From contig JAFRJM010000042.1 of the NCBI GenBank assembly GCA_017432285.1, forward strand, positions 62,001-126,000: DNA of 64,000 nt, read 5' to 3'. This DNA comes from Oscillospiraceae bacterium. GTDB lineage: Bacteria > Bacillota > Clostridia > Oscillospirales > Ruminococcaceae. How positions within the stretch are numbered: position 1 is the first letter of the stretch; each line of letters begins with the position of its first letter. Positions 1 to 64,000 of this stretch are shown here, piece by piece. A program made the position numbers and the translations under genes. The notes below the pieces were generated by a model that did no database searches, was not told where the DNA came from, and worked only from the letters and a program-made list of their open reading frames with translations.

Positions 1-145
1 ACATGCAGAGCAGTTCCCTTCCGTCCTGCAGTTTTACTCTTGAACCCTGAGGTGATACAAAAGGTGCTTCGCTTTTTAACAGCCCGGCTTCTTCAATACC
101 TTTGACTTCGTCCTTATAAAACTGTAACGCTTCTTTTCTGTTCAT
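1..145 (-). CDS. kbl: Glycine C-acetyltransferase (2-amino-3-ketobutyrate CoA ligase), N-terminal part
   Basis: Only about the first 48 codons lie in the window; the gene runs off the left edge. The start is ATG at 145 with AGAGGAG upstream, inside the end of tdh. The visible part (FYKDEVKGIEEAGLLKSE, then SPQGSRVKLQDGRELLCM) fits the N-terminus of the PLP-dependent alpha-oxoamine synthase family, in which a conserved SPQ-x-DGRE stretch precedes the large domain. KBL cleaves 2-amino-3-ketobutyrate with CoA into glycine and acetyl-CoA, the step after threonine dehydrogenase. The gap to tdh is 3 bases, so the two are surely one operon. The PLP lysine is outside the window, so identity rests on the N-terminus and the context. 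Confidence 0.8.
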   Translation of the reverse strand, partial: MNRKEALQFYKDEVKGIEEAGLLKSEAPFVSPQGSRVKLQDGRELLCM

Positions 146-148
146 TCT

Positions 149-1222
149 TTATTCTCCTCTCAAAGCAATGATGTTTTTCCAGTCAAGAATAACTTTTCCT
201 GATTGGCCGGACAGCATAGCTTCAAATCCTTTTTCATAATCTTCAACGTCAAAATGATGTGTGATGATTGGAGTTATATCCAGACCAGCCTGGATCATAG
301 TGGTCATCTTGTACCATGTATCCCACACTTTTCTTCCATAGATACCCTTCAGATTCAATCCGTTGAAGATAACCGTTTCCATATCCACAACAGTATCTGA
401 TTCCAGAAGGCCCAGAAGAGCTATATTCCCACCATGTTTCATGTTATGGATCATGGAATCCAGCGCCTTGGGAGAACCCGACATCTCAAGCCCTACATCA
501 AAGCCTTCCGTCATGCCTATCTCTTTCATGACATCTTCAAGCGCTTCATCTTTCAGATTCACAGTACGTGTAGCACCGAGTTTCTTTGCAAGGTCCAGTC
601 TGTACTGATTAAAATCTGTCACGACAACATGTCTTGCGCCAGAAAACCTTACAATTGCCGCAGCCATGCAACCTATAGGCCCTGCACCGGCAATAAGAAC
701 ATCTTCACCGAGGACATCATATGAAAGCGCAGTATGAGTAGCATTCCCAAACGGATCAAATATCGAATACAGTTCCGTTGGAATGTTTGGATTGCATGGC
801 CAGACATTCGATGCAGGTATCACAAGATACTCTGCAAACGCGCCGTTGCGGTTTACTCCAACTCCTTTTGCATCCTTGCAGTTCTCTTTATGACCTTCAA
901 GGCAGTTCCTGCATTTCCCGCATGTTATATGTCCTTCACCTGAAACCAGATCGCCCGGCTTAAGTCCGAGAACGCCTGGTCCCACTTCTTCTATCCTTCC
1001 TACATATTCATGTCCTATCGTCAGTCCGGTCGGAATAGTATTCTGTGCCCAACGGTTCCAGTCATATATATGTACATCAGTACCGCAGATAGCAGTTTTA
1101 AGGATACGGATCTTTACATCATTTGGTCCTACTTCGGGAATAGGTACCTGTTTCATCCAAAGCCCCTTTTCCCTTTTCTCTTTAACAAGAGCCCACATCA
1201 TTCCGGAAACAGCCTTTTCCAT
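149..1222 (-). CDS. tdh: L-threonine 3-dehydrogenase
   Basis: A 357-residue zinc-dependent medium-chain dehydrogenase that oxidises L-threonine to 2-amino-3-ketobutyrate with NAD+. Visible features are the catalytic-zinc start [16 protein letters not shown], the GHE motif, the structural-zinc cluster [15 protein letters not shown] and the Rossmann motif [10 protein letters not shown]. The [12 protein letters not shown] segment is typical of Tdh rather than sorbitol dehydrogenase, and the kbl start directly downstream supports this. I chose ATG 1222 because AGGGGGA lies just upstream; an in-frame extension to 1255 has no ribosome site. The pair degrades threonine to glycine and acetyl-CoA. The 52-base gap to the symporter gene upstream shows no clear terminator, so read-through is possible. 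Confidence 0.9.
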
Positions 1223-1274
1223 GTATCCCCCTAAGCAATAGCATGCCACTCGCAATTTATATTAATCATCAGGA

Positions 1275-2639
1275 TCAGTCTTCGATATCTCCGCGTTCTT
1301 TAAGATCAGAGATGATCTGAGAATAAAACTCTTCGTTTATGCGGAACTTCTTAAGATAGATCCAGAATCCAAGTACGATGCAGATAACCGGAATAAGAAG
1401 CATAGCGACCTTGATAGTCACGACACCGCTGGAAGAGATCGTCTCTGCTGCAACGTTGCTGTCAGCAGTTTTGATACCCGCAAGTATTACGGACACACTG
1501 ATCACTGCTGTAGAAAGTGCACCACCGATCTTGTTGATCAGAGGCTGGATTGAGAAAGTAACAGACTCATGTCTGCGGCCCATCTTCCACTGTCCGTATT
1601 CGATCGTATCCGCCAGGAACATGAGCATAAGAAGCTGAATGAACGCTTCAGCAACAAAGATCAGTACTGCGGCAACCCCGATCAAGATCAACGATGATTC
1701 AGCAAATGAAAACAGCAAGTATCCCGCAACGATCAGAATAGTTGAGAATGTGTATAACTGTTTTCTATTGTATTTCTTGGAAAACAGCGGAAAAACCATA
1801 AGAGCTACAAGCTGTGCTATTCCGCATACGCCGGCAAGAACAGGATACATATTAATATCGCCATAAACATACTGCATGTAATATGTAGCAAATCCTGTTG
1901 TGATACAGTATCCAACCATAAACAGTGCCATGGCAAGCGCTGTCCACATAAGCTGATCATTCTTTACGATAGCGTTCCACATATCTTTCAGAGTGGTCTC
2001 TTCATTGTCATCTTTGGAGAGTCTCTTTTCTTTTACTCCGAAAAGTGGGAAACAAAGGAACAGCAGATACATAACGCTCATAGCTATAGCTACTTTGAAC
2101 CAGCTCTCTTTGGTGTTTCCCATAGAGCTGGTGATTGGCTGCCAACCAACCATAATGATATACATTCCTATATTTGCACAGATCCTAGCAAAAGCGCCGA
2201 TGCTTTCTCTCTCTTTCTGATCTGTTGTAAGAGCAGGCATAAGAGTCCAGTACCCGATATCATTAATGCCATATGAAACATCCCAGAGGAAATAAGCGAT
2301 AGCAAAGATGATAACATAGGTCGTTCCGCTGCCTATCTCGCTAAAAAGAACAAGATAGAAGATTACACTGACGATACCACCAACGAGGATCGCTGGTTTG
2401 AATTTGCCCCATGGTGAACGGATGTTATCGACTACCATTCCGGTGACAGGGTCATTCAATGCGTCAAAGATACGCATTACGGAAAGCACCATGCTTACTG
2501 CAGCAAATACAGAAAGCGGAAGATGCAGAATATTACTGAGGAAGTACAGAAGTGCATTCGCCTCGAATGCATAGAACATGTCCCTTCCTACTGTGCCAAG
2601 ACCAAAAAAGTATTTGTTTTTCTTAGCCTGTTTACTCAT
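1275..2639 (-). CDS. GPH-family sugar:cation symporter (melibiose/galactoside type)
   Basis: A 454-residue polytopic membrane protein of the glycoside-pentoside-hexuronide family within the major facilitator superfamily. About twelve hydrophobic segments are visible. Near the N-terminus is the family pattern with RIFDALNDPVTGMVVDN, a conserved helix 2 and loop 2-3 region, followed by SPWGKFKPAIL. There is no C-terminal EIIA domain, unlike LacS. The start ATG has AGGAGG in front and overlaps the alpha-galactosidase stop by 4 bases (ATGA), so the two are translationally coupled. Context makes melibiose, raffinose-type sugars or another alpha-galactoside the most likely substrate; the sequence alone does not settle substrate or coupling ion. 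Confidence 0.85.
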   Translation of the reverse strand: MSKQAKKNKYFFGLGTVGRDMFYAFEANALLYFLSNILHLPLSVFAAVSMVLSVMRIFDALNDPVTGMVVDNIRSPWGKFKPAILVGGIVSVIFYLVLFSEIGSGTTYVIIFAIAYFLWDVSYGINDIGYWTLMPALTTDQKERESIGAFARICANIGMYIIMVGWQPITSSMGNTKESWFKVAIAMSVMYLLFLCFPLFGVKEKRLSKDDNEETTLKDMWNAIVKNDQLMWTALAMALFMVGYCITTGFATYYMQYVYGDINMYPVLAGVCGIAQLVALMVFPLFSKKYNRKQLYTFSTILIVAGYLLFSFAESSLILIGVAAVLIFVAEAFIQLLMLMFLADTIEYGQWKMGRRHESVTFSIQPLINKIGGALSTAVISVSVILAGIKTADSNVAAETISSSGVVTIKVAMLLIPVICIVLGFWIYLKKFRINEEFYSQIISDLKERGDIED

Positions 2640-4897
2640 GATTCCTCCTTGATCAAATATATATTAGAACTGAAGTCCCCTTGCATCCTCATCTGAGGAT
2701 CGTAACCTGTACCCATAAATCTCGCGTTTAGCGACAGTCCGCTCATAAGAGCAGCACCTGATGCTGAGCATGCCTGTGTGGCATCCCACATCCTGTATTT
2801 CTTCCCTGCTGTCCTGACGACGATCCCGTCCGGTTTTACCTTAACAGGGAGAACAAATTTAAGCAGTCCGCCGAATTTACTTGCGTTAAGCAGCTGTTTC
2901 CTGCTTTCGACAGAATAAATCTTTCCCGGCATAAGCGCTTCAGGGAATATCCTCTCATATCCGGGGGCAGCATGTACAAGTTCATGGAAAAGACCGACTA
3001 TAGTAGTTTTTCCATCTGATACCTGAATGCTCATTCCTTCCGGAGCTCTCAGCCTTCTGAACTCCCCGAACTGGAACACATGCCTGTGTTCCTTATAAAA
3101 CTCTATCTGGTTCATGATCTCTTCCGTTTCAACAGATGAGAGATCATCAAGATCAAACTCATAACCCAGCAAGCCGAAGAAAGAAATATTGCCTCTGGTT
3201 GATAAAGGAGTGTCTCTCAAAGTCTGGGAGTGCGGAGCAGCAGACACATGGGCTCCCATCGTTGAGAGAGGATACAGATATGACAGATTGTACTGAATAT
3301 GATATCTCTCTATAGCGTCCGTATCATCCGAGCTCCATATCTGAGGCGAGAAACAAAGCATACCGAGGTCAAACCTGTTTCCCCCGGACGAACAGCTCTC
3401 CAGCAACACTTCCGGCCTCTCGCCGAAGATTCTGTCCAGCACCTCATAGAGGCCCAAAACACATTTGTGTGCAATAGCACCTAAAGCTGTTGAATGCCGG
3501 TTCATATCCCATTTGACATATGATACTTTTCCTTCATCTATGCATCTGGAAACATTCTCAACGATGTAATCACGCACTTCCTGCTTGCTAAGATCCAGCA
3601 ACAACTCATTCCTGCCGAGAACTGTTACTCCGCTGTTTGCATGAAGAGCCCAGTCAGGATGCGCTCTGTAAAGATCGCTGTCCGGGTTTACACCTTCGGG
3701 TTCGAACCAAAGTCCGAAAGCCAGACCTACATCACTGAGTTTCTTCTGCAGACCAGATAACCCATGCGGCAGTTTTTTCTTGTTTACGTTGTAATCGCCC
3801 AGTCCAGCTTTATCACTGTTTCTTTCTCCAAACCAGCCATCATCCAGGACAAACAGTTCACACCCAAGTTTCTTTGCCTTCTTTGCAAGGGATAAGAGTT
3901 TTGACTCGTTGAAATCAAACATACAGCCTTCCCAGTCATTGTACAGGATTGGTCTGTCTTTATGCTGCCAGGTCACCGGTATGATATGCTCGTTTATGAA
4001 TCTGTGCATAGCACGGGACATTCCTCCGAATCCCTCGTTGGAATATACCATGACACCTTCAGGTGTCTCAAAAAACTCAGCAGGTTTCAGCTCCCATTCG
4101 AAATCAACCGGGGATATACCCTGCACTATCCTGGTCAGCCCTTCATGTGAACGCTGTATCCTCGCGTAGTGGTTTCCAGAGTAGATAAGGTTGAAACCAA
4201 TTACCTCACCGGATGTCTCATTTGCGCCTGGCTGATTCAAGATAAAACCTGGGTTATGCATTGCTGAAGAGAAACCTGTCGTGCTCTCATTCACTATTCC
4301 CGAAAGACCGACTTCTGCCCGGTACGGTCTCATCTCTGCTATCCAGGATCCGTTGAAAGTCGTGATCTCAAACTCACCTTGCATATCGAGCATATATGAC
4401 ATCAATTTCGTGACTGTCACTGGCTGATCAGTGTTGTTATAAAGCACCGCCCTTCTTGTCACAGCAGTATCGAACAATGTATAGAAAAGATGGAGAGTCA
4501 TACCTCCGACGTAGGCAAGAACGATCTCAAGAGTCTCCGCCTTCCCTTTTGCCTGAGGTAAAGAGCATTGTATAGGCACTATTTCATCGTAGGTCTTATA
4601 GTGAGAAAACTTGAAACCAGCAGGATCTTCCCCGGCAAACTCAGTCGGGCTTTCGCGGTAATCTCCGGTACCCAGTCCGCTCCACTCCAGAGGGAGATAC
4701 ATAGGAAATTCCTCTCCTTCCGGTCCGCTGTTCGATCCCCACCCGGTTCCGTATTTCACAGAAAAAGCATCCGCATCGCACAATTCTACCGGTGCGCCAA
4801 AATGCAGATGCTCCAGATTTCCGTGTTCAGTCACGCGGAACATATAAGCGAGATTGTCGTTCTTAAGAAGAAAAACATTATTGTCTGAAAGAATCAT
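2636..4897 (-). CDS. Alpha-galactosidase, GH36
   Basis: A 753-residue cytoplasmic glycoside hydrolase of family 36, the usual length for tetrameric bacterial enzymes such as AgaA and RafA. The N-terminal beta-sandwich is followed by a TIM barrel with DDGWFGERNSDKAGLGDY, the nucleophile segment YVKWDMNRH (Asp) and the acid/base segment SSDDTDAIERY. No signal peptide is present, in keeping with intracellular hydrolysis of sugars imported by the coupled symporter. ATG 4897 is preferred because AGAGGTG lies just upstream; the frame extends to 4927 without a better site. A consensus promoter sits at 4935-4963. The encoded reaction releases galactose from melibiose-like sugars. Confidence 0.93.
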   Translation of the reverse strand: MILSDNNVFLLKNDNLAYMFRVTEHGNLEHLHFGAPVELCDADAFSVKYGTGWGSNSGPEGEEFPMYLPLEWSGLGTGDYRESPTEFAGEDPAGFKFSHYKTYDEIVPIQCSLPQAKGKAETLEIVLAYVGGMTLHLFYTLFDTAVTRRAVLYNNTDQPVTVTKLMSYMLDMQGEFEITTFNGSWIAEMRPYRAEVGLSGIVNESTTGFSSAMHNPGFILNQPGANETSGEVIGFNLIYSGNHYARIQRSHEGLTRIVQGISPVDFEWELKPAEFFETPEGVMVYSNEGFGGMSRAMHRFINEHIIPVTWQHKDRPILYNDWEGCMFDFNESKLLSLAKKAKKLGCELFVLDDGWFGERNSDKAGLGDYNVNKKKLPHGLSGLQKKLSDVGLAFGLWFEPEGVNPDSDLYRAHPDWALHANSGVTVLGRNELLLDLSKQEVRDYIVENVSRCIDEGKVSYVKWDMNRHSTALGAIAHKCVLGLYEVLDRIFGERPEVLLESCSSGGNRFDLGMLCFSPQIWSSDDTDAIERYHIQYNLSYLYPLSTMGAHVSAAPHSQTLRDTPLSTRGNISFFGLLGYEFDLDDLSSVETEEIMNQIEFYKEHRHVFQFGEFRRLRAPEGMSIQVSDGKTTIVGLFHELVHAAPGYERIFPEALMPGKIYSVESRKQLLNASKFGGLLKFVLPVKVKPDGIVVRTAGKKYRMWDATQACSASGAALMSGLSLNARFMGTGYDPQMRMQGDFSSNIYLIKEES

Positions 4898-4934
4898 AAA
4901 ACACCTCTGAAAGGATACTGATCTCAACTAATTA

Positions 4935-4963
4935 ATTGTAGATTATCGACAAAATAGTGTCAA
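4935..4963 (-). promoter_or_regulatory. Sigma-A-type promoter of the alpha-galactosidase/symporter operon
   Basis: On the minus strand TTGACA (4963-4958) and TACAAT (4940-4935) are separated by exactly 17 bases. It lies 37 bases before the alpha-galactosidase start. No obvious operator palindrome was recognised over it. Confidence 0.7.
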
Positions 4964-5006
4964 TGTGAAGTATGCTTTTACACGATTCCTACAATACAGT
5001 TTGTGC

Positions 5007-5012
5007 TATAAT
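5007..5012 (+). promoter_or_regulatory. Candidate -10 box for htpG
   Basis: TATAAT lies about 60 bases before the htpG start. The -35 region at 17 bases is poor (GATTCC). No CIRCE inverted repeat was found, so HrcA control is not supported. Confidence 0.4.
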
Positions 5013-5072
5013 ATGTCATGTGCGAATTTCAGTCCGCATATTATTCATTACCAGAAAGAAGGCGTTCAGTTT

Positions 5073-6956
5073 ATGGCCAAAAAGCAATTTAAAACTGAGT
5101 CAAAAAGAATCCTCGACCTAATGGTCAACTCGATCTATACACACAAAGAGATCTTTTTAAGAGAGCTCATATCCAACTCCAGCGATGCGATCGATAAGCT
5201 CTATTTCCGTTCTCTTACAGACTCTTCTGTCACTTTAACAAGAGATGATTATGAGATACGCATAGGACTGGATAAAGACAACCGCATTCTCACAGTATCT
5301 GATAACGGCTGCGGTATGAACGCAGAAGAACTTGAAAAGAACCTCGGCACTATCGCCCGCAGCGGTTCATTGGATTTCAAATCTTCTATTGAAGACAAAG
5401 ATAATGAGATAGATATCATCGGGCAGTTCGGAGTAGGTTTTTACTCTGCCTTCATGGTCAGCGACCGTGTTTCTGTGGTCAGCAAAGCATACGGAGATGA
5501 TACAGCAAATGAATGGGTCTCCACAGGTGCTGACGGATATACTGTCCATCCATGTGAAAAGGAATCTGCAGGCACTGTCGTAACACTTCACATCAAAGAG
5601 GATACTGATGATGTAAAATACTCTGAATTCCTTGACGAATGGAAGATCCGTGAATTAGTCCGCAAATACAGTGATTATGTCCGCTATCCGATAAAAATGC
5701 TGGTCTCTCACAGCCGCAAAAAAGAAGACAGCAATGAGTATGAAACTGTTATGGAAGATGAGACGCTCAACAGCATGATACCCATCTGGAAGCGCGATCC
5801 GTCCGAAGTCACAGATGAGGAATACGCTTCATTCTATACAGAGAAATACTACGATTTCGAAAAGCCGATCAAAGTCATCCGCCAGAAAGCAGAAGGGACT
5901 GCTGCAGAATATATAGCTCTGCTGTTCGTTCCGTCTCACGCCCCGTATGACTACTACAGTAAAGAATATGAAAAAGGACTCCAGCTGTATTCAAGCGGCG
6001 TCATGATCATGGATAAGTGCAAAGATCTCATCCCCGATCATTTCAGTTTCGTACGAGGACTCGTTGACAGCTCAGACCTCTCCCTCAACATCTCCCGTGA
6101 GATGCTACAGGAAGACAGGCAGTTAAAAGTCATTGCAAAAGCTCTGGAAAAGAAGATCGCAAACGAATTGCAGAAGTTCCTGAACGAGGACAGAGAGAAT
6201 TACGAGAAATTCTTCAAAGTCTTCGGAACCCAGTTGAAATATGGAGTTTATTCTGATTACGGCATCCATAAAGATCTTCTGCAGGATCTTCTCATGTTCA
6301 GTTCTTCTTTTGAAGATAATCTGACTACATTAAAAGAATATGTATCCAGGATGCCTGAATCTCAGAAAAAGATATATTATGCTTCCGGAGAATCTGTTGA
6401 TCAACTCAAACTTCTGCCTCAGGTAGAAGCGATGAAGAACCATGGATATGAAGTACTATTCCTTACAGAAGATATCGATGAGTTCGCTCTTCAGATAATG
6501 AGGAACTATCAGGAAAAAGAGTTCGCAAATGTCAGCGAGAATTCAGATGATCTGTCTTCTGATGAAGAGAAGAAAGCTCTGGAAGAAGAGAACAGCAAGT
6601 GCGCTGATCTTTTCCAGTTCATGAAAGATACGCTTTCTGATGCAGTCACACAAGTCCGCTTCACAAACAATCTTGGCAGTCATGCCGCCTCTTTAGCTAA
6701 CGAAGGTCCTTTATCCATGGGTATGGAAAAAGTTCTGAACCGTATGCCCGGGATGGAAGAAGGTGTCAAGGCACAACTGGTCCTTGAGATCAATAAAGAT
6801 CACGCAGTGGCAGATAAACTGAAAGAACTGTATGGTTCAGATCAGGTCAAACTGGCGGACTACACTAAACTGCTCTATGGAAGCGCCAGACTGGTTAGCG
6901 GCCTTTCTCTTGACAATCCGACAGAATTCAATGATCTTATCTCAAAATTAATGTAA
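5073..6956 (+). CDS. htpG: Chaperone HtpG (Hsp90)
   Basis: A 627-residue cytosolic Hsp90 that uses ATP to remodel client proteins. The GHKL ATPase domain shows ELISNSSDAIDKL (Glu and Asn of the nucleotide site), DNGCGM and GQFGVGFYSAFM. The middle domain carries the conserved SLNISREMLQ segment with the catalytic Arg, and a C-terminal dimerisation domain follows. Length matches bacterial HtpG. ATG 5073 (MAKKQFKTESK) is preferred because AGAAGG lies about ten bases upstream and homologous proteins start at this point; the frame stays open for another 36 codons upstream. The gene stands alone between a divergent galactoside operon and a terminator at 6972. Confidence 0.96.
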   Translation: MAKKQFKTESKRILDLMVNSIYTHKEIFLRELISNSSDAIDKLYFRSLTDSSVTLTRDDYEIRIGLDKDNRILTVSDNGCGMNAEELEKNLGTIARSGSLDFKSSIEDKDNEIDIIGQFGVGFYSAFMVSDRVSVVSKAYGDDTANEWVSTGADGYTVHPCEKESAGTVVTLHIKEDTDDVKYSEFLDEWKIRELVRKYSDYVRYPIKMLVSHSRKKEDSNEYETVMEDETLNSMIPIWKRDPSEVTDEEYASFYTEKYYDFEKPIKVIRQKAEGTAAEYIALLFVPSHAPYDYYSKEYEKGLQLYSSGVMIMDKCKDLIPDHFSFVRGLVDSSDLSLNISREMLQEDRQLKVIAKALEKKIANELQKFLNEDRENYEKFFKVFGTQLKYGVYSDYGIHKDLLQDLLMFSSSFEDNLTTLKEYVSRMPESQKKIYYASGESVDQLKLLPQVEAMKNHGYEVLFLTEDIDEFALQIMRNYQEKEFANVSENSDDLSSDEEKKALEEENSKCADLFQFMKDTLSDAVTQVRFTNNLGSHAASLANEGPLSMGMEKVLNRMPGMEEGVKAQLVLEINKDHAVADKLKELYGSDQVKLADYTKLLYGSARLVSGLSLDNPTEFNDLISKLM

Positions 6957-6971
6957 TACTCTAGTCTATAA

Positions 6972-7010
6972 AAGGGCTGAAGCTTTCACAACGCTTCAGC
7001 TCTTCATTAT
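6972..7010 (+). terminator. Rho-independent terminator after htpG
   Basis: GCTGAAGC (6976-6983) pairs with GCTTCAGC (6993-7000), followed by TCTTCATTATT. Confidence 0.75.
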
Positions 7011-7061
7011 TGTGATCTATTCCTAACATACAAAACGCACAGATTGCGTTCTATCAGCCAA

Positions 7062-7535
7062 TTATAAGTACTTCAAAAAGCTGTTCAGCCGCATGATCCA
7101 GTTAGGATACTGGTTCATAGTCTTTTTGTTACATACATAGGGTTCAATGATAGTTGAACCAGGGCAAACCCTTTTAAGTGTTTTCTCAGCCGTTTCAATG
7201 CCACTTATCATTGATGTTGCAAACGGTATTATTTTAGTACCGCCAAATGTACTGTTCTGCAGGAAGTCCTGAAGGAAAGTAGGCATATCGCCAGCCCAGA
7301 TCGGGAATCCGACAAATACGACATCATATCCTGAAAAATCACGATAAGGTGTTCCTGAAGCAGCCTGTTCGTTTACTACTTTCTCTATGATCACTCTCAT
7401 AAGAGCATTGAAGTAAGAACCATACTCCTTCTCAGGCAGGATCTTAATCAAATCTGCATCAAATTTCGTTGACAGCTCTTTGGCTATCTTTTCTGTCGTT
7501 CCTGTTCGAGAAACATAAAGAACCAGTTTCTTCAT
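7062..7535 (-). CDS. Flavodoxin-like protein
   Basis: A 157-residue flavodoxin-fold protein. The N-terminus YVSRTGTTEKIAKEL is the FMN phosphate-binding loop (S/T-x-T-G-x-T), and VFVGFPIWAGDMPTFLQDFL contains the aromatic W and the G-D that flank the isoalloxazine ring. It is probably a soluble electron carrier or a small FMN-dependent reductase; flavodoxins of this length are common in anaerobic Firmicutes. It is the last gene of the run 10885-7062, two bases after the rRNA methyltransferase stop. The electron partner cannot be deduced from the context. Confidence 0.85.
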   Translation of the reverse strand: MKKLVLYVSRTGTTEKIAKELSTKFDADLIKILPEKEYGSYFNALMRVIIEKVVNEQAASGTPYRDFSGYDVVFVGFPIWAGDMPTFLQDFLQNSTFGGTKIIPFATSMISGIETAEKTLKRVCPGSTIIEPYVCNKKTMNQYPNWIMRLNSFLKYL

Positions 7536-7537
7536 AA

Positions 7538-8362
7538 TTATCCCTCCTGCTCTTTGCTATAAAGAAATACTGCGAATGAAAAAGTAACTGAAAGTTCAGT
7601 TATATACGATAGTTTCTCCTGATCCTTTCTGCTCGTTTTGTAATAATACGGCGTCATCTGAAAAAGCGATACGATGTCTTCGTTTGACTTTATAAGAACG
7701 CTGTATTCCACATCTTTTCTTTCTTTGATCCTGAATCCCGGGATATGTCCTGACTCATGCGGATTGGCATAAGGGTTATCGTATACCGCTTGTTTTAGTT
7801 CCATAAGGTGTTTTTCCTGGGGAACAACTCTCAGGAGCAGACCGCTTTCTTTCAATACCCTACTGAATTCGATAGAGATCAGCGGCGAAAAAATGTTCAG
7901 CACTGCGTCTGCAGATCTGTCACGAACAGGAATCCTTGATGCACTTGATACGATACCCATTATCTCCTTGGAACGGCTCCTGAGAGCTGATATCGCGTCC
8001 TTAGAGATATCTATCCCTAATATCTCTGCTTCCTTCCCGTGTTCACGTATGCTGTTAAGCAGATCGACTGTGTATTTCCCTTCTCCGCAGCCAGCATCGA
8101 TAATGCATGATTCATCAGGAAGCTCGTTAACCAGCAAATCGCATATTGCATTTGAAAGGCTGTCATAATACCCCTTATTTAGAAACAGCGACCTGGAACG
8201 CACCATGAGTTTGTCATCTCCATGGTGCTTACCTTTTGCTGATGACTGCAAAAGATTCAAAGCGCCTTTTCTGGACAGATCAAACCTGTGATTATTTTTG
8301 CAGCAGTAACTCTTTTCGTCCAAGAACAGAGTCTCACCGCATACGAGGCAAACGATCTCCAT
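7538..8362 (-). CDS. rlmA: 23S rRNA (guanine-N1)-methyltransferase, RlmA family
   Basis: A 274-residue SAM-dependent methyltransferase. The N-terminal zinc module has CLVCG, then CCKNNH, followed by FDLSRKGALNLL, the hallmark of RlmA (G745/G748 methylation). The class I Rossmann core shows VLNIFSPL in place of the usual NPPY. The SAM loop is IIDAGCGEGKYTVDLL and the acidic tip is ILGIDIS. Known family members modify hairpin 35 of 23S rRNA, near the tylosin/macrolide tunnel. It lies between the flavodoxin and aldose epimerase genes with 2-base gaps. Whether it is RlmA-I or RlmA-II specific cannot be told by eye. Confidence 0.88.
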   Translation of the reverse strand: MEIVCLVCGETLFLDEKSYCCKNNHRFDLSRKGALNLLQSSAKGKHHGDDKLMVRSRSLFLNKGYYDSLSNAICDLLVNELPDESCIIDAGCGEGKYTVDLLNSIREHGKEAEILGIDISKDAISALRSRSKEIMGIVSSASRIPVRDRSADAVLNIFSPLISIEFSRVLKESGLLLRVVPQEKHLMELKQAVYDNPYANPHESGHIPGFRIKERKDVEYSVLIKSNEDIVSLFQMTPYYYKTSRKDQEKLSYITELSVTFSFAVFLYSKEQEG

Positions 8363-8364
8363 TG

Positions 8365-9243
8365 TTATCCCTCGACAGAAACAGACCAGGTATTGATATA
8401 TGTTTTCCCCGGTTCGAGCCTTATCAGATCCTCTTTTTCTTCAAACACAGTCTCTTTGTATTCATCACCAGGCAAAGACACCCATGGTTCTACACATACA
8501 TACGGTGCTTCCATCTTAGGCATATGCCAGAAGCCGACATAGTCCATTCCAGGGAATTCCACACGGATCGATTGTCCGCCTTTCTCTGATGTTATAAGAA
8601 GTGAATGCGGCACATTGGTCAAAACAATAGCGTCATTGTCGAACAGATCATGCTTCAGCGGAAGCGTAGTGTCATTTTCAAGGGAATAATCCTCACAATG
8701 ATCCACAAATACTCTGTCTGAAAAGATCACTCTTTTCGGTCTGCATGGCTCAGAGAACACAACAGAATAATCTTCAAAAGCCTGCTCTGGATCAATAGGT
8801 ACGTTGAACCCGGGATGTCCTCCCAGCCCGAAAAACATCGTCCTGCTGTCCTGATTCTCAACAATGTATGAGATCTCCAGTTTATTCTCTTTAAGTTCAT
8901 ATTTCACAACAAAACGGAACATCCTTGGATATTGCGCTAAAGTCTCTGCATTCGCCAGCAGTTCAAAGACAAGAAGATTGTCCTGATGTTCTACGCAGTT
9001 AAGCTCCATTGATTTGACGAAACCGTGGATCTTCATCTCAAACTGATTGCCGTCCAGCGAATACACACCGCCATGAAGCCTTGCAACAAACGGGAAAAGA
9101 TTAGGAGCCCTTCCGGACCAGATATTAGGATCTCCCTGCCACAGATATTCATGCCCGTCTACTGAACGGATTGAATGCAGTTCAGCTCCTAAAGATGATA
9201 CTTCAACTATGAGTTTTTCATCAGATATTGTGTAGATCATCAT
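8365..9243 (-). CDS. Aldose 1-epimerase family protein (LacX-like)
   Basis: A 292-residue beta-sandwich mutarotase-like protein. FGLGGHPGFNVP carries the active-site His, and the late segment APYVCVEPWVSLPG carries the Glu that acts as base in galactose mutarotases. Members of this LacX/YeaD-like branch interconvert anomers of hexoses or their phosphates. It overlaps the D-lyxose isomerase gene by 4 bases, so the pair probably acts on one sugar: the epimerase would supply the anomer the isomerase needs. The natural substrate is not known. Confidence 0.85.
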   Translation of the reverse strand: MMIYTISDEKLIVEVSSLGAELHSIRSVDGHEYLWQGDPNIWSGRAPNLFPFVARLHGGVYSLDGNQFEMKIHGFVKSMELNCVEHQDNLLVFELLANAETLAQYPRMFRFVVKYELKENKLEISYIVENQDSRTMFFGLGGHPGFNVPIDPEQAFEDYSVVFSEPCRPKRVIFSDRVFVDHCEDYSLENDTTLPLKHDLFDNDAIVLTNVPHSLLITSEKGGQSIRVEFPGMDYVGFWHMPKMEAPYVCVEPWVSLPGDEYKETVFEEKEDLIRLEPGKTYINTWSVSVEG

Positions 9244-9935
9244 TCTGTCTCCTTAGCTTCAGGATATTCATTGCATAGCAGCCTATATGGTGCTTCATCC
9301 TCTTCAATGGCAGGAAATCTGCCTACAGGAGGGTTGAACCTGTTATCAGTGTTGTCATCATTGCATTGGCTCACTTCTCCGAGTAATACATCTCCGCTTC
9401 CCGGTTCTACTGAAAAATCGTGGTACAAATATTGCTGTATATGGATACTCTCACCTGGTGTAAGACGTATCTGTGTACCGGCAGGCACTGTATACGTCCT
9501 TCCGTCCGTGTGGACAGTTACATCAGACTCATAGTCTATCTCTTCATCCGGAAGCGAATTGTACACTTTTATCAAAACGTTACCGCCACCGCGGTTGATT
9601 ATGTCTTCTGTTTTGAACCAGTGAAAATGATTAGGAGCATACTGTCCCTCTTTCAGAAACAAGAGCTTCTCAGCATACACTTTGGGATACTTGTCTGGCA
9701 TGCTCCGGTTACCGTTCCTGATCGTGATGAGGGAGAATCCTACCTTATTAAAATCACCAAGGCCGTAATCCGTTATATCCCACCCAAGCATACAGTCACG
9801 TATCTCATCATATTCGTGTCCTTTAGTCTCCCATTCCTCCGGGGTGAAACTGCAGAAAGGAGGCAAGTAGCAGCAGTATTTTCTGCACATTTCCTCCAAC
9901 TCTTTTATCGCAGCATTTACTTCAGAGCGTTTCAT
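9240..9935 (-). CDS. D-lyxose ketol-isomerase
   Basis: A 231-residue cupin of the D-lyxose isomerase family, which interconverts D-lyxose with D-xylulose and often also mannose with fructose, using a divalent metal such as Mn2+. The metal site is visible as PNHFHWFKTEDI (two His and a Glu) and a later His in IQQYLYHDF. The conserved EVSQCNDDNTDNRF stretch near the C-terminus is characteristic. No xylulokinase or sugar transporter is adjacent; the neighbours are an aldose epimerase (4-base overlap) and an exonuclease (4-base overlap), so the physiological sugar is uncertain. Confidence 0.88.
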   Translation of the reverse strand: MKRSEVNAAIKELEEMCRKYCCYLPPFCSFTPEEWETKGHEYDEIRDCMLGWDITDYGLGDFNKVGFSLITIRNGNRSMPDKYPKVYAEKLLFLKEGQYAPNHFHWFKTEDIINRGGGNVLIKVYNSLPDEEIDYESDVTVHTDGRTYTVPAGTQIRLTPGESIHIQQYLYHDFSVEPGSGDVLLGEVSQCNDDNTDNRFNPPVGRFPAIEEDEAPYRLLCNEYPEAKETE

Positions 9936-10885
9936 ACTTTTTCCCCTTTATCTCTTCTTTGTGCTCTCTCGTCCTTTTTGCGGCGTTTCTCATGTCGCTC
10001 GGCTTGCTTTTGAACCTTGTTTTCATAAAACTTGTTCATTTTCTCACCGCCTCTGAATACGTTCCTGACAGCTTTCTTTCCGCCGTTCTTGACATTGAGA
10101 TATCTCAGCTTAAGAAAATACTCTTCTCCGCACGAGCATTGAGCAACAGAGGCTCTCTTGCCATCTCCATATACAGCCCATGGCTGACTTTCGACTTTTT
10201 CTCCGCATGCCGGACATATAAACAGTCGTAATTTGGAATCATGATAGGCATCGCGGGCCACACTGTAATTATGCTCATATACGATCAGAGGTTCTCCGTC
10301 GTCAAAATCTTCGATAGGCGTTTCGTAGGTTTTGATCCCCTCTTCAAGATCTAAGTGCTTGCACACATAAAATGTGTTAATAGCATCATGCAGAGCATCA
10401 TGAGCTTCCATGCCGGTCTCCCCGACTTTTTCCAGTGCTTCGCTAAGACCGCAGCTCCTTCCCTCATGCAGGATCTGATGATCGAAGAACTGCTGAAGAT
10501 CAAACACTTCTTTCATATACTGATCAGGATCCATATGGAACAATCTCAGGTTCTGACGTAAAACACGGAGGTCATTGTTGCTCCAGCTCATAAACACTGC
10601 ATCAGAACCACACCACTTCATAAAAGCAGAAAAAGCATCGGGAAACACTATTCCTTTCATAAGCTCCTTATTGCCAATACCGGTAAGTTTGGATACATTG
10701 GAATTCATCTTTTTATAGTATTTGGGAGTGATCATTATCTTGAAAGTATCGAGAAGATCACAGGCCTGATTAGTCTTTACTGCGCCTATCTCGATCACTT
10801 CGCCTTCAAGAAATACTGGCGAGGTTATTCTCATTCCGCTGTATACAGGCTGATTCCACTCCAAATCAAAAATGATGTAATCCAC
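9932..10885 (-). CDS. DEDDh 3'-5' exonuclease with C-terminal zinc ribbon
   Basis: A 317-residue protein that starts with GTG at 10885; GGGAG lies about 11 bases upstream. The DnaQ-like exonuclease domain (residues about 1-180) shows FDLEWN (metal-binding Asp and Glu), a central SWSNNDLRVL with Asp, and HDALHDAINT, the His and Asp of the ExoIII motif of the DEDDh class. Residues about 215-265 hold CPACGEKV and CSCGEEYFL, a likely four-Cys zinc ribbon. The tail is highly basic with many Lys/Arg, suggesting nucleic-acid binding. It may act on RNA or short DNA. It heads the run down to 7062. Confidence 0.85.
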   Translation of the reverse strand: MDYIIFDLEWNQPVYSGMRITSPVFLEGEVIEIGAVKTNQACDLLDTFKIMITPKYYKKMNSNVSKLTGIGNKELMKGIVFPDAFSAFMKWCGSDAVFMSWSNNDLRVLRQNLRLFHMDPDQYMKEVFDLQQFFDHQILHEGRSCGLSEALEKVGETGMEAHDALHDAINTFYVCKHLDLEEGIKTYETPIEDFDDGEPLIVYEHNYSVARDAYHDSKLRLFICPACGEKVESQPWAVYGDGKRASVAQCSCGEEYFLKLRYLNVKNGGKKAVRNVFRGGEKMNKFYENKVQKQAERHEKRRKKDERAQRRDKGEKV

Positions 10886-10975
10886 CGCTGCTTTTTCTCC
10901 CTATAGTTAATCGTGGTTAACCCTTTGTTTAATAATACCACAACAAGAGCTGCAATCGTATTCGCCTGATTCAAA

Positions 10976-10998
10976 CAAAAAAAGCGCTTGACGCGCTT
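10976..10998 (-). terminator. Rho-independent terminator of the 116-residue gene
   Basis: AAGCGC and GCGCTT pair around a short loop, followed on the minus strand by a run of seven T. The stop codon of the 10997-11347 gene lies inside the stem. Confidence 0.65.
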
Positions 10999-11347
10999 AT
11001 AGTCCGTTGTTGCTAATATCTTCCGCCTTGAAATGTTTCTGAGGGAATAACCAGAATATGGCATAAAAAAACTTTCGGAACCATTTATCGCCATAATCTG
11101 CCAGATCTATGGGATCAGCAGCATCCTTCACTCTGGCCAGCACATTTATGTTCTTGGATTCAAGTAGGCAGGCAATATGATAAGCCCATGCATGAAAGTA
11201 TATCTCGCTGGCTAATTCCTGACTGGTCATTCCTATAATATGCTTTTCTCTCACTATCTCTTGTGCTTTATCATAACACTCCGACTTGGAGAGATATCTG
11301 TCATTTGCCTTAATTGAATATGTATGGTTTTCTCTTTTTATTCTCAT
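10997..11347 (-). CDS. Hypothetical protein, 116 residues
   Basis: I do not recognise this protein. From ATG 11347 (AAGGAAAT upstream) it has a basic N-terminus (MRIKRENHTYSIKANDRYLSK), a middle with MTSQELASEIYFHAWAYHIAC that looks helical, and an aromatic-rich C-terminal part WFRKFFYAIFWLF followed by PQKHF. No signal peptide or clear membrane segment was seen. The frame remains open upstream through the tmRNA 3' end, but a start there would sit inside a structured RNA. It lies between the tmRNA terminator and its own terminator, so it may be expressed by read-through from ssrA or from a weak promoter of its own. Confidence 0.6.
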   Translation of the reverse strand: MRIKRENHTYSIKANDRYLSKSECYDKAQEIVREKHIIGMTSQELASEIYFHAWAYHIACLLESKNINVLARVKDAADPIDLADYGDKWFRKFFYAIFWLFPQKHFKAEDISNNGL

Positions 11348-11363
11348 TTTATTTCCTTTTTTT

Positions 11364-11395
11364 CTAAAAAAGCCTCGTCCGAAGACGAGGCTTTT
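11364..11395 (-). terminator. Rho-independent terminator of ssrA
   Basis: AAAAGCCTCGTC (minus strand) pairs with GACGAGGCTTTT around TTCG, followed by more T. It begins three bases after the tmRNA CCA end. Confidence 0.85.
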
Positions 11396-11397
11396 AT

Positions 11398-11745
11398 TGG
11401 TGGAGATGGGGAGAATTGAACTCCCGTCCGAAAACCTTTCCACACGAGCGTCTCCGAGCGCAGTCGACCTATAAACATTCCCTCCACAGCAGCGGATCGA
11501 CGCGCTGATGCTTCAGTAGCTTCATACTTTACATGGAAGAACGCAAAGCTTAGTTCTTCGCACGTTCACCGCATAATTCTACGCCACTATCAGTTATGCG
11601 ATATCACTGACCGTGACGAGCAGCATTAAGCTGCTACTGCAACTAATTCGTTGTCAGTTGTTTTTAAAATGGAGAGTTTTTAACGGTTCCCCGCCGTTGC
11701 TCGCTTCTCCTGCTTCAAAATCCCCGTCGAAACCTTTACATCCCC
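11398..11745 (-). ncRNA. ssrA: tmRNA (one-piece)
   Basis: The RNA begins GGGGATG and ends CATCTCC-A-CCA, which pair as the tRNA-like acceptor stem with the CCA encoded. The T arm (GTTCAA within GAGTTCAATTCTCCC) is close to the 3' end. The tag frame runs from AAA at 11664 to TAA at 11626 and encodes KTTDNELVAVAA; after the charged Ala the tag is A-KTTDNELVAVAA. A resume codon for Lys is also known in lactobacilli. About 348 nucleotides is normal for tmRNA. It rescues stalled ribosomes with SmpB, whose gene lies one gene upstream. Confidence 0.95.
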
Positions 11746-11748
11746 TTT

Positions 11749-12267
11749 TTAGTATTTCTCGGGTTCAGGATACTCTTCACCGAATGTCTCAACACGGATA
11801 CTGGCTATCTTCTGATCCTTCAGAGGTCTGTCATATCTGTCACGTGGTACCTGAGAGATCTTCACAGCAGATTCAACATTCTCAGTTATCTTCCCGAATG
11901 CAGCATAATCACCGTCAAGATGAGGAGCATCAGCAACCATGATAAAGAACTGGCTTCCAGCAGAATCAGGCATCCTTGACCTTGCCATTGAAAGAACGCC
12001 AAGCGTATGAGCCAGCGGGTTATCAAAACCGTTGGATCTGAATTCACCTGGAATAGAATACCCCGGTCCGCCCATCCCGGTTCCGGTCGGGTCTCCTCCC
12101 TGGATCATAAACCCTGGAATAACACGGTGAAAGATAAGCCCATCATAATATCCGCTGTTTGCCAGCGAGATAAAATTGTTTACAGTGTTAGGAGCTATAT
12201 CCGGATACAGTTTTCCTATCATCCTGCTTCCGCTTTCCATAATAATGGTGACTTCCGGATTCTTCAT
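11749..12267 (-). CDS. Peptidyl-prolyl cis-trans isomerase, cyclophilin type
   Basis: A 172-residue cytosolic cyclophilin that catalyses proline cis/trans isomerisation. The active-site region [25 protein letters not shown] contains the catalytic Arg and the QGGD motif; [16 protein letters not shown] is the second conserved stretch, and AAFGKITE matches the C-terminal cyclophilin block. No signal peptide is present, so it acts in the cytoplasm. It overlaps smpB by 4 bases, and its stop lies four bases before the tmRNA 5' end, which places it inside the trans-translation cluster; that may be only operon economy. Confidence 0.93.
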
Positions 12268-12743
12268 TCTATATTCCTCCTGTCTTTCATAGCACGTTCG
12301 GCAACACGTTTCATTTCACGTTCTGCTTCCGTCGCTCTCTTATCGTAAAGTTTTTTGCCTTTACATAGTCCAAGCTGGACTTTTACTCTGCTTCCCTTAA
12401 AATACAAAGACAAAGGTATAAGCGCCAGCCCTTCCTGTTTTACCTGTCCATACAGTCTGAGTATCTCCCTTTTGTGCATCAGCAATCGCTTAGGCCTCAA
12501 AGGGTCTCTGTTAAACACGTTCCCGTGTTCATAGGGGCTTATATGCATCCCATAAAGGATCATCTCCCCATTGATCACACGGCAATATGCATCTTTAAGA
12601 TTGACAGTCCCAGCCCGCAAAGATTTTACTTCTGTACCGTAGAGTTCTATTCCTGCTTCAAAGGTTTCAAGCACATAATACTCATGCCGGGCTTTTCGAT
12701 TGTCAACAATAGTCTTCAGACCGTTTTTATCTTTAGGAGCCAA
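12264..12743 (-). CDS. smpB: SsrA-binding protein SmpB
   Basis: A 159-residue RNA-binding protein needed for trans-translation; it binds the tRNA-like domain of tmRNA and mimics the missing anticodon arm. Visible signatures are [37 protein letters not shown], and the C-terminal tail [17 protein letters not shown], which folds in the empty mRNA channel. The length is standard. The gene is followed by the cyclophilin and ssrA on the same strand, so both tmRNA partners are encoded within 1.4 kb. Confidence 0.96.
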
Positions 12744-12764
12744 CTATTCTGCTCTCCTTCTAAT

Positions 12765-13364
12765 CTACAGTTCGCTTCTTCCTTCCAGAGCCTTATAAAG
12801 AGTGATGTCATCAGCATACTCAAGATTCCCTCCGACAGGAACTCCGGTAGCCAGTCTGGTGACTTTGACACCGAAAGGCTTTATAAGCTTTCCGATATAC
12901 ACAGCTGTGGACTCGCCCTCTACAGTAGGATTAGTTGCCATTATAACTTCTTTAATATCTTCATCCGCAACCCTGTGAAGAAGATCTTTAATGTACAGTT
13001 GCTCAGGGCCAATTCCGTCCATAGGGCTTATAAGTCCATGAAGCACGTGGTAGAGCCCCTTATACTCATGAGTCCTCTCAATGGAATTGACATCGCGTGC
13101 ACTTTCCACGACACATATCACAGATCTGTCTCTGCGTTCATCTTCGCATATGCTGCACTTGTCCGAATCCGTGAGGTTGTGACATATCGGGCATTGATGG
13201 ATATTTCTCTTTGCTTCCGCCAAAGCCTCAGAGAAAGCAATGACATCTTCTTCATTCATGTCCAGAACATGATATGCAAACCTGGATGCAGACTTCCGTC
13301 CGACACCGGGCAATGAAGCAAAGCTGTCTATCAGCCTATCAAGAGAAGGAATGTTATTAGCCAT
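12765..13364 (-). CDS. recR: Recombination mediator RecR
   Basis: A 199-residue protein of the RecFOR pathway that helps load RecA on gapped DNA. The helix-hairpin-helix start LPGVGRKSASRFAYHVL, the zinc finger CPICHNLTDSDKCSIC, the Toprim stretch VICVVESARDV and the Walker-B-like C-terminal part are all present. The stop codon of ybaB overlaps its start region; dnaX-ybaB-recR is a widely conserved order in bacteria. Confidence 0.96.
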   Translation of the reverse strand: MANNIPSLDRLIDSFASLPGVGRKSASRFAYHVLDMNEEDVIAFSEALAEAKRNIHQCPICHNLTDSDKCSICEDERRDRSVICVVESARDVNSIERTHEYKGLYHVLHGLISPMDGIGPEQLYIKDLLHRVADEDIKEVIMATNPTVEGESTAVYIGKLIKPFGVKVTRLATGVPVGGNLEYADDITLYKALEGRSEL

Positions 13365-13705
13365 CAGATCAACCCCGGAATATTCAGTCCGCCTGTAAGC
13401 TGTCCCATTGATTCATCATAATCCTTGGAAGCGTTCTCTATAGCAGTATTTATTGCTGCAGCAACAAGATCTCCAAGCATATCCGTATCATCTGGATCGC
13501 ATACTTCAGGTTTGATAACTACTGACAGAACTCTGTGCTTCCCGTTAACAGTGGCTTCTACCATTCCACCACCGGAAGTAGCAGTATACTCTTTGGCATT
13601 AAGCTCTTCCTGCTTTGCCTCCATATCTGCCTGCATCTTGTTCAGTTTCTCGAGCATCTGGTTTCTGCTCTGTTTTCCGTATCCCTCAGGTAACCTTGCT
13701 TTCAT
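13364..13705 (-). CDS. Nucleoid-associated protein, YbaB/EbfC family
   Basis: A 113-residue protein whose N-terminal helix (MLEKLNKMQADMEAKQEEL) is a dimerising coiled coil and whose central strand block (GGGMVEATVNGKHRVLSVVI) is typical of YbaB. Family members bind DNA as dimers and may influence recombination. It has an extra basic segment of about 16 residues before the coiled coil. ATG 13705 has GAGAGGAAAT in front. It sits between dnaX and recR, the conserved place for this gene. Confidence 0.93.
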   Translation of the reverse strand: MKARLPEGYGKQSRNQMLEKLNKMQADMEAKQEELNAKEYTATSGGGMVEATVNGKHRVLSVVIKPEVCDPDDTDMLGDLVAAAINTAIENASKDYDESMGQLTGGLNIPGLI

Positions 13706-13706
13706 A

Positions 13707-15293
13707 TTATTTCCTCTCTATTTCTATTCCGTTTGCTTGTGCGAGCTCGATCAAATTCTGCATATCATTATTTGATTCAACGTTAGTTTCTTTCTTCTTC
13801 CAGGGACCGATAGGATACCGTTTTCCTGTGGTTTCGAAAATTGCATCCTTCAGTATCTGATTTGAGTCTTTATTATCTCTTATAAAAGCCATAGCGATGT
13901 CACTGCCCTCGATAAGGACATGCGTTCCATCGAAATGCGCATTTGATTTGGACAGGAGCGAACCTAAAGTCCTGTTGCGCTGTTTGACTATCTCCAAGAT
14001 GTCTTCCCATCTTTCAAAAGAATCAGTCGGCTGCTCTTCCGGAAGCGAGAACATCATCTGATCAGAATCATCTTCCTTTATCTCTGCAGGAATCTCTTCT
14101 TCTTCCTGTGGCATTTCAGTCGGTTGAGGTTTAACAGCAACGGGTTCCCTTGTGAACTGCGCCGAACTCTTTACAGGAGGCTGTTCCTTTTCCTCTTTAG
14201 CCCTGGCAGACAATGGCTGACCTTTCTCTGCGAGCTTAAGGACTGCCAGTTCCAATGTTATTTCCCTGTCCAAAGAACGTGATATCTTATCTGCAGCATC
14301 TGACAGTACATTAAGGTTATACAACAGTTCCTTTTCTGAATACTGTCCGGATTCAAACTCGTATCTCTTCTGCATCTCATTGGAGCAGTCCTTTAAAGTC
14401 ACCTTTCCGACCCTAACCATCAGCAGATTGCGGTAATGGCGTATCAGTTCGTTCAGAAGCCTTCCTGATTCTATTCCGTTCTCGTATAGCTGCTGAAGCG
14501 AATTCATGCACTCGACTGTATCAGCATTTCGTACAGCATTGCCCAGCTGGAACAAATAGCTCTTGTCTGTGAGGCCTGTTAGGCGCTGTACCACAGCCTC
14601 ATCAACGGTATCACCAAGAGAAGCAGAAGTATCCAAGAGCGACAAACCATCTCTCAGTGCTCCGTCTGCCAGACGCGCTATGAGAGTAGCAGCTCCTTCT
14701 GTCAGTTCGATATCCTCCAACTGAGCTATTTTCATCAGCCTTTCAGCTATAAGTTCTTCCGGAATACGCTTGAGATCAAATCTCTGACATCTGGAAAGAA
14801 TAGTAGCCGGGACTTTCTGTATCTCTGTTGTAGCCATAATAAACAGCACATGCTGCGGAGGTTCTTCCAAAGTCTTCAATAACGCATTGAATGCAGCATT
14901 GGAAAGCATATGTACCTCATCTATAATGTAGACTCTCATCTTACATATAGCAGGCATATATGACACTTCTTCCAGGATATCCCTTACATCATCCACTCTG
15001 TTGTTGGAAGCTGCGTCGATCTCTGTGACATCCAGGATAGAGCCATTGTCTATCCCTCGACATATGTCACAGTTACAGCAAGGTTCACCGTCCGCGATAT
15101 TGGGGCAGTTGACCGCTTTAGCAAGGATCTTAGCAAGAGTAGTCTTACCAGTGCCTCTGACACCGGTAAAAATATATGCATGACCAAGTTTACCAGCAAT
15201 CAGCTGATTCTTAAGGGCGGACGTAATGTTGTCCTGCCCGACAACATCTTCGAATCTGGTCGGTCTGTATTTCCTGTAAAGTGCAAGTTTCAT
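13707..15293 (-). CDS. dnaX: DNA polymerase III subunits gamma/tau
   Basis: A 528-residue clamp-loader ATPase. Visible are RKYRPTRFEDVVGQ, the Walker A loop GVRGTGKTTLAKI, a zinc module with CCNCDIC, the Walker B stretch YIIDEVHMLS, and sensor 1 (LFIMATTEIQKVPATILSRCQRF), which ends in the arginine-finger SRC motif. After about residue 370 a low-complexity acidic/Pro linker leads to a short C-terminal tau-like domain. ATG 15293 (MKLALYRKYRP) is chosen with GGAAGG about ten bases upstream; the alternative at 15302 is a TTG that would touch this site. The gene is transcribed behind the SRP RNA. I saw no slippery A-run that would clearly program frameshifting to gamma. Confidence 0.95.
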   Translation of the reverse strand: MKLALYRKYRPTRFEDVVGQDNITSALKNQLIAGKLGHAYIFTGVRGTGKTTLAKILAKAVNCPNIADGEPCCNCDICRGIDNGSILDVTEIDAASNNRVDDVRDILEEVSYMPAICKMRVYIIDEVHMLSNAAFNALLKTLEEPPQHVLFIMATTEIQKVPATILSRCQRFDLKRIPEELIAERLMKIAQLEDIELTEGAATLIARLADGALRDGLSLLDTSASLGDTVDEAVVQRLTGLTDKSYLFQLGNAVRNADTVECMNSLQQLYENGIESGRLLNELIRHYRNLLMVRVGKVTLKDCSNEMQKRYEFESGQYSEKELLYNLNVLSDAADKISRSLDREITLELAVLKLAEKGQPLSARAKEEKEQPPVKSSAQFTREPVAVKPQPTEMPQEEEEIPAEIKEDDSDQMMFSLPEEQPTDSFERWEDILEIVKQRNRTLGSLLSKSNAHFDGTHVLIEGSDIAMAFIRDNKDSNQILKDAIFETTGKRYPIGPWKKKETNVESNNDMQNLIELAQANGIEIERK

Positions 15294-15312
15294 TCCAAAC
15301 AATCCTTCCGCT

Positions 15313-15447
15313 GAAATCGGCGGTCAAGAGACGAGCAAAGTTGACTACGTCGCATGGTCACGATCTTAAGGCTGCTGTGTTCCCACCCTGACCTGGTTCG
15401 AAAGGTTCCATCGCGCAGGCTCTGCCCGCCTATTCACCGCCGATTTC
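15313..15447 (-). ncRNA. ffs: Signal recognition particle RNA (4.5S/small SRP RNA)
   Basis: The minus strand contains the SRP domain IV core CCAGGTCAGG, GGGAACACAGCAGCC and TTAAG, including the GGGAACACAGCAGC tetraloop and internal-loop side that Ffh binds. The ends GAAATCGGCGGT and ACCGCCGATTTC form a perfect 12-bp closing helix, so the mature RNA is about 135 nucleotides. It precedes dnaX by about 20 bases, a common arrangement, and has a consensus promoter at 15463-15491. The exact ends are inferred from the helix. Confidence 0.88.
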
Positions 15448-15462
15448 GGGTTAACAAGATGA

Positions 15463-15491
15463 ATTATATCTAATCCGCTTTTTCAAATCAA
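15463..15491 (-). promoter_or_regulatory. Strong promoter of the SRP RNA/dnaX transcript
   Basis: TTGATT (15491-15486) and TATAAT (15468-15463) on the minus strand are 17 bases apart. The predicted start is within about ten bases of the SRP RNA 5' end. Confidence 0.75.
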
Positions 15492-15563
15492 GCAAAGACT
15501 ACTATACTAAATCTCCGCATAAAAGACTGCGACAATCAGTATTTTCTCTTTGTTGAAAACGAT

Positions 15564-16133
15564 TTATTTAATGATCTCGCAGGTTGCAGAACCAACTATT
15601 CCTGCTGCATTTCCTTCATCAGTATCGACGTGCATTGCGGGAGTGAAATTCTGAGATACTCTGATAACGACATCACCAAAGATAAGAGATCTTTCAGGAG
15701 TATCTATTTTTGTAGAAACGACCTGCTTGTCTTCCAATCCGAGTTCCTCTGCGGTAGCTGGATCAAGGTGAATATGTCTCTTGGCCACGATAACACCGCT
15801 TGCCAGATCTACTTCGCCGCACGGTCCAACGAGTTTGCATCCAGGTGTCCCTTCAAGATCACCGCTCTCACGGATAGGCGCTGCTACTCCGATAGAACGT
15901 GCATCTGTTGCAGAGAGCTCGACCTGATCAGCCTTACGGCAGGGTCCAAGGATAGATACGTTTGAAAGAGTCCTCTTCGGACCAACAACATCTACTCTTT
16001 CATTGGATGCAAACTGTCCAGGCTGAGAAAGCTCTTTCTTAACTGTAAGCTCATGATCGGCTCCGAAAAGAACGTGTAATGTCTCTTCTGTAACGTGTAC
16101 ATGACGCGCTGAAATTTCTACTAAAACTGACAT
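15564..16133 (-). CDS. pduL: Phosphate acyltransferase, PduL family
   Basis: A 189-residue enzyme that moves an acyl group between CoA and phosphate (acetyl- or propionyl-CoA to acyl-phosphate). Two tandem domains each carry the metal-binding His motif: SARHVHVTEE near the start and AKRHIHLDPATA later. The protein begins directly at the first domain, so it lacks the N-terminal encapsulation peptide found on microcompartment PduL, and no shell protein gene is near. It therefore probably works in the cytosol as the housekeeping phosphotransacylase in place of Pta; the partner acetate kinase is not in the window. Its promoter (TTGCAC, 17 bases, TACAAT) is at 16171-16199. Confidence 0.9.
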   Translation of the reverse strand: MSVLVEISARHVHVTEETLHVLFGADHELTVKKELSQPGQFASNERVDVVGPKRTLSNVSILGPCRKADQVELSATDARSIGVAAPIRESGDLEGTPGCKLVGPCGEVDLASGVIVAKRHIHLDPATAEELGLEDKQVVSTKIDTPERSLIFGDVVIRVSQNFTPAMHVDTDEGNAAGIVGSATCEIIK

Positions 16134-16170
16134 TTATAATAATCCCCCTAAAATCTAATCAGACACAGAA

Positions 16171-16221
16171 ATTGTACTATTTCCACTAATCTTGTGCAAG
16201 TCCAAACAATGATGATATACT
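16171..16221. promoter_or_regulatory. Back-to-back promoters of pduL (-) and the uracil-DNA glycosylase gene (+)
   Basis: Minus strand: TTGCAC (16199-16194), 17-base spacer, TACAAT (16176-16171). Plus strand: TTGTGC (16192-16197), 18-base spacer, TATACT (16216-16221). The two -35 boxes overlap by four bases within CTTGTGCAAG, so one polymerase would exclude the other. Confidence 0.55.
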
Positions 16222-16238
16222 CTTTTTGAGGTGAGAAA

Positions 16239-16799
16239 ATGACGTTAGAATCGATGAACGAAGAAGTAAGGATATGTACCGCCTGCGGTCTTTGCCACAC
16301 CAGAACTAACACTGTTTTTGGTGTGGGAAATCCACATGCAGATATCATGTTCGTAGGAGAAGCCCCCGGAAAAAATGAAGATGAAACAGGAATACCTTTT
16401 GTCGGCGCTGCCGGCCATTTGCTTAATGATTACCTCACTGCTGTCGGATTATCAAGGGATGAAATCTATATAGCAAACATTATCAAGTGCAGGCCTCCGA
16501 ACAACAGAGATCCAAAGCCTGAGGAAGAAGATTGCTGTATTCATTTCCTGCATAAACAGATAGAGCTTATCGATCCCAAACTCATCGTATGTCTTGGAAG
16601 GATCGCTGCCAAAAGGCTTATCGACCCTAATTTCCAGGTCACAAAACAGCATGGCGAACTGTTTACATATCATGGGCGAAAGATAATGGCCACCTTCCAT
16701 CCAGCTGCTCTGTTGCGAAATCCAGCTAACAAGGTACCTACCTTTACAGACTTTGAAAAGATATATTCAATCGCAAAAGAACAGAATTACGTCTTCTGA
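16239..16799 (+). CDS. Uracil-DNA glycosylase, family 4 (iron-sulfur)
   Basis: A 186-residue DNA repair enzyme that removes uracil from DNA. The N-terminus [11 protein letters not shown] supplies the first two Cys of the 4Fe-4S cluster, and further Cys occur in IIKCRPP and in [25 protein letters not shown] is motif 1 of family 4, and [11 protein letters not shown] is the His-containing motif 2. The conserved GEAPG-x-E-D arrangement separates it from family 1 Ung. The start has GAGGTG seven bases upstream. It is a single-gene unit with a divergent promoter shared with pduL and a terminator after it. Confidence 0.93.
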
Positions 16800-16803
16800 A
16801 AAC

Positions 16804-16842
16804 GATTGCATGCCTTCGTCATGATGGCATGCATCTTTTTAT
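16804..16842 (+). terminator. Rho-independent terminator after the glycosylase gene
   Basis: TGCATGCC pairs with GGCATGCA around TTCGTCATGAT, followed by TCTTTTT. Confidence 0.8.
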
Positions 16843-16917
16843 ACAGCTCCAAAATACTATTTGTAAAAAAGTATTAAGTAATATGCGTCGTTTTTGTTCA
16901 AAATCGCTGAAATACTA

Positions 16918-16947
16918 TTACATTCGGGATATTTTATATGTTATAAT
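16918..16947 (+). promoter_or_regulatory. Promoter of the CarD-like gene
   Basis: TTACAT (16918-16923) and TATAAT (16942-16947) with an 18-base spacer lie about 60 bases before the start. The leader 16950-17004 shows no clear RNA motif. Confidence 0.5.
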
Positions 16948-17004
16948 AATCATGTCTAAGGAATAACGTTTAATCAGTGTGCAATGCTTTTGTTATGGTG
17001 AACA

Positions 17005-17505
17005 ATGTATAACATTAATGACATCGTTTCTTATAGTTCTGCAGGTATTTGTGATATAGCTGATATAACGAACCGCTCTATCGCAGGGATCAGCATGGAC
17101 TATTATGTCCTTAAGCCAAAACTCGATCAAAAATCTACTGTGTTCGTTCCCGTGAACAATCAGAAGCTAACAGCAAGGATGCGTTTGCCTATGAACACAT
17201 CGGAAGCAAAAGAGCTTATTGATTCTCTTGGAACATTGGGCACTGACTGGATAGATAATGATAATGAACGGAGAGAAGTCTATCGCAGCCGTATCACTGA
17301 CGGTTTCCCTTCAAGTCTTGCTCAGATATATAAGACTCTTACATTGCGCAGAAAAGAACTTGAGGAAAATTCAAGGAAGCTTAGAAGTACGGATGAAGTC
17401 TTCCTGAAGGAATGTGAGAAACTGCTTTCTTTTGAGATTTGCAATGCTATTGGCTCTCCTCAGGATGAAGTTAAAAAGATGATATTTGATTTATGTAATC
17501 AATAA
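17005..17505 (+). CDS. CarD/CdnL-family RNA polymerase-binding regulator
   Basis: A 166-residue protein. Residues 1-60 (YNINDIVSYSSAGICDIADI, then YYVLKPKLDQKSTVFVPV) form the Tudor-like RNA-polymerase-interaction domain shared with the Mfd transcription-repair factor. The remaining helical part (including YKTLTLRRKELEENSRKL) matches the CarD C-terminal DNA-binding bundle. Family members bind the polymerase beta subunit and stabilise open promoter complexes, often at rRNA promoters. It is a monocistronic gene, as usual in Firmicutes. The target genes cannot be told from here. Confidence 0.9.
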   Translation: MYNINDIVSYSSAGICDIADITNRSIAGISMDYYVLKPKLDQKSTVFVPVNNQKLTARMRLPMNTSEAKELIDSLGTLGTDWIDNDNERREVYRSRITDGFPSSLAQIYKTLTLRRKELEENSRKLRSTDEVFLKECEKLLSFEICNAIGSPQDEVKKMIFDLCNQ

Positions 17506-17519
17506 GTATATTTCCCATT

Positions 17520-17540
17520 AAAAAAACGGCCTTTCGGCCG
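17520..17540. terminator. Bidirectional terminator between carD-like and cation ATPase genes
   Basis: AAAAAACGGCC-TTT-CGGCCGTTTTTT is nearly symmetrical, with a T-run in both directions, and separates convergent genes. Confidence 0.85.
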
Positions 17541-17545
17541 TTTTT

Positions 17546-19414
17546 TTATTCTTCTAGTTTCATTGGTCTAAGCATTCTTGTGGCATTCAAAACCGCGATG
17601 ACCATTACACCCACATCGGAAAACACAGCCCACCACATATTAGCAAAGCCAAATGCTGCAAGGATCAGACAGATAAATTTGACTGCCAGCGAAAAGATGA
17701 TGTTTTCTATAACGATCCTCATACATTTCTTGGATATCCTTACTGCCAGTGGCAGTTTTCTAAGGTTATCATCCATCAGTACTACATCTGCTGCTTCGAT
17801 AGCTGCATCGCTTCCCATAGCACCCATCGCTATACCGACATCGCTTCTCATAAGCACAGGAGCATCGTTAATCCCATCTCCGACAAATCCGATCGTTCCT
17901 TTATCACTGTCATTGGAAGCCATAAGTTCTTCAAGATGCATGACCTTCCCTTCAGGGAGAAGCTCCGCATGATAGTTGACGATATTCAGCTCATCCGCTA
18001 CAGACTTGACCGTCTTTTCATTGTCTCCGGAAAGAAGCACTGTTTCTATCCCGCAGTCATGTAACTCCTTCACAGCCCGCGCGCTGTCAGGCTTAAGTGA
18101 ATCGGCAATTCGGATATAGCCTATATATACATCATCTTCACTTACATATATGACTGTTCCTGATTTATCACAAGTACTTACAGACACTCCTATACTGTCC
18201 AGAAGTTTTACATTTCCGACAGCTACTCTTTTGCTGTCTATATTAGCGATGATGCCCTTCCCTGCTATTTCTTTGACTTCTTCGACAGAGTCGCGTGATT
18301 CTTCTTCGTAGCCCTTTCTTAGGATCTCTCCAATAGGATGTGTCGTGTAGGATTCAGCCAAAGCTGCCAGCCTAAGCAGATGATCTGCTTCTATACCCTC
18401 TTCCGGTACCACATCAGCGATCCTGAATCTACCTTCAGTCAAAGTGCCTGTTTTATCAAAAACCACTTTCTGGATTTTGGACAAAGCCTCAAGGTCATTT
18501 CCGCCTTTAACAAGAATCCCACTGCGTGAGGCTCCACCAATACCTCCAAAAAAAGACAGAGGTATGCTGATCACTAAAGCACAAGGGCAACTAATAACAA
18601 GGAAAGTTAGAGCTCTCAATATCCAGGTTTTCCAGTCTCCTGTTATCAATGAAGGAACAACAGCCAATGCAAGAGCACTGTAACACACCGCAGGTGTGTA
18701 ATATCTGGAGAATCTCGTTATAAATGATTCAACCTTTGCCTTTTTCATACTGGAGTTTTCTACCAGCTCCAGAATACGCGCTACAGTTGAATCTTCATAC
18801 AGTTTAGTCGTCTGTATCTTCAGCACTGCAGACTCGTTCACACATCCGCTGATAACATCTGAGCCGGGCTTTACATGCACAGGCATAGACTCTCCTGTCA
18901 AAGCGGAAGTATCAATACTGCTGCTTCCTTCAATCACTATACCATCCATAGGGATGCGCTCTCCCGGACGGACAAGGATAGTGCTTCCGACAGGAACATC
19001 CTCCGGATCTTCTTCAGTGATAGATCCATCCTCATCAACCAGGTTAGCATATTCAGGGCTGATATCCATCAAATCAGAAATGCTCTGCCTGCTTTTCCCT
19101 ACCGCATAAGACTGGAACAGTTCTCCTACCTGATAGAAGAACATTACAGCTACGCCTTCCTGAAATTCTCCCAGTATGATAGCTCCTATGGTAGCTACTG
19201 ACATGAGGAAGTTCTCGTCAAATACTTCCCCGTTTTTTATACCGTTCCAAGCATCTTCAAGGACCTCAAGGCCAACGATAAAATATGGAATGAGATATAA
19301 GAAAGAGATCCACTTTTCATAAAAGGGAAAAATCAGTTTTAAAGCTAATACGACAATAAAACTGATTGCAGCTATTAATATTTTATTTAGGCTTTTTTTC
19401 TGCTTCGTAGTCAT
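17546..19414 (-). CDS. Heavy-metal P1B-type ATPase (Zn/Cd/Co efflux type)
   Basis: A 622-residue membrane ATPase that exports metal cations. The actuator TGES motif is near residue 173, the membrane metal site CPC near 276-278 (SCPCALVIS), the phosphorylated Asp at about 320 (DKTGTLTEG), then the HP motif (TTHPIGEIL) and GDGINDAP. The CPC pattern with flanking sequence is like the CadA/ZntA (P1B-2) group rather than copper pumps, but specificity is an inference. There is no N-terminal HMA domain: that module is a separate gene 11 bases upstream. Together with the SmtB-like repressor it forms a three-gene zinc/cadmium resistance unit. Confidence 0.92.
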   Translation of the reverse strand: MTTKQKKSLNKILIAAISFIVVLALKLIFPFYEKWISFLYLIPYFIVGLEVLEDAWNGIKNGEVFDENFLMSVATIGAIILGEFQEGVAVMFFYQVGELFQSYAVGKSRQSISDLMDISPEYANLVDEDGSITEEDPEDVPVGSTILVRPGERIPMDGIVIEGSSSIDTSALTGESMPVHVKPGSDVISGCVNESAVLKIQTTKLYEDSTVARILELVENSSMKKAKVESFITRFSRYYTPAVCYSALALAVVPSLITGDWKTWILRALTFLVISCPCALVISIPLSFFGGIGGASRSGILVKGGNDLEALSKIQKVVFDKTGTLTEGRFRIADVVPEEGIEADHLLRLAALAESYTTHPIGEILRKGYEEESRDSVEEVKEIAGKGIIANIDSKRVAVGNVKLLDSIGVSVSTCDKSGTVIYVSEDDVYIGYIRIADSLKPDSARAVKELHDCGIETVLLSGDNEKTVKSVADELNIVNYHAELLPEGKVMHLEELMASNDSDKGTIGFVGDGINDAPVLMRSDVGIAMGAMGSDAAIEAADVVLMDDNLRKLPLAVRISKKCMRIVIENIIFSLAVKFICLILAAFGFANMWWAVFSDVGVMVIAVLNATRMLRPMKLEE

Positions 19415-19425
19415 AAAATAACGTT

Positions 19426-19641
19426 TCAGCCGAGTATCTCAAAATCCGGTTCGATCTTTTTCGCTACCCGCTCTACCTCTTTCATAATCTCATCAAACTT
19501 CTCATCAGGAGCAGTGATCATCATCTTCTGCGTCATAAAACCGACAGATGCATCCTCGATTCCATCTATCTGCTTAATTGCGTTTTCTACTTTAGCTGCA
19601 CAGTTTGCGCAGTCCACTTCGATCTTGAATTTCTTCTTCAT
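19426..19641 (-). CDS. Heavy-metal-associated (HMA) domain protein, metallochaperone
   Basis: A 71-residue single ferredoxin-like HMA domain with the metal motif DCANCAAKVE (Cys 11 and Cys 14) and a typical beta-alpha-beta-beta-alpha-beta length. Free HMA proteins hand metal to P-type ATPases; here it probably stands in for the N-terminal domain the adjacent pump lacks. It sits 4 bases after the repressor gene and 11 bases before the pump gene. The DCANC loop, with Asp before the first Cys, is like ZntA/CadA-type HMA domains (DCxxC) rather than CopZ (MxCxxC), supporting Zn/Cd. Confidence 0.9.
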   Translation of the reverse strand: MKKKFKIEVDCANCAAKVENAIKQIDGIEDASVGFMTQKMMITAPDEKFDEIMKEVERVAKKIEPDFEILG

Positions 19642-19645
19642 GTAA

Positions 19646-19984
19646 TTACTCCTCCACGTGTTCCATTCCTAACGCTAAAATACTTCTGACATGGTCATCA
19701 TCCAGTGAATATATGATCGACTTTCCGTCTCTGCGGAATTTGACAAGCTTATTTGCTTTTAAAACCCTGAGCTGATGGCTTACCGCACTTTGTGTCATAT
19801 CAAGAACTTCTGCGATATCATTTACACAAAGCTCACTTTCAAAAAGCGTATACATGATCTTGATCCTTGTGGAATCTCCAAACACCCTAAACAGTTCTGC
19901 GAGATCATAAAGTATCTCTTCGTTTGGCATGCATTCGCTAATTTCTTTTATTGTGCTCTCATGTTCCATTACTGACTGGTCCAT
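19646..19984 (-). CDS. ArsR/SmtB-family metal-responsive repressor (SmtB/CzrA-like)
   Basis: A 112-residue winged-helix repressor. The recognition helix region is MTQSAVSHQLRVLKANKLV and the wing is RRDGKSIIYSLDD. The C-terminal helix has D-x-H, then ten residues, H-x-x-E (in DDHVRSILALGMEHVEE), which is the alpha-5 zinc site spacing of SmtB (Asp, His, His, Glu). The alpha-3 segment ELCVND keeps one Cys only, so the CadC-type Cys site is incomplete. ATG 19984 has GGAGGAAAG upstream and is preferred over 20002. It heads the efflux operon and probably represses it through the operator at 20000-20021 until zinc or a similar ion binds. Confidence 0.92.
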   Translation of the reverse strand: MDQSVMEHESTIKEISECMPNEEILYDLAELFRVFGDSTRIKIMYTLFESELCVNDIAEVLDMTQSAVSHQLRVLKANKLVKFRRDGKSIIYSLDDDHVRSILALGMEHVEE

Positions 19985-19999
19985 GTCTTTCCTCCACAA

Positions 20000-20060
20000 C
20001 ATATGAATAGTTGTTCATGTGTTTATGCTTACATTATATCATCACACACACAAACGTCAA
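20000..20060 (-). promoter_or_regulatory. Promoter and SmtB-type operator of the metal efflux operon
   Basis: Minus strand: TTGACG (20060-20055), 16-base spacer, TATAAT (20038-20033). Just downstream, ATGAACAACTATTCAT at about 20003-20018 is the imperfect palindrome typical of SmtB/CzrA/CadC operators (TGAA-CA-x2-TATTCA). A repressor there would block transcription of its own operon. Confidence 0.75.
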
Positions 20061-20113
20061 TACATTATATGAAAAATTATGTTATAGTTAAAAAAACATC
20101 TGGAGGACAAAAA

Positions 20114-20869
20114 ATGATCGCTATAGTAACCGGTGCTTCTTCAGGTTTCGGCCAGGAGTTCGTCAAACAGTTTGACGGCCGAGGCTATGATGAAATTTGG
20201 GTAATCGCCCGCAGAGAAGACAGACTAGTTCAGCTTAAGGAAATCGTTAGTACTCCTATCCGCCCTGTCCCTATGGATCTGAGCGATATGGATTCTTTAT
20301 CCAAACTGAAAGACTTGCTTGAAAAAGAAAAACCAGTAGTCCACGCTTTGGTCAACGCCAGTGGATTCGGATATTTTAACGCTTTCACGGATGAAACTCT
20401 GGATAATGCGCTGAATATGATAGATCTTAATGATAAAGCTCTTATTTCACTATGCTACATAGTTATTCCATATATGAAAGAAGGATCAGAGATCTACAAT
20501 ATCGCATCTTCCTCTGCTTTCCAGCCTGTTCCCTATATCGGTGTATATGCAGCGACAAAAGCCTTTGTACTCAGTTTTTCGCGTTCTCTAAACCAGGAAC
20601 TGAAAAAGAAAGGAATACGTGTTATCGCAGTATGCCCTCACTGGACAAAGACAGAGTTCTTTGACCGCGCAGATAAAAAGAACGGTATAATCACCTACTA
20701 TAACTTCTATACGGAGAAAACCCAGGTAGTATCCAATTCTATAAAACACATCCAAAAAGGAAAGGACGTGTCTCTTACCAGCCTGCGTCTTAAACTCCAG
20801 GCACTTGCAGCAACAATTCTTCCTAAGAGCCTCGTTATGAAGATCTGGCTGAATTCGCAGCATTTGTAA
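20114..20869 (+). CDS. Short-chain dehydrogenase/reductase
   Basis: A 251-residue classical SDR. The nucleotide site is TGASSGFGQEF, with the structural NASG, and the catalytic Ser with the YAATKAF motif (Tyr and Lys). An Arg (ARREDRL) after beta-2 favours NADPH. The substrate is unknown; SDRs of this kind are often annotated as acyl-reductases of the DltE/YqjQ type. ATG 20114 has GGAGG seven bases upstream. It is divergent from the metal repressor and shares its intergenic region, but no link to metals is evident. No terminator was seen before the riboswitch leader, so some read-through is possible. Confidence 0.88.
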   Translation: MIAIVTGASSGFGQEFVKQFDGRGYDEIWVIARREDRLVQLKEIVSTPIRPVPMDLSDMDSLSKLKDLLEKEKPVVHALVNASGFGYFNAFTDETLDNALNMIDLNDKALISLCYIVIPYMKEGSEIYNIASSSAFQPVPYIGVYAATKAFVLSFSRSLNQELKKKGIRVIAVCPHWTKTEFFDRADKKNGIITYYNFYTEKTQVVSNSIKHIQKGKDVSLTSLRLKLQALAATILPKSLVMKIWLNSQHL

Positions 20870-20886
20870 ACAATTTATGAAGTCTA

Positions 20887-21043
20887 TTTACTTTTTCGCT
20901 TTACTATGCTAAATTGTAGTTGCGAAAAGGGAGTAGCTTAACACCCCAAAATGGTGGATCGTCCCGTCAGCACGACTAACAAGTCCGAGACGATTGAGAG
21001 AGCAAGACTTTACCGCTCTGCGGTGAGGTCTTTTTTCACCGCA
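20887..21043 (+). promoter_or_regulatory. yybP-ykoY manganese riboswitch with overlapping terminator
   Basis: A promoter (TTTACT, 17 bases, TAAATT) precedes a leader with the family core: GGGAGTAGC near 20929-20937, the helix GATCGTC/GACGATT enclosing CCGTCAGCACG, and AGCAAGACTTTACC at 21001-21014. These are the two loops that meet to bind Mn2+. The 3' side of the closing helix (AAGACTTTACCGC) can instead pair with GCGGTGAGGTCTT, giving a terminator followed by TTTT, so ligand binding should prevent termination (an ON switch). A further hairpin, TCTGCGGTGA/TCACCGCAGA (21017-21045), excludes the terminator. Reported Mn2+ riboswitches of this family mostly control cation exporters; the gene here is different. 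Confidence 0.88.
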
Positions 21044-21072
21044 GAAACAAAATCATTTTGGAGGTAACTACA

Positions 21073-21336
21073 ATGTATAACAGAAACTTTTATTCATCCT
21101 TTGGTCGTCCGGGAATGGGCATGCATGGACATGGCCCGATGCATTCCCCCCATATGGGATATCACGGCCCGCACTTCGGCGAAAGATATTACCGCCGTCC
21201 AATGATCTCCCCAATGTATAATCCAAATCCGTTCATGTTTGGATACAGGAGACCATATTACAGAAGCTACGGCTTCGGAGGCGGACTGGGTATTGTGATC
21301 GCCCTTCTGTTCCTGTCCTTTTTCCTTATGATCTAA
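21073..21336 (+). CDS. Small His/Met-rich protein with C-terminal membrane segment
   Basis: An 87-residue protein of no recognised family. Starting at ATG 21073 (GGAGGT nine bases upstream; an in-frame TTG at 21058 is less likely), it has MGMHGHGPMHSPHMGYHGPHFG at residues about 15-36, with six His and several Met, then a Tyr/Arg/Pro-rich middle (YYRRP, YRRPYYRSYGFGGG). It ends in a hydrophobic helix LGIVIALLFLSFFLMI. His and Met clusters suit metal binding and the tail suits a single-pass membrane anchor. Because it follows a manganese riboswitch, it is likely made when Mn2+ is high; a role in Mn2+ buffering or in assisting an exporter is inference. A terminator follows. Confidence 0.8.
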   Translation: MYNRNFYSSFGRPGMGMHGHGPMHSPHMGYHGPHFGERYYRRPMISPMYNPNPFMFGYRRPYYRSYGFGGGLGIVIALLFLSFFLMI

Positions 21337-21356
21337 GGACCCTAAAAGCAAAAGAA

Positions 21357-21391
21357 AGCGGTGCGCCTTAACCGGGTGCACCGCTATTTTT
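21357..21391. terminator. Bidirectional terminator
   Basis: AGCGGTGC pairs with GCACCGCT, followed by ATTTTTA; it lies between the small protein gene and the convergent amylase gene. Confidence 0.75.
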
Positions 21392-21402
21392 ATGTCTGAA
21401 TA

Positions 21403-23037
21403 TTATTCTGTTATAACAGCAATACTATATGAAGGCATTTTAACTGTATTGTCAGAGAATTCAATGAACTCTTTCGATGTGTTAAGTACTGCTGACAATT
21501 TAATGTCCTTGGACAGACTGCTCAGGTCACACACCTCTTCGTCCGGTCCTAGATTGATAATAAGCAATACTTTCTGCTCAGATTCACACTCTTTATAAAA
21601 AACCGCAAGATGATCCGTGCATAGTTCAGGACATTCTACTACTCTGCCCCTAGCGATCACAGGAAATGCATTCCTGACTTTTATGACCTGTCTGAACCAG
21701 TTATACAGCGAGAGATCATCTTCCATCTGCTCTGACAGAGACGGGAACTTCATCATTACGTCATCCATATCCGGAGGGCCATCGCATATATCAGGATCAG
21801 CAGGATCATCACTCCAATACATCGGAGCTCTCTTATTCTCATCCTTGCCCGAACCCTTCATTCCTATCTCCTCACCATAATACATGAAGGAGTTTCCGCT
21901 CATGAGGAGACTTAATGCGTAAGCCATCTTGGTCTGAGGACCTTCGTCTATGGCGTAATATCCCGCGCTTCGGGCAATATCATGGTTGGTATAGAAAGGA
22001 GCATCGATATAATTGCTGTTATTTGCACGGAAAGTCTCATCAGATACGATCATAGCGTGTACAAAATCCGCCGGACTGATCGATTCCCCTATCGTGTTCC
22101 TAATAATCCCGTCGTTGCCGGAGAACGGGAAATTGAACAGTGAATCTATACCGCTGGAATATAATGCCGCTATCTTACTTCTGTCAGTCCAGGCTTCACC
22201 AACGATATAGCAATCAGGTTTGATACTTCTGCAAAGACCACAGAAATAACTGGTAAATTCAACATTCCCCTCCGGATCACCTGTATGATACGAAGTCACT
22301 GCATCCAATCTGAACCCATCTACCCCTTTATCAAACCAGAAAGATACTATCTTTTTGATCTCATTGCGCACCATACTGCTGTTGAGATTCAGATCGGGCA
22401 TTCCAGACCAGAACTGGGCTTCATAATACCAGTCCGTTCCTTCCAACGGAGCAAAACCGTTTTGCTGCTCTTTAGTGAAATTATAATAATCAAAATAAGC
22501 GCAGTAAGATGTGTCGGGCTCCCAATCTGATGGAAGTTCATGCAGATAATCAGAAGCCTTTTTGAACCACTCATGTTCGACAGAAGTATGGTTCAAAACA
22601 AGGTCCATAAGGACACTGATTCCTCTTTCATGACACTCTTCCAAAAGAAGCTCATAATCTTCAAGTGTCCCGAACACAGGATCTATATCATAATAGTCAC
22701 AGACATCATATTTGTGATACGTAGGCGAAGGATGCACCGGTGTAAGCCATATCTGATCAAATCCAAGATCCTGAATATAATCCAGCTTTGACCTGATACC
22801 ATTGATGTCCCCTATTCCGTCTCCATTTGAATCACAAAAAGAGTATACGAATATCTCATATGTAGTCTTGTATTTGTCATCTTTCTTAACTGGCTGCAAT
22901 TGGTCGTTGAAAGAAAACATCTGGATATCAGAAACAGCAGGCTTTTTACGGCCTGCTGTAAGTGATAGAACTCCTGTTACAGCGACGATCAAAAGCAATA
23001 ACGCAACCAGTATGATAATGCGTTTTCTTCCAATCAT
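21403..23037 (-). CDS. Alpha-amylase family (GH13) hydrolase, membrane-anchored
   Basis: A 544-residue enzyme with an N-terminal hydrophobic segment (IIILVALLLLIVAVTGVL) without a lipobox, so probably an uncleaved anchor that leaves the enzyme outside the cell. GH13 motifs follow: DLVLNHTS, DGFRLDAV (nucleophile Asp), VGEAWTD (acid/base Glu) and TNHDIAR. The organisation resembles extracellular amylases or oligo-glucosidases that trim starch to maltodextrins. It is the last gene of the maltodextrin operon and overlaps the MalG stop by 4 bases, which fits hydrolysis next to the importer. A terminator at 21357-21391 ends the unit. Confidence 0.9.
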   Translation of the reverse strand: MIGRKRIIILVALLLLIVAVTGVLSLTAGRKKPAVSDIQMFSFNDQLQPVKKDDKYKTTYEIFVYSFCDSNGDGIGDINGIRSKLDYIQDLGFDQIWLTPVHPSPTYHKYDVCDYYDIDPVFGTLEDYELLLEECHERGISVLMDLVLNHTSVEHEWFKKASDYLHELPSDWEPDTSYCAYFDYYNFTKEQQNGFAPLEGTDWYYEAQFWSGMPDLNLNSSMVRNEIKKIVSFWFDKGVDGFRLDAVTSYHTGDPEGNVEFTSYFCGLCRSIKPDCYIVGEAWTDRSKIAALYSSGIDSLFNFPFSGNDGIIRNTIGESISPADFVHAMIVSDETFRANNSNYIDAPFYTNHDIARSAGYYAIDEGPQTKMAYALSLLMSGNSFMYYGEEIGMKGSGKDENKRAPMYWSDDPADPDICDGPPDMDDVMMKFPSLSEQMEDDLSLYNWFRQVIKVRNAFPVIARGRVVECPELCTDHLAVFYKECESEQKVLLIINLGPDEEVCDLSSLSKDIKLSAVLNTSKEFIEFSDNTVKMPSYSIAVITE

Positions 23038-23909
23038 CCTTTGACTGCTCCTGACATTCCTTCAACATAGAATCTCTGCATATAGATGAACAAAATAGCT
23101 ATCGGAACAGAGATAACGACAGCACCAGCTGCGAAGCATGTGTACCACTGATACAGATACTCTTTCTGGAGCATGTTCCAAAGGCCTATTGCAACAGTGA
23201 ACTGATCTGCATTAGCACGGCAGATGACCTTTGCAAATACGAAGTCGACCCACGGTGCGATGAATGAGGTCATTACTGTGTAAATTACGATAGGCTTGGC
23301 CAACGGCATGGTGATCTGTGTAAAGACCTGCCACTGTGTAGCTCCGTCAATAACAGCTGCTTCATCGATAGATTTCGGGATCGTGTCGAAGTAGCCTTTC
23401 GCTATCTGGAACCCAAGTCCCGTACACGCAGAATAAACAATTATTAGGCCAAGACGAACTGCTGAACCTTCAGTCAATCCCATTGACTTAAGGATAAAGT
23501 ACTGTGCGACCATTGCCATAAATCCAGGGAACAATCCGAGGATCATAGCGATATTCATGTAAGTCTTACGGAATCCAAAACGCATTCTGCTCAAAGAATA
23601 TGCAACGGACAGCACGAAGAAAGTACTGAATATGCAGCAAATTATTGCGATGATCAAGGTATTGGTAAACATTTTAGGGAAGTTTAAGACATTTCTGTCT
23701 GTAAACAGCTTAATATAGTTATCCAAAGTATAACCTTGAGGCAGGAATGTGTTTGTATATGCTCCTTTTTCAGCTCTGAAACTCGTCAGAACAATCCAGA
23801 AAATCGGGAGCACCCAAACAAATGACAAAACTGCCAGCAATAAATGTACGAGGAAGTTGACTAATTGTTTCTGGGGGCTGATTCTGTTTTTCTTGATATC
23901 TTCCATCAC
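23034..23909 (-). CDS. Maltodextrin ABC transporter permease, MalG-like
   Basis: A 291-residue inner-membrane permease with six predicted segments. The EAA loop EAAVIDGATQWQVFTQITMPLAKP, which docks on the ATPase, is characteristic of the CUT1 sugar family, and the C-terminal MSGAVKG ending is typical of MalG homologues. It overlaps malF by 4 bases and the amylase gene by 4 bases, so the whole group is one transcript. Confidence 0.92.
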   Translation of the reverse strand: MMEDIKKNRISPQKQLVNFLVHLLLAVLSFVWVLPIFWIVLTSFRAEKGAYTNTFLPQGYTLDNYIKLFTDRNVLNFPKMFTNTLIIAIICCIFSTFFVLSVAYSLSRMRFGFRKTYMNIAMILGLFPGFMAMVAQYFILKSMGLTEGSAVRLGLIIVYSACTGLGFQIAKGYFDTIPKSIDEAAVIDGATQWQVFTQITMPLAKPIVIYTVMTSFIAPWVDFVFAKVICRANADQFTVAIGLWNMLQKEYLYQWYTCFAAGAVVISVPIAILFIYMQRFYVEGMSGAVKG

Positions 23910-25252
23910 ATAAACGCCTCCTCATTCTTGTACGAACCGGAATTCCTGTAGGTGATCAGTGTTACTACGGTAAGGATCACGAACGTCATAATTCCGATAA
24001 CCGCCCCGAGGTTGTAGTACTGCTGATCGACCGTCAGCTTGTAAAGCCATGTGACCAACAAGTCTGTCTGACCTGCTGTATCTCCAACGTAGGTTGGTCC
24101 ACCACCTGAGAGCAGGTAAATGACGTTAAAGTTGTTGATATTTCCAACGAAACTCGAAATAAGATATGGTGTCGTAACAAACAGCATGTAAGGAAGAGTG
24201 ATGCTGAAGAAGATCTTTACAGGACCTGCTCCATCCATACGGGCTGCTTCATATAATTCAACCGGAATGTTCTGAAGGATTCCTGTGACCTGAAGAAGTG
24301 TATAAGGAATACCTACCCACAGGTTGATAACAATGATTGTCACTTTAGCCCAGTTTGCGTTAGTCCAGAATGGCAACGGATTGGAGATCAACCCTAGATT
24401 CTGCAACAAAACGTTGATCGCTCCTGAAGGCTGAAGCATGATGTTCATTATCATCAATGTAACGAACTGAGGAACTGCGATGGAAAGCACAAAGCAGAAA
24501 CGCCAGAAGCCTTTCCATTTCGTATCTTTTCTGTTAATGATCAGAGCAAGGACCATTCCCAGAATGTAGTTCAGGAATGTGGCGAATATCGCCCATACTA
24601 TAGTCCATCTCAGAACCTGCCAGAACTGTCTTCCTATATTACCGTTAAGGTTCAATACTCTTGCGAACTGATTCAATCCATCCCAGTCAAACAGGATCAG
24701 ATGTTCGTCCTCTTTTGAGTATGTAGTAAATGCCATTGAGATCATATATACCAACGGCACGATATTAAACACAAGAATGCCGATACACGGAAGCGTCATC
24801 AATGTGATATGCAAGTTTGAATCAAATAAGCTCCTGATATCTTCAACGAGTGTAGGAACATGTCTTCCCTCTTCCTTCTCGACCTGCAGTCTATATGAGT
24901 GACGCATCTGGAGAACCCATAATGCTATGAACGCTGCTATTACAAAGCACGTAATAACGCCGGAAAGCAATAATATCTGAGAATTATCGCCTTCCATGTA
25001 CTCATATACCTGCTTCGCTTCATTCCAGACTTCTCCGCCTGGATTATCTCCCAAACTTGGGAGCATGGCGAGATTGGCTGCGCCTGGACCTATCATATAA
25101 ATGATAAAAGCGACCTCACAGAGCAAGATCAATAAACCTTTAACAATCTGTCCGTGACCTATAATACCAACACCCATTAGCAAAGCTGACAGACGGGTCA
25201 ACAAATCTCCGTGTAAAAATGCATTTGCTAAACTGATACGTTTTTCTTTCAT
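23906..25252 (-). CDS. Maltodextrin ABC transporter permease, MalF-like
   Basis: A 448-residue permease. Residues about 1-130 hold extra hydrophobic segments and an inserted extracytoplasmic loop, as in MalF. The CUT1 core from about residue 165 ends with the EAA loop YEAARMDGAGPVKIFFSITLP. ATG 25252 is chosen: the upstream extension begins with TTG at 25300 and overlaps the stem at 25298-25327. GGGG lies nine bases before the ATG, a weak site; the preceding hairpin may matter for expression. It pairs with MalG to form the pore. Confidence 0.88.
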   Translation of the reverse strand: MKEKRISLANAFLHGDLLTRLSALLMGVGIIGHGQIVKGLLILLCEVAFIIYMIGPGAANLAMLPSLGDNPGGEVWNEAKQVYEYMEGDNSQILLLSGVITCFVIAAFIALWVLQMRHSYRLQVEKEEGRHVPTLVEDIRSLFDSNLHITLMTLPCIGILVFNIVPLVYMISMAFTTYSKEDEHLILFDWDGLNQFARVLNLNGNIGRQFWQVLRWTIVWAIFATFLNYILGMVLALIINRKDTKWKGFWRFCFVLSIAVPQFVTLMIMNIMLQPSGAINVLLQNLGLISNPLPFWTNANWAKVTIIVINLWVGIPYTLLQVTGILQNIPVELYEAARMDGAGPVKIFFSITLPYMLFVTTPYLISSFVGNINNFNVIYLLSGGGPTYVGDTAGQTDLLVTWLYKLTVDQQYYNLGAVIGIMTFVILTVVTLITYRNSGSYKNEEAFM

Positions 25253-25295
25253 AATCAATACCCCGTGTGGAGTTTTTGTATCGATATCCGATCTA

Positions 25296-25329
25296 AGCAA
25301 GGCCGAGCCGCAAGGTCCGGCCTTGCTTG
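25296..25329 (-). repeat. Intergenic hairpin between malE-like and malF-like genes
   Basis: GCAAGGCCG and CGGCCTTGC (25298-25327) form a GC-rich stem with a compact loop, but no T-run follows on the minus strand. Such stems after malE-type genes are known to protect the upstream mRNA, giving more binding protein than permease. This is an inference from position and sequence. Confidence 0.6.
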
Positions 25330-25364
25330 GCCATTACGGAAAAACTACTTTACAGAACAAACTA

Positions 25365-26618
25365 TCAGGAAACTCCTGTTGAGTTCATTGTGTCATTCAT
25401 AGCTTCTGTCTTTTCAGCTGCATTGTCATGTGTAACAGTGCCAGCTACGATCTCTTCGCCCATGGACTGTGCAGGTGTCCAATACTGGCCCATGCTAGCA
25501 ACAACAGGCTGTACGATGGAAGCGAAATCCATTGTATCCATCTGTGCTTTTGCAAGTGCGTCATCACCAACGTTGATGCCCAGGTCGGTAGGAATTGTAT
25601 TACGGAAATCATAGTGATCTTTCTGAGCAGATGTTCCACCGAGATAAGCTGCAAGAGCAACTGCGATTTCCGGATGCTCTTTATAAAGAGCTGTTGCCGG
25701 GTTGACACCGATTGCCTTGGATCCAGCAAAAGCCTTCATCTGTTTGAGCTGTCCATCAATTGTAATTGAAGGAGCTGCGCAGATTCCGAGGTTGTCGCCG
25801 AATGTATCAACAGCTTTCTGATAGTCCCAAGTGCCTGAGAAGAAAGCCTTAACATCAGCTGCAGATCCGACATCACCATTTACGAAGTTCGGATTAGCAT
25901 TAAGGTCGATCAGGTAGTTGGTAACTGCGACTGCCTTGTCACCGCTGAAATCAATACCAGCAGCTTCATCAGAGCCGGATGCACCAAAGAGTGTGCAGCC
26001 ATTTGCTACATACATAGAAGCAATATACCAAGAGTTGGTCAACGGGAAAGCAACTTTGCCTTTTTCGAGCATTGCATCAAGAGATTTAACATCTTCTTCT
26101 GTAAAGACGCTCTTATCATAGAACATGAACCAGGTGTTGCCTGTGAACGGTGCACCATAAACAGCACCATCATAAGTGACTGTGTTTACAGTTGTCTCGG
26201 AATTGTTTTTCTTAATGGTATCAAGATTTGAACCACCAAGTTTTGCAATAGCGTTTGCTTTAACAAGATCAGGAATCTGGTCGTTTGCAAACATGTAAAC
26301 GTCTGCTGCAGCACTCGGGTCGGTCGTTACGTTTGTCTTGGCATCGCCTTCGGAGCATACACCATATTTAAATGTGATATCCCATTCCGGGTGATCAGCT
26401 GCAAATTTCTCGCATTCTGTCTGGAGCCAGTTGCCGTTTTCTGCAGACTGGTCTTCCTGAGGACCCCATACAGTAACCGTGACTGCAACCTTCTCTTCTG
26501 TCGGTTCAGTGGAAGGTGTGGGTTCAGGTGTAGGTTCTTCTTTCTTTCCGCATCCTGAGAGCATGGCCATGACCATCAGGACAGTAAGAAGAAGTGCAAA
26601 TAATTTTTTGGTTTTCAT
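25365..26618 (-). CDS. Maltodextrin-binding lipoprotein, MalE-like
   Basis: A 417-residue solute-binding protein. The signal peptide MKTKKLFALLLTVLMVMAML ends in the lipobox LSGC, so it is a lipoprotein. A Pro/Glu/Thr linker (about residues 25-45) leads to the two-lobed domain, with the family pattern TVWGPQEDQSAENGNWLQ and later AGSKAIGVNPATALYKEHPE. It belongs to the CUT1 maltose/maltodextrin group and delivers sugar to the MalF/MalG pore. The 70 bases upstream carry AGGGGGAAAC as ribosome site. The position between the ATPase gene and the permeases is usual. Confidence 0.92.
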   Translation of the reverse strand: MKTKKLFALLLTVLMVMAMLSGCGKKEEPTPEPTPSTEPTEEKVAVTVTVWGPQEDQSAENGNWLQTECEKFAADHPEWDITFKYGVCSEGDAKTNVTTDPSAAADVYMFANDQIPDLVKANAIAKLGGSNLDTIKKNNSETTVNTVTYDGAVYGAPFTGNTWFMFYDKSVFTEEDVKSLDAMLEKGKVAFPLTNSWYIASMYVANGCTLFGASGSDEAAGIDFSGDKAVAVTNYLIDLNANPNFVNGDVGSAADVKAFFSGTWDYQKAVDTFGDNLGICAAPSITIDGQLKQMKAFAGSKAIGVNPATALYKEHPEIAVALAAYLGGTSAQKDHYDFRNTIPTDLGINVGDDALAKAQMDTMDFASIVQPVVASMGQYWTPAQSMGEEIVAGTVTHDNAAEKTEAMNDTMNSTGVS

Positions 26619-26688
26619 TTGTTTCCCCCTAAGAGTTAATGTTGTTGATATATGTTTTCCAAGGTCGTAATCCCTGGTAAAAACCTAA

Positions 26689-27891
26689 TTATACATATTC
26701 CAGGTTTTTGCCGCTTTCCGGGTCAAAAACGTGGATAGCATTCGGAGCAAAAGTAAAATCGACTTCTGCACCTGCGCTCAGATCCTTCTCTCCAAGATCC
26801 AAAGTAGGAACGATAACGATGCAGTCTTTGCCGTCCGCATTGATATGCAGATGGATGGAACTGCCCATCATCTCCGAGACATCGACGGTGCCTTTTACCA
26901 TCGCTCCATCTCTCTTATCAAGAGTAATGTGCTCAGGTCTTACACCTACGATGACATCCTGTTCCTCTGTATTTCTTTCAGCAAGGTTCTTCTGTTTGTC
27001 ATCAGACATCACTACTGTCGCGTTGCCCACACAGACTGCATATCTGCCATCGGCGCCTTTGATAAGTTTGCCGTCAAACATGTTCATCTGAGGAGTTCCT
27101 ATGAATCCTGCGACAAATGTGTTGATAGGATTGTTGAATACTTCCTGAGGTGTACCGATCTGCTGTACCTCGCCATCCTTCATGATGACGATCCTGTCGC
27201 CCAAAGTCATAGCCTCGGTCTGGTCGTGCGTGACATATACGAATGTAGTATTGATCCTGTTACGCAGTTTGATGATCTCAGCTCTCATCTGGTTCCTCAG
27301 TTTAGCATCCAGGTTGGAAAGCGGTTCGTCCATCAGAAGTACCTGCGGATTACGCACGATAGCTCTTCCGATAGCAACACGCTGTCTCTGTCCACCGGAC
27401 AAAGCCTTCGGCTTTCTGTCCAGATACTGGGTGATTCCAAGAATCTCAGCTGCCTCATTGACGAGACGGTTCATTTCATCCTTAGGAATCTTTCTCAGTT
27501 TAAGCGGATATTCCAGATTCTGTCTTACTGTCATATGAGGATACAGAGCATAGTTCTGGAATACCATAGCTATATCTCTGTCTTTAGGTGAGACTTCGTT
27601 GACAAGTCTGTCCCCAATATACAGTTCACCTCTGGTTATGTCCTCCAAACCGGCAATCATCCTAAGAGTGGTGGATTTTCCGCATCCAGAAGGTCCGACC
27701 AGAACGACAAATTCCCTGTCCTTGATCTCCAGATTGAAGTCATCAACGGCGACAACACCTTCATCCGTGACCTTCAACTGATAGCTTTTCTTTTCTACAG
27801 GTTCCTCGTCTTTCTTGCCTTTTTTCTTTTTCGGAGTATTCTCCGCGTTAGGGTAGATCTTCTGAATGTGTTTCAACGTTACTGTTGCCAT
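26689..27891 (-). CDS. msmK: ABC transporter ATPase, MsmK/UgpC family
   Basis: A 400-residue ATPase that powers CUT1 sugar importers. Walker A GPSGCGKSTTLRMIAG, Q-loop, signature LSGGQRQRVAIGRA, Walker B LLMDEPLSNLDAKLRN, H-loop THDQTEAM, then a C-terminal OB-fold regulatory domain. Between the first strand and the Walker A a Lys-rich insertion (KKKKGKKDEEPVEKK, residues about 20-35) lengthens the N-terminus, so it is longer than usual MsmK (about 370-377). The gene is 22 bases before the LacI regulator gene stop on the same transcript. In many Firmicutes one such ATPase serves several sugar transporters. Confidence 0.93.
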   Translation of the reverse strand: MATVTLKHIQKIYPNAENTPKKKKGKKDEEPVEKKSYQLKVTDEGVVAVDDFNLEIKDREFVVLVGPSGCGKSTTLRMIAGLEDITRGELYIGDRLVNEVSPKDRDIAMVFQNYALYPHMTVRQNLEYPLKLRKIPKDEMNRLVNEAAEILGITQYLDRKPKALSGGQRQRVAIGRAIVRNPQVLLMDEPLSNLDAKLRNQMRAEIIKLRNRINTTFVYVTHDQTEAMTLGDRIVIMKDGEVQQIGTPQEVFNNPINTFVAGFIGTPQMNMFDGKLIKGADGRYAVCVGNATVVMSDDKQKNLAERNTEEQDVIVGVRPEHITLDKRDGAMVKGTVDVSEMMGSSIHLHINADGKDCIVIVPTLDLGEKDLSAGAEVDFTFAPNAIHVFDPESGKNLEYV

Positions 27892-27913
27892 GATGATCTC
27901 TTCCTTTTATCAA

Positions 27914-28942
27914 TTAGTGAGTATTTCCTCGAGGACAAGCTACGCTTTCCCCGTCTACAAACGAAAATGGAACAATGATATGCGATGCAGGTCTTGAATA
28001 ACTAATTCGCAGCAGCAGATCCTCGACACATCTTGTAGAAATCTGCTCTACATCCTGAACGATAGTAGTCAGCCTCGGCACATAAAACTTTGTAAAGTCT
28101 ATTCCATCAAATCCAATGATTGAAATATCTTGAGGGACCTTAAGTCCTCTGTCGCTGAACGCACGCATGGCTCCAAACGCCACCATGTCACTCAGAGCAA
28201 ACACTGCCGTTATCTCCGGATTTGCATCTAGCAGTTTATTCGCTGCATCATATCCTGCCTGCATTGAATAAAAACAAGGAACACAGACTTTATCCTGATC
28301 GCTGTCTGCACCTCCAGCTTCGAGCGCTGTCAACGCTCCGCTTATCCTTTTTGATGTATTATCCTCAGCGAAGTCTACCGGATATCCACCGATGATACCG
28401 ATATGTTTATGACCTTTCTCCAGCAAATAATTAATGGCAAAAGTTGATGCTGCAGAGTCATCTGTAGTTATACTGGACAGATTTGCAAAGTCCAAAGTCT
28501 CTGCTGATCCTGTTACAAGAATACTGGGAACACTGATCTCGCTGAAAGATCTGAAAAAACTCTGCGCACTTCCCCCCAGAAATACGATTCCTTTTGGTTT
28601 GGATATACTTATCATTCTGATTGCGGCTTCCACTTCGTCCTCTGTCTCATCAAGAAACAGTACGCTCGTATTCTCACCGTGTTCAGAAAGTTTCGCCTGA
28701 ATAATCTCAAGCACAGATACCAAAAAGCGGTTGCTCATACCACGAACGATAACCGAAATACCTGACGGCATTGATTGTTTTAAGTTTTTGGCGTTAGCAT
28801 TCGGTTGAAAGTTCAATTCCTTGATCGTGTTCTCAATACGAGTCCGAGCTTCCTGGCTAACATCTGAACGGTTGTTCAGAACCCTGGATACAGTTCCTAT
28901 GCTGTACCCCGTGATTTTTGCTATGTCTTTAATTGTAGCCAT
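27914..28942 (-). CDS. LacI-family repressor of the maltodextrin operon
   Basis: A 342-residue regulator. The N-terminal helix-turn-helix is IKDIAKITGYSIGTVSRVLNN with hinge helix NANAKNLKQ. The rest is a periplasmic-binding-like ligand domain (VLVTGSAETLDFANL, IGIIGGYPVDFAEDNTSKR, SDMVAFGAMRAF). It is the first gene of the operon and has a candidate operator at 28975-29001, so autoregulation is likely. The inducing sugar is presumably maltose, maltodextrin or a phosphorylated derivative; the sequence does not say. Its promoter lies in the gap to the divergent gene at 29204. Confidence 0.9.
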   Translation of the reverse strand: MATIKDIAKITGYSIGTVSRVLNNRSDVSQEARTRIENTIKELNFQPNANAKNLKQSMPSGISVIVRGMSNRFLVSVLEIIQAKLSEHGENTSVLFLDETEDEVEAAIRMISISKPKGIVFLGGSAQSFFRSFSEISVPSILVTGSAETLDFANLSSITTDDSAASTFAINYLLEKGHKHIGIIGGYPVDFAEDNTSKRISGALTALEAGGADSDQDKVCVPCFYSMQAGYDAANKLLDANPEITAVFALSDMVAFGAMRAFSDRGLKVPQDISIIGFDGIDFTKFYVPRLTTIVQDVEQISTRCVEDLLLRISYSRPASHIIVPFSFVDGESVACPRGNTH

Positions 28943-28974
28943 TTTTGCTCTTCTTTATTTATTTGTAAACTCGT

Positions 28975-29001
28975 CCGTTAACGTTATCGTAAACGTTTCC
29001 A
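28975..29001 (-). promoter_or_regulatory. LacI-type operator(s) upstream of the repressor gene
   Basis: TCGTAAACGTTTCCA (28987-29001) matches the LacI-family pattern TNGNAANCGNTTNCA, and CCGTTAACGTTA (28975-28986) is a second, adjoining near-palindrome. Both overlap the region in front of the repressor start. A catabolite-type cre is an alternative reading. Confidence 0.6.
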
Positions 29002-29150
29002 TGCCTTAATAATAAACAATCTGATTAAAATGTCAATTTGCCTTAACCAATAATTTGTAACAATTCGTTTACATTTTTTTGTGCTCAATTTGCAACATGA
29101 ACAATCCAATCAAGTTCTTTTGAGCAGTATGAACAAAACCAGTGCTTTTA

Positions 29151-29188
29151 TTTGTTTATAGAAAAGGAATATAATATTAATAAACAAA
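29151..29188 (+). repeat. Inverted repeat flanking the -10 box of the glutamine-amidotransferase gene
   Basis: TTTGTTTAT (29151-29159) and ATAAACAAA (29180-29188) are perfect 9-base inverted copies. TATAAT (29170-29175) lies between them. This could be an operator; the binding protein is unknown. Confidence 0.45.
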
Positions 29189-29203
29189 TGAGGAATATAC
29201 ATT

Positions 29204-29920
29204 ATGGTTACTATTGGAATAATTGATACTGCCCCTAATGATTTCCACATCATTGCTTTTCCGCCTTACTGCAGGTCTGTAGAAGGTTCCGGGGCGAATT
29301 ATCGTGTTTTAGACTGGACTCTTGATGAGCAACAGCTGGATGATTATATAAGCACATGTGACGGATTCGTTTTTACTGGCGGAGATGATATAGCTCCTTC
29401 ACATTATGGTGAGGAGATACTGCCCGAATGCGGAGATATAATTCCTGAACGTGATGCATTTGAATTCGCTTTCTTCGCCAAAGTGCTGGAAAGCAAAAAG
29501 CCTGTGCTTGGTATATGCAGAGGGTGTCAATTGCTGAATGTAGCACTTGGCGGCACACTCTGGCAGGACATACCTTCTCAAGTCAAAAACACATATCAGC
29601 ATCAGCCGTCACCTGTTGAGCTTATCGCAGAAAGAACTCACAACGCAGTGATCGTTCAAAACACGAAACTTCATGAGATCCTGAAAACAAGCAAGATGAA
29701 AGTCAACAGTATGCATCATCAGGCCATAAAGGATCTCGGTGCAGGATTGACTCTTTCTGCTGTATCCACAGACGGGATCCCTGAAGGATTCGAACTGTCC
29801 GGACACCCATTTTTAGTCGCTGTACAGTGGCACCCGGAATGGTTGTTCCCTCAGGATGATTCTTTTGCTCTGTTCTCTGCATTTGTCAAAGCATGTGAGG
29901 ATGACAAAAATGAAGTGTGA
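29204..29920 (+). CDS. Class I glutamine-amidotransferase-type peptidase (gamma-glutamyl-GABA hydrolase, PuuD-like)
   Basis: A 238-residue C26-family enzyme. The nucleophile elbow GICRGCQLLNVALGG carries Cys, and the dyad completes in AVQWHPEW (His, Glu). FVFTGGDDIAPSHYGE is a PuuD/YcL-like feature. PuuD cleaves gamma-glutamyl bonds in putrescine catabolism, but no other puu gene is present, so the physiological substrate is open. It overlaps the adenine deaminase gene by 11 bases, so the two are coupled; a nucleotide- or nitrogen-salvage link is an inference. Confidence 0.85.
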   Translation: MVTIGIIDTAPNDFHIIAFPPYCRSVEGSGANYRVLDWTLDEQQLDDYISTCDGFVFTGGDDIAPSHYGEEILPECGDIIPERDAFEFAFFAKVLESKKPVLGICRGCQLLNVALGGTLWQDIPSQVKNTYQHQPSPVELIAERTHNAVIVQNTKLHEILKTSKMKVNSMHHQAIKDLGAGLTLSAVSTDGIPEGFELSGHPFLVAVQWHPEWLFPQDDSFALFSAFVKACEDDKNEV

Positions 29921-31622
29921 CATTCTGTTCACCAACTGCAATCTGTTCAGCAGCAGTTTCAGACTGTTTTTCCATGGTTTCTTCGCAATCAGTGGAAAGT
30001 ATATCACCCGCATAGGAATCGGCAATCCGCCTGATACTATTACTGCTGATAAAACGATCGACCTGGAAAACCGCTTTGTTATTCCAGGTCTTATCGATGT
30101 CCATATGCATATTGAAAGCAGCATGCTGACACCTCAGGCATATGCGTATGAAGCCATCCGCCACGGTGTGACTACAGTCGTCAGCGAGCCGCATGAGATC
30201 GCAAATGTATTTGGCGTCCGCGGCATTGAAGCCATGATGAAAGCCGGAGAAAACTCTCCCATCGACATCTACTACGGAATACCTTCATGCGTTCCTTCTA
30301 CAAGCAGCGAACTTGAAACAGCAGGATGCGAGATCGGAGTCGCTGAAGTTGAAGAGCTGCTGAAATATGAAGACATCAAATGTCTTGGTGAAGTTATGAA
30401 CACAAAAAGTGTTCTATCCGAACCCGACGGCAAAACGAACCGCCTGATCCGAGCTTTTCATGAGAAAGCCCCTGCGCTTCCTCTTGAGGGACATGTCCCG
30501 CGCATCGTTGGAGATGACCTCGCAGAGTATATGATGAGCGGTATCGATTCAGACCACACTGAGCATCCTTTGTCTGAACTGATCGACAGGTGGCTCAACG
30601 GGTTCTGTGTTCAGCTACAGGAAAAGACTGTACAGCCTGATATCATTGCTTATCTCAACGAACATGAGCTGTTCAACAACACCTGTCTGGTGACAGATGA
30701 CGTCATGGCAGACGAAATGGTCGAAGTAGGCATCCTGGATCACGTTCTGAGGAAAGCACTCAGTTATGGCATGGACCTCAAAGATGCTGTTTATTGCTGC
30801 ACTTTTACTCCTGCATCCAGAATGAAGCTTTTTGACCGTGGCGAACTTCGTCCGGGTAAACTTGCCGATTTTGTCATCCTGGAAGACGACGAACAGTTTG
30901 AGATCCTTTCCACATATAAAGAAGGTATCTGCGTCTACACTAAAGGCGATGAACCGGTAAGTACAGTTGCCACAGATGCTTTTCCGGAAGATTTCTGGGA
31001 CAGTGTAAAATGTTCGTCCTTATATGAAAGCAACTTTGTCATCCATACTGACAGAGAAGGATTGGTTTCTGTAAGAGCGGTAAAAGTAGATCCGACGAAG
31101 ACTCACACTGAAGAAGTCGAACTAGTACTGGAAGCAAAGGATGGCGAATTAAACTTCGAAGATTCGACAGCATGTCAGATGGCTGTATTTGAACGCCATG
31201 GCATCAACGGAAACGTCGGTCAGGGTCTTGTAATAGGAACGACACTGAAACGCGGTGCGATCGCCACTACATACAGTCACGACAGCCATAATCTGTGTGT
31301 ACTTGGCACAAACAAAGCTGATATGGCATCTGCAGCAAATCTGGTTATTGGAATGCACGGAGGAATCGCAGTCGTTGAAAACGGAAACACTGTAGCTGCA
31401 GCCGCTTTGCCTATTGCCGGTATTCTCACAGATAAAACATGCCAGCAATTCGCAGAAGACATTTCCAAGGTTACAGCAGCGATGAAGGATATGGGCTATA
31501 CTCATGTCGACCCAATAATGAGCTTCTGCACATTAGCGCTTCCTGTGAGCCCTCAGTTGAAGATCACAGATTTCGGATATGTAGATGTTTCAAAGCAGGA
31601 AATCCTACCGATAGAGATATGA
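29910..31622 (+). CDS. Adenine deaminase
   Basis: A 570-residue metal-dependent amidohydrolase that turns adenine into hypoxanthine and ammonia. DVHMHIESSMLTPQAYAYEAIRHG holds the metal-binding His pair, VSEPHEIANVFG is the distinctive adenine deaminase motif, and LEGHVPRIVGDDLAEYM and VTDDVMADEMV follow. The C-terminal part (HDSHNLCVLGTN) is also family-typical. ATG 29910 has GTGAGG nine bases upstream; ATG 29901 would abut that site. It is coupled to the amidotransferase gene by overlap. With two nucleoside hydrolases at 58-60 kb the window carries several purine salvage steps. Confidence 0.93.
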   Translation: MKCDILFTNCNLFSSSFRLFFHGFFAISGKYITRIGIGNPPDTITADKTIDLENRFVIPGLIDVHMHIESSMLTPQAYAYEAIRHGVTTVVSEPHEIANVFGVRGIEAMMKAGENSPIDIYYGIPSCVPSTSSELETAGCEIGVAEVEELLKYEDIKCLGEVMNTKSVLSEPDGKTNRLIRAFHEKAPALPLEGHVPRIVGDDLAEYMMSGIDSDHTEHPLSELIDRWLNGFCVQLQEKTVQPDIIAYLNEHELFNNTCLVTDDVMADEMVEVGILDHVLRKALSYGMDLKDAVYCCTFTPASRMKLFDRGELRPGKLADFVILEDDEQFEILSTYKEGICVYTKGDEPVSTVATDAFPEDFWDSVKCSSLYESNFVIHTDREGLVSVRAVKVDPTKTHTEEVELVLEAKDGELNFEDSTACQMAVFERHGINGNVGQGLVIGTTLKRGAIATTYSHDSHNLCVLGTNKADMASAANLVIGMHGGIAVVENGNTVAAAALPIAGILTDKTCQQFAEDISKVTAAMKDMGYTHVDPIMSFCTLALPVSPQLKITDFGYVDVSKQEILPIEI

Positions 31623-31650
31623 AAAAGGCCGGCAATGCCGGCCTTCATTA
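31622..31650. terminator. Terminator after the adenine deaminase gene
   Basis: AAGGCCGGC pairs with GCCGGCCTT around AAT, with CATTATTTAT after and A-rich sequence before it; convergent genes lie on both sides. Confidence 0.75.
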
Positions 31651-31659
31651 TTTATAAGA

Positions 31660-32304
31660 TTATAAAAGATCCAATAAATCCGACGGGTGCGAGATTATCG
31701 TTTTCGCTCCCGTTTTTTCCAGCACTTCTCTGGATCTGAATCCCCAATCAACTAGTACTGGAAACATCTGACCATTGACAGCTGTACTATAATCCACTTC
31801 CGAGTCTCCAACGTACACCGTCTCAGAAGGCAGAACTCCGGTCGTTCTGAGAGCATAATCCGTCATCGCTCTGTCTGGCTTTAGAGGGATATCATCACGG
31901 GAACCAAGCGCTACATCAAAAACTCCGGGATAATAGATATCCATAAGACTCTTGACAGCCTCATCATATTTATTAGAGACCGTCCCAAGCAAATAACCTT
32001 CTTCCTTTAGTTTGCTAAGAAGTTCAGGAATTCCCTCATACGGTTTCGTCTCTACAGCCAGATTCTTGTCATAAAAGGACTTCTGTAGTCTGACTGATTC
32101 ATTCCAAATATCCTCAGGAACATTTTCGGGCAAGGCACGCTTCATCAGCATCCTGACGCCATTACCCACGAACGAATTCACCTCAGCTAAAGTTCTTTCA
32201 GGAAACCCAAGCACAGTAAGAGCGTAATTTGCTGAATGCCATAGATCAGGAATCGTATTAAGTATCGTCCCGTCAAGATCGAATAATATCGCCTTATATT
32301 TCAT
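31660..32304 (-). CDS. HAD-superfamily phosphatase, Gph/PGP-like
   Basis: A 214-residue haloacid-dehalogenase hydrolase. Motif I is LFDLDGTILNT, motif II lies in GTVSNK, motif III Lys follows in PLKPDRAM, and motif IV is VYVGDSEVDYSTA. A helical cap follows motif I (type C1), as in phosphoglycolate phosphatase and beta-phosphoglucomutase relatives. Gph-like enzymes remove phosphate from 2-phosphoglycolate or similar metabolites; specificity is not visible. It overlaps the end of the flavoprotein gene by 11 bases. Confidence 0.85.
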   Translation of the reverse strand: MKYKAILFDLDGTILNTIPDLWHSANYALTVLGFPERTLAEVNSFVGNGVRMLMKRALPENVPEDIWNESVRLQKSFYDKNLAVETKPYEGIPELLSKLKEEGYLLGTVSNKYDEAVKSLMDIYYPGVFDVALGSRDDIPLKPDRAMTDYALRTTGVLPSETVYVGDSEVDYSTAVNGQMFPVLVDWGFRSREVLEKTGAKTIISHPSDLLDLL

Positions 32305-33535
32305 CTGTGATCTCCAGACGCTTATTATGAAGAAAATCTACAGCCGACCGCCCTGCTGTGCTGCCAGAGGTCCAAGCCCAGTGAAGATTATAACCTCCGC
32401 ATTCTCCGTCAACATTAACTACTTCCCCGCAGTAAAACAGTCCATCGATTGAAGGAGAAGCTAATGTATCTGCATCCAGTCCGCATACGCCGCCTGTACT
32501 GATCTGAGCCAAATTTACCGGGCCGAGCGAACGGACAGAGAACGTCCACCCTCTTAGTTTTTCACTTATCTTTTTCTTTTCCTCATGTGTGAGAGACTCT
32601 GCCATCCGCTTAAATGGATCGTCGCAGCATGATCTGATGAGTTCCTCTCCAACCCGTTTGGGAAGCAAGCCGGACAAAACATCTGATATCTTTACGGGTT
32701 CTTTTACAATCTTCTCAATATACTCATCCAGTTCCCGGTCGGTAACACCTGGCGCCATATCAAACGTGAGCTCATAACCGCTGTCTTCTTTGACAAAGCG
32801 GGAAAGATTCATGATGCATATTCCGCCAAGATACCCGTCTCCGACCTGGACCTCCCCGTTTTCCTCTGCCACAACCATTCCGTCTTTGACAAGGCAAACA
32901 TCAGCTTTAAACCTGGCTCCCTTCATCTGACGCACATCCTGTGTCACATACATAGGCACCAGAGCAGGTCTGAATGCAACGAGTTCATCTCCTGTAGTAG
33001 TCAGAAGCGGTTGCATATCATATTTGTATTTCCCGGCAGGAGTTCCTATTGCTATCACTACAGTTGAAGCGAACACTTCACGTCCATTATCTGCAGAAAC
33101 TATGATTCTGCCTTTTTCTTTTTTAACTCCATCAACTCTAAACCCGCATTCGGTATCAATGCCAAGTGAATCTGCCGTACGTAAAAGAGCATTCAAAACA
33201 GATGCTGCCTGATTGCTGTAAGGATACATCCTTCCATCTTGATCCTCATAAACGATCAGAGACAGACTGCGGAAAAACTCTTCATCAGAAGCGTTTTCAA
33301 TGATCTTTGAATATCTATCTGCCTCTCCGCCGTAGTGTGAGATATCCATATGACTGTTTGACAGATTGCATCTCCCGTTACCGGTCGCAAGAATCTTCTG
33401 TCCTACCCTGTCTTTTTCCTCGAGCATGACAACGCTGACATCAGGATCTGATCTTTTCGCAGCGATCGCTGCACACAATCCTGAAGCTCCGGCGCCTATA
33501 ACGCACACATCATATTTTTTGTAGGTACTCTGCAT
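32294..33535 (-). CDS. FAD-dependent oxidoreductase, HI0933/YhiN family
   Basis: A 413-residue flavoprotein. The N-terminal dinucleotide site is VCVIGAGASGLCAAIAAKR, then GRCNLSNSHMD. A variable central domain follows, and the C-terminal FAD segment is GGVCGLDADTLASPSIDGL with CGEVVNVDGECGGYNLHWAW, both hallmarks of the HI0933 family. The reaction is unknown for most members. ATG 33535 has AGAAGG upstream; the frame opens to 33577 without a site. It is coupled to the phosphatase gene. Confidence 0.88.
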   Translation of the reverse strand: MQSTYKKYDVCVIGAGASGLCAAIAAKRSDPDVSVVMLEEKDRVGQKILATGNGRCNLSNSHMDISHYGGEADRYSKIIENASDEEFFRSLSLIVYEDQDGRMYPYSNQAASVLNALLRTADSLGIDTECGFRVDGVKKEKGRIIVSADNGREVFASTVVIAIGTPAGKYKYDMQPLLTTTGDELVAFRPALVPMYVTQDVRQMKGARFKADVCLVKDGMVVAEENGEVQVGDGYLGGICIMNLSRFVKEDSGYELTFDMAPGVTDRELDEYIEKIVKEPVKISDVLSGLLPKRVGEELIRSCCDDPFKRMAESLTHEEKKKISEKLRGWTFSVRSLGPVNLAQISTGGVCGLDADTLASPSIDGLFYCGEVVNVDGECGGYNLHWAWTSGSTAGRSAVDFLHNKRLEITDEI

Positions 33536-33583
33536 TTCGCTAGACCTTCTTTCTTTCCTCAGGAAAAAGTATAACACATGATA

Positions 33584-33621
33584 TGAGAAAACTGCAGGAC
33601 GATCATTTCATCCTGCAGTTT
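33584..33621 (-). terminator. Terminator after the UDP-sugar dehydratase gene
   Basis: AAACTGCAGGA and TCCTGCAGTTT form an 11-bp stem with the loop CGATCATTTCA; a short T-run follows on the minus strand. Confidence 0.75.
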
Positions 33622-33628
33622 ACTAGTT

Positions 33629-34675
33629 TTACTGTTTAAGTTCGTTCTGGATATATTCAAGCTCCAGCAGTTTTTTCTTGACGCCCTCAACATCGAGTCT
33701 CAATGTGTTGTTACTGTTGAATTCGTCTATCTCAGGCTTCTTGACCTGACCGTTCGTGAAATAATTGTCATAATTAAGATCCCTGTTATCCGCGCTGACT
33801 CTGAAGAAGTCTCCAAGATCTTCCGCTCTTAGGCATTCCTCCTTAGTAAGGAGCGTTTCATACATCTTCTCACCGTGACGGATTCCGATTATCTTGATCT
33901 CTGCATTAGGATCAAACAACTGTCTTACAGCTTCTGCAAGATCTCCTATGGTGCTTGCGGGAGCTTTCTGAACAAATATGTCTCCGGGAGAGGCGTTGGC
34001 GAAAGCATAGAGCACAAGGTCTACTGCTTCCTCAAGGCTCATTATGAAGCGGGTCATTGTCGGATCTGTAACAGTGAGCGGCAGTCCCTGACGGATACGG
34101 TCTATAAACAGAGGAATGACAGAGCCTCTTGAACACATAACATTTCCGTATCTGGTGCAAGCAATAACAGTTTTCCCGGCATTCCTGCTGTCAGCCATGA
34201 TGACCTTTTCCATCATTGCTTTGCTGGTTCCCATTGCGTTAATCGGATATGCAGCTTTGTCTGTGGAAAGACAGATAACCCTGGAAACACCTGCCTCTAT
34301 AGCTGCCTGAAGAACGTTCTCTGTTCCAAGCACATTAGTCTTCACAGCTTCAACGGGGAAAAACTCACAGGAAGGAACCTGCTTCAGCGCTGCAGCATGG
34401 AATATATAATCCACGCCTCTTACTGCCGGTTTTACAGAAGCAGGATCGCGGACATCTCCAATATAGAATTTTACTTTTGAAGCCTGTTCAGGATAACTCT
34501 CCTGAAGCAGATGCCTCATATCATCCTGCTTTTTCTCATCTCTGGAAAAAACTCTGATCTCAGCAATATCCGTTTTGATGAATCTCTTAAGAACAGCGTT
34601 TCCGAAAGAACCGGTACCTCCGGTGATAAGCAGTGTCTTTCCTTCAAAGCTCTTTTCAATCTCTTTATAATCCAT
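33629..34675 (-). CDS. UDP-N-acetylglucosamine 4,6-dehydratase-like, CapE/FnlA type
   Basis: A 348-residue extended SDR. The N-terminus TLLITGGTGSFGNAVLKRF binds the dinucleotide, GDVRD follows, and the active site is STDKAAYPINAMGTSKAMMEKV. The catalytic position usually held by Tyr in YxxxK is Met (AMGTSK), which is the known pattern of CapE-type 4,6-dehydratase/5-epimerases that begin UDP-L-FucNAc synthesis for capsule or LPS. C-terminal VRHGEK-type motif GIRHGEKMYETLL is conserved. It stands alone: no other capsule gene is adjacent, and the next gene upstream is the unknown partner of the EndoU protein. Confidence 0.88.
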   Translation of the reverse strand: MDYKEIEKSFEGKTLLITGGTGSFGNAVLKRFIKTDIAEIRVFSRDEKKQDDMRHLLQESYPEQASKVKFYIGDVRDPASVKPAVRGVDYIFHAAALKQVPSCEFFPVEAVKTNVLGTENVLQAAIEAGVSRVICLSTDKAAYPINAMGTSKAMMEKVIMADSRNAGKTVIACTRYGNVMCSRGSVIPLFIDRIRQGLPLTVTDPTMTRFIMSLEEAVDLVLYAFANASPGDIFVQKAPASTIGDLAEAVRQLFDPNAEIKIIGIRHGEKMYETLLTKEECLRAEDLGDFFRVSADNRDLNYDNYFTNGQVKKPEIDEFNSNNTLRLDVEGVKKKLLELEYIQNELKQ

Positions 34676-34744
34676 TGACCGATCTACCTCGTAATCACAA
34701 GTGCATTTAATATATCACAACATCCGGAACAATTGAAGTATATG

Positions 34745-35332
34745 TCATTCAGAAACATAGGAGATGGATACAGAGCACTTGTTCTTCTCCCACCCCGCCC
34801 GTCTCAGCGCATCTGTGAGCGACTTGCGGATCTCATTCGCTCTGCCGTTCAATTCTATTTCTTTCAGAGCTTCTGCGCTCTCTACCAGCAGGACGCATTC
34901 CAGCACCTCACTGTGGTCTGCTGTCAGCCCGACATACTGCGCCTTACAGATCTCAGGGTATTTATCTTTTGTATCCCAGAGGACCTTGAGAAGAGTATTC
35001 TCTTCCTGATCTTCTTTTCTAACCTTCTCTGTTTCTTTTACCCATGCAAGGATCAATTCCTGAAACTCATCCATGGTAACAGTACAGTCATCTTCTTCCG
35101 CAAAAGTGTCTCTAATAATTACGGTATCTCCATCGTGATACAGTTCGTATCTGTTCCCGGAGAACTCATAGACATCACCGTCCATGACGGCACGGATCTC
35201 GCCGGCAAATGACTCCACTTCTGTCGCTATCAGGTTGGATAAGGCCTCATATCCTACCGGTAATACCGGAACGACTTTGACTTTGATTCTTTTGGGACTT
35301 CTGAGTTCAACAGTACGAAATGAATATTCCAT
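34745..35332 (-). CDS. Unknown protein, putative immunity protein of the EndoU toxin
   Basis: A 195-residue cytosolic protein that I do not recognise. Residues 1-105 look like a beta-rich N-terminal domain (YSFRTVELRSPKRIKVKVVPV, then YELYHDGDTVIIRD), the remainder is mixed and acidic with a helical tail. No signal peptide or membrane segment is seen. Its ATG follows the EndoU stop by one base with AAGGGGA inside the end of that gene, so the two are translationally coupled. Being cytosolic, downstream and coupled to an exported RNase domain fits an immunity protein that protects the producer; this is inference from organisation. Confidence 0.6.
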   Translation of the reverse strand: MEYSFRTVELRSPKRIKVKVVPVLPVGYEALSNLIATEVESFAGEIRAVMDGDVYEFSGNRYELYHDGDTVIIRDTFAEEDDCTVTMDEFQELILAWVKETEKVRKEDQEENTLLKVLWDTKDKYPEICKAQYVGLTADHSEVLECVLLVESAEALKEIELNGRANEIRKSLTDALRRAGWEKNKCSVSISYVSE

Positions 35333-35333
35333 A

Positions 35334-36005
35334 TTAATCCCCTTCCTTAACCGGATATGCTGTAGTGATTATGCCCTTTTTAGTCAGCGCCATATCAATT
35401 TCCATTCCATCGTTTGTCAGACCTGCATAAAGACTGTCGTCGATCTGGACCCTGTTTTCATATGCCTCGTTTATAGCATCTATTACATCCTGAGGCGACC
35501 ATGTGTCCGGAAAAAATGTCGAATACCCTTTGTTTCCCGATTTGTTCACTCCGTTCACACGTACTTTTGCAGTATATACACCAAAACTATCAGGTTCACT
35601 CTCCGTACCTGCAATGATCTCACCAGGGCTTCCCACGATGCCATTATAATGATATCCTGTAGCCTTTCCGCTGTCGTTTATCGTACCGAGGAAAATATGC
35701 TCTATCGTGGAATCGCGAAAATGCTCAGTGTTCTCAAGATCTTCTAGATCCGCTATCGTGTACTGTGTATGTTCAAGCTCGTTTTTCTGGTCAATATCAT
35801 TCGGCAGAATCTCTACAGGCTGAGTTTCCGGTCTGTTATCTGTATTGCTGCCCGGATCGATCTGTACCTGACCGTAGTTATTGCTGTCCGGGACCTCGAT
35901 CACCTCATGGCTGTCAGGTTCCAGAAAATTCAAAGGGAACAGCAGATATACAGCTGCCGCTACAACAAGGAGCACTAAGATAGATAATACTCTCTGAAAT
36001 TTCAT
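35334..36005 (-). CDS. Exported EndoU-type RNase domain protein
   Basis: A 223-residue protein. Residues 1-28 form an uncleaved-type or signal hydrophobic segment (VLSILVLLVVAAAVYLLFP) with a disordered linker to about 80. The domain holds EHIFLG with His 103, GYHY with His 119, NKSGNKGYSTFFP with Lys 155/159, and the final TTAYP (Thr 215, Tyr 217). The 16-residue His-His spacing, the downstream Lys and the T-x-Y pair match the EndoU RNase active site of XendoU and of bacterial polymorphic toxins. I therefore predict a metal-independent endoribonuclease released or displayed outside the cell. ATG 36005 has GAGAGG upstream. The partner gene is coupled downstream. Confidence 0.8.
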   Translation of the reverse strand: MKFQRVLSILVLLVVAAAVYLLFPLNFLEPDSHEVIEVPDSNNYGQVQIDPGSNTDNRPETQPVEILPNDIDQKNELEHTQYTIADLEDLENTEHFRDSTIEHIFLGTINDSGKATGYHYNGIVGSPGEIIAGTESEPDSFGVYTAKVRVNGVNKSGNKGYSTFFPDTWSPQDVIDAINEAYENRVQIDDSLYAGLTNDGMEIDMALTKKGIITTAYPVKEGD

Positions 36006-36065
36006 TTTACGCCTCTCAGTATTGTTCACTCCATCATTTTCCCATGCTTAGATGAAATTCGCAAT

Positions 36066-36113
36066 GCAAAAAATGTAAACGGACTCAAAGATTTTTCTGT
36101 CTTTAAGTCCGTT
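36066..36113 (-). terminator. Terminator of the amino-acid importer operon
   Basis: On the minus strand AACGGACTTAAAGA and TCTTTGAGTCCGTT form a long stem, followed by TACATTTTTTG. It ends the importer operon before the EndoU gene. Confidence 0.8.
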
Positions 36114-36118
36114 ATTTG

Positions 36119-36913
36119 TTATGAGAGTAAGACCGAATCCGTTTCTTCTTCAATACCGGCCACTTCAGAGAATTTCTTAAGAAGCTCTTCTCTCGTTATA
36201 GCTCTTTTTTCATCTCCGGATATATCCAAAATGATCTTTCCTTCATTCATCATGATCAGCCTGTTACCGTATCTGATGGCATCCGACATATTATGTGTAA
36301 TCATCATGCACGTAAGATTGTTCTTTTTAACAAGCTCATCTGAGATCTCAAGCACCTTGACTGCAGTCGCAGGGTCAAGAGCAGCTGTATGTTCATCCAG
36401 GAGCAGTAACTTAGGCGCTTTCAGAGTGGACATAAGAAGCGTAACTGCCTGTCTCTGTCCTCCTGACAGTGTCGAAACAGAAGTTTCCATTCTTTCTTCA
36501 AGTCCTAATCCAAGAGATCTGAGCTGCTCACGGAAATACTCCCTCTCCTCTTTGGTGACACCCCATCCGAGCCCCCTCCTGGTGCCTCTTCTGTATGCCA
36601 GCGCTAGGTTTTCTTCAAGCTGCATGTCCGGTGATGTTCCCATTGCGGGGTCCTGAAATACCCTTCCGATGAATGCAGCTCTTTTATAATCTGGTAATGC
36701 GGTCACATCGTTCCCGTCAAGTATTATCTTTCCTTCATCGATAGGCCATGTACCTGCAATGGCATTAAGCAATGTGGATTTGCCTGCTCCGTTGCCGCCT
36801 ATCACAGTAACGAACTCTCCTGGTTCAAGATGAAGGTTCAGATCCACAAGAGCCTTTTTCTCATTTACCGTTCCCGGGACGAAAGTCTTATACACATGTT
36901 CTACTCTAAGCAT
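36119..36913 (-). CDS. ABC transporter ATPase of a TrpXYZ-type importer
   Basis: A 264-residue ATPase. Walker A GGNGAGKSTLLNAIAG, signature LSGGQRQAVTLLMS, Walker B LLLLDEHTAALDP and switch His (MITHNMS) are all present. The DEHTAALDP form is characteristic of the tryptophan/tyrosine-type ATPases accompanying DUF534-type binding proteins. ATG 36913 has AAAGGAGG upstream. It overlaps the permease stop by 8 bases. It energises uptake of an aromatic amino acid, probably tyrosine (see the leader peptide). Confidence 0.88.
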   Translation of the reverse strand: MLRVEHVYKTFVPGTVNEKKALVDLNLHLEPGEFVTVIGGNGAGKSTLLNAIAGTWPIDEGKIILDGNDVTALPDYKRAAFIGRVFQDPAMGTSPDMQLEENLALAYRRGTRRGLGWGVTKEEREYFREQLRSLGLGLEERMETSVSTLSGGQRQAVTLLMSTLKAPKLLLLDEHTAALDPATAVKVLEISDELVKKNNLTCMMITHNMSDAIRYGNRLIMMNEGKIILDISGDEKRAITREELLKKFSEVAGIEEETDSVLLS

Positions 36914-37922
36914 TGTTCTTTCCTCCTTTGCGGAACTTTGCAAACGAAGACGTTCTCTGTTCCTTGATATACGGTATAGCGAGGAAAACAGCGACGATCA
37001 CTGCGGTGAACAGTTTAAGGTCATTGGTATTGAGACGCAGCCATAGGACAAGTATGACGACGCTGTAGTAGACGATACCACCCAGTATGACACATGCCAG
37101 TCTGAACGAGAAATTGGGTCTGTTGTGGGATAAGACTTCAGTAAGCGCATCACCTATGATAACTGCAGCGAGTCCAATAACACTGGCGCCTCTGCCCATA
37201 TTGATATCTGCAAAACCTTGATACTGTGCGACCAGACCGCCTGCAAAAGCGACAATCCCATTGGACAATGCGAATCCTATAAGCTTCATGTGGTCGATGT
37301 CGATGCCCTGCGCACGGCTCATAACAGGATTGTTACCGGTAGCACGAATAGCACTTCCCTGCTCCGTGCCGAAATACCAGTAAAGCACAGCAATCAGAAC
37401 CGCAGAGATCAAAGCTCCGAAAAGAATAGCTTTCGGAATGAATCTGCCTGAGACTACAAGATCATACTTGTCCACGCTTACAGCGACATTTGCTGCCATG
37501 TCCATGATATGAAGGTTAACTGAATACAGAGCCAGCTGTGTCAGGATACTGGCTAATATTGCAGGAATGCCCAGATAACAATGAAGAAGACCTGTGCATA
37601 GACCGCAGAGCACTCCGGCTAAAGCTGATATAACAAGTGCAAATCCCGCAGGATATGAAGTCCCTTGTACGACATTGATCCCCAAAGTATTGAGCAAAGC
37701 TGATGCGAAAGGAGATACACCGTTTGTGATCATCATCGCAGAAACAGCTCCGCCGGTAGCAAAGGAGCCCTCAACTGTAAGATCAGATACTTTCAGAAGT
37801 CTGAATGTGATATACACTCCGATCGCCATGATACCCCAGAGGATCCCTTGCGCGATTCCTCCGGGGATGTTTTTCAGCAGTTTTATTGGGTCTAATAAAG
37901 AGAAATAATCAATAAAATTCAT
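36906..37922 (-). CDS. ABC transporter permease, TrpY-like
   Basis: A 338-residue membrane protein with about eight to nine hydrophobic segments. The run QGILWGIMAIGVYITFRLL followed by DLTVEGSFATGGAV is typical of the permease family (BPD_transp_2) that accompanies TrpX-type binding proteins, related to branched-chain amino acid permeases. It lies between the binding lipoprotein and the ATPase, all in one direction. Only one permease gene is present, so it should form a homodimer. Confidence 0.88.
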   Translation of the reverse strand: MNFIDYFSLLDPIKLLKNIPGGIAQGILWGIMAIGVYITFRLLKVSDLTVEGSFATGGAVSAMMITNGVSPFASALLNTLGINVVQGTSYPAGFALVISALAGVLCGLCTGLLHCYLGIPAILASILTQLALYSVNLHIMDMAANVAVSVDKYDLVVSGRFIPKAILFGALISAVLIAVLYWYFGTEQGSAIRATGNNPVMSRAQGIDIDHMKLIGFALSNGIVAFAGGLVAQYQGFADINMGRGASVIGLAAVIIGDALTEVLSHNRPNFSFRLACVILGGIVYYSVVILVLWLRLNTNDLKLFTAVIVAVFLAIPYIKEQRTSSFAKFRKGGKNNA

Positions 37923-37950
37923 TACATATAATCCTGATCAAGTTTGATTA

Positions 37951-38910
37951 TTATTCATCCATGTTCAAGGCTTCATAATCAGATCCAAATGTCAATCCGT
38001 ATACTTCCGCCAAAACCTGGTTGAATTCATGCTTTGTCTCTGGAGCATATTCGACCTGCAATGTCTTTATATCCTGTCCTTCAACGAGCACTTTGTAAGC
38101 CATGAGGCCTGTCTGATATCCGAGATCATAGTAGCTGATAGATAAAGTCGCGACTCCGCATCCTTTGCAAAGATTCTCCTCTCCGCAGATGATAGGTGTC
38201 TTTGAATTCAATGCCACGTTATTGATCGTTTCTGCACAGTTTGCAGCCGTATTGTCTGTAGGAATATACAGAACATCACATTCATCGCATGCAGCCTGTG
38301 TAACAGCAGAAATGTCGTTTGTATCAGTAAATGCAAATTCCACTGCTGTCAGTCCAAGGTCTGTGAGATACTGAGAAACCATCTTGACCTGATACTTTGA
38401 GTTCGCCTCTCCGGAACAAAAAAGGATGCCGACTTTCTTTGCCTGAGGGAATATATCCTTCACCATTTTGGCCTGCTCATCCAACGGTGCCAGATCTGAA
38501 GTTCCTGACACGTTCCTTCCTGATGCACCGGAAAAGTCATCAATTCCAAGTGCAGCGCCGTATTCCGTAACAGAAGTTCCTAAAATCGGGATCTTGTCTG
38601 TTGCGTTGGCACAGGCATTGACTGCCGGTGTGGCATTGGCCATGATCAGGTCGACCTGATCGTTAACAAACCCATTTGCTATAGTAGAGCAGTTCGCCTG
38701 CTCGCCAGAAGCATTTTTAACGTCAAAAACTACTTTGTCTCCAAGTTTATCTTTCAGAGCATCCTGAAACCCTTCAGTTGCAGCATCCAATGCAGGGTGA
38801 GGTGCGAACTGAAGGACTCCTACACGGAAAGAGTCAGATTTTTTGCCCCCGCAACTCACAAGCGAAAAGCAAAGAGATAACAACAATAAAAATGCAAATA
38901 CCTTTTTCAT
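37951..38910 (-). CDS. ABC transporter substrate-binding lipoprotein, TrpX/DUF534 family
   Basis: A 319-residue solute-binding lipoprotein. The signal MKKVFAFLLLLSLCFSLVSC ends at the lipobox LVSC. Family features are FRVGVLQFAPHPALDAATEGF, IMANATPAVNACA, and SDLAPLDEQAKMVKDIFPQAKKVGIL (the last matches the SD...I...P region common in this family). Characterised members bind tryptophan or tyrosine. It starts at 38910 with TAGGAGAAAG upstream, 16 bases after the attenuator terminator. The leader peptide supports an aromatic amino acid, most likely tyrosine, as cargo. Confidence 0.9.
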   Translation of the reverse strand: MKKVFAFLLLLSLCFSLVSCGGKKSDSFRVGVLQFAPHPALDAATEGFQDALKDKLGDKVVFDVKNASGEQANCSTIANGFVNDQVDLIMANATPAVNACANATDKIPILGTSVTEYGAALGIDDFSGASGRNVSGTSDLAPLDEQAKMVKDIFPQAKKVGILFCSGEANSKYQVKMVSQYLTDLGLTAVEFAFTDTNDISAVTQAACDECDVLYIPTDNTAANCAETINNVALNSKTPIICGEENLCKGCGVATLSISYYDLGYQTGLMAYKVLVEGQDIKTLQVEYAPETKHEFNQVLAEVYGLTFGSDYEALNMDE

Positions 38911-38925
38911 GAATCTTTCTCCTAA

Positions 38926-38967
38926 ACAAAAATAAAGAGCGACTATACCAGCCGGTAAAAGTCGCTC
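38926..38967 (-). terminator. Attenuator terminator before the importer operon
   Basis: GAGCGACT (38967-38960) pairs with AGTCGCTC (38944-38937), followed by TTTATTTTTG. The 5' arm plus TTTACCGGC (38966-38951) can instead pair with GCCGG-GA-TAAAA-AG-CGCT (39001-38984) as an anti-terminator. A separate pair, CAGCGCT (39051-39045) and AGCGCTG (38989-38983), excludes the anti-terminator. This is the classical three-way arrangement of a leader-peptide attenuator. Confidence 0.85.
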
Positions 38968-39005
38968 ATAGTTACAGTTAAACAGCGCTTTTTATCCCGG
39001 CAATC

Positions 39006-39086
39006 CTATTTCAAAGCATAAAAACGATAGCCCGCGTAATATCGAGCGCTGCAATAGATGTTCTTGACATCGATCTTCACAGCCAT
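39006..39086 (-). CDS. Tyrosine-rich leader peptide (26 residues)
   Basis: ATG at 39086 follows AGGAGGAACG. The peptide has Tyr at positions 11, 16, 17, 20 and 23 and Phe at 22 (IYCSARYYAGYRFY), then TAG. It is too short and too biased for a normal protein and lies just before the attenuator, between promoter 39124-39152 and the terminator. When Tyr-tRNA is scarce a ribosome should stall near codons 11-17 over codons 12-14, which form the 5' arm of the blocking hairpin, so the anti-terminator forms and the importer is expressed. The model follows from visible pairing and the known logic of the trp and phe attenuators. Confidence 0.88.
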   Translation of the reverse strand: MAVKIDVKNIYCSARYYAGYRFYALK

Positions 39087-39123
39087 CGTTCCTCCTGCTG
39101 AACTAAAAGATTGCTTGTTTCGT

Positions 39124-39152
39124 AGTTTAAAGCTTTTAAGCGCTAAAGTCAA
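39124..39152 (-). promoter_or_regulatory. Promoter of the tyrosine attenuator/importer operon
   Basis: TTGACT (39152-39147) and TAAACT (39129-39124) on the minus strand with a 17-base spacer, 38 bases before the leader ATG. No T-box sequence was seen in the leader. Confidence 0.7.
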
Positions 39153-39210
39153 TTGGAGAAATCACGAAAATTATATCTATTCCTGAAATATATTGTGCAT
39201 AATGCCCATT

Positions 39211-42200
39211 TTATTCTACGGATTTAAGTGATTCGATCATTTCGACCTGCCTAAGAGGCTTTTTCGTCATAAGTAAAACGATATATGAAAATACAAGGGT
39301 GATAGCAAAAGCATACAAAAAGCTCAAAGCTTTAATGTTCTGCCCAAATTTGATCATATCCATATTTATCACATTCATTATGAAGTGATGCTCAACAACA
39401 CCTAGAGGAAGTCCTGCAATCGCCCCTATAACAGTCAGCAGAAAGATCTCTTTGAACAGGTAAGACTCAACCTCGTAATTCCTGAATCCGAGGACTTTCA
39501 GTGTAGCTATCTCCCTTATACGTTCACTGATATTTACCTGCGTAAGGTTCATCAAGACTACAAACGCAAGAGCCCCTGCTGTGATGATAACGACGAGGAT
39601 AATGAGATCCAACGCACGTATCATGGTGTTGAACTGTTCTATGACATTAGAGAAGTCGGTGATGCTTTCATATCCTTCGTAATCTTTTACCAGTTCCGCC
39701 ATATCTTCAGCATCAGCTGTAGACTTGACCGCCACAAAATTAGCATGGAACGGTTCATCAAAGACAGAATCATAGTAGTCAGAAGAGATATACAGATAAT
39801 GCTGGAAATACATCTCAACGACTTCTGCGACCTTGACCTGAGCTTTTATCCCGTTTCTTGATTCGATGGTTATCGTATCGCCCTTATGTATACCGTTCGT
39901 CTGTGCGAACTTTTCAGTGATCAATGCTCCTGAATTGCTAAGTCTTACAGGAGTTGTGCAGTCAAGTTCTCTAAGGTGCAAAATGTCGTTTCCGTCTCTT
40001 GCATCCATTACCTGAACTGTGATCACTTCTTCTTCGCCATCCAGATACACTTTGGACGAATAGCTCATGACCGGAGCAACATACTCGTTTCTGAGGTCCG
40101 AATCCAAAGCATCGACGATATCTGGGAGCGCACGGTCGTTATCAAGATTGACAACAAAGTTATAGTTGTAGAGCTCTCCGAACTGTATAGCGACAACGTC
40201 CTTTATCGAATCCTTGATTCCCCACCCTACAACCAGCAGAGCAGTACACCCGGCAACACCGATCACAGTCATAAAGAACCTTACTTTATACCTGATAAGG
40301 TTTCTAGCTGTGATCTTTCCGGTAAATGACAGACGGCGCCAAATAAACGGTATCTTCTCCAAAAATACTTTTCTTGCATTTTTAGGTGCCTTCGGTCTCA
40401 TTAACTGGCTCGGAGGTTCTCTTAATGTTTTACCGGCTACTAGTGCAGTGACACAGGCAATCAGAACCATAAAAGCGCCATAGCATATGCCAAGGTTCTG
40501 CAGCGGAACCTGCATTACTATCTGCGGCAGGTCATACATGAGTCTCCATGTGTTATAGATGACCGTCGGGAAGATAGCCATGCCAAAAACTATCCCGAAT
40601 GTACTTCCTATCACACATGCCAGCAAAGCGTAAAGTACATATTTCCATGTGACAGCTATTTTGGAAAAGCCAAGCGCTCTGAATATACCGATCTGTCCGC
40701 GCTGCTCATCAATGAGCCGTGTCATAGTTGTCATACACACAAGAGCAGCAACAAGGTAGAACAGGACCGGAAGAGCAATTCCTATAGCTCCCATCTGCTT
40801 AGCGTTATTGGAGAAAAGATACGATGTATAGTGGCTGTCTCTGTCCAGAAGCATCCAGGATGCATCCGGAAGTTCAGCAAGGTCCTGATATGCCTTTCTT
40901 ATCTCGCTCTCTGCTTTTTCTATCTGTTCATTGAAGTTGAGCAACTGCTCCTGGTACTCTTTTACTCCTGCTTCATATTGTGCTTTCCCTGCGTTGATCT
41001 GACGCTGAGTGCTGGCTATCTCCGCACTGGCTTCATTGATAGTCTGCTGCGCGAGATCTATTTCGGCCTTCATAGCTTCCCATGCCAGCCTGTCCTGGGC
41101 AAGTTTTGTCATATCGCGGTATGTGGCCTCAACAGAACCGCCGTATTTGGCATCAATCGACTCCATCGTTTCCTGCGGGGATGCAGCCGACTGGGTTTCC
41201 TGTAATTCCCTATATCCGGCAACCAATCTCTCATTTACAGCAATCTGCTGCTCTTCATTTGTGATCTGAAGATTGACTTCATTAAGTTCTGCTCTTGCGG
41301 CTTCCCTCTCAGCATCTGTCTTATCCGGATCGCCGATAATGCCCTCCAGTTCAGTTCTTCTGGGATACAGCGAATTATACAGCAGGTCTCTTCGTGCCGC
41401 TGTGTCAGCCTGTACTTCCTGTATCCTTGGCTCATACACGTCAGTGGCTGTACCGTTCTGCATCGACTTCAAAGCAGTGTACGTCCCATAATCTGTGAGT
41501 AATTCAGAATAGATCTGCTCGAAGCTTCTTCCACCATTCTGCGCGACTATAGCATTTACTCTTGCCTCTACGTCTCCGTACTGGCTGTTGTACTGATTCT
41601 GCAGAGAAGCGAGCCTTGTCCTGGTCCTTCCCAATACTATGTTCAGAGAGTCAAGCTGTGCCTGATTCGCGATTATCTGGATATTAGCGTCCTCCAGCTG
41701 CTGCTTGGCATCATCCAGTTTAGCCTGGCCTTCTTGCCTCTTTTCGTCAAGCGTAGCTTCATTTTTCTGTATCTCTTCTGTATATTCGTCCACCAGTTTC
41801 TGCTTGAGTTCTTTCTCCTGCTTAGTGGCGAACACCTTGAGATCTGCCTTCTGTTCCTCTATAAGATTTTTATATTCACTGCTGAATCCGTTGTACTGTT
41901 CCGTACCACTGAAAGTGATGTATACCGTAGTGTAGTACTCTCTCAAAAACGAAGACGGTATCGTATAAAGCACCAGCTCAAGTTCCATATTTTTAAGCGT
42001 GCTTGTTCCTAAAGCCTTTGACATATATGCCGGTGATTCGGCTATTCCAACGACCTCTACCTCTTTCTTTTTGAGGTATTTTGTAACGTCATCGTCATCA
42101 AGGTACAGTGTAAGCTTATCGCCTATCTGGTACCCACCGCCTCCCATGTTGTTGTTAAGCACTATAACCTCTGATGAATTGTCAGGCATTCTTCCTTCAA

Positions 42201-42549
42201 GAAGTTCAAAAAGATCAACGTCTCTTCTTGTTTCCTCCACACGCGTGACGAATACCGATCCGTCCTCCCCCTGTGAGAATACATCTATCATCTTGCTGGG
42301 AAAACAGCGCTCAACATATTCAAGTGATCTGATAGCTTCGATATCGTTTTCGTCAAATCCATATGAAGAAAATATCTGGATATCCTGAAGGTGATATCTG
42401 TCGTTATATTTATCGACACTGTCCTCCATAATGACACTGCTGCTGAGCAATCCCATCATAAAAGCAACACCGATCATTACTATCATGACCAGCGAGAAAA
42501 ATCTGTTGAAGCTTTTACGTATCAGCCGCAGCGTGTCAATGTGGAACAT
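39211..42549 (-). CDS. Very large FtsX-like ABC permease with extracellular coiled coil
   Basis: A 1112-residue permease. After a first TM helix (residues about 15-35), a 500-residue extracellular region contains a long predicted coiled coil rich in Gln/Glu (residues about 240-560, with repeated EIQKN, EAREELN-like heptads and QINAGKAQYEAGVKEYQEQL). Two blocks of FtsX-type TM helices follow (about 600-730 and 1010-1100). The fold is like the YtrF/SalY or YknZ-type exporters and complex peptide-sensing permeases, with an unusually long external segment. It overlaps the ATPase stop by one base and so forms a half-transporter with it. Substrate unknown; the coiled coil could sense or span the cell wall. 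Confidence 0.82.
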   Translation of the reverse strand: MFHIDTLRLIRKSFNRFFSLVMIVMIGVAFMMGLLSSSVIMEDSVDKYNDRYHLQDIQIFSSYGFDENDIEAIRSLEYVERCFPSKMIDVFSQGEDGSVFVTRVEETRRDVDLFELLEGRMPDNSSEVIVLNNNMGGGGYQIGDKLTLYLDDDDVTKYLKKKEVEVVGIAESPAYMSKALGTSTLKNMELELVLYTIPSSFLREYYTTVYITFSGTEQYNGFSSEYKNLIEEQKADLKVFATKQEKELKQKLVDEYTEEIQKNEATLDEKRQEGQAKLDDAKQQLEDANIQIIANQAQLDSLNIVLGRTRTRLASLQNQYNSQYGDVEARVNAIVAQNGGRSFEQIYSELLTDYGTYTALKSMQNGTATDVYEPRIQEVQADTAARRDLLYNSLYPRRTELEGIIGDPDKTDAEREAARAELNEVNLQITNEEQQIAVNERLVAGYRELQETQSAASPQETMESIDAKYGGSVEATYRDMTKLAQDRLAWEAMKAEIDLAQQTINEASAEIASTQRQINAGKAQYEAGVKEYQEQLLNFNEQIEKAESEIRKAYQDLAELPDASWMLLDRDSHYTSYLFSNNAKQMGAIGIALPVLFYLVAALVCMTTMTRLIDEQRGQIGIFRALGFSKIAVTWKYVLYALLACVIGSTFGIVFGMAIFPTVIYNTWRLMYDLPQIVMQVPLQNLGICYGAFMVLIACVTALVAGKTLREPPSQLMRPKAPKNARKVFLEKIPFIWRRLSFTGKITARNLIRYKVRFFMTVIGVAGCTALLVVGWGIKDSIKDVVAIQFGELYNYNFVVNLDNDRALPDIVDALDSDLRNEYVAPVMSYSSKVYLDGEEEVITVQVMDARDGNDILHLRELDCTTPVRLSNSGALITEKFAQTNGIHKGDTITIESRNGIKAQVKVAEVVEMYFQHYLYISSDYYDSVFDEPFHANFVAVKSTADAEDMAELVKDYEGYESITDFSNVIEQFNTMIRALDLIILVVIITAGALAFVVLMNLTQVNISERIREIATLKVLGFRNYEVESYLFKEIFLLTVIGAIAGLPLGVVEHHFIMNVINMDMIKFGQNIKALSFLYAFAITLVFSYIVLLMTKKPLRQVEMIESLKSVE

Positions 42550-43250
42550 TAATACTCGATATCCTCCACATTAATCGGATTTTCATTCATAGTTACTGAT
42601 TCTATCTGTCCACTTTTTACACGGATTATCTTTTGTCCCATATCAGCTAATGCGCTGTTATGAGTGATCATAACAACTGTCATGTTCTGCGTGAAGCACA
42701 TGTCCTGCAGCACTTTGAGAACCTGCTTTCCTGTAACGTAGTCAAGAGCTCCAGTTGGCTCATCGCACAAAAGCAGCTTTGGATTTTTGGCCACCGCTCT
42801 GGCAATAGCGACTCTCTGCTGCTCACCGCCTGAAAGCTGTGACGGGAAGTTATTCAGACGATCTTCAAGCCCAACCATCTTGAGAACAAACCTTGAGTCC
42901 ATCGGGTCATCGCACAGCTGAATAGCCAGATCCACATTTTCTTTGGCAGTCAGGTTCTGGACAAGGTTATAGAACTGGAAAACAAACCCAACATCCGTAC
43001 GGCGATAGTCACAAAGCTCTCTTTCTGATGCTTTCGAGATCTCTTTTCCATCTACTATGATCGTGCCCGAGGTGGCGGTATCCATCCCTCCAAGAATGTT
43101 GAGTATTGTGGTCTTTCCTGCACCGCTGGAGCCCAGGACCACAACAAATTCTCCCTTATCTATAGAGAATGAAACATCATCCAGCGCTTTTATCTGGACT
43201 TCGCCCATCTGATATATCTTGCATACATTCTGGAATTCAATAAAACTCAT
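42549..43250 (-). CDS. ABC transporter ATPase, MacB/LolD-like
   Basis: A 233-residue ATPase with Walker [17 protein letters not shown], signature [14 protein letters not shown], Walker [13 protein letters not shown] and H-loop MITHNSA. The N-terminal [24 protein letters not shown] is typical of the lipoprotein/peptide exporter group. ATG 43250 has AGGTG seven bases upstream; a further 24 codons to 43322 are open without a site. It partners the FtsX permease that overlaps it. Confidence 0.9.
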
Positions 43251-43325
43251 GTTATACACCTGACTGATTTCTTGTAAGTATATGAATACATACATAGTTA
43301 TTATAACAGTATTTATTTCCATATA

Positions 43326-43350
43326 ACAAAAAACTCCGATCTCTCGGAGT
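43326..43350 (-). terminator. Terminator after tRNA-Leu
   Basis: ACTCCGAGAG and CTCGGAGT-type stem ACTCCGA/TCGGAGT around GAGA with T-run on the minus strand, just past the tRNA CCA end. Confidence 0.75.
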
Positions 43351-43358
43351 CTTTTTTT

Positions 43359-43442
43359 TGGTGCGAGTGACGAGACTTGAACTCGTACGTCGTGGACACA
43401 CGCCCCTCAAACGTGCCTGTCTGCCTATTCCAGCACACTCGC
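43359..43442 (-). tRNA. tRNA-Leu (GAG)
   Basis: Minus strand: acceptor GCGAGTG pairs with CACTCGC, CCA encoded at 43361-43359. The anticodon stem CACGT/GCGTG encloses TTGAGGG, giving GAG at 43408-43406, which decodes CUC/CUU. A long variable arm and GTTCAAG T-loop fit a type II leucine tRNA. Confidence 0.92.
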
Positions 43443-43521
43443 ATCAGCAAATGAGATTATATCAAACCACTTTGGTACTGTCAATGAAAGTTTTCAAACT
43501 TTCTTTGCCATATCAAAATGC

Positions 43522-44808
43522 TTATTTGTTACCACCTTCTGTTATGCCAGCGGGATTATCTTGTGACAGTTCAGAAACATCTTTAAGCTTCCTCTGGATC
43601 TGCCTTGTCCTGACACCGATGAGCTTGTCCAGTTCTTCATTTGCCTTGACTATACGGTTCTGAGCATTCTGAAGAACTGCACCGAAAGTATCGAATTCTG
43701 TACGGACATCACCTAGAACCTTCCACACCTCAGAAGACCTCTTCTGAATAGCTAGGGTCCTGAAGCCCATCTGGAAAGAGTTGAGAAGTGCTGCCATAGT
43801 AGTTGGACCTGCCACGCTAACTTTATACAGTCTTTGTATCTCGTCCACTACTCCGATCCTAACTGCCTCTGCATAAAGACCCTCAACAGGTAAGAACAAA
43901 ATAGCAAAATCGGTAGTAAATGGAACCTGAACGTATTTGTCGCGGATCTTTTTGGCTTCCTGCCGGATCCTGGAGTAAAGCTCACGCGAAGCCCGGTCTA
44001 TCTCCTCTTTTTCTCCTGAATCATATGCATTCAGCACGTACTGATACACATCCAAAGGAAATTTAGAGTCGATGGGAAGATAAACTGTACCATCATCGCC
44101 TCCGGGAAACTTTACCGCAAATTCCACAGGATCGCTGGATCCGGGTTTTGTGACAACGTTTCTGTCGTATTGTTCCGGAGAGAGTATCTGCTCAAGGATA
44201 GCACCAAGCTGGATCTCGCCAAATATTCCTCTGGTCTTTACATTCGACAGAACTTTCTTGAGATCCCCTACCCCTGTAGCAAGATTCTGCATCTCGCCCA
44301 TACTCTTATATACAGCTTCGAGCTGATCGGACACAAGTTTGAAACTTCTTCCGAGCTTCTCTTCAAGAGTCTTCTGAAGCTTTTCATCCACAGTGCTCCT
44401 GATTTCAGAAAGCTGCTGATTGTTGTCGTTTTGAATTGCATTGAGCCTGTTTTCCATCGTCTCACGCATATATTCAAGACGTCTTTCATTCTGCAGAGCA
44501 GAAGCTGCAAGCCTTTTGTCCATAGCAAGAAGCCGGTCATTTACTCCGTTCTCCAAAGACATCAGCCTTGAATCTTCCCGAGCAAAGGAAGATTCCAAGG
44601 AATGTCCGATGGAACTGCTCATCGCCTGAACATTCTGAGAAGATTCTTTTCTTGAATCTCTCATCTCTGAAGTAAGCTCTTTTCGTATCTCCTGCAGTCT
44701 TCTTTCCAGCAGTTTGTCACTGTTGTGCGTCAGCAAAAAGCAGCACAAAACAAGCGAAACCGCAGAAAAAGCAGTCGAAAGTATCAGAAGAACATCTGTA
44801 ATGGTCAT
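43522..44808 (-). CDS. rmuC: DNA recombination protein RmuC
   Basis: A 428-residue protein. Residues about 1-25 form a TM segment (VLLILSTAFSAVSLVLCCFLL), 30-180 a long coiled coil, and the C-terminal half holds the conserved RmuC nuclease-like block: RGIFGEIQLGAILEQILSPEQYDRNV, then PIDSKFPLDVYQ and FLPVEGLYAEAV with GPTTMAALLNSF. RmuC limits inversion events in E. coli; it is thought to process DNA. It is 5 bases after the Der stop on the same strand. Confidence 0.93.
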   Translation of the reverse strand: MTITDVLLILSTAFSAVSLVLCCFLLTHNSDKLLERRLQEIRKELTSEMRDSRKESSQNVQAMSSSIGHSLESSFAREDSRLMSLENGVNDRLLAMDKRLAASALQNERRLEYMRETMENRLNAIQNDNNQQLSEIRSTVDEKLQKTLEEKLGRSFKLVSDQLEAVYKSMGEMQNLATGVGDLKKVLSNVKTRGIFGEIQLGAILEQILSPEQYDRNVVTKPGSSDPVEFAVKFPGGDDGTVYLPIDSKFPLDVYQYVLNAYDSGEKEEIDRASRELYSRIRQEAKKIRDKYVQVPFTTDFAILFLPVEGLYAEAVRIGVVDEIQRLYKVSVAGPTTMAALLNSFQMGFRTLAIQKRSSEVWKVLGDVRTEFDTFGAVLQNAQNRIVKANEELDKLIGVRTRQIQRKLKDVSELSQDNPAGITEGGNK

Positions 44809-44813
44809 TGCCT

Positions 44814-46124
44814 TTACCCTCTGCCTCGGATCATAAGCCTGATTGGAGTTCCCTCCAATCCATATGTTTCTCTGATCTGGTTCTCCAAATATCTCTGGTA
44901 ACTGAAATGGAAAAGTTCCGGATCATTGCAGAACACCGCAAACGCTGGAGGTCTGGTCGTTGGCTGAGTAATATAGTATATCTTGAGTCTTTTTCCCTTG
45001 TCTGACGGAGGCTGTACCCTGGAAGTTGCCCTTGCCAATAGTTCATTGAGCGATCCAGTCTTTATCCTCATGGCGTTCTGCTCATCAACATACTTTATAA
45101 GCTCCAGAAGCCTGTCGACGCGCTGACCAGTCTTAGCAGAGATGAAAATGATAGGCGCATAAGCCATGAAACTGAAATCATTTTCGTATTTTTTCCTCAT
45201 CTCAGACATCGTCTTATCGTCTTTTTCGACAAGATCCCACTTGTTGATGCAGATGATGCATCCTTTTCCCTGCTCATGAGCATAGCCTGCTATCTTGCTG
45301 TCCTGCTCTGCAAACCCTTCTGTAGCATCGATCATGATCACACAGACATTTGCACGGTCAACAGCAGCCAAAGCACGCATGACACCGAATTGTTCGATCT
45401 TGTCATCTATGCGGGATTTTCTGCGCATTCCAGCCGTATCGATAAACACAAACTTGCCTATCTCATTTTCCACATTGACGTCGATAGAATCTCTGGTAGT
45501 ACCTGCAACATCGGAAACTATGACTCTGTTCTCACCTACGATCTTGTTAACAAGACTTGATTTTCCGGCATTAGGACGCCCGATCACAGCGACTAAGATA
45601 GATTCGTCATCTTCTTCCTCTTCCGGCTCGTCAAGATAAGCAACTACTGCATCAAGCAGATCTCCCGTACCGTGACCGTGTAGCGATGACACGGGAAATA
45701 CTTCACCAAATCCAAGTGAGTAGAACTCATAAAACTCATCAGGGACCGCACCAAGTGAGTCCACCTTGTTGACGACAACGATAACTGGCCTGCCGCTCTG
45801 TCTGAGAAGATCTGCAAGCTCCATATCTGCTGCGGTAACACCTGCTCTGATATCCGTGATCATAAGGATAACAGCAGATGTCTGAACCGCAAGTTCGACC
45901 TGCTGGCGGATATGTGGCATGTAACCGGTATTGTTTCCTATCTCCAGACCGCCTGTGTCGATAAGAGAGAACTTGTACCTCCCCCACTCGCAGTCACCGA
46001 TAAGGCGGTCCCGGGTGATTCCAGGATAATCGTCAACGATCGCTCTTCTCTCACCGATCATTTTATTGAAAAAAGTGGATTTCCCTACATTGGGACGTCC
46101 GACGATAGCTACTGTCTGTTTCAA
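44814..46124 (-). CDS. der: GTPase Der (EngA), ribosome assembly
   Basis: A 436-residue tandem GTPase. G1 of the first domain is GRPNVGKSTFF (about residues 8-18) and of the second GRPNAGKSSLV (about 183-193); NKVDSLG and NKWDLVE are the G4 motifs. A C-terminal KH-like domain follows (RTKGSLNELLARATSRVQPPSDKGKRLKIYYITQ). Der works in 50S maturation and is essential in most bacteria. It overlaps the DUF512 gene by 4 bases. Confidence 0.96.
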   Translation of the reverse strand: MKQTVAIVGRPNVGKSTFFNKMIGERRAIVDDYPGITRDRLIGDCEWGRYKFSLIDTGGLEIGNNTGYMPHIRQQVELAVQTSAVILMITDIRAGVTAADMELADLLRQSGRPVIVVVNKVDSLGAVPDEFYEFYSLGFGEVFPVSSLHGHGTGDLLDAVVAYLDEPEEEEDDESILVAVIGRPNAGKSSLVNKIVGENRVIVSDVAGTTRDSIDVNVENEIGKFVFIDTAGMRRKSRIDDKIEQFGVMRALAAVDRANVCVIMIDATEGFAEQDSKIAGYAHEQGKGCIICINKWDLVEKDDKTMSEMRKKYENDFSFMAYAPIIFISAKTGQRVDRLLELIKYVDEQNAMRIKTGSLNELLARATSRVQPPSDKGKRLKIYYITQPTTRPPAFAVFCNDPELFHFSYQRYLENQIRETYGLEGTPIRLMIRGRG

Positions 46125-47446
46125 ATTTCAAATCCTCCTTCAAAACGCCCCAGCATAGCATCAAGAAGATCCATGCCGTCATTCGTCAAACGAAGAGGCT
46201 TTCCTAGTTTTTCTTCAAATTCTTCCCTTGTAACGTCATCGAGGAAACGGTCATTATCTCTACGAAGGACCGCCTCTGTCATACAAAGAAAGTCTGCCTT
46301 GAGCTCGACATCTTTCAGCTGAGCGAGAATATCCTGAGCCGTCAGAAGTCCTGCGACAGTTATGGACGGACCATAGAAATCGTTTCTTATGGCGTGAACT
46401 CTGACGTGCATATTGGGAAACTTCTCAACCGCAAGTTCTCCGAGATGCTCCATAAGCGCCTTGGCAGCATATCCGGTTGCAATATCGACTTCATGGATAT
46501 CGTCATCCGGATCTTCCATGTCAAGCGCAGTCCGGAATTCATCTTCAAACTGCGTGCACATACCTACACCGTTCTCGATCTGCAGGTACTCGCCGTATTG
46601 CTCAGGTGCTGGCATCGGCTCATCGGAAAGCAGATAAAACTCATCAGATGCAAATACTATATCATTCCCGTATTTTTCCCGGCATCTTTCAGCGATAGGC
46701 CTGATTATATCAAGGATCTCAATAGCGCTTTCTTTATCAAAAGGTCTCAGTTGCGTAAGACCTTCTCTATGAGAGGTTAATCCTACAGGAACAACTGCAA
46801 TACTTCCGACCTGTGGACAAAGTTTTATCAAGTCCTCCAAAGTTCTTTTAAGCTCTTCGCCGTCGTTCCAATCCCTGCACAGCACGATCTGACAGTTTAT
46901 ACTTACACCCGATTCTGCCAACTGATAAAGATATTTCAGGCTTCTTCCCGCAAAACGGTTCCCCAGCATCTTGTTTCTCAACTCAGGGTTAGTTGTGTGA
47001 ACAGATATATTTACCGGAGATATCTTCATTTTTATGATGCGGTCAACATCATGATCTGAAAGATTTGTCAGAGTCACATAACTGCCAAACAGAAAACTCA
47101 TGCGCTCATCGTCATCTTTAAAGTAGATGCTCCTGCGCATTCCCTTGGGATTCTGATCTATAAAACAGAATATACAACTGTTCCTGCAGGCATGTTCGTT
47201 ATCCATGAGAAACGAATCAGATTCCAAGCCGAGATGATCATATTCCCCTTTTGAAACATGAGCTTCCTGTATCGTTCCATCAGGCAGCTGAAACGTAAGA
47301 TCAAGTTCTTGAGCTGCAGAATAGAATCCATAATCTAGCACATCAGAAATAGTTTCGCCATTGATAGACAACAGCAAAGTGCCTTCAGGTAGATTCAGTT
47401 CTTCCGCAGGAGTATACTTCTCTGCTCCTATGATCTTAACAGCCAT
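46121..47446 (-). CDS. DUF512/PDZ-containing radical SAM protein
   Basis: A 441-residue protein. N-terminal residues about 1-65 form a PDZ-like fold (KIIGAEKYTPAEELNLPEGTLLLSINGE). The radical SAM cluster motif is CRNSCIFCF (C-x3-C-x2-C), near residue 90, with a typical TIM-barrel core, and the C-terminal DUF512 region follows (VHAIRNDFYGPSITVAGLLTAQD). The family is nearly always next to der in Clostridia but its reaction is not established. ATG 47446 has AAGGGAA immediately in front, so spacing is short; GTG 47458 is an alternative. Confidence 0.88.
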   Translation of the reverse strand: MAVKIIGAEKYTPAEELNLPEGTLLLSINGETISDVLDYGFYSAAQELDLTFQLPDGTIQEAHVSKGEYDHLGLESDSFLMDNEHACRNSCIFCFIDQNPKGMRRSIYFKDDDERMSFLFGSYVTLTNLSDHDVDRIIKMKISPVNISVHTTNPELRNKMLGNRFAGRSLKYLYQLAESGVSINCQIVLCRDWNDGEELKRTLEDLIKLCPQVGSIAVVPVGLTSHREGLTQLRPFDKESAIEILDIIRPIAERCREKYGNDIVFASDEFYLLSDEPMPAPEQYGEYLQIENGVGMCTQFEDEFRTALDMEDPDDDIHEVDIATGYAAKALMEHLGELAVEKFPNMHVRVHAIRNDFYGPSITVAGLLTAQDILAQLKDVELKADFLCMTEAVLRRDNDRFLDDVTREEFEEKLGKPLRLTNDGMDLLDAMLGRFEGGFEI

Positions 47447-47461
47447 TTCCCTTAACACTAA

Positions 47462-47492
47462 AAAAGACGAGGAAATGAACCCCCCGTCTCTT
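47462..47492 (-). terminator. Terminator after rpmF
   Basis: AGACGGGG and CCTCGTCT form a stem around GGTTCATTT, followed by TTTTTTAG on the minus strand. Confidence 0.6.
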
Positions 47493-47503
47493 TGTTTACG
47501 ACT

Positions 47504-47686
47504 TTACGCTTCTTTGCTTACAACTTCTCTGCCGTTGTAATATCCGCAGAAACCACAAGCCTTGTGCGGAACCATATATTCGCCGCAACGCGGGCATTTA
47601 ACTAGCGTTGGAGCGGCTAATTTCCAAACGGAGGAGCGTCTTTTATCGCGCCGCGCCTTGCTGGTTTTTCTTTTCGGTACTGCCAT
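47504..47686 (-). CDS. rpmF: 50S ribosomal protein L32
   Basis: A 60-residue ribosomal protein with [20 protein letters not shown] at the N-terminus and a zinc ribbon [20 protein letters not shown] (four Cys), so it is the zinc-containing form. ATG 47686 has GAGGAGGTG seven bases upstream; the open frame further upstream is not used. It is a short single transcript, ended by the hairpin at 47462-47492. Confidence 0.96.
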
Positions 47687-47798
47687 GCCGAGCACCTCCT
47701 CTATCATCTCATTCAAGTAACGCTCCTAAAAAGCGTGCTTGATTATTATATCATAATGTTTTTCTCTGTCAACGAAATTTTATTGTTTTTACGCGGTT

Positions 47799-48203
47799 TT
47801 ACAGATATTTTTTGACCGATTCAGGAAGGGCACTCATATCTGCGGATACAGTGACTATAAATTTGATATATTCCGGTGCAACATCACAGATATGATCAAA
47901 CAGCTTTCCGAGCCCCTCGAGGTCTCCTCCTCCGATCTTAAGCGAACCGTCCATGTAGACCTGCTCTATGTCGTAGTCACCGGCAAGCACTCCCATAATG
48001 AAACCAAAGTACTGATCATATCCGCGAATATTGTAATCATCGACATCGATTATCCTGACACTGGGCTTGATGTTGTATGTGGACTTCATTCCCTTTTCAA
48101 TACATACGATGTGTCCGCCGGAAGTTTCAGCTGCGTTATTCATCTGCTCAATAATAGTTTTTGTCTTGCCTGATCCTTTTTCTCCTACGACCAACTGTAT
48201 CAT
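47799..48203 (-). CDS. Small P-loop ATP-binding protein of unknown function
   Basis: A 134-residue protein with VVGEKGSGKTKTIIEQMN (Walker A) at the start and two acidic strand ends (VRIIDVDDYN) that could be Walker B. Homologous small proteins are often labelled twitching-motility-type ATPases, but this length covers only an ATPase core fragment, so function is unknown. It has a basic Lys-tail and no membrane segment. It stands between rpmF and pgi, on the minus strand; its start is at 48203 and it shows no other context clue. Confidence 0.75.
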   Translation of the reverse strand: MIQLVVGEKGSGKTKTIIEQMNNAAETSGGHIVCIEKGMKSTYNIKPSVRIIDVDDYNIRGYDQYFGFIMGVLAGDYDIEQVYMDGSLKIGGGDLEGLGKLFDHICDVAPEYIKFIVTVSADMSALPESVKKYL

Positions 48204-48240
48204 TATATTTATCCTCCGATTTGTTAAGTTAAATTATAGT

Positions 48241-49560
48241 TTATTTCAGAAGGTTTTTCTTATCTTCCTCATAACCAGGTTTATCAAGAAGAGCAAACAT
48301 ATTTCTCTTGTAAGTTTCCACACCGGGCTGATTGAACGGATTAACTCCAAGAACATATCCGGAAACTGCGCATGCCCTCTCCATAAAATATATCAGTTCT
48401 CCCAAGTTGTAAGCGTCCATGCGCTCCACTTCTATGATACTGCATGGCACTCCGCCTTCAACGTGAGCCCTCAGTGTAGCATCAGAAGCGACCTGATTGA
48501 TGTCCTCCAAAGTCTTTCCTGCCAGATAATTCAGTCCGTCAAAATCGACTTCCTCCTTGTTAACTGCCAGCTCTGAACCTGTTTCCAGGAACGAAACCAG
48601 TGTTTCAAAAAGGAATCTGCTGCCGTCCTGAACGTATTGTCCCATGGAATGGAGATCAGTCGTAAACAATGCGCTTGAAGGATATATGCCTTTCTTCTCC
48701 TTCCCTTCGCTCTCACCAAACAGCTGCTTATACCATTCTCCCATCATGCGGAAGCGCGGCTCAAAGCACGATAGCACCTCAACATTTTTACCCTTTCTGT
48801 ACAGGATGTTCCTTACTGCGGCATAAAGGTTGGACGGATTATCCAAAGTATCATCAAGATCTATCGCTGTTCTATAGTCAGCTGCTCCCTGCAATAAAGC
48901 ATCCGTATCGATACCTGCCACTGCCAGAGGCAAAAGACCGACAGCTGTAAGAACAGAGAATCTTCCGCCAACATCATCCGGTACGACAAACGTCTCATAA
49001 CCCTGCTCATCGGACAACTTCTTTAATGTGCCGCGGGCTTTATCTGTTGTCGCGATAATGCGCTTTGCCGCCTCATCTTCTCCATATCTGCGGATGAGAT
49101 AATTGCGGAGCGTGCGGAAGGCTACAGCAGGTTCTGTTGTCGTTCCTGATTTGGAGATGACATTGACAGATACCTCACCGGTTTCACATATCTTCAAAAG
49201 ATCAGCAAGATCTGTTGCAGAAATGGAGTTACCGGCAAAATAAACACGCGGTCTGGATAATTCATTATGCGATTCACCAAGCAGAAGCTCCAGCACAGCT
49301 CTTGCTCCCAGATAGGAGCCGCCTATTCCTATGACAATAAAGATGTCGCTGGTCTCACGAATACGCTTTGCTGCTGCTTTAATCCTGCTGTATTCCTCTT
49401 TGTCAAAATCAACAGGCAGATCCCTCCAACCGAGAAAATCATTTCCTGCTCCGGTCCCTTCCCTAAGTACTCTGGAAGCTTCCAGAACTTCTGGTGAGAT
49501 AGCTACGAGTTCATCATTAGAAATAAAATTCTTTAGGTATCCAGTATTGTAACGGATCAT
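48241..49560 (-). CDS. pgi: Glucose-6-phosphate isomerase
   Basis: A 439-residue enzyme that interconverts glucose 6-phosphate and fructose 6-phosphate in glycolysis. The sugar-phosphate site is FIVIGIGGSYLGARAVLEL; VISKSGTTTEPAVAFRTL and the C-terminal block VNPFNQPGVETYKRNMFALL are Pgi signatures. The size matches the shorter Gram-positive form. ATG 49560 has AGAGGTG five to six bases upstream; the frame extends to 49596. A promoter TTGACT, 18 bases, TATCAT is at 49624-49595. Confidence 0.96.
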   Translation of the reverse strand: MIRYNTGYLKNFISNDELVAISPEVLEASRVLREGTGAGNDFLGWRDLPVDFDKEEYSRIKAAAKRIRETSDIFIVIGIGGSYLGARAVLELLLGESHNELSRPRVYFAGNSISATDLADLLKICETGEVSVNVISKSGTTTEPAVAFRTLRNYLIRRYGEDEAAKRIIATTDKARGTLKKLSDEQGYETFVVPDDVGGRFSVLTAVGLLPLAVAGIDTDALLQGAADYRTAIDLDDTLDNPSNLYAAVRNILYRKGKNVEVLSCFEPRFRMMGEWYKQLFGESEGKEKKGIYPSSALFTTDLHSMGQYVQDGSRFLFETLVSFLETGSELAVNKEEVDFDGLNYLAGKTLEDINQVASDATLRAHVEGGVPCSIIEVERMDAYNLGELIYFMERACAVSGYVLGVNPFNQPGVETYKRNMFALLDKPGYEEDKKNLLK

Positions 49561-49594
49561 GATGCACCTCTCATTTTGATATTTGTACAATACC

Positions 49595-49624
49595 ATGATA
49601 TTGCATGCCGAGAGACAAAGTCAA
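49595..49624 (-). promoter_or_regulatory. Promoter of pgi
   Basis: TTGACT (49624-49619) and TATCAT (49600-49595) on the minus strand with an 18-base spacer. Confidence 0.5.
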
Positions 49625-49683
49625 TCTCGCCAAACATTTGACAATACAGTATAATTGTGTTCGGTCGACAATTAGGAGGAAGC

Positions 49684-50994
49684 ATGAAGGTATTCTTTGA
49701 AACATTCGGATGCAAAGTCAATGTATATGAGACTTCCGCTCTGATCCGGCTATTCAATGAAGCCGGTTTCGAGCGCACGGACACCCTTTCCGAAGCTGAT
49801 GTCGTAGTCATAAACTCATGTACAGTGACTGAGAATGCGGATAGAAAAGCACGAACTTTCGTTAGAAAAGCCCGTGCTGTTGTTCCTGATGCAGCCATAG
49901 TTCTGTGCGGATGCTATGCTCAGGCTTTCCCGGATAAAGCGGCTAAAATTCAGCCTGATATCCTGATGGGCACATCAGATAGAAGCACTACTCCCCAGAT
50001 CGTCCTTGACTACCTGAAAGACCGCGAACAGAGAAACCTTGTTCATCCTTTCACAAATGCATCGTATGAGATCATGGATGCTGAAGAACTGGTCGAACAT
50101 ACAAGAGCATTTCTAAAGATACAGGACGGCTGTGAAAAGTACTGCTCATACTGCGCTATCCCGAAAGCAAGAGGACCTGTCAGATCTATGCCTCTCGCAG
50201 AAGTGCGCAGGCAGTGTGAAGGCTTTGCAAGCAACGGTTACAAAGAGATCGTCCTCTGCGGCATAAATCTTTCTGCTTACGGTGCAGACCTTGGCTGCGA
50301 TCTCGGGGACGCTGTTATGACATGTCAGGATATCGGGGGTATAAGCCGGATCCGACTGAGCTCTCTTGAATGCGACATCCTAACAGAGGATATGCTTGAG
50401 AAATTTGCCGGCTGCGACAAATTCTGCCCTCAATTCCATCTTTCGCTTCAAAGCGGATGTGACAGGACTTTGAGGAGGATGAACAGACACTATACTTCTG
50501 ATGAATATTACCACATATGCGAAAAGATACGCTCCCTGTTCGATAACCCGACATTCACGACGGACATAATAGTCGGATTCCCCGGAGAAACAGAGGAGGA
50601 TTTTGAGGACAGTGTTTCATTCTGCAGGAAAGTAGGCTTCCTTCGCGCTCATGTCTTCCCCTATTCCAGAAGAAGTGGGACGATGGCTGATGCGCTTCCT
50701 GACCAGATCACACGCGCCGAAAAAGAGCGCCGTTCCAGGATAATGATCGCTGCCATGAAAGAACGCTCCGGAGAGATACTCAACTCTTTTGTCGGGAAAA
50801 AAGAACGCATAATCCTTGAACAACCGGACGGAAATGGTGTATTTGGTTATTCCGACCGTTATCTCCCATGTAGGGTGATCGGAGATGGTCTTCAGACAAA
50901 CCAGATCGTTATCGGAACAGTTGAAAGGATAGAAAATTGGACTGCAGTAGTTATTCCGGAAACGATCAGACTACAAAAATCTCCTGTAAAGTAA
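49684..50994 (+). CDS. mtaB: tRNA threonylcarbamoyladenosine methylthiotransferase MtaB
   Basis: A 436-residue radical SAM enzyme that adds a methylthio group to t6A37 of tRNA decoding ANN codons. The N-terminal UPF0004 domain provides FFETFGCKVN, INSCTVTENADRKAR and LCGCYAQ (three Cys for a second cluster). The radical SAM motif is CEKYCSYCAIP. IVGFPGETEEDF is also typical, and a C-terminal TRAM-like domain follows. ATG 49684 has AGGAGGA upstream. Shared intergenic space with pgi; the gene has its own terminator. Confidence 0.95.
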   Translation: MKVFFETFGCKVNVYETSALIRLFNEAGFERTDTLSEADVVVINSCTVTENADRKARTFVRKARAVVPDAAIVLCGCYAQAFPDKAAKIQPDILMGTSDRSTTPQIVLDYLKDREQRNLVHPFTNASYEIMDAEELVEHTRAFLKIQDGCEKYCSYCAIPKARGPVRSMPLAEVRRQCEGFASNGYKEIVLCGINLSAYGADLGCDLGDAVMTCQDIGGISRIRLSSLECDILTEDMLEKFAGCDKFCPQFHLSLQSGCDRTLRRMNRHYTSDEYYHICEKIRSLFDNPTFTTDIIVGFPGETEEDFEDSVSFCRKVGFLRAHVFPYSRRSGTMADALPDQITRAEKERRSRIMIAAMKERSGEILNSFVGKKERIILEQPDGNGVFGYSDRYLPCRVIGDGLQTNQIVIGTVERIENWTAVVIPETIRLQKSPVK

Positions 50995-50995
50995 T

Positions 50996-51036
50996 ATGCC
51001 TGTACATGTCTTTCTGACTGTTACAGGCTATTTTAT
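50996..51036 (+). terminator. Terminator of mtaB
   Basis: GCCTGTA and TACAGGC pair around CATGTCTTTCTGACTGT-type loop, followed by TATTTTATT. Confidence 0.7.
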
Positions 51037-51073
51037 TGCAAAAAAAGACCAGGCTATCAAGGCCTGGCCACTC
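51037..51073 (-). terminator. Terminator of the ftsK-MBL-DUF3006 operon
   Basis: On the minus strand GGCCAGGC pairs with GCCTGGTC around CTTGATA and TTTTTTTGC follows. Confidence 0.8.
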
Positions 51074-51091
51074 ATTATTTCTCTGCTGTAT

Positions 51092-51319
51092 CTACGTTTC
51101 CGAAAGCTGCTGAAAAGTCCGTAAAAACAGACCTCTGCGCCTCATTCCGGTCTCATTCTCCAGATGCTGAAAACCTTCATCAACACATCCCTCAAGAAGA
51201 TCACCTTCCCCGCAGTCTTCAGGAAGAGCATTGGCAGATACAAATATTTCCGTCTCTACTGGTTCAAATGAAACAAGCCGGGCTATACCTCCTTGAATTG
51301 AATCAACAGAGTATGTCAT
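51092..51319 (-). CDS. DUF3006 small protein
   Basis: A 75-residue protein with the pattern YSVDSIQGGIARLVSFEPVETEIFVSANALPE, which is the core of DUF3006: a short beta-rich module often encoded next to ComEC-type hydrolases. The start touches the stop of the MBL gene (1-base overlap). Its function is unknown; joint operation with the neighbour is likely. Confidence 0.85.
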   Translation of the reverse strand: MTYSVDSIQGGIARLVSFEPVETEIFVSANALPEDCGEGDLLEGCVDEGFQHLENETGMRRRGLFLRTFQQLSET

Positions 51320-52266
51320 TAAGTTGTTTCCTCCGTTTCATACAGAATAACGTTATCTAATATCGTAAAATGAATATTCCCCATCAAATCAGTCCTTAGT
51401 ATTTGGGCTCCGACGTTTTTGAATCTCTCAAGAACATCATCCTTGGGGTATTCAAATTCATTATCTATACCGCAACTAATGATAGCATAATCAGGACAAA
51501 CAGTGTTTACAAATCGGTTAGAGCTTGAATAGTATGACCCGTGATGTCCGACCTTCAAGATCTGAGAGGCCAGCTCATCACCTGCCTCCAGCAGTTCTTT
51601 CTCAACCTGCCACTCAGCATCTGCTGTAAACAAGACATGAGTCTTACCGTATGACAGTCTCAAAACCATGGAGCAATTGTTGAGATCCTCGCCGTTTCCG
51701 CTCCATAACGTTTTGAAAAATGCTTCTGTATCTCCTACCTGAACAGTATCTCCCCTGTGTAGGATGGACAGAGGTATTTCTTTTTTTTCTATCACATCGA
51801 GCGCTCTATCATACCACTCACCAGTAGTCATGAGCTCTTCAGGGATATCTGCAAAGTATACATGTCCGACAGGAAAATCTCTTAATATGCTCTGAAGACA
51901 CCCTGCATGATCATAGTGGGGATGAGTAATGAAAACAGCATCAAGCTTTTCAATCCCATATTGCTCAAGACCTGCAGCTACAGCGCTGTAACTGTCATAT
52001 ACGCCGGTATCAATCAGTGCGCTCCACTTCCCAAGTTTTACGATAGCGCTGTCTCCCTGTCCGACATATAGAAATACAACATGAAGTGTACGCTCTGAAT
52101 CGGAAGCCGGATCGATGTCCTTTTCCTGAACGCTCCGGATCCACATCCTGAGATGAGGAACAAGAGCAACGAGAAGGCAGATGATCATCACGATCAGGAT
52201 AGGAATATCCTTCTTCCTAATACGTCTGCGCTTCAAATCAATCACCCTTTGAAGTGACTCGTTCAA
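51319..52266 (-). CDS. ComEC/Rec2-like metallo-beta-lactamase-fold hydrolase, membrane-anchored
   Basis: A 315-residue protein with a basic N-terminus and one TM helix (IPILIVMIICLLVALVP, about residues 20-36). The rest is a metallo-beta-lactamase fold with FITHPHYDHAG (HxHxDH) and GHHGSYYSSS, as in the nuclease-like domain of ComEC. It lacks the ComEC channel domain. It probably acts outside the membrane, perhaps degrading nucleic acid or another phosphodiester, which is inference. It overlaps ftsK by 29 bases and DUF3006 by 1 base. Confidence 0.87.
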   Translation of the reverse strand: MNESLQRVIDLKRRRIRKKDIPILIVMIICLLVALVPHLRMWIRSVQEKDIDPASDSERTLHVVFLYVGQGDSAIVKLGKWSALIDTGVYDSYSAVAAGLEQYGIEKLDAVFITHPHYDHAGCLQSILRDFPVGHVYFADIPEELMTTGEWYDRALDVIEKKEIPLSILHRGDTVQVGDTEAFFKTLWSGNGEDLNNCSMVLRLSYGKTHVLFTADAEWQVEKELLEAGDELASQILKVGHHGSYYSSSNRFVNTVCPDYAIISCGIDNEFEYPKDDVLERFKNVGAQILRTDLMGNIHFTILDNVILYETEETT

Positions 52267-54955
52267 GCCACTGCTGTTTGGTTATGAGTATCTGTCGCGG
52301 TTTGCTTCCTTCAGACGGACCGATAATGCCTGCGTCTTCCATCTCATCAATGATCCTAGCTGCACGCGCATAGCCAAGACGCAGCTTTCTCTGAAGCATT
52401 GAAGTTGAGGCGCCGCCCTGCTCCAGAACTACGTTAACAGCTTCTTCGAACATTTCATCGACATCAGATTCACCATCTGAACTGTCAGATGAGCTGCCGC
52501 CTTTGCCTTTTTCTTTGGCAGACAGGCGCTCGATATCGCTGATTATCTGATCATCGTATTCGCTGGAGTTGTTGTTCTTGATGTATGAGACTACCCTGTC
52601 GACTTCTTCCTGATCCACCAGGCTTCCCTGGATACGGACAGGCTTGGTCACACCGACAGGCATATAGAGCATGTCGCCTCTTCCCAACAGTTTTTCGGCT
52701 CCTGCTCCGTCAAGAATCGTACGGCTGTCTACCTGTGAAGAGACAGCAAATGCAATTCGGGAAGGAATGTTATTTTTGATCACACCGGTGATAACATCAA
52801 CAGACGGTCTCTGAGTAGCAAGGATAAGGTACATGCCCGCTGCACGGGCCATTGCCGCCAATCTGGCGATAGCATCTTCAACCTCATTTGCTGCTACCTG
52901 CATCAAGTCTGCCAGCTCATCAATGACGATAATGACTCTCGGGAGTTTCTCAAGTCTTTCTCCGTCCTGCGGAATATAGTACGGGTCATTCAGTTTCTTA
53001 TCGATCCAGTTATTGTATTCGGTTATGTTTCTGTTGCCGGTAGTACTGAAAGCGCGATACCTCTTAAGCATCTCACTTACTGCCCACCCGAGAGCACCTG
53101 CTGCTTTACGGGGATCGGTGACCACAGGAACATACAAATGCGGAAGGCCATTATACGCACCGAATTCAACCATCTTCGGGTCAACAAGGATCATCCTTAA
53201 CTGATCCGGAGAGTACTTGTACAGCAAGCTCACAAGAATAGAGTTTATGCATACAGATTTGCCCATACCTGTAGCACCTGCAATCAAGAGGTGGGGCATC
53301 TTTTCGATATCTCCTACTCTGAATGCTCCGCTTATATCCTGTCCAATAGCGAAGATAAGCGCTCCTTTGGATGTCTGGAACTCTTCACTCTCGATAATGG
53401 AACGCAGTCTAACTATCTGAGACTGCTTATTTGGAACTTCGATACCAACAGCAGCTTTCCCCGGAATAGGAGCCTCAATACGTATTGAGGTAGCTGCAAG
53501 ATTCATAGCGATATCATCAGCAAGCTGAACTATCCTTGACAACCGCACACCGCTTTCAGGCTGCAATTCATATCTTGTTACAGTTGGTCCGCGTGAGATA
53601 TCCACGACCTTCGTATTGACTCCGAAGCTCTGAAGCACCTCTACAAGATGATCTGCTGTTCTGGACAGTTCCAGCTCAAGAGATTTATCGTCCTTATTCC
53701 TTTGCGGAGTAAGGTATGAAATAGGCGGATAATGATATTTCCTGGCTCGTTTCTGCTTTATAGCCGCAGTTGGAGCATTGACGTTCTTCAGATACTCTGT
53801 ATCTGCCTTTTTGGCCAATTCATCCACTTCACTGTTTGTTTTTCTCGGCTGTTCAGCTGTTCCCTGAACTGAAGTCTGCACCGCAGCGTTTCCGCTGCTA
53901 TCCGCCATCTTCAGCCTTTCGTTTGCCTTGCGCATCCTCTCAGCAGCTGTCTGAAGTTCGCTGATAGACTGGCTGTTCCCTGTAGAATCAAAAGACTGGA
54001 AGATCTTCCCCTCTTCCTCACGCTCAATGGAATTCTTTTCGAATACTTCTTTTACAACAGACCCTGCAGGACCTGTCGGGTTCAGTTCCACGCCTTCCTG
54101 GCTGGGATCAAAGTCAGGTCCAAGATCCACATCGATGTTGGGAAGTTTCTCCGTCCTTGCGTTGATTCTCTTCTCTTTCTCTGGAGCGAACGCAACTCCT
54201 TCACCATCCAGAGGGATATCGTACATCTTCTTGTCATCAAGAGGAATATCTATCTTTTTAGTCTTAGCTGGGAAATCCGGTTTGCTCCGCATGTTCTCAA
54301 GACTAGTCTCTTCCTTGAATCTGCGTATTTTCCTCTCCATATAGATGTCATACATCCTAATCCCGAGCTGATAAAGTTTTATGAAAGGCCATTTAACGAT
54401 ATTGAAAAGATCAACAGGAGTCCATCCCGTAAAGAGCATAACAGCCAGAAGGATAAGGATAAGTATAGTGATCTTCGCTCCGACAGAACCCAGTAGAGTC
54501 TCCAAAGGCAGTCCGAGTATCGCGGAAATGACACCTGTGCCTATTCTGTCCGCGCCCATAAGGTACAGTTCCTTGACTATATTAAGGAAACCTTTGCTCA
54601 CCGGTCTTTCAAGAGAGAATATATATGTCGCACCTGAAACAGCGAACAAAAACAGCCCGATCTCGATAATATCTACTGCATCCACGACGCGTTTCATCGC
54701 TCCGATAATTCCCAGAGCAAAAAGAGCCGGTCCTATCAGATACGCCATCCAGCCGAAAATACCAAACATGGCTCTGTGCATCACTCGCCAGAATGCTTCT
54801 CCCTCAACAGAGGCAAGCGCAAAGAACAGAAGGCCAAGCACTATAAGGATAGCTGCTTTGATCGTTCTGGTCTGTTCGGCTTTCCTCGCCTTTTCCTCTG
54901 CGATCCTTCTCCGTTCAAGTTCCTTTTTGGAAGGTCTGCCTTTTTTATTTGCCAT
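52238..54955 (-). CDS. ftsK: DNA translocase FtsK/SpoIIIE
   Basis: A 905-residue septal DNA pump. Four to five TM segments occupy about residues 30-195. A variable linker is followed by the RecA-like motor with Walker A GATGMGKSVCINSI, Walker B VIVIDELADLM, and the C-terminal winged gamma domain (MLQRKLRLGYARAARIIDEMEDAGIIGPSEGSKPRQILI), which reads KOPS/SRS sequences. Length and organisation are between FtsK (about 1300) and SpoIIIE (about 790). It clears chromosome DNA from the division septum. The start has AAAGGAAT upstream. Confidence 0.95.
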   Translation of the reverse strand: MANKKGRPSKKELERRRIAEEKARKAEQTRTIKAAILIVLGLLFFALASVEGEAFWRVMHRAMFGIFGWMAYLIGPALFALGIIGAMKRVVDAVDIIEIGLFLFAVSGATYIFSLERPVSKGFLNIVKELYLMGADRIGTGVISAILGLPLETLLGSVGAKITILILILLAVMLFTGWTPVDLFNIVKWPFIKLYQLGIRMYDIYMERKIRRFKEETSLENMRSKPDFPAKTKKIDIPLDDKKMYDIPLDGEGVAFAPEKEKRINARTEKLPNIDVDLGPDFDPSQEGVELNPTGPAGSVVKEVFEKNSIEREEEGKIFQSFDSTGNSQSISELQTAAERMRKANERLKMADSSGNAAVQTSVQGTAEQPRKTNSEVDELAKKADTEYLKNVNAPTAAIKQKRARKYHYPPISYLTPQRNKDDKSLELELSRTADHLVEVLQSFGVNTKVVDISRGPTVTRYELQPESGVRLSRIVQLADDIAMNLAATSIRIEAPIPGKAAVGIEVPNKQSQIVRLRSIIESEEFQTSKGALIFAIGQDISGAFRVGDIEKMPHLLIAGATGMGKSVCINSILVSLLYKYSPDQLRMILVDPKMVEFGAYNGLPHLYVPVVTDPRKAAGALGWAVSEMLKRYRAFSTTGNRNITEYNNWIDKKLNDPYYIPQDGERLEKLPRVIIVIDELADLMQVAANEVEDAIARLAAMARAAGMYLILATQRPSVDVITGVIKNNIPSRIAFAVSSQVDSRTILDGAGAEKLLGRGDMLYMPVGVTKPVRIQGSLVDQEEVDRVVSYIKNNNSSEYDDQIISDIERLSAKEKGKGGSSSDSSDGESDVDEMFEEAVNVVLEQGGASTSMLQRKLRLGYARAARIIDEMEDAGIIGPSEGSKPRQILITKQQWLERVTSKGD

Positions 54956-55137
54956 TTGATTCCTTTCAAATCATCACTGTTTGATCAGCAAATCGATATT
55001 GTAACTCACCAAAGTGCATATCATACTAGGTTACATAATACCACAATACCCTATGAAAAGAAAGAATGTTCTTCCGTTGACCGTGGTACGTCCAACTCAT
55101 ATAATTATCTTGAAAATGAAGCACCAGGAGGCCTGAA

Positions 55138-55743
55138 ATGGCGAAGCTGTATTTCAGATACGGAGCAATGAATTCCGGAAAATCCACTGCGCTTATCCAA
55201 GTGGCTCACAACTATGAGGAGCGCGGAATGAGTGTAGTTCTCATAAAACCAATGATCGATACCAAAGGTTCAGATACTGTGGTTTCCAGGATCGGTGTCA
55301 GCAGAACAGTTGATCTGTTAGTTCCCACTGATATGGACATCTATGAAGAGATCGAAAAGATCAATTCCAAAACACCTATCTCATGCGTTCTTGCTGATGA
55401 AGCACAGTTCTTTACTCCAAAACAGGCAGAAGAATTGTTCCGCGTAGCAGTTACACTTAATATCCCGGTCATCTGTTACGGACTTCGCAGCGACTTCCAG
55501 ATGAAAGGTTTCCCAGGTTCTACCAGACTCTTAGAATTAGCCCACAGCATAGAAGAGCTAAAGACAATCTGCTTCTGCGGAAAGAAAGCAATGATAAATG
55601 CACGTATGGTAAACGGTGAATACGTTTTTGAAGGGGCTCAGGTCGCTATAGACGGCGAAGCAAGCGTTGAATACAGATCCGTATGCCCTGAATGCTATTT
55701 CAGGCTTAAAGCAGAGCATTTGAAAAACAAGAAAGCACAATAA
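55138..55743 (+). CDS. tdk: Thymidine kinase (type II)
   Basis: A 201-residue salvage enzyme that phosphorylates thymidine with ATP. The P-loop is GAMNSGKSTALIQ, the Walker-B-like stretch is VLADEAQFF, and a zinc site is seen as CFCGKKA with CPECYF near the C-terminus. The lasso segment with ...RSDFQMKGFPGSTRLLELA is family-typical. ATG 55138 has AGGAGG eight bases upstream. It is a single gene with a strong terminator. Confidence 0.95.
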   Translation: MAKLYFRYGAMNSGKSTALIQVAHNYEERGMSVVLIKPMIDTKGSDTVVSRIGVSRTVDLLVPTDMDIYEEIEKINSKTPISCVLADEAQFFTPKQAEELFRVAVTLNIPVICYGLRSDFQMKGFPGSTRLLELAHSIEELKTICFCGKKAMINARMVNGEYVFEGAQVAIDGEASVEYRSVCPECYFRLKAEHLKNKKAQ

Positions 55744-55752
55744 TCAGCACAT

Positions 55753-55800
55753 ATAAAAGGACGAAAACTCCGAGCAACCGGTGTTTTCGTCCTTTTAATA
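55753..55800. terminator. Bidirectional terminator between tdk and GH1 genes
   Basis: AAAAGGACGAAAAC pairs with GTTTTCGTCCTTTT; it serves convergent genes. Confidence 0.85.
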
Positions 55801-55808
55801 TTCTAGTA

Positions 55809-57233
55809 TTATTCGCTTATACAGTTATCTCTTATAACTCGCTGATACCAGTAAAAACTGTCCTTTTTGATACGTTTAAGATCTTTGAGGTCGTTATCGG
55901 TACGGTTTATATAAACAAAACCATAGCGCTTTTCGTAGCCGTTACTGGTGCTGAGAAGATCTTCAAAAGACCATGGATTGTAGCTAAGCACCTCGACTCC
56001 ATAATGCATCGCTCTTGCCATCGCAAGTATATGATCATGCAGATATTTGATCCTGTAATCATCATGAACAGTGCCATCTGCTTCAAGAATATCATGATAT
56101 CCTATGCCGTTCTCCGTGATCATAAGAGGCTTATTGTATCTCGTATAAATATCCCTGAGAAGATATTCCATTCCCCACGGATCTATGGTCCAGTCCCAGT
56201 CCGTCCTATCAGCGTTCGGGTTCAGGATCTTCTCATAAAAATCTTCCTGTATCTCATGAGAGTCCATCTCCCCTTTTTTCCCGCTCCAGTTCACACCAGA
56301 TTCCTGAAATACCGCTCCTTCTTCAGGCCACTTCACGCATTCACTTGAGTAATAGTTAAGCGCGAGGAAGTCGGAGATGTTCTCACGGAATATCTGCACA
56401 TCTCCCGGTTCGACCTTAGGAGCAAAACCATGGTCCTGCATATAGATCAAAACGGACTTGGTATAAAAGCCTTTAAAATACACATCAAGGTAGAACTGAT
56501 TCTGGAATTCCTGGGCATTCAATGCTGCAAGGCAATCTTTTGGATCGCTCGTAAGCGGATAGATAGGGTTGTATCCAATCGCTGCACCTGCAATACCTCC
56601 TGGAACCAGCTCATGGACAGCTTTTACAGCGAGACAATGAGCCAGATTCAGGTGATGATTTATCTGATAGCGAATCTGATGGTCAGACAGATACTTTTCG
56701 GGAATGAGGTTTTTCTGTGTCCAAAACTGAACGATTATGCTCTGTTCGTTTATCGTTGTCCAGATCTTTACTTTATCTTTGTACCTATCGATCACAAATC
56801 TCGCATATCTTTCAAAATCAGCAACAGACTGCCTGTCTATCCATCCATCGTATTTTTCTACCAATGCAAGCGGCATATCGTAGTGATACAGAGTAACTAT
56901 GGGCTCGATCCCGTTTTTAAGGAGCTCATCAATCACATTGTCATAGAACTCAATGCCCTTCTCATTGAGATCTCCATCACCATCAGGAAATACTCGTGAC
57001 CATGCAATAGAAAAGCGATAGCTTTTCATTCCCATCTCTTTCATCAGCGCTACGTCTTCTTTGTAATGGTGATAAAAATCGCTTGTTACAGAAGCATCAG
57101 AAAATCTTCTTCCCGCGTTTATCACATCCTGCTGGGATTTTTTCTTTCCATCCTCCTCAGCAGCTCCTTCTACCTGATATGCGCTTGTTGCTGCTCCCCA
57201 CAGAAAAGTATTGGGAAAATAATATGTTTTCAT
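55809..57233 (-). CDS. GH1 glycosidase, probable 6-phospho-beta-glucosidase
   Basis: A 474-residue TIM-barrel enzyme. The acid/base Glu is in TINEQ and the nucleophile Glu in ITENGIG. Near the C-terminus Ser 428, Lys 435 and Tyr 437 (STSNGYEKRYGF) occupy the positions that bind the 6-phosphate in LacG and BglA. This suggests a phospho-glycosidase acting on PTS products such as cellobiose-6-phosphate or salicin-6-phosphate. No PTS genes are in this window, so the transporter is elsewhere. The start at 57233 has a weak site. Confidence 0.85.
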   Translation of the reverse strand: MKTYYFPNTFLWGAATSAYQVEGAAEEDGKKKSQQDVINAGRRFSDASVTSDFYHHYKEDVALMKEMGMKSYRFSIAWSRVFPDGDGDLNEKGIEFYDNVIDELLKNGIEPIVTLYHYDMPLALVEKYDGWIDRQSVADFERYARFVIDRYKDKVKIWTTINEQSIIVQFWTQKNLIPEKYLSDHQIRYQINHHLNLAHCLAVKAVHELVPGGIAGAAIGYNPIYPLTSDPKDCLAALNAQEFQNQFYLDVYFKGFYTKSVLIYMQDHGFAPKVEPGDVQIFRENISDFLALNYYSSECVKWPEEGAVFQESGVNWSGKKGEMDSHEIQEDFYEKILNPNADRTDWDWTIDPWGMEYLLRDIYTRYNKPLMITENGIGYHDILEADGTVHDDYRIKYLHDHILAMARAMHYGVEVLSYNPWSFEDLLSTSNGYEKRYGFVYINRTDNDLKDLKRIKKDSFYWYQRVIRDNCISE

Positions 57234-57238
57234 AGCTA

Positions 57239-57838
57239 TTACTCCAGGAATAACTTGTCCAATTCCATTGCAACTTCATCCAATCGGATCTTGATAAAAT
57301 CTGTAGTATCGATAGTGAAAGTAGTACCATAACTGAAATCCTGTACGCCGGATATTTTTACGTTGTACTTGTACTCTTCCTTAGTCCATAGAGGAGAATA
57401 AACCAATTCCTCACCTTCAGGAGCCGGATAATGGTCTGCAACAGAATGCGCTGGATGTCTGCTTGAACTTCCGTCTCTTGCCAGCGCTCTGTCATATAGC
57501 ACATCCATATCACAGTCCATCCTGAGAGTAGTTATCGTCTCCCCTGTCTTTTCTTCAAATTCCTTGAGATACTTCTTGTCCCTGGTCATGAAATTGCTCT
57601 CGATGATCACATTCTTGTTTCCGGACAAAGAGAGCTCAGCGGCTTTCAACATCAGCTTTATTGATGCGATATCCAGCTGCTCTTTTTCATCTGCTGTTTT
57701 GAAACCTATTTCATCAAACAGTATCTCTTTGAAAGAATCCTTGGAAAAAATCAGGGCATCATATCTTTTAGCAAAGAACTCAGCCTGAGTGGTCTTTCCG
57801 GCTCCGGGCATCCCGGCTATCAACAGTACATGTCTCAC
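57239..57838 (-). CDS. P-loop kinase (zeta-toxin/AAA_33-like)
   Basis: A 199-residue ATP-dependent kinase with Walker A LIAGMPGAGKTTQAEF, a short helical core, and Asp-rich DMDVLYDRAL region where catalytic and substrate residues are found in the AAA_33/zeta group. It starts with GTG at 57838 (GAGGAT upstream). Enzymes of this fold phosphorylate small molecules, nucleosides or UDP-sugars. The gene overlaps no neighbour but lies after the nucleoside hydrolases and before the glycosidase; function is not known. Confidence 0.75.
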   Translation of the reverse strand: MRHVLLIAGMPGAGKTTQAEFFAKRYDALIFSKDSFKEILFDEIGFKTADEKEQLDIASIKLMLKAAELSLSGNKNVIIESNFMTRDKKYLKEFEEKTGETITTLRMDCDMDVLYDRALARDGSSSRHPAHSVADHYPAPEGEELVYSPLWTKEEYKYNVKISGVQDFSYGTTFTIDTTDFIKIRLDEVAMELDKLFLE

Positions 57839-57854
57839 GATAATATCCTCTTTT

Positions 57855-57897
57855 AAAATGACCCAGAAAAGATTTTAACAATCCTTTCTGGGTATTA
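57855..57897 (-). terminator. Terminator after the nucleoside hydrolases
   Basis: ACCCAGAAA pairs with TTTCTGGGT around GGATTGTTAAAATC-type loop, followed by CATTTTAAAA; partial, because the kinase gene begins just behind it. Confidence 0.6.
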
Positions 57898-57906
57898 ACC
57901 AACTAT

Positions 57907-58872
57907 TTATTGATTTCTGTTCAGCCACTTCAGAGCGTCCAGATGAAGTTTGATAAACTCCTCACGGTTAAGGTCAAAAGCGACCATCGCATTGGGTTTA
58001 TTGTCTCTGCACAGAACGTCAGTGACTGTGCATGCCTTGGAATATTGTCCTACAATATCCACTTCTACGTGGCATGGCTCAGTCTTTACTATGTCAGGAT
58101 TGATAAGCCACGCTACCGGCACGGAATCGTGGAGGCACGGCCCGAGTCTGTTTGGATCGAAACGCTCACTGACTGTCACATAGTCTTTTACCATATCATA
58201 GTAAAATGTTCCGATACTCCCGCCGACTACTCTCAGCATCTCACGGTCGTCCTTTGAAAGCATTGCTTTTTCAGTGGCATCAAGGCCGCACATTACAATC
58301 TTGAGACCGCTCTGGAATACTATCTTCGCAGCTTCAGGGTCATTCGCGATATTTGCCTCAGCCAATGGAAGGTAATTGCCTCCATATGCGGCTCCGCCCA
58401 TAAGCGCTATTCCGTCTATCTGAGACTTCAGTTCAGGATATGTCAGCAGGAACATAGCTATATTTGTCAAAGGACCTACAGGAACCAGAACGACCTTCTC
58501 GTCGCTGCGGCGTACAAGTCTTGCTATAAGATCCACTGCATCACAGTCCTCGACTTTCTTGCGCGGATCCTTGAGCATATACCTCTTTCCGCCAAGACCA
58601 TCTTCTCCGTGAACAAAATTGTTCTTGTGAAGTGTATAATCCTTCTCTTCGCCAAATAAGGACTTGCGTGCTCCTTTGGCAACAGGTACGTCAAGATCAA
58701 GAAGTTCACATACTCTTAATGCATTCTCTGTACAATTGTCAACAGAGTTGTTTCCGAATACTGTTGTAATACCGAGTATATCGATACTGGGATTTCCGGC
58801 AGCTAAAAGCAGCGCAAATGCGTCATCCACTCCGATATCAGTATCGAATATGATTGGAATCCGGTAACTCAT
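57907..58872 (-). CDS. Nucleoside hydrolase (inosine-uridine type)
   Basis: A 321-residue enzyme that splits ribonucleosides into base and ribose with a Ca2+ site. IFDTDIGVDDAFALLLA is the metal motif. The middle (VPVGPLTNIAMFLL and ALMGGAAYGGNYLPLAEANIANDPEAAKIVF) is typical. A catalytic His is expected in CLHDSVPVAWLI. Start ATG 58872 overlaps the next gene by 4 bases. The sugar/base preference cannot be assigned. Confidence 0.9.
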   Translation of the reverse strand: MSYRIPIIFDTDIGVDDAFALLLAAGNPSIDILGITTVFGNNSVDNCTENALRVCELLDLDVPVAKGARKSLFGEEKDYTLHKNNFVHGEDGLGGKRYMLKDPRKKVEDCDAVDLIARLVRRSDEKVVLVPVGPLTNIAMFLLTYPELKSQIDGIALMGGAAYGGNYLPLAEANIANDPEAAKIVFQSGLKIVMCGLDATEKAMLSKDDREMLRVVGGSIGTFYYDMVKDYVTVSERFDPNRLGPCLHDSVPVAWLINPDIVKTEPCHVEVDIVGQYSKACTVTDVLCRDNKPNAMVAFDLNREEFIKLHLDALKWLNRNQ

Positions 58873-59849
58873 GACTCAATACCTCCGTCGTATGAATGAA
58901 GCATCTCAAGATACCATGCTGCATATGCATCTCTGTCTATAGATCTTGCCAGAGTCACATTCGGCTTCTCCCTGAATCTTCCTCTCCAGTCAAATATCGT
59001 CTGCCCGAAGTTCAATGTGCTTCTTGTTTCGCAGAGGCAGAAATAATCTTCCAGGACTGCTGACTCCGGGTGAGCAAGGACGAAAGCAGAAGCTGCATCG
59101 CATCCGCCTCTTCCTTTCGGGAATCCCATCTTCTGACGCTGTTCCTCAGTCATCAGAAGCCTTCTTTCGCGCTGGGCCATAGCAAATTTGTCATACAGAG
59201 GTTTCCAAGGGTTAGACATTGGAAGGTTATCCAGATATTCTGCTTCCTCATCTGTCAGAAATGCAGTTCTGCAGCTATCGAGATCTACCATGACGAACTT
59301 TTTGAAACCAGCGCTCAGGCATATCTTCAAAGCATGAGGATCTTGGGCGATATTGAACTCTCCGTATGCACCGGAATTACCTTTTGTAGCGGCTCCTCCC
59401 ATAATCGTAAACTGTTTGATATAATTGGGAAGGTCAGGATGGCGAAGCAGCGTGATTGCAATATTGGTGAGCGGTCCGATTGCGAATATCTCAAGTTCTC
59501 CGCCCCAATGAAGCGCTTCATCATAGATTACATCCCAGGGATGCTTTCTGCTTATCTTGTCTTCATTTACTTCGAACTCAAGTCCCGACAGCCCGTTATT
59601 CCCATGCGCATATGCCGCTCTGGGCTGTCTGGCGATCAAAGCTTCAGAAGCTCCCTGACATACCGGACACGTAAGCCCGGCTGTTTCCTTCAAATATAAC
59701 GCGTTTCTGCGAGTATATTCCAGACCTACATTGCCATGAACAGCACAGATCGCACGGATGTTAAACATTCCGCTGGCTGCGAGAAGCATTATCGCCTGGG
59801 CATCATCCCCGCCGGGATCAGTATCGATGATCAAAGGTCTTAATGACAT
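58869..59849 (-). CDS. Nucleoside hydrolase, second copy
   Basis: A 326-residue paralogue of the preceding gene. It carries IIDTDPGGDDAQAIMLLA, FAIGPLTNIAITLLRHP, TIMGGAATKGNSGAYGEFNIAQDPHA and CDAASAFVLAHPE as its own active-site region. Pairwise identity to the first copy looks moderate, so the two probably differ in base preference. The 4-base overlap makes them coupled; the second copy comes first on the transcript. Confidence 0.9.
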   Translation of the reverse strand: MSLRPLIIDTDPGGDDAQAIMLLAASGMFNIRAICAVHGNVGLEYTRRNALYLKETAGLTCPVCQGASEALIARQPRAAYAHGNNGLSGLEFEVNEDKISRKHPWDVIYDEALHWGGELEIFAIGPLTNIAITLLRHPDLPNYIKQFTIMGGAATKGNSGAYGEFNIAQDPHALKICLSAGFKKFVMVDLDSCRTAFLTDEEAEYLDNLPMSNPWKPLYDKFAMAQRERRLLMTEEQRQKMGFPKGRGGCDAASAFVLAHPESAVLEDYFCLCETRSTLNFGQTIFDWRGRFREKPNVTLARSIDRDAYAAWYLEMLHSYDGGIES

Positions 59850-59953
59850 CCGTTATTCTCCTTGTATCTTTGTTTATTTAATTATAAAATTTGGGGAAAT
59901 CACTTTCAACAAAAGACAGCCGTTTATTTTCATCACAAAAACAGGAACTGTAA

Positions 59954-60484
59954 ATGAGACATAATTCCTTTCGCACAGCTTTAGGCGGTATCCTTTCTGC
60001 TCTTTCTATAACATTCATGTTTTTAGGAGGAGTATTTCCGTTTGCAGAATATGTCGGTCCTGCTCTGGCGTCTATCTGTGTTCTGATCTTCAAGGAGGAA
60101 TTCGGAGCAAAGCCGACTGTGATAATGTATGTTGCGGTCTCTCTTCTGGCACTTCTCGTATCTCCCAGTATCGAGAGTTCCCTTATTTTCATCGCTTTCT
60201 TCGGATGGTACCCAATTATCAAGAATCTGATAGAAACAAAGATAAAAAAACCACTTTCTCTTATTGTTAAGCTCGCTGTAGTCAATGTTTCAATACTGTC
60301 TTTGTATTACGTTCTTCTTAATGTACTGAAGCTCCCGTCCCTTGAAGAAGATCTTGCTGGCGGACCATGGATCATAACCGTTTTGATAGTCCTATATAAC
60401 ATCACATTCCTCTTGTTTGACCGGCTTCTCACGATCATTGCATATTACTATAGAAATATCCTCAGAAAGAAACTGATCAGATAA
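59954..60484 (+). CDS. Unknown integral membrane protein, ECF/DUF2232-like
   Basis: A 176-residue protein with about five hydrophobic segments (ALGGILSALSITFMFLGGVFP, then ALASICVLIFK, IMYVAVSLLALLV, LIFIAFFGWYPIIK, IITVLIVLYNITFLLF). The start MRHNSFRTALGGILSALSI is like ECF S-components and YybS/DUF2232-type proteins. The substrate cannot be told. It has a single-gene terminator at 60499 and shares its intergenic region with the nucleoside hydrolase operon (divergent), which might link it to nucleosides or vitamins. Confidence 0.7.
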   Translation: MRHNSFRTALGGILSALSITFMFLGGVFPFAEYVGPALASICVLIFKEEFGAKPTVIMYVAVSLLALLVSPSIESSLIFIAFFGWYPIIKNLIETKIKKPLSLIVKLAVVNVSILSLYYVLLNVLKLPSLEEDLAGGPWIITVLIVLYNITFLLFDRLLTIIAYYYRNILRKKLIR

Positions 60485-60498
60485 AAATATGGTCATAC

Positions 60499-60531
60499 GA
60501 AAACAAGGCGCCTTGGCGCCTTGTTTTTTTA
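60499..60531. terminator. Terminator after the membrane protein gene
   Basis: AAACAAGGCGCC pairs with GGCGCCTTGTTT and T-runs flank it on both sides. Confidence 0.85.
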
Positions 60532-60541
60532 TCTATCCATC

Positions 60542-61837
60542 TTATTCGTATCTCAGTGCTTCGATAGGATCAAGATTAGCAGCCTGTACAGACGGCAGTA
60601 GCCCGAAAACGATTCCGACAACTGTTGAGAACACAACAGATACCGCTATTGCCGGGACACTGATCGCGACAGGGACAGACGCAACAAAATGAATTACATA
60701 TGCCAAGCCTATTCCTACTGCTACTCCCAAGATACCGCCTATACTGGTCAAAACAGCTGCTTCGGTAAGGAACTGCCCGAGTATACGGTTTTTTCTTGCT
60801 CCAAGAGCTTTCTTCAGACCTATCTCCCTTGTCCTCTCTGTAACGGATACTAGCATTATATTCATAACTCCGATTCCGCCAACGAGAAGGGATATTCCTG
60901 CAATCCATATGAGCATACTGTTGGTGCTCTTGCTCAGATCCTGTATGTTCTTGGCCTGCTCTAGAAGATCGTCAGCTTTGTACTTGAACTGCATCTCTCC
61001 AGTGCTGCTGTCAGCAGTTTCACTGATTCCCAATGCACTGTTCAGAAGTTCTGCAGCTCCTCTTCCTGCATTAGTCATGCTCTCAGTATCCTTGGCTTTT
61101 ATTACCACTGCCTCCGGTTCATCGAACTGGAACAGAATCGGCCAACATGCAAGAGGAACATACAGTTTTGCAGAAGAGTTCCCCATATATGTGTAATAGT
61201 CCTCTATCGACTCAATAGTGGGCTGGAACTGAGATAAAGTATCAACCACGCCTACCACAAGGAATGTCTCCTGCCCGATATCTATGACTTTTCCGATAGG
61301 CTCTTCGCTGCTGAACATAGACTTGGCTGTGGAGCGGTCAATAATGACTACTTTGGAAAAATGATCATAATCATGCTGTGTAAAGAGTCTTCCCTTTACA
61401 ACCTGCATTCCCACAGTTGAGAAATAATTCTCATCCACTCCGAGCAATCCGCACCCCTGAAGAACGGTGCCGTTATATGAAACGTTGCTGACATAGTTTC
61501 TAGTGACGAACCTGGACGCTGAAATGACTTCAGGCATTTCGATTATCTGCTGAAGGGTATCCGCAGATACTGGATACAGTCCGTCCGGTATGCTACCGTA
61601 GTCAAATTCGTAATCCCACTCCCCCTGCTTGATCTTTACGGATACTGTATTTGTTCCACCACCGATAAGGTTATTCTTGATCTGCTCGTTCGTCCCTTTG
61701 ATCGTCGAGACGATAGCAATAATAGCTGCTATTCCTATGATTATTCCTAGCATTGTGAGGAAAGATCTCAGTTTGTGGGTAAATATGCCGCGGAAAGCAA
61801 GCTTGATGTTTTCTCCGAAACCGCTACGTCTTACCAT
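60542..61837 (-). CDS. MacB-type ABC permease
   Basis: A 431-residue permease. The first TM ([18 protein letters not shown]) is followed by a periplasmic-type MacB core domain (about residues 50-260) and a three-helix FtsX block (about 305-430), with the [18 protein letters not shown] motif before it. The gene carries no ATPase, which is separate, as in the Gram-positive YknXYZ type. It overlaps the adaptor by 7 bases. The cargo is unknown; this family exports peptides, lipoproteins or small toxins. Confidence 0.9.
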
Positions 61838-63780
61838 CCCGTCACCCCGGATTCGTAATCCGCTTTAGCCCCTTCTACCGCGTTCTTTCCATACGGAAAA
61901 GCTATATAGTCTTCAAGTGACAAACCCCCATACACCTCAATGTAATATCCGCCGTAAAGGATCCTGCCCACTTCGATATACTGCTTGACCATCTTGCCGT
62001 TCTCATCCGCTTTTAGAACATAATTCCGTCCGTTTTCTTCTCGTATAAAGCAGCTTTGAAGCGCAAACTCCGCTTTACTTGAAGGCGTATCTGATAAGAA
62101 TGTAATCTCCCCTCCATCCCAAGGCTGAAGTTCATCATCGCAGTCCAGCGAAGCTATGAACGGATAATATGATACATTCCCTCCGTCGCCGGAATAACTC
62201 ATACTGTATTCAGCAGGATATGGAGATACTTTTGTGATCGTTCCGGTATATGTCATACCGTTTGACCACATCATTACAGAGATCTGATCTCCGACTTTTA
62301 TGGTATTCAGCTGGTTTTCAGAAATAGTGCTGGTGATCTCATAACCGTTTCCACTCTTGACCTGTATCAGGGCCTGATCCCCCTGAGGAGCATATGGATC
62401 TCCCACTGCTACAACAGTTCCGTCATGAGCAGCACGAACGATACCGTCTGTCGCAGTTTGTTTGGCTTTTCGCCAATTCAATTCTGCTTGTGACACATTT
62501 ATATCCAAATCACGAATCAGTTGTGTCTGATCAAGCACCATCTCGTTGATCTCTTCCTGCGAATACATATTCTGCTCAGGAATCTCAACTGGATCCGGAT
62601 ATGCATTCTCCCGTTTTGTCATAACAAATAAGTTTTGAGCATGTTCAAATACGGACTGCCTGGAGTCATCGAATACGATTTCCCCGGATGGAAGCATTTT
62701 AAAGATATCCTCAAAAGAAAAATATCCTCTATGGGGATTATCAAATGTTTCCTTTATCCATGCATCCCTATGAATGCCATCCTCATCCTCTTTTGTTCCA
62801 ACTGTAGCTATCAAAACGCTATCCAAACCCTGATAGCTCTCCCATATCTGGAATATGAAATACCTTTGAGGTTCAACAGTAGATTCTTCATATTCTATTT
62901 CTTCATCAGAATCTGTGGAACCGCTTGACTCACGTTCCGGTTTCGACTCTAGTTCTGGCTCTGGCTCCGGCTCCGGCTCTGGTTCCGGTTCCGGCTCTGG
63001 TTCAGGTTCCGGTTCCGGCTCTGGTTCAGGTTGCGGTTCAGGCTCTGGTTGCGGTTCAGGTTCTGGTTCCGGTTCCAGTTCAGGTTCCGGTTCAGGTTCC
63101 GGTTCAGGTTCTGGTTCAGGTTCCGGTTCTGGTTCAGGTTTTACCTTTGGAACCGTGTTCGGTAAGATTGCTTTTTCATCATAGTTTAATAAATAGATCA
63201 TCATCTCACGTGATATCTCAGTATTTAGATTCACGTCTATGACAAATGGGTTTTCTTTTGTTCCTTCTCCTCTGATTGAATCTGCTTCAAAACGATCGGT
63301 TGAAAGGTCATCTACCAGAAGCACGTTAACCCTAGTTTTATAGATTTTATAAACCGGATCAGGAACAACATAAGGCTTGAATGTCTTAATATATTCGAGA
63401 CGTTCGCGGGCTTCCTTGAGATCACGTCTTGCCATTTCGTATCTTATCCGATAACTCTCTGCCTGCAGCTTAGCTTGTGATGCGTCATATTGCATCAAGG
63501 GATCGCCTTCTTTTACCTGGTCACCTTGCGACACATAGATTTTGGAAACAAGCATGCTTGTGTCAAGATACACCATTTGTGTTCCGCCCTGACTTATCTG
63601 ACCATACCCTGATGCACCAGATTCGATCCATGTATCAGCTATACTCATGACCTGCATAACAGGCGTTGTCTTTCCGCTGGAAACATATGCACGCGCTCCG
63701 AACATGCCTCCGATAAGTGCTGCAATTACAATCAGTGAAATAATTACTGTTTTAATCCTGGAGGAACTCTTTTTGTTCAT
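61831..63780 (-). CDS. MacA/YknX-like efflux adaptor with a Glu-Pro-rich insertion
   Basis: A 649-residue HlyD-type adaptor. A TM helix ([21 protein letters not shown]) anchors it, then a first lipoyl half (about residues 60-105: [20 protein letters not shown]). A first coiled helix ([19 protein letters not shown]) is followed, after about residue 125, by an insertion of roughly 275 residues. It holds a globular-looking part, an (EP) tract (about 215-278) and another globular part. The returning helix ([20 protein letters not shown]) and second lipoyl half ([21 protein letters not shown]) resume near 430. Typical MacA is about 370-420 residues, so the insert is the excess. It starts with ATG overlapping the ATPase stop by 4 bases. 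Confidence 0.87.
62953..63138 (-). repeat. Hexanucleotide-type Glu-Pro repeat tract in the adaptor gene
   Basis: About 31 units of a degenerate GAR-CCN hexamer in the minus-strand reading frame encode (Glu-Pro)n with rare Gln or Leu substitutions. Such simple repeats can gain or lose units by replication slippage without changing frame, because the unit is six bases. The codons vary in the third base, so it is not a perfect repeat. Confidence 0.85.
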
Positions 63781-64000
63781 TTGATTCCTCCTATTTCTTC
63801 TTTATTGGCAGCTGTAAGAATGCCATCGTTCATGAGCAGTACTCTCTGAGCATAACTGGCAACACCACGCTCGTGAGTGATCATAACAATGGTCGTCCCC
63901 TGCTTGTTCAATTCACAGAACAGTTCCATCAACTGTTCTCCACTCTTAGAATCAAGAGCACCTGTAGGCTCATCAGCAAGCAGAATGCTCGGATTGTTAA
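63777..64000 (-). CDS. ABC transporter ATPase of the MacAB-like exporter (C-terminal part)
   Basis: The gene enters from the right edge. The frame reads [20 protein letters not shown] (Walker B and D-loop) and then [13 protein letters not shown] (H-loop) up to TGA at 63779-63777, sharing ATGA with the adaptor start. It closely resembles MacB/LolD ATPases. Upstream Walker A and signature motifs are outside the window. It completes an ATPase-adaptor-permease operon. Confidence 0.9.

What the first reader, a model, noticed from the sequence alone, without database searches (positions are those of the whole stretch)
38926..39152. Complete tyrosine leader-peptide attenuator controlling an ABC importer
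Seen directly: promoter (TTGACT-17-TAAACT), ribosome site AGGAGG, a 26-codon ORF with five Tyr codons (11, 16, 17, 20, 23) and one Phe, then three competing hairpins. Hairpin 1:2 pairs codons 12-14 (CAGCGCT) with AGCGCTG at 38989-38983. Hairpin 2:3 pairs GCCGG/TAAAA/CGCT (39001-38984) with AGCG/TTTTA/CCGGC (38966-38951). Hairpin 3:4 is the terminator at 38967-38937 with a T-run. Each arm is shared, so the states exclude each other exactly as in the trp and phe attenuators. Firmicutes usually control amino-acid genes with T-boxes, and I found none here. The Tyr bias predicts that the TrpX-type importer downstream carries tyrosine, a substrate not otherwise deducible. Inference: low Tyr-tRNA turns the importer on.
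Basis: partly seen in the sequence, partly recalled or inferred. Interest (0 to 1): 0.9.

Follow-up and report, generated by a model that had tools for sequence, protein, structure and literature searches.

The report
Tyrosine-sensing switch before tyrosine importer
A short tyrosine-rich decoy gene and a transcription stop signal sit in front of a predicted bacterial tyrosine importer and probably switch it on when tyrosine runs short, a kind of control known for other amino acids.

Summary
Folding statistics of the window alone are weak: each alternative helix has p = 0.052. Comparison carries the case. Six of six genus members with an orthologous importer have a Tyr/Phe-rich leader ORF and a terminator. 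Twelve further orthologues do too: four in the same family, seven in four other families of the order, one in a Bacilli-titled record. A strict scan finds Tyr-rich leaders in 9 of 166 upstream regions; 200 shuffles gave mean 0.2, maximum 2. The pocket predicts tyrosine independently: all 18 leader-controlled binding proteins have the Glu that contacts the tyrosine hydroxyl in CD0873, as do 7 of 7 relatives behind Tyr (UAC) T-boxes and 0 of 4 behind Phe (UUC) T-boxes. Corrections: the window's 2:3 helix is not conserved in the genus; most orthologues lack a leader; T-boxes serve tyrS, pheS and a TrpX-like paralogue in this genome. Best reading: a ribosome-mediated attenuator reading tRNA-Tyr, replaced by Tyr T-boxes in some relatives. 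My searches of open-licence papers showed no tyrosine-specific case. Regulation is untested; co-sensing of Phe is possible.

The parts
39124..39152 (-). promoter TTGACT-17-TAAACT, overlapped by an imperfect palindrome ACTTTAGCGCTTAAAAGCTTTAAACT (39149-39124), a possible operator
   Evidence: sequence; its right part is conserved in all six genus members, its left part is degenerate in the L002 group; the palindrome is enriched upstream of orthologues
39091..39096 (-). Shine-Dalgarno AGGAGG of the leader ORF
   Evidence: sequence
39006..39086 (-). leader ORF, 26 codons + TAG, MAVKIDVKNIYCSARYYAGYRFYALK, five Tyr and one Phe
   Evidence: Tyr/Phe-rich leader in 6 of 6 genus members with an orthologous importer; strict Tyr enrichment 9 of 166 vs shuffle max 2
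39045..39052 (-). arm 1 (GCAGCGCT, codons 12-14)
   Evidence: 1:2 p = 0.052
38984..39001 (-). arm 2 (GCCGG, UAAAA, CGCU)
   Evidence: 2:3 p = 0.052; not conserved pairwise
38937..38967 (-). arms 3:4, intrinsic terminator with T-rich tail
   Evidence: -16.7 kcal/mol; three pairs changed on both sides among five genus sequences, 0 or 1 when slid, but 52 of 500 column shuffles also reach three
37951..38910 (-). lipoprotein substrate-binding protein (PF04392), predicted tyrosine-binding
36906..37922 (-). permease (PF02653)
   Evidence: found downstream in all 18 leader-bearing loci
36119..36943 (-). ABC ATPase (PF00005)
   Evidence: found in the stretch held for 17 of 18 leader-bearing loci; the stretch of the other, L231, ends in the permease

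Best explanation
The leader is a ribosome-mediated transcription attenuator that reads charged tRNA-Tyr. When tyrosine is plentiful the ribosome runs to the leader stop codon, covers the start of arm 2, arm 3 is free and the terminator 3:4 forms. When Tyr-tRNA is short the ribosome stalls at Tyr codons around arm 1 (codons 11, 16, 17), arm 2 pairs with arm 3 and RNA polymerase reads into the tyrosine ABC importer. Shown by sequence: anatomy, terminator, genus-wide leader, recurrence of Tyr-rich leaders over the order, tyrosine-type binding pocket. Inferred: translation of the leader, stalling, antitermination, direction of control. Other lineages have a Tyr T-box at this place, or neither device, some of them with a promoter palindrome.
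For: Six of six genus members with an orthologous importer have leader and terminator. Further Tyr-rich leaders before orthologues, each with a terminator of -11.6 to -28.3 kcal/mol: L004, L005, L008, L009 (family), L062, L065, L072, L079, L103, L106, L110 (order), L034 (record titled uncultured Bacilli bacterium; six Tyr in 18 codons). Control: 9 of 166 regions under strict criteria against mean 0.2, max 2 in 200 shuffles; Trp 0 of 166. Leaders are scattered over the binding-protein tree: 18 of 71 rows, at least 7 changes of state (quick method). Antiterminator pairing above shuffles over 14 non-redundant leaders combined: Fisher p = 0.004, 0.005 and 0.003, in a test where E. coli trpL, pheL and hisL give switch p = 0.025, 0.005 and 0.57. 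Substrate: the best PDB relative is CD0873, reported to bind Tyr through Glu-263, with Tyr-279 excluding Trp (PMC6816091, passages). 68 of 68 orthologues aligned carry Glu and Tyr there, as do the three other leader-bearing ones. Relatives behind Tyr T-boxes 7 of 7 Glu, behind Phe T-boxes 0 of 4 (Fisher p = 0.003).
Against: Alternative helices in the window are borderline (p = 0.052 each). Singly, most relatives are no better: 2:3 p runs from 0.022 to 0.72 over 18 leaders; of 17 leaders tested for 1:2 only L040 is under 0.05 and L065 has p = 1.0. The modelled change in arm-3 occupancy between stalled and finished ribosome is small in the window (0.76 to 0.63, p = 0.26). The window 2:3 pairs are not conserved in five genus sequences; 1:2 has letters in only two of five over six of its eight pairs, and terminator covariation is reached by 52 of 500 shuffles. 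In the window the terminator wins at equilibrium at every ribosome position, so the switch must be kinetic, if it exists. Most orthologues have no leader, and Glu-263 is as constant in them, so the pocket speaks for the substrate, not for the regulation. L042's ORF runs past the homologous stop into arm 2. No transcript data.
Confidence: 0.8

Rival explanations
1. General aromatic (Phe plus Tyr) attenuator: stalling at either codon gives read-through, tyrosine being only part of the signal.
For: L002, L039, L040 and L041 carry 4-6 Tyr and 4-5 Phe, L042 three of each; L106 has 5 and 5; L009 has 3 Tyr and 6 Phe. Phe is the other amino acid above its shuffle maximum (6 of 166, max 5). The C. glutamicum AroR leader with Phe-Tyr-Phe is reported to answer to Phe, not Tyr (PMC11802643, passage).
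Against: The window leader has 5 Tyr to 1 Phe; L034, L103, L110 have 6-7 Tyr and 0-1 Phe (L008 has 6 Tyr and 3 Phe); the pocket of every leader-controlled binding protein is of Tyr type.
Confidence: 0.25
2. Nascent-chain arrest: the peptide itself stalls the ribosome when a ligand binds, as with TnaC (recalled), rather than codon starvation.
For: A loosely shared core (A/V)R-x(1-2)-AG occurs in L001, L008, L065, L072 and L079, beyond Tyr count.
Against: L034, L103 and L110 lack the core yet have runs of Tyr; in six loci the DNA at or near this place forms an in-ORF hairpin, which can explain its conservation as RNA.
Confidence: 0.07
3. Constitutive or promoter-level control: the terminator merely lowers expression and regulation comes from a repressor at the ACTTTA palindrome; the Tyr codons are incidental.
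For: The palindrome is exact in the leaderless Pseudobutyrivibrio loci L031, L032, L033, L035 and within one mismatch in the window.
Against: Tyr-rich leaders recur with a terminator in several families; some relatives have Tyr T-boxes at this place, which also read tRNA-Tyr.
Confidence: 0.08

Closest known systems
trp, phe and his leader-peptide attenuators of E. coli (trpL, pheL, hisL)
   Same: leader ORF rich in the sensed amino acid, overlapping arms, intrinsic terminator; the same script was run on all three
   Different: tyrosine as signal, importer as target, low-GC Gram-positive relatives; no sequence likeness looked for
Leader peptides in Firmicutes and Tenericutes: His before hisS* and hisZ in bacilli (PMC2965389), Leu before ilv-leu in S. 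aureus (PMC5794164), Phe-coding uORFC-13-1 before aroF in Acholeplasma (PMC8632094); passages read
   Same: leader read by the ribosome, with a terminator, in groups rich in T-boxes
   Different: other amino acids and biosynthetic or tRNA-ligase targets; none for Tyr and none for this importer in the passages seen
AroR leader of Corynebacterium glutamicum (PMC11802643, passage)
   Same: leader with Phe-Tyr-Phe
   Different: reported as unresponsive to Tyr availability; controls aroF
Tyr T-box before orthologous importers (L003, L089, L100, L120, L152)
   Same: same position, same gene, same tRNA as signal
   Different: the RNA binds tRNA directly; no leader translation
TrpX of Streptococcus suis with T-box (PMC9382623, passages); CD0873 of C. 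difficile (PMC6816091, passages)
   Same: binding proteins of aromatic amino acid ABC importers; CD0873 is a sequence relative
   Different: TrpX serves Trp uptake under a T-box; CD0873 binds Tyr and is 34% identical to the window protein

Membership tests
ribosome-mediated leader-peptide attenuator | short ORF enriched in codons of the regulated amino acid, with a ribosome site | tested here: met
   5 of 26 codons Tyr, with SD; 9 of 166 regions vs shuffle max 2. Translation itself not tested
ribosome-mediated leader-peptide attenuator | intrinsic terminator between leader and first gene | tested here: met
   18 of 19 candidate leaders; the 19th, L125, had only a -2.0 kcal/mol hairpin and was dropped
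ribosome-mediated leader-peptide attenuator | mutually exclusive antiterminator sharing arm 3 | tested here: inconclusive
   window p = 0.052; 14 leaders combined p = 0.004; exact helix not conserved
ribosome-mediated leader-peptide attenuator | target gene serves the sensed amino acid | tested here: met
   Tyr-type pocket, by sequence only
ribosome-mediated leader-peptide attenuator | starvation-dependent read-through | not testable with these tools
   needs expression data
T-box (RF00230) | match to the T-box model at the locus | tested here: not met
   no match at the gathering score in the window or L001
TrpX equivalog NF041285 | score over the curated cut-off of 390 bits | tested here: not met
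   238.2 bits
tyrosine-binding PF04392 proteins (CD0873 type) | Glu at 263 and Tyr at 279 of CD0873 | tested here: met
   the Glu tracks Tyr vs Phe T-box specifiers 7 of 7 vs 0 of 4
tyrosine-binding PF04392 proteins (CD0873 type) | measured tyrosine binding | not testable with these tools
   needs protein

The most novel reading that the evidence does not exclude
Probability: 0.6. Interest if true: 0.6.

Novelty: new member of a known kind. Interest (0 to 1): 0.5.

Why it matters
If true it adds tyrosine to the amino acids read by leader peptides, in a genome that otherwise uses T-boxes, including one for tyrS, and gives a natural series in which the same gene is controlled by a translation-based or a tRNA-binding sensor of the same tRNA. 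It also gives a usable substrate rule: residue 263 (CD0873 numbering) separates Tyr from Phe T-box importers in 11 of 11 relatives examined, which helps to annotate a family whose named model is tryptophan-binding.

Tried and rejected
L125 (four Tyr) was rejected as a leader for want of a terminator. Leader search in 28 loci of the class-level search: no SD-led Tyr-rich ORF before a usable gene start. Four of the 28 (L207, L209, L216, L228) had unusable starts; L220 and L223 repeat L135 and L137. A first scan read minus-strand loci the wrong way round and was redone. A first pattern for three pockets failed and was replaced by an alignment; the second Fisher value printed assumed those three and is not used. 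A covariance model of the attenuator, a structure model and a fold search were not made. The TrpX-like paralogue in this genome, behind a UGG T-box, has Ala at 263 but Tyr, not Gln, at 279, so the Gln rule for Trp does not hold there. Rfam was run on the window, L001-L030, L053-L059, 20 class-level loci and the 17 loci with a T-box-like core; the other upstream regions were screened by a short pattern only, and 7 of the 17 did not reach the cut-off, so T-boxes may be undercounted.

Literature: searches (open-licence PMC papers) showed no tyrosine-specific leader attenuator. Passages of PMC2494555 list Tyr T-boxes with NhaC-type transporters. Vitreschak 2008 was not held; Panina 2003 and Lopatovskaya 2010, seen only in reference lists, were not read. 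Absence from print is therefore not established.

Full report
WHAT IS THERE. The lipoprotein is followed by a PF02653 permease and an ABC ATPase. At its cut-offs Rfam finds only tmRNA and SRP RNA in the window.

IS IT MORE THAN CHANCE. In this one sequence the paired arms are borderline: fold z = -2.03, 2:3 p = 0.052 against dinucleotide shuffles, 1:2 p = 0.052 against synonymous recoding. The terminator has -16.7 kcal/mol. Over the orthologues the picture is clear. In 166 upstream regions, ORFs of 12-55 codons with ATG, SD, at least four Tyr and 12% Tyr occur in 9; 200 dinucleotide shuffles of all regions gave mean 0.2, maximum 2. Tyr stands out by far; Phe is slightly over its shuffle maximum (6 of 166, max 5), Trp is 0. 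By inspection with looser limits, 19 candidate leaders were taken up, 18 of them with a terminator, among 194 upstream regions. The 194 include two repeated places, some genomes with two or three paralogues, and more distant homologues down to about 33% identity.

THE RELATIVES. Of 9 genomes of the genus, 6 hold an orthologue (63% identity or more) and these 6 all have leader and terminator; the other 3 hold only distant homologues or fragments. Leaders read, for example, MNRSFYGRYFYYGAYFRALYFDMVDKS (L040) and MTSSKNIAELYRRARFFTGYRFYCNAIRTAGKPSER (L042, whose ORF runs on past the homologous stop). Beyond the genus: L004, L005, L008 and L009 in the same family; L062, L065, L072, L079, L103, L106, L110 in four other families of the order; and L034, a record titled uncultured Bacilli bacterium, MKHVNYYFYGYYYPRNDQ. 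L103 has seven Tyr in a row, L008 and L110 six. The permease follows in all 18, the ATPase in 17, the 18th stretch being too short to show it. A quick tree of 71 binding proteins puts the 18 leader rows in scattered places, at least 7 changes of state; 22 of its 68 inner branches are weak. Pseudobutyrivibrio loci L031, L032, L033 and L035, next to the genus on that tree, have no leader: their promoter lies about 60 nt from the start codon.

STRUCTURE ACROSS RELATIVES. With five of the six genus sequences aligned, the terminator has three pairs changed on both sides; slid structures have 0 or 1, but 52 of 500 column shuffles reach three. Helix 1:2 has no such pair, and only two sequences have letters over six of its eight pairs. 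The window's 2:3 helix has none and is paired no better than in shuffles. The L002 group pairs other segments: CGGCAG (codons 6-8) with CUGCCG after the stop, and AAGCUGC with GCGGCUU of arm 3. L004 and L106 have 11-13 bp in-ORF hairpins holding Tyr codons; a segment within or just after the far side is complementary to arm 3. So the logic recurs, the register does not. With ribosomes modelled at Tyr codons or at the stop, arm-3 occupancy over 14 non-redundant leaders combined exceeds shuffles (p = 0.005 stalled, 0.003 switch); E. coli trpL, pheL, hisL in the same test give stalled p = 0.19, 0.03, 0.10 and switch p = 0.025, 0.005, 0.57. For the window the stalled value has p = 0.055 and the switch is weak (0.76 to 0.63, p = 0.26). 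In the window the terminator wins at equilibrium at every ribosome position, so control must be kinetic.

WHAT IT CARRIES. NCBIfam's TrpX model gives 238 of the 390 bits needed. The best PDB relative is CD0873, reported to bind tyrosine; the paper names Glu-263 (bond to the tyrosine hydroxyl) and Tyr-279 (bars Trp) as selectors, with Ala at 263 in the Phe- and Trp-bound relatives (PMC6816091, passages). 68 of 68 orthologues aligned have Glu and Tyr there, with or without a leader, and so do the three other leader-bearing ones. T-boxes give an independent label. Of 194 regions, 18 had a T-box-like core; L003 was already known, I sent the other 17 to Rfam and 10 passed. Read by me at the specifier position, calibrated on this genome's T-boxes before tyrS (UAC), pheS (UUC), a thrS-like gene (ACC) and the TrpX-like gene (UGG), seven are UAC and four UUC. 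The UAC ones have Glu 7 of 7, the UUC ones Ala, Ala, Tyr, Tyr. Two of the seven UAC and three of the four UUC cases are more distant homologues (43% identity or less), so relatedness and substrate are partly confounded.

THE GENOME'S OWN T-BOXES. Seven matches, six over the cut-off. Genes behind them: tyrS (NCBIfam), pheS and the TrpX-like PF04392 protein (Pfam), and, recognised by eye only, thrS, metN, alaS and an amino-acid binding protein. So the cell uses a Tyr T-box for tyrS and, it seems, a leader peptide for the Tyr importer. The assembly is 54.57% complete.

MECHANISM AND MEMBERSHIP. The best reading is ribosome-mediated attenuation by charged tRNA-Tyr. It meets the anatomical features of that class (leader, terminator, matching target); the antiterminator is inconclusive and the starvation response untested. 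It is not a T-box. Whether Phe is co-sensed, as five of the six genus leaders would allow, is open.

PRIOR ART. Leader peptides for His (bacilli), Leu (S. aureus) and a Phe-coding uORF (Acholeplasma aroF) are in print (passages), and C. glutamicum AroR has a Tyr codon but is reported not to answer to Tyr (passage). Searches of open-licence papers gave no tyrosine-specific one. I therefore rate it a new member of a known kind, with a new amino acid and a kind of target not seen in those passages.

Noticed in passing
window 39149-39124 (-); L031, L032, L033, L035, L065 and others: Operator-like palindrome ACTTTA-N14-TAAAGT (and ACTTTA-N6-TAAAGT), in many loci over the -35 to -10 region: at most one mismatch in 16 and 20 of 166 upstream regions, maximum 2 and 3 in ten shuffles. 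Its binding protein is unknown.
   Followed up: partly
G000:C2:23764-23785 (-), upstream of the T-box of L056: A one-mismatch match to the window-derived form of the palindrome lies upstream of the T-box of an amino-acid binding protein in the same genome.
   Followed up: no
L155, L167, L180, L183 (full genes in L232-L235): PF04392-type binding proteins behind Phe (UUC) T-boxes with Ala or Tyr in place of the Tyr-contacting Glu: probable phenylalanine importers.
   Followed up: partly
G000:C8:11660-12836 (L046, L057): TrpX-like paralogue (28% identical) behind a UGG T-box, with Ala at 263 but Tyr rather than Gln at 279.
   Followed up: partly
L008, L009, L042, L065, L072, L079: Short GC-rich hairpin inside the leader ORF, in most of them over codons for (A/V)R..AG, possibly a pause hairpin.
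   Followed up: partly
window 34745-36029 (-): An EndoU nuclease-domain protein (PF14436) with a hydrophobic N-terminus, followed by a 195-aa protein without a Pfam match, downstream of the importer.
   Followed up: no
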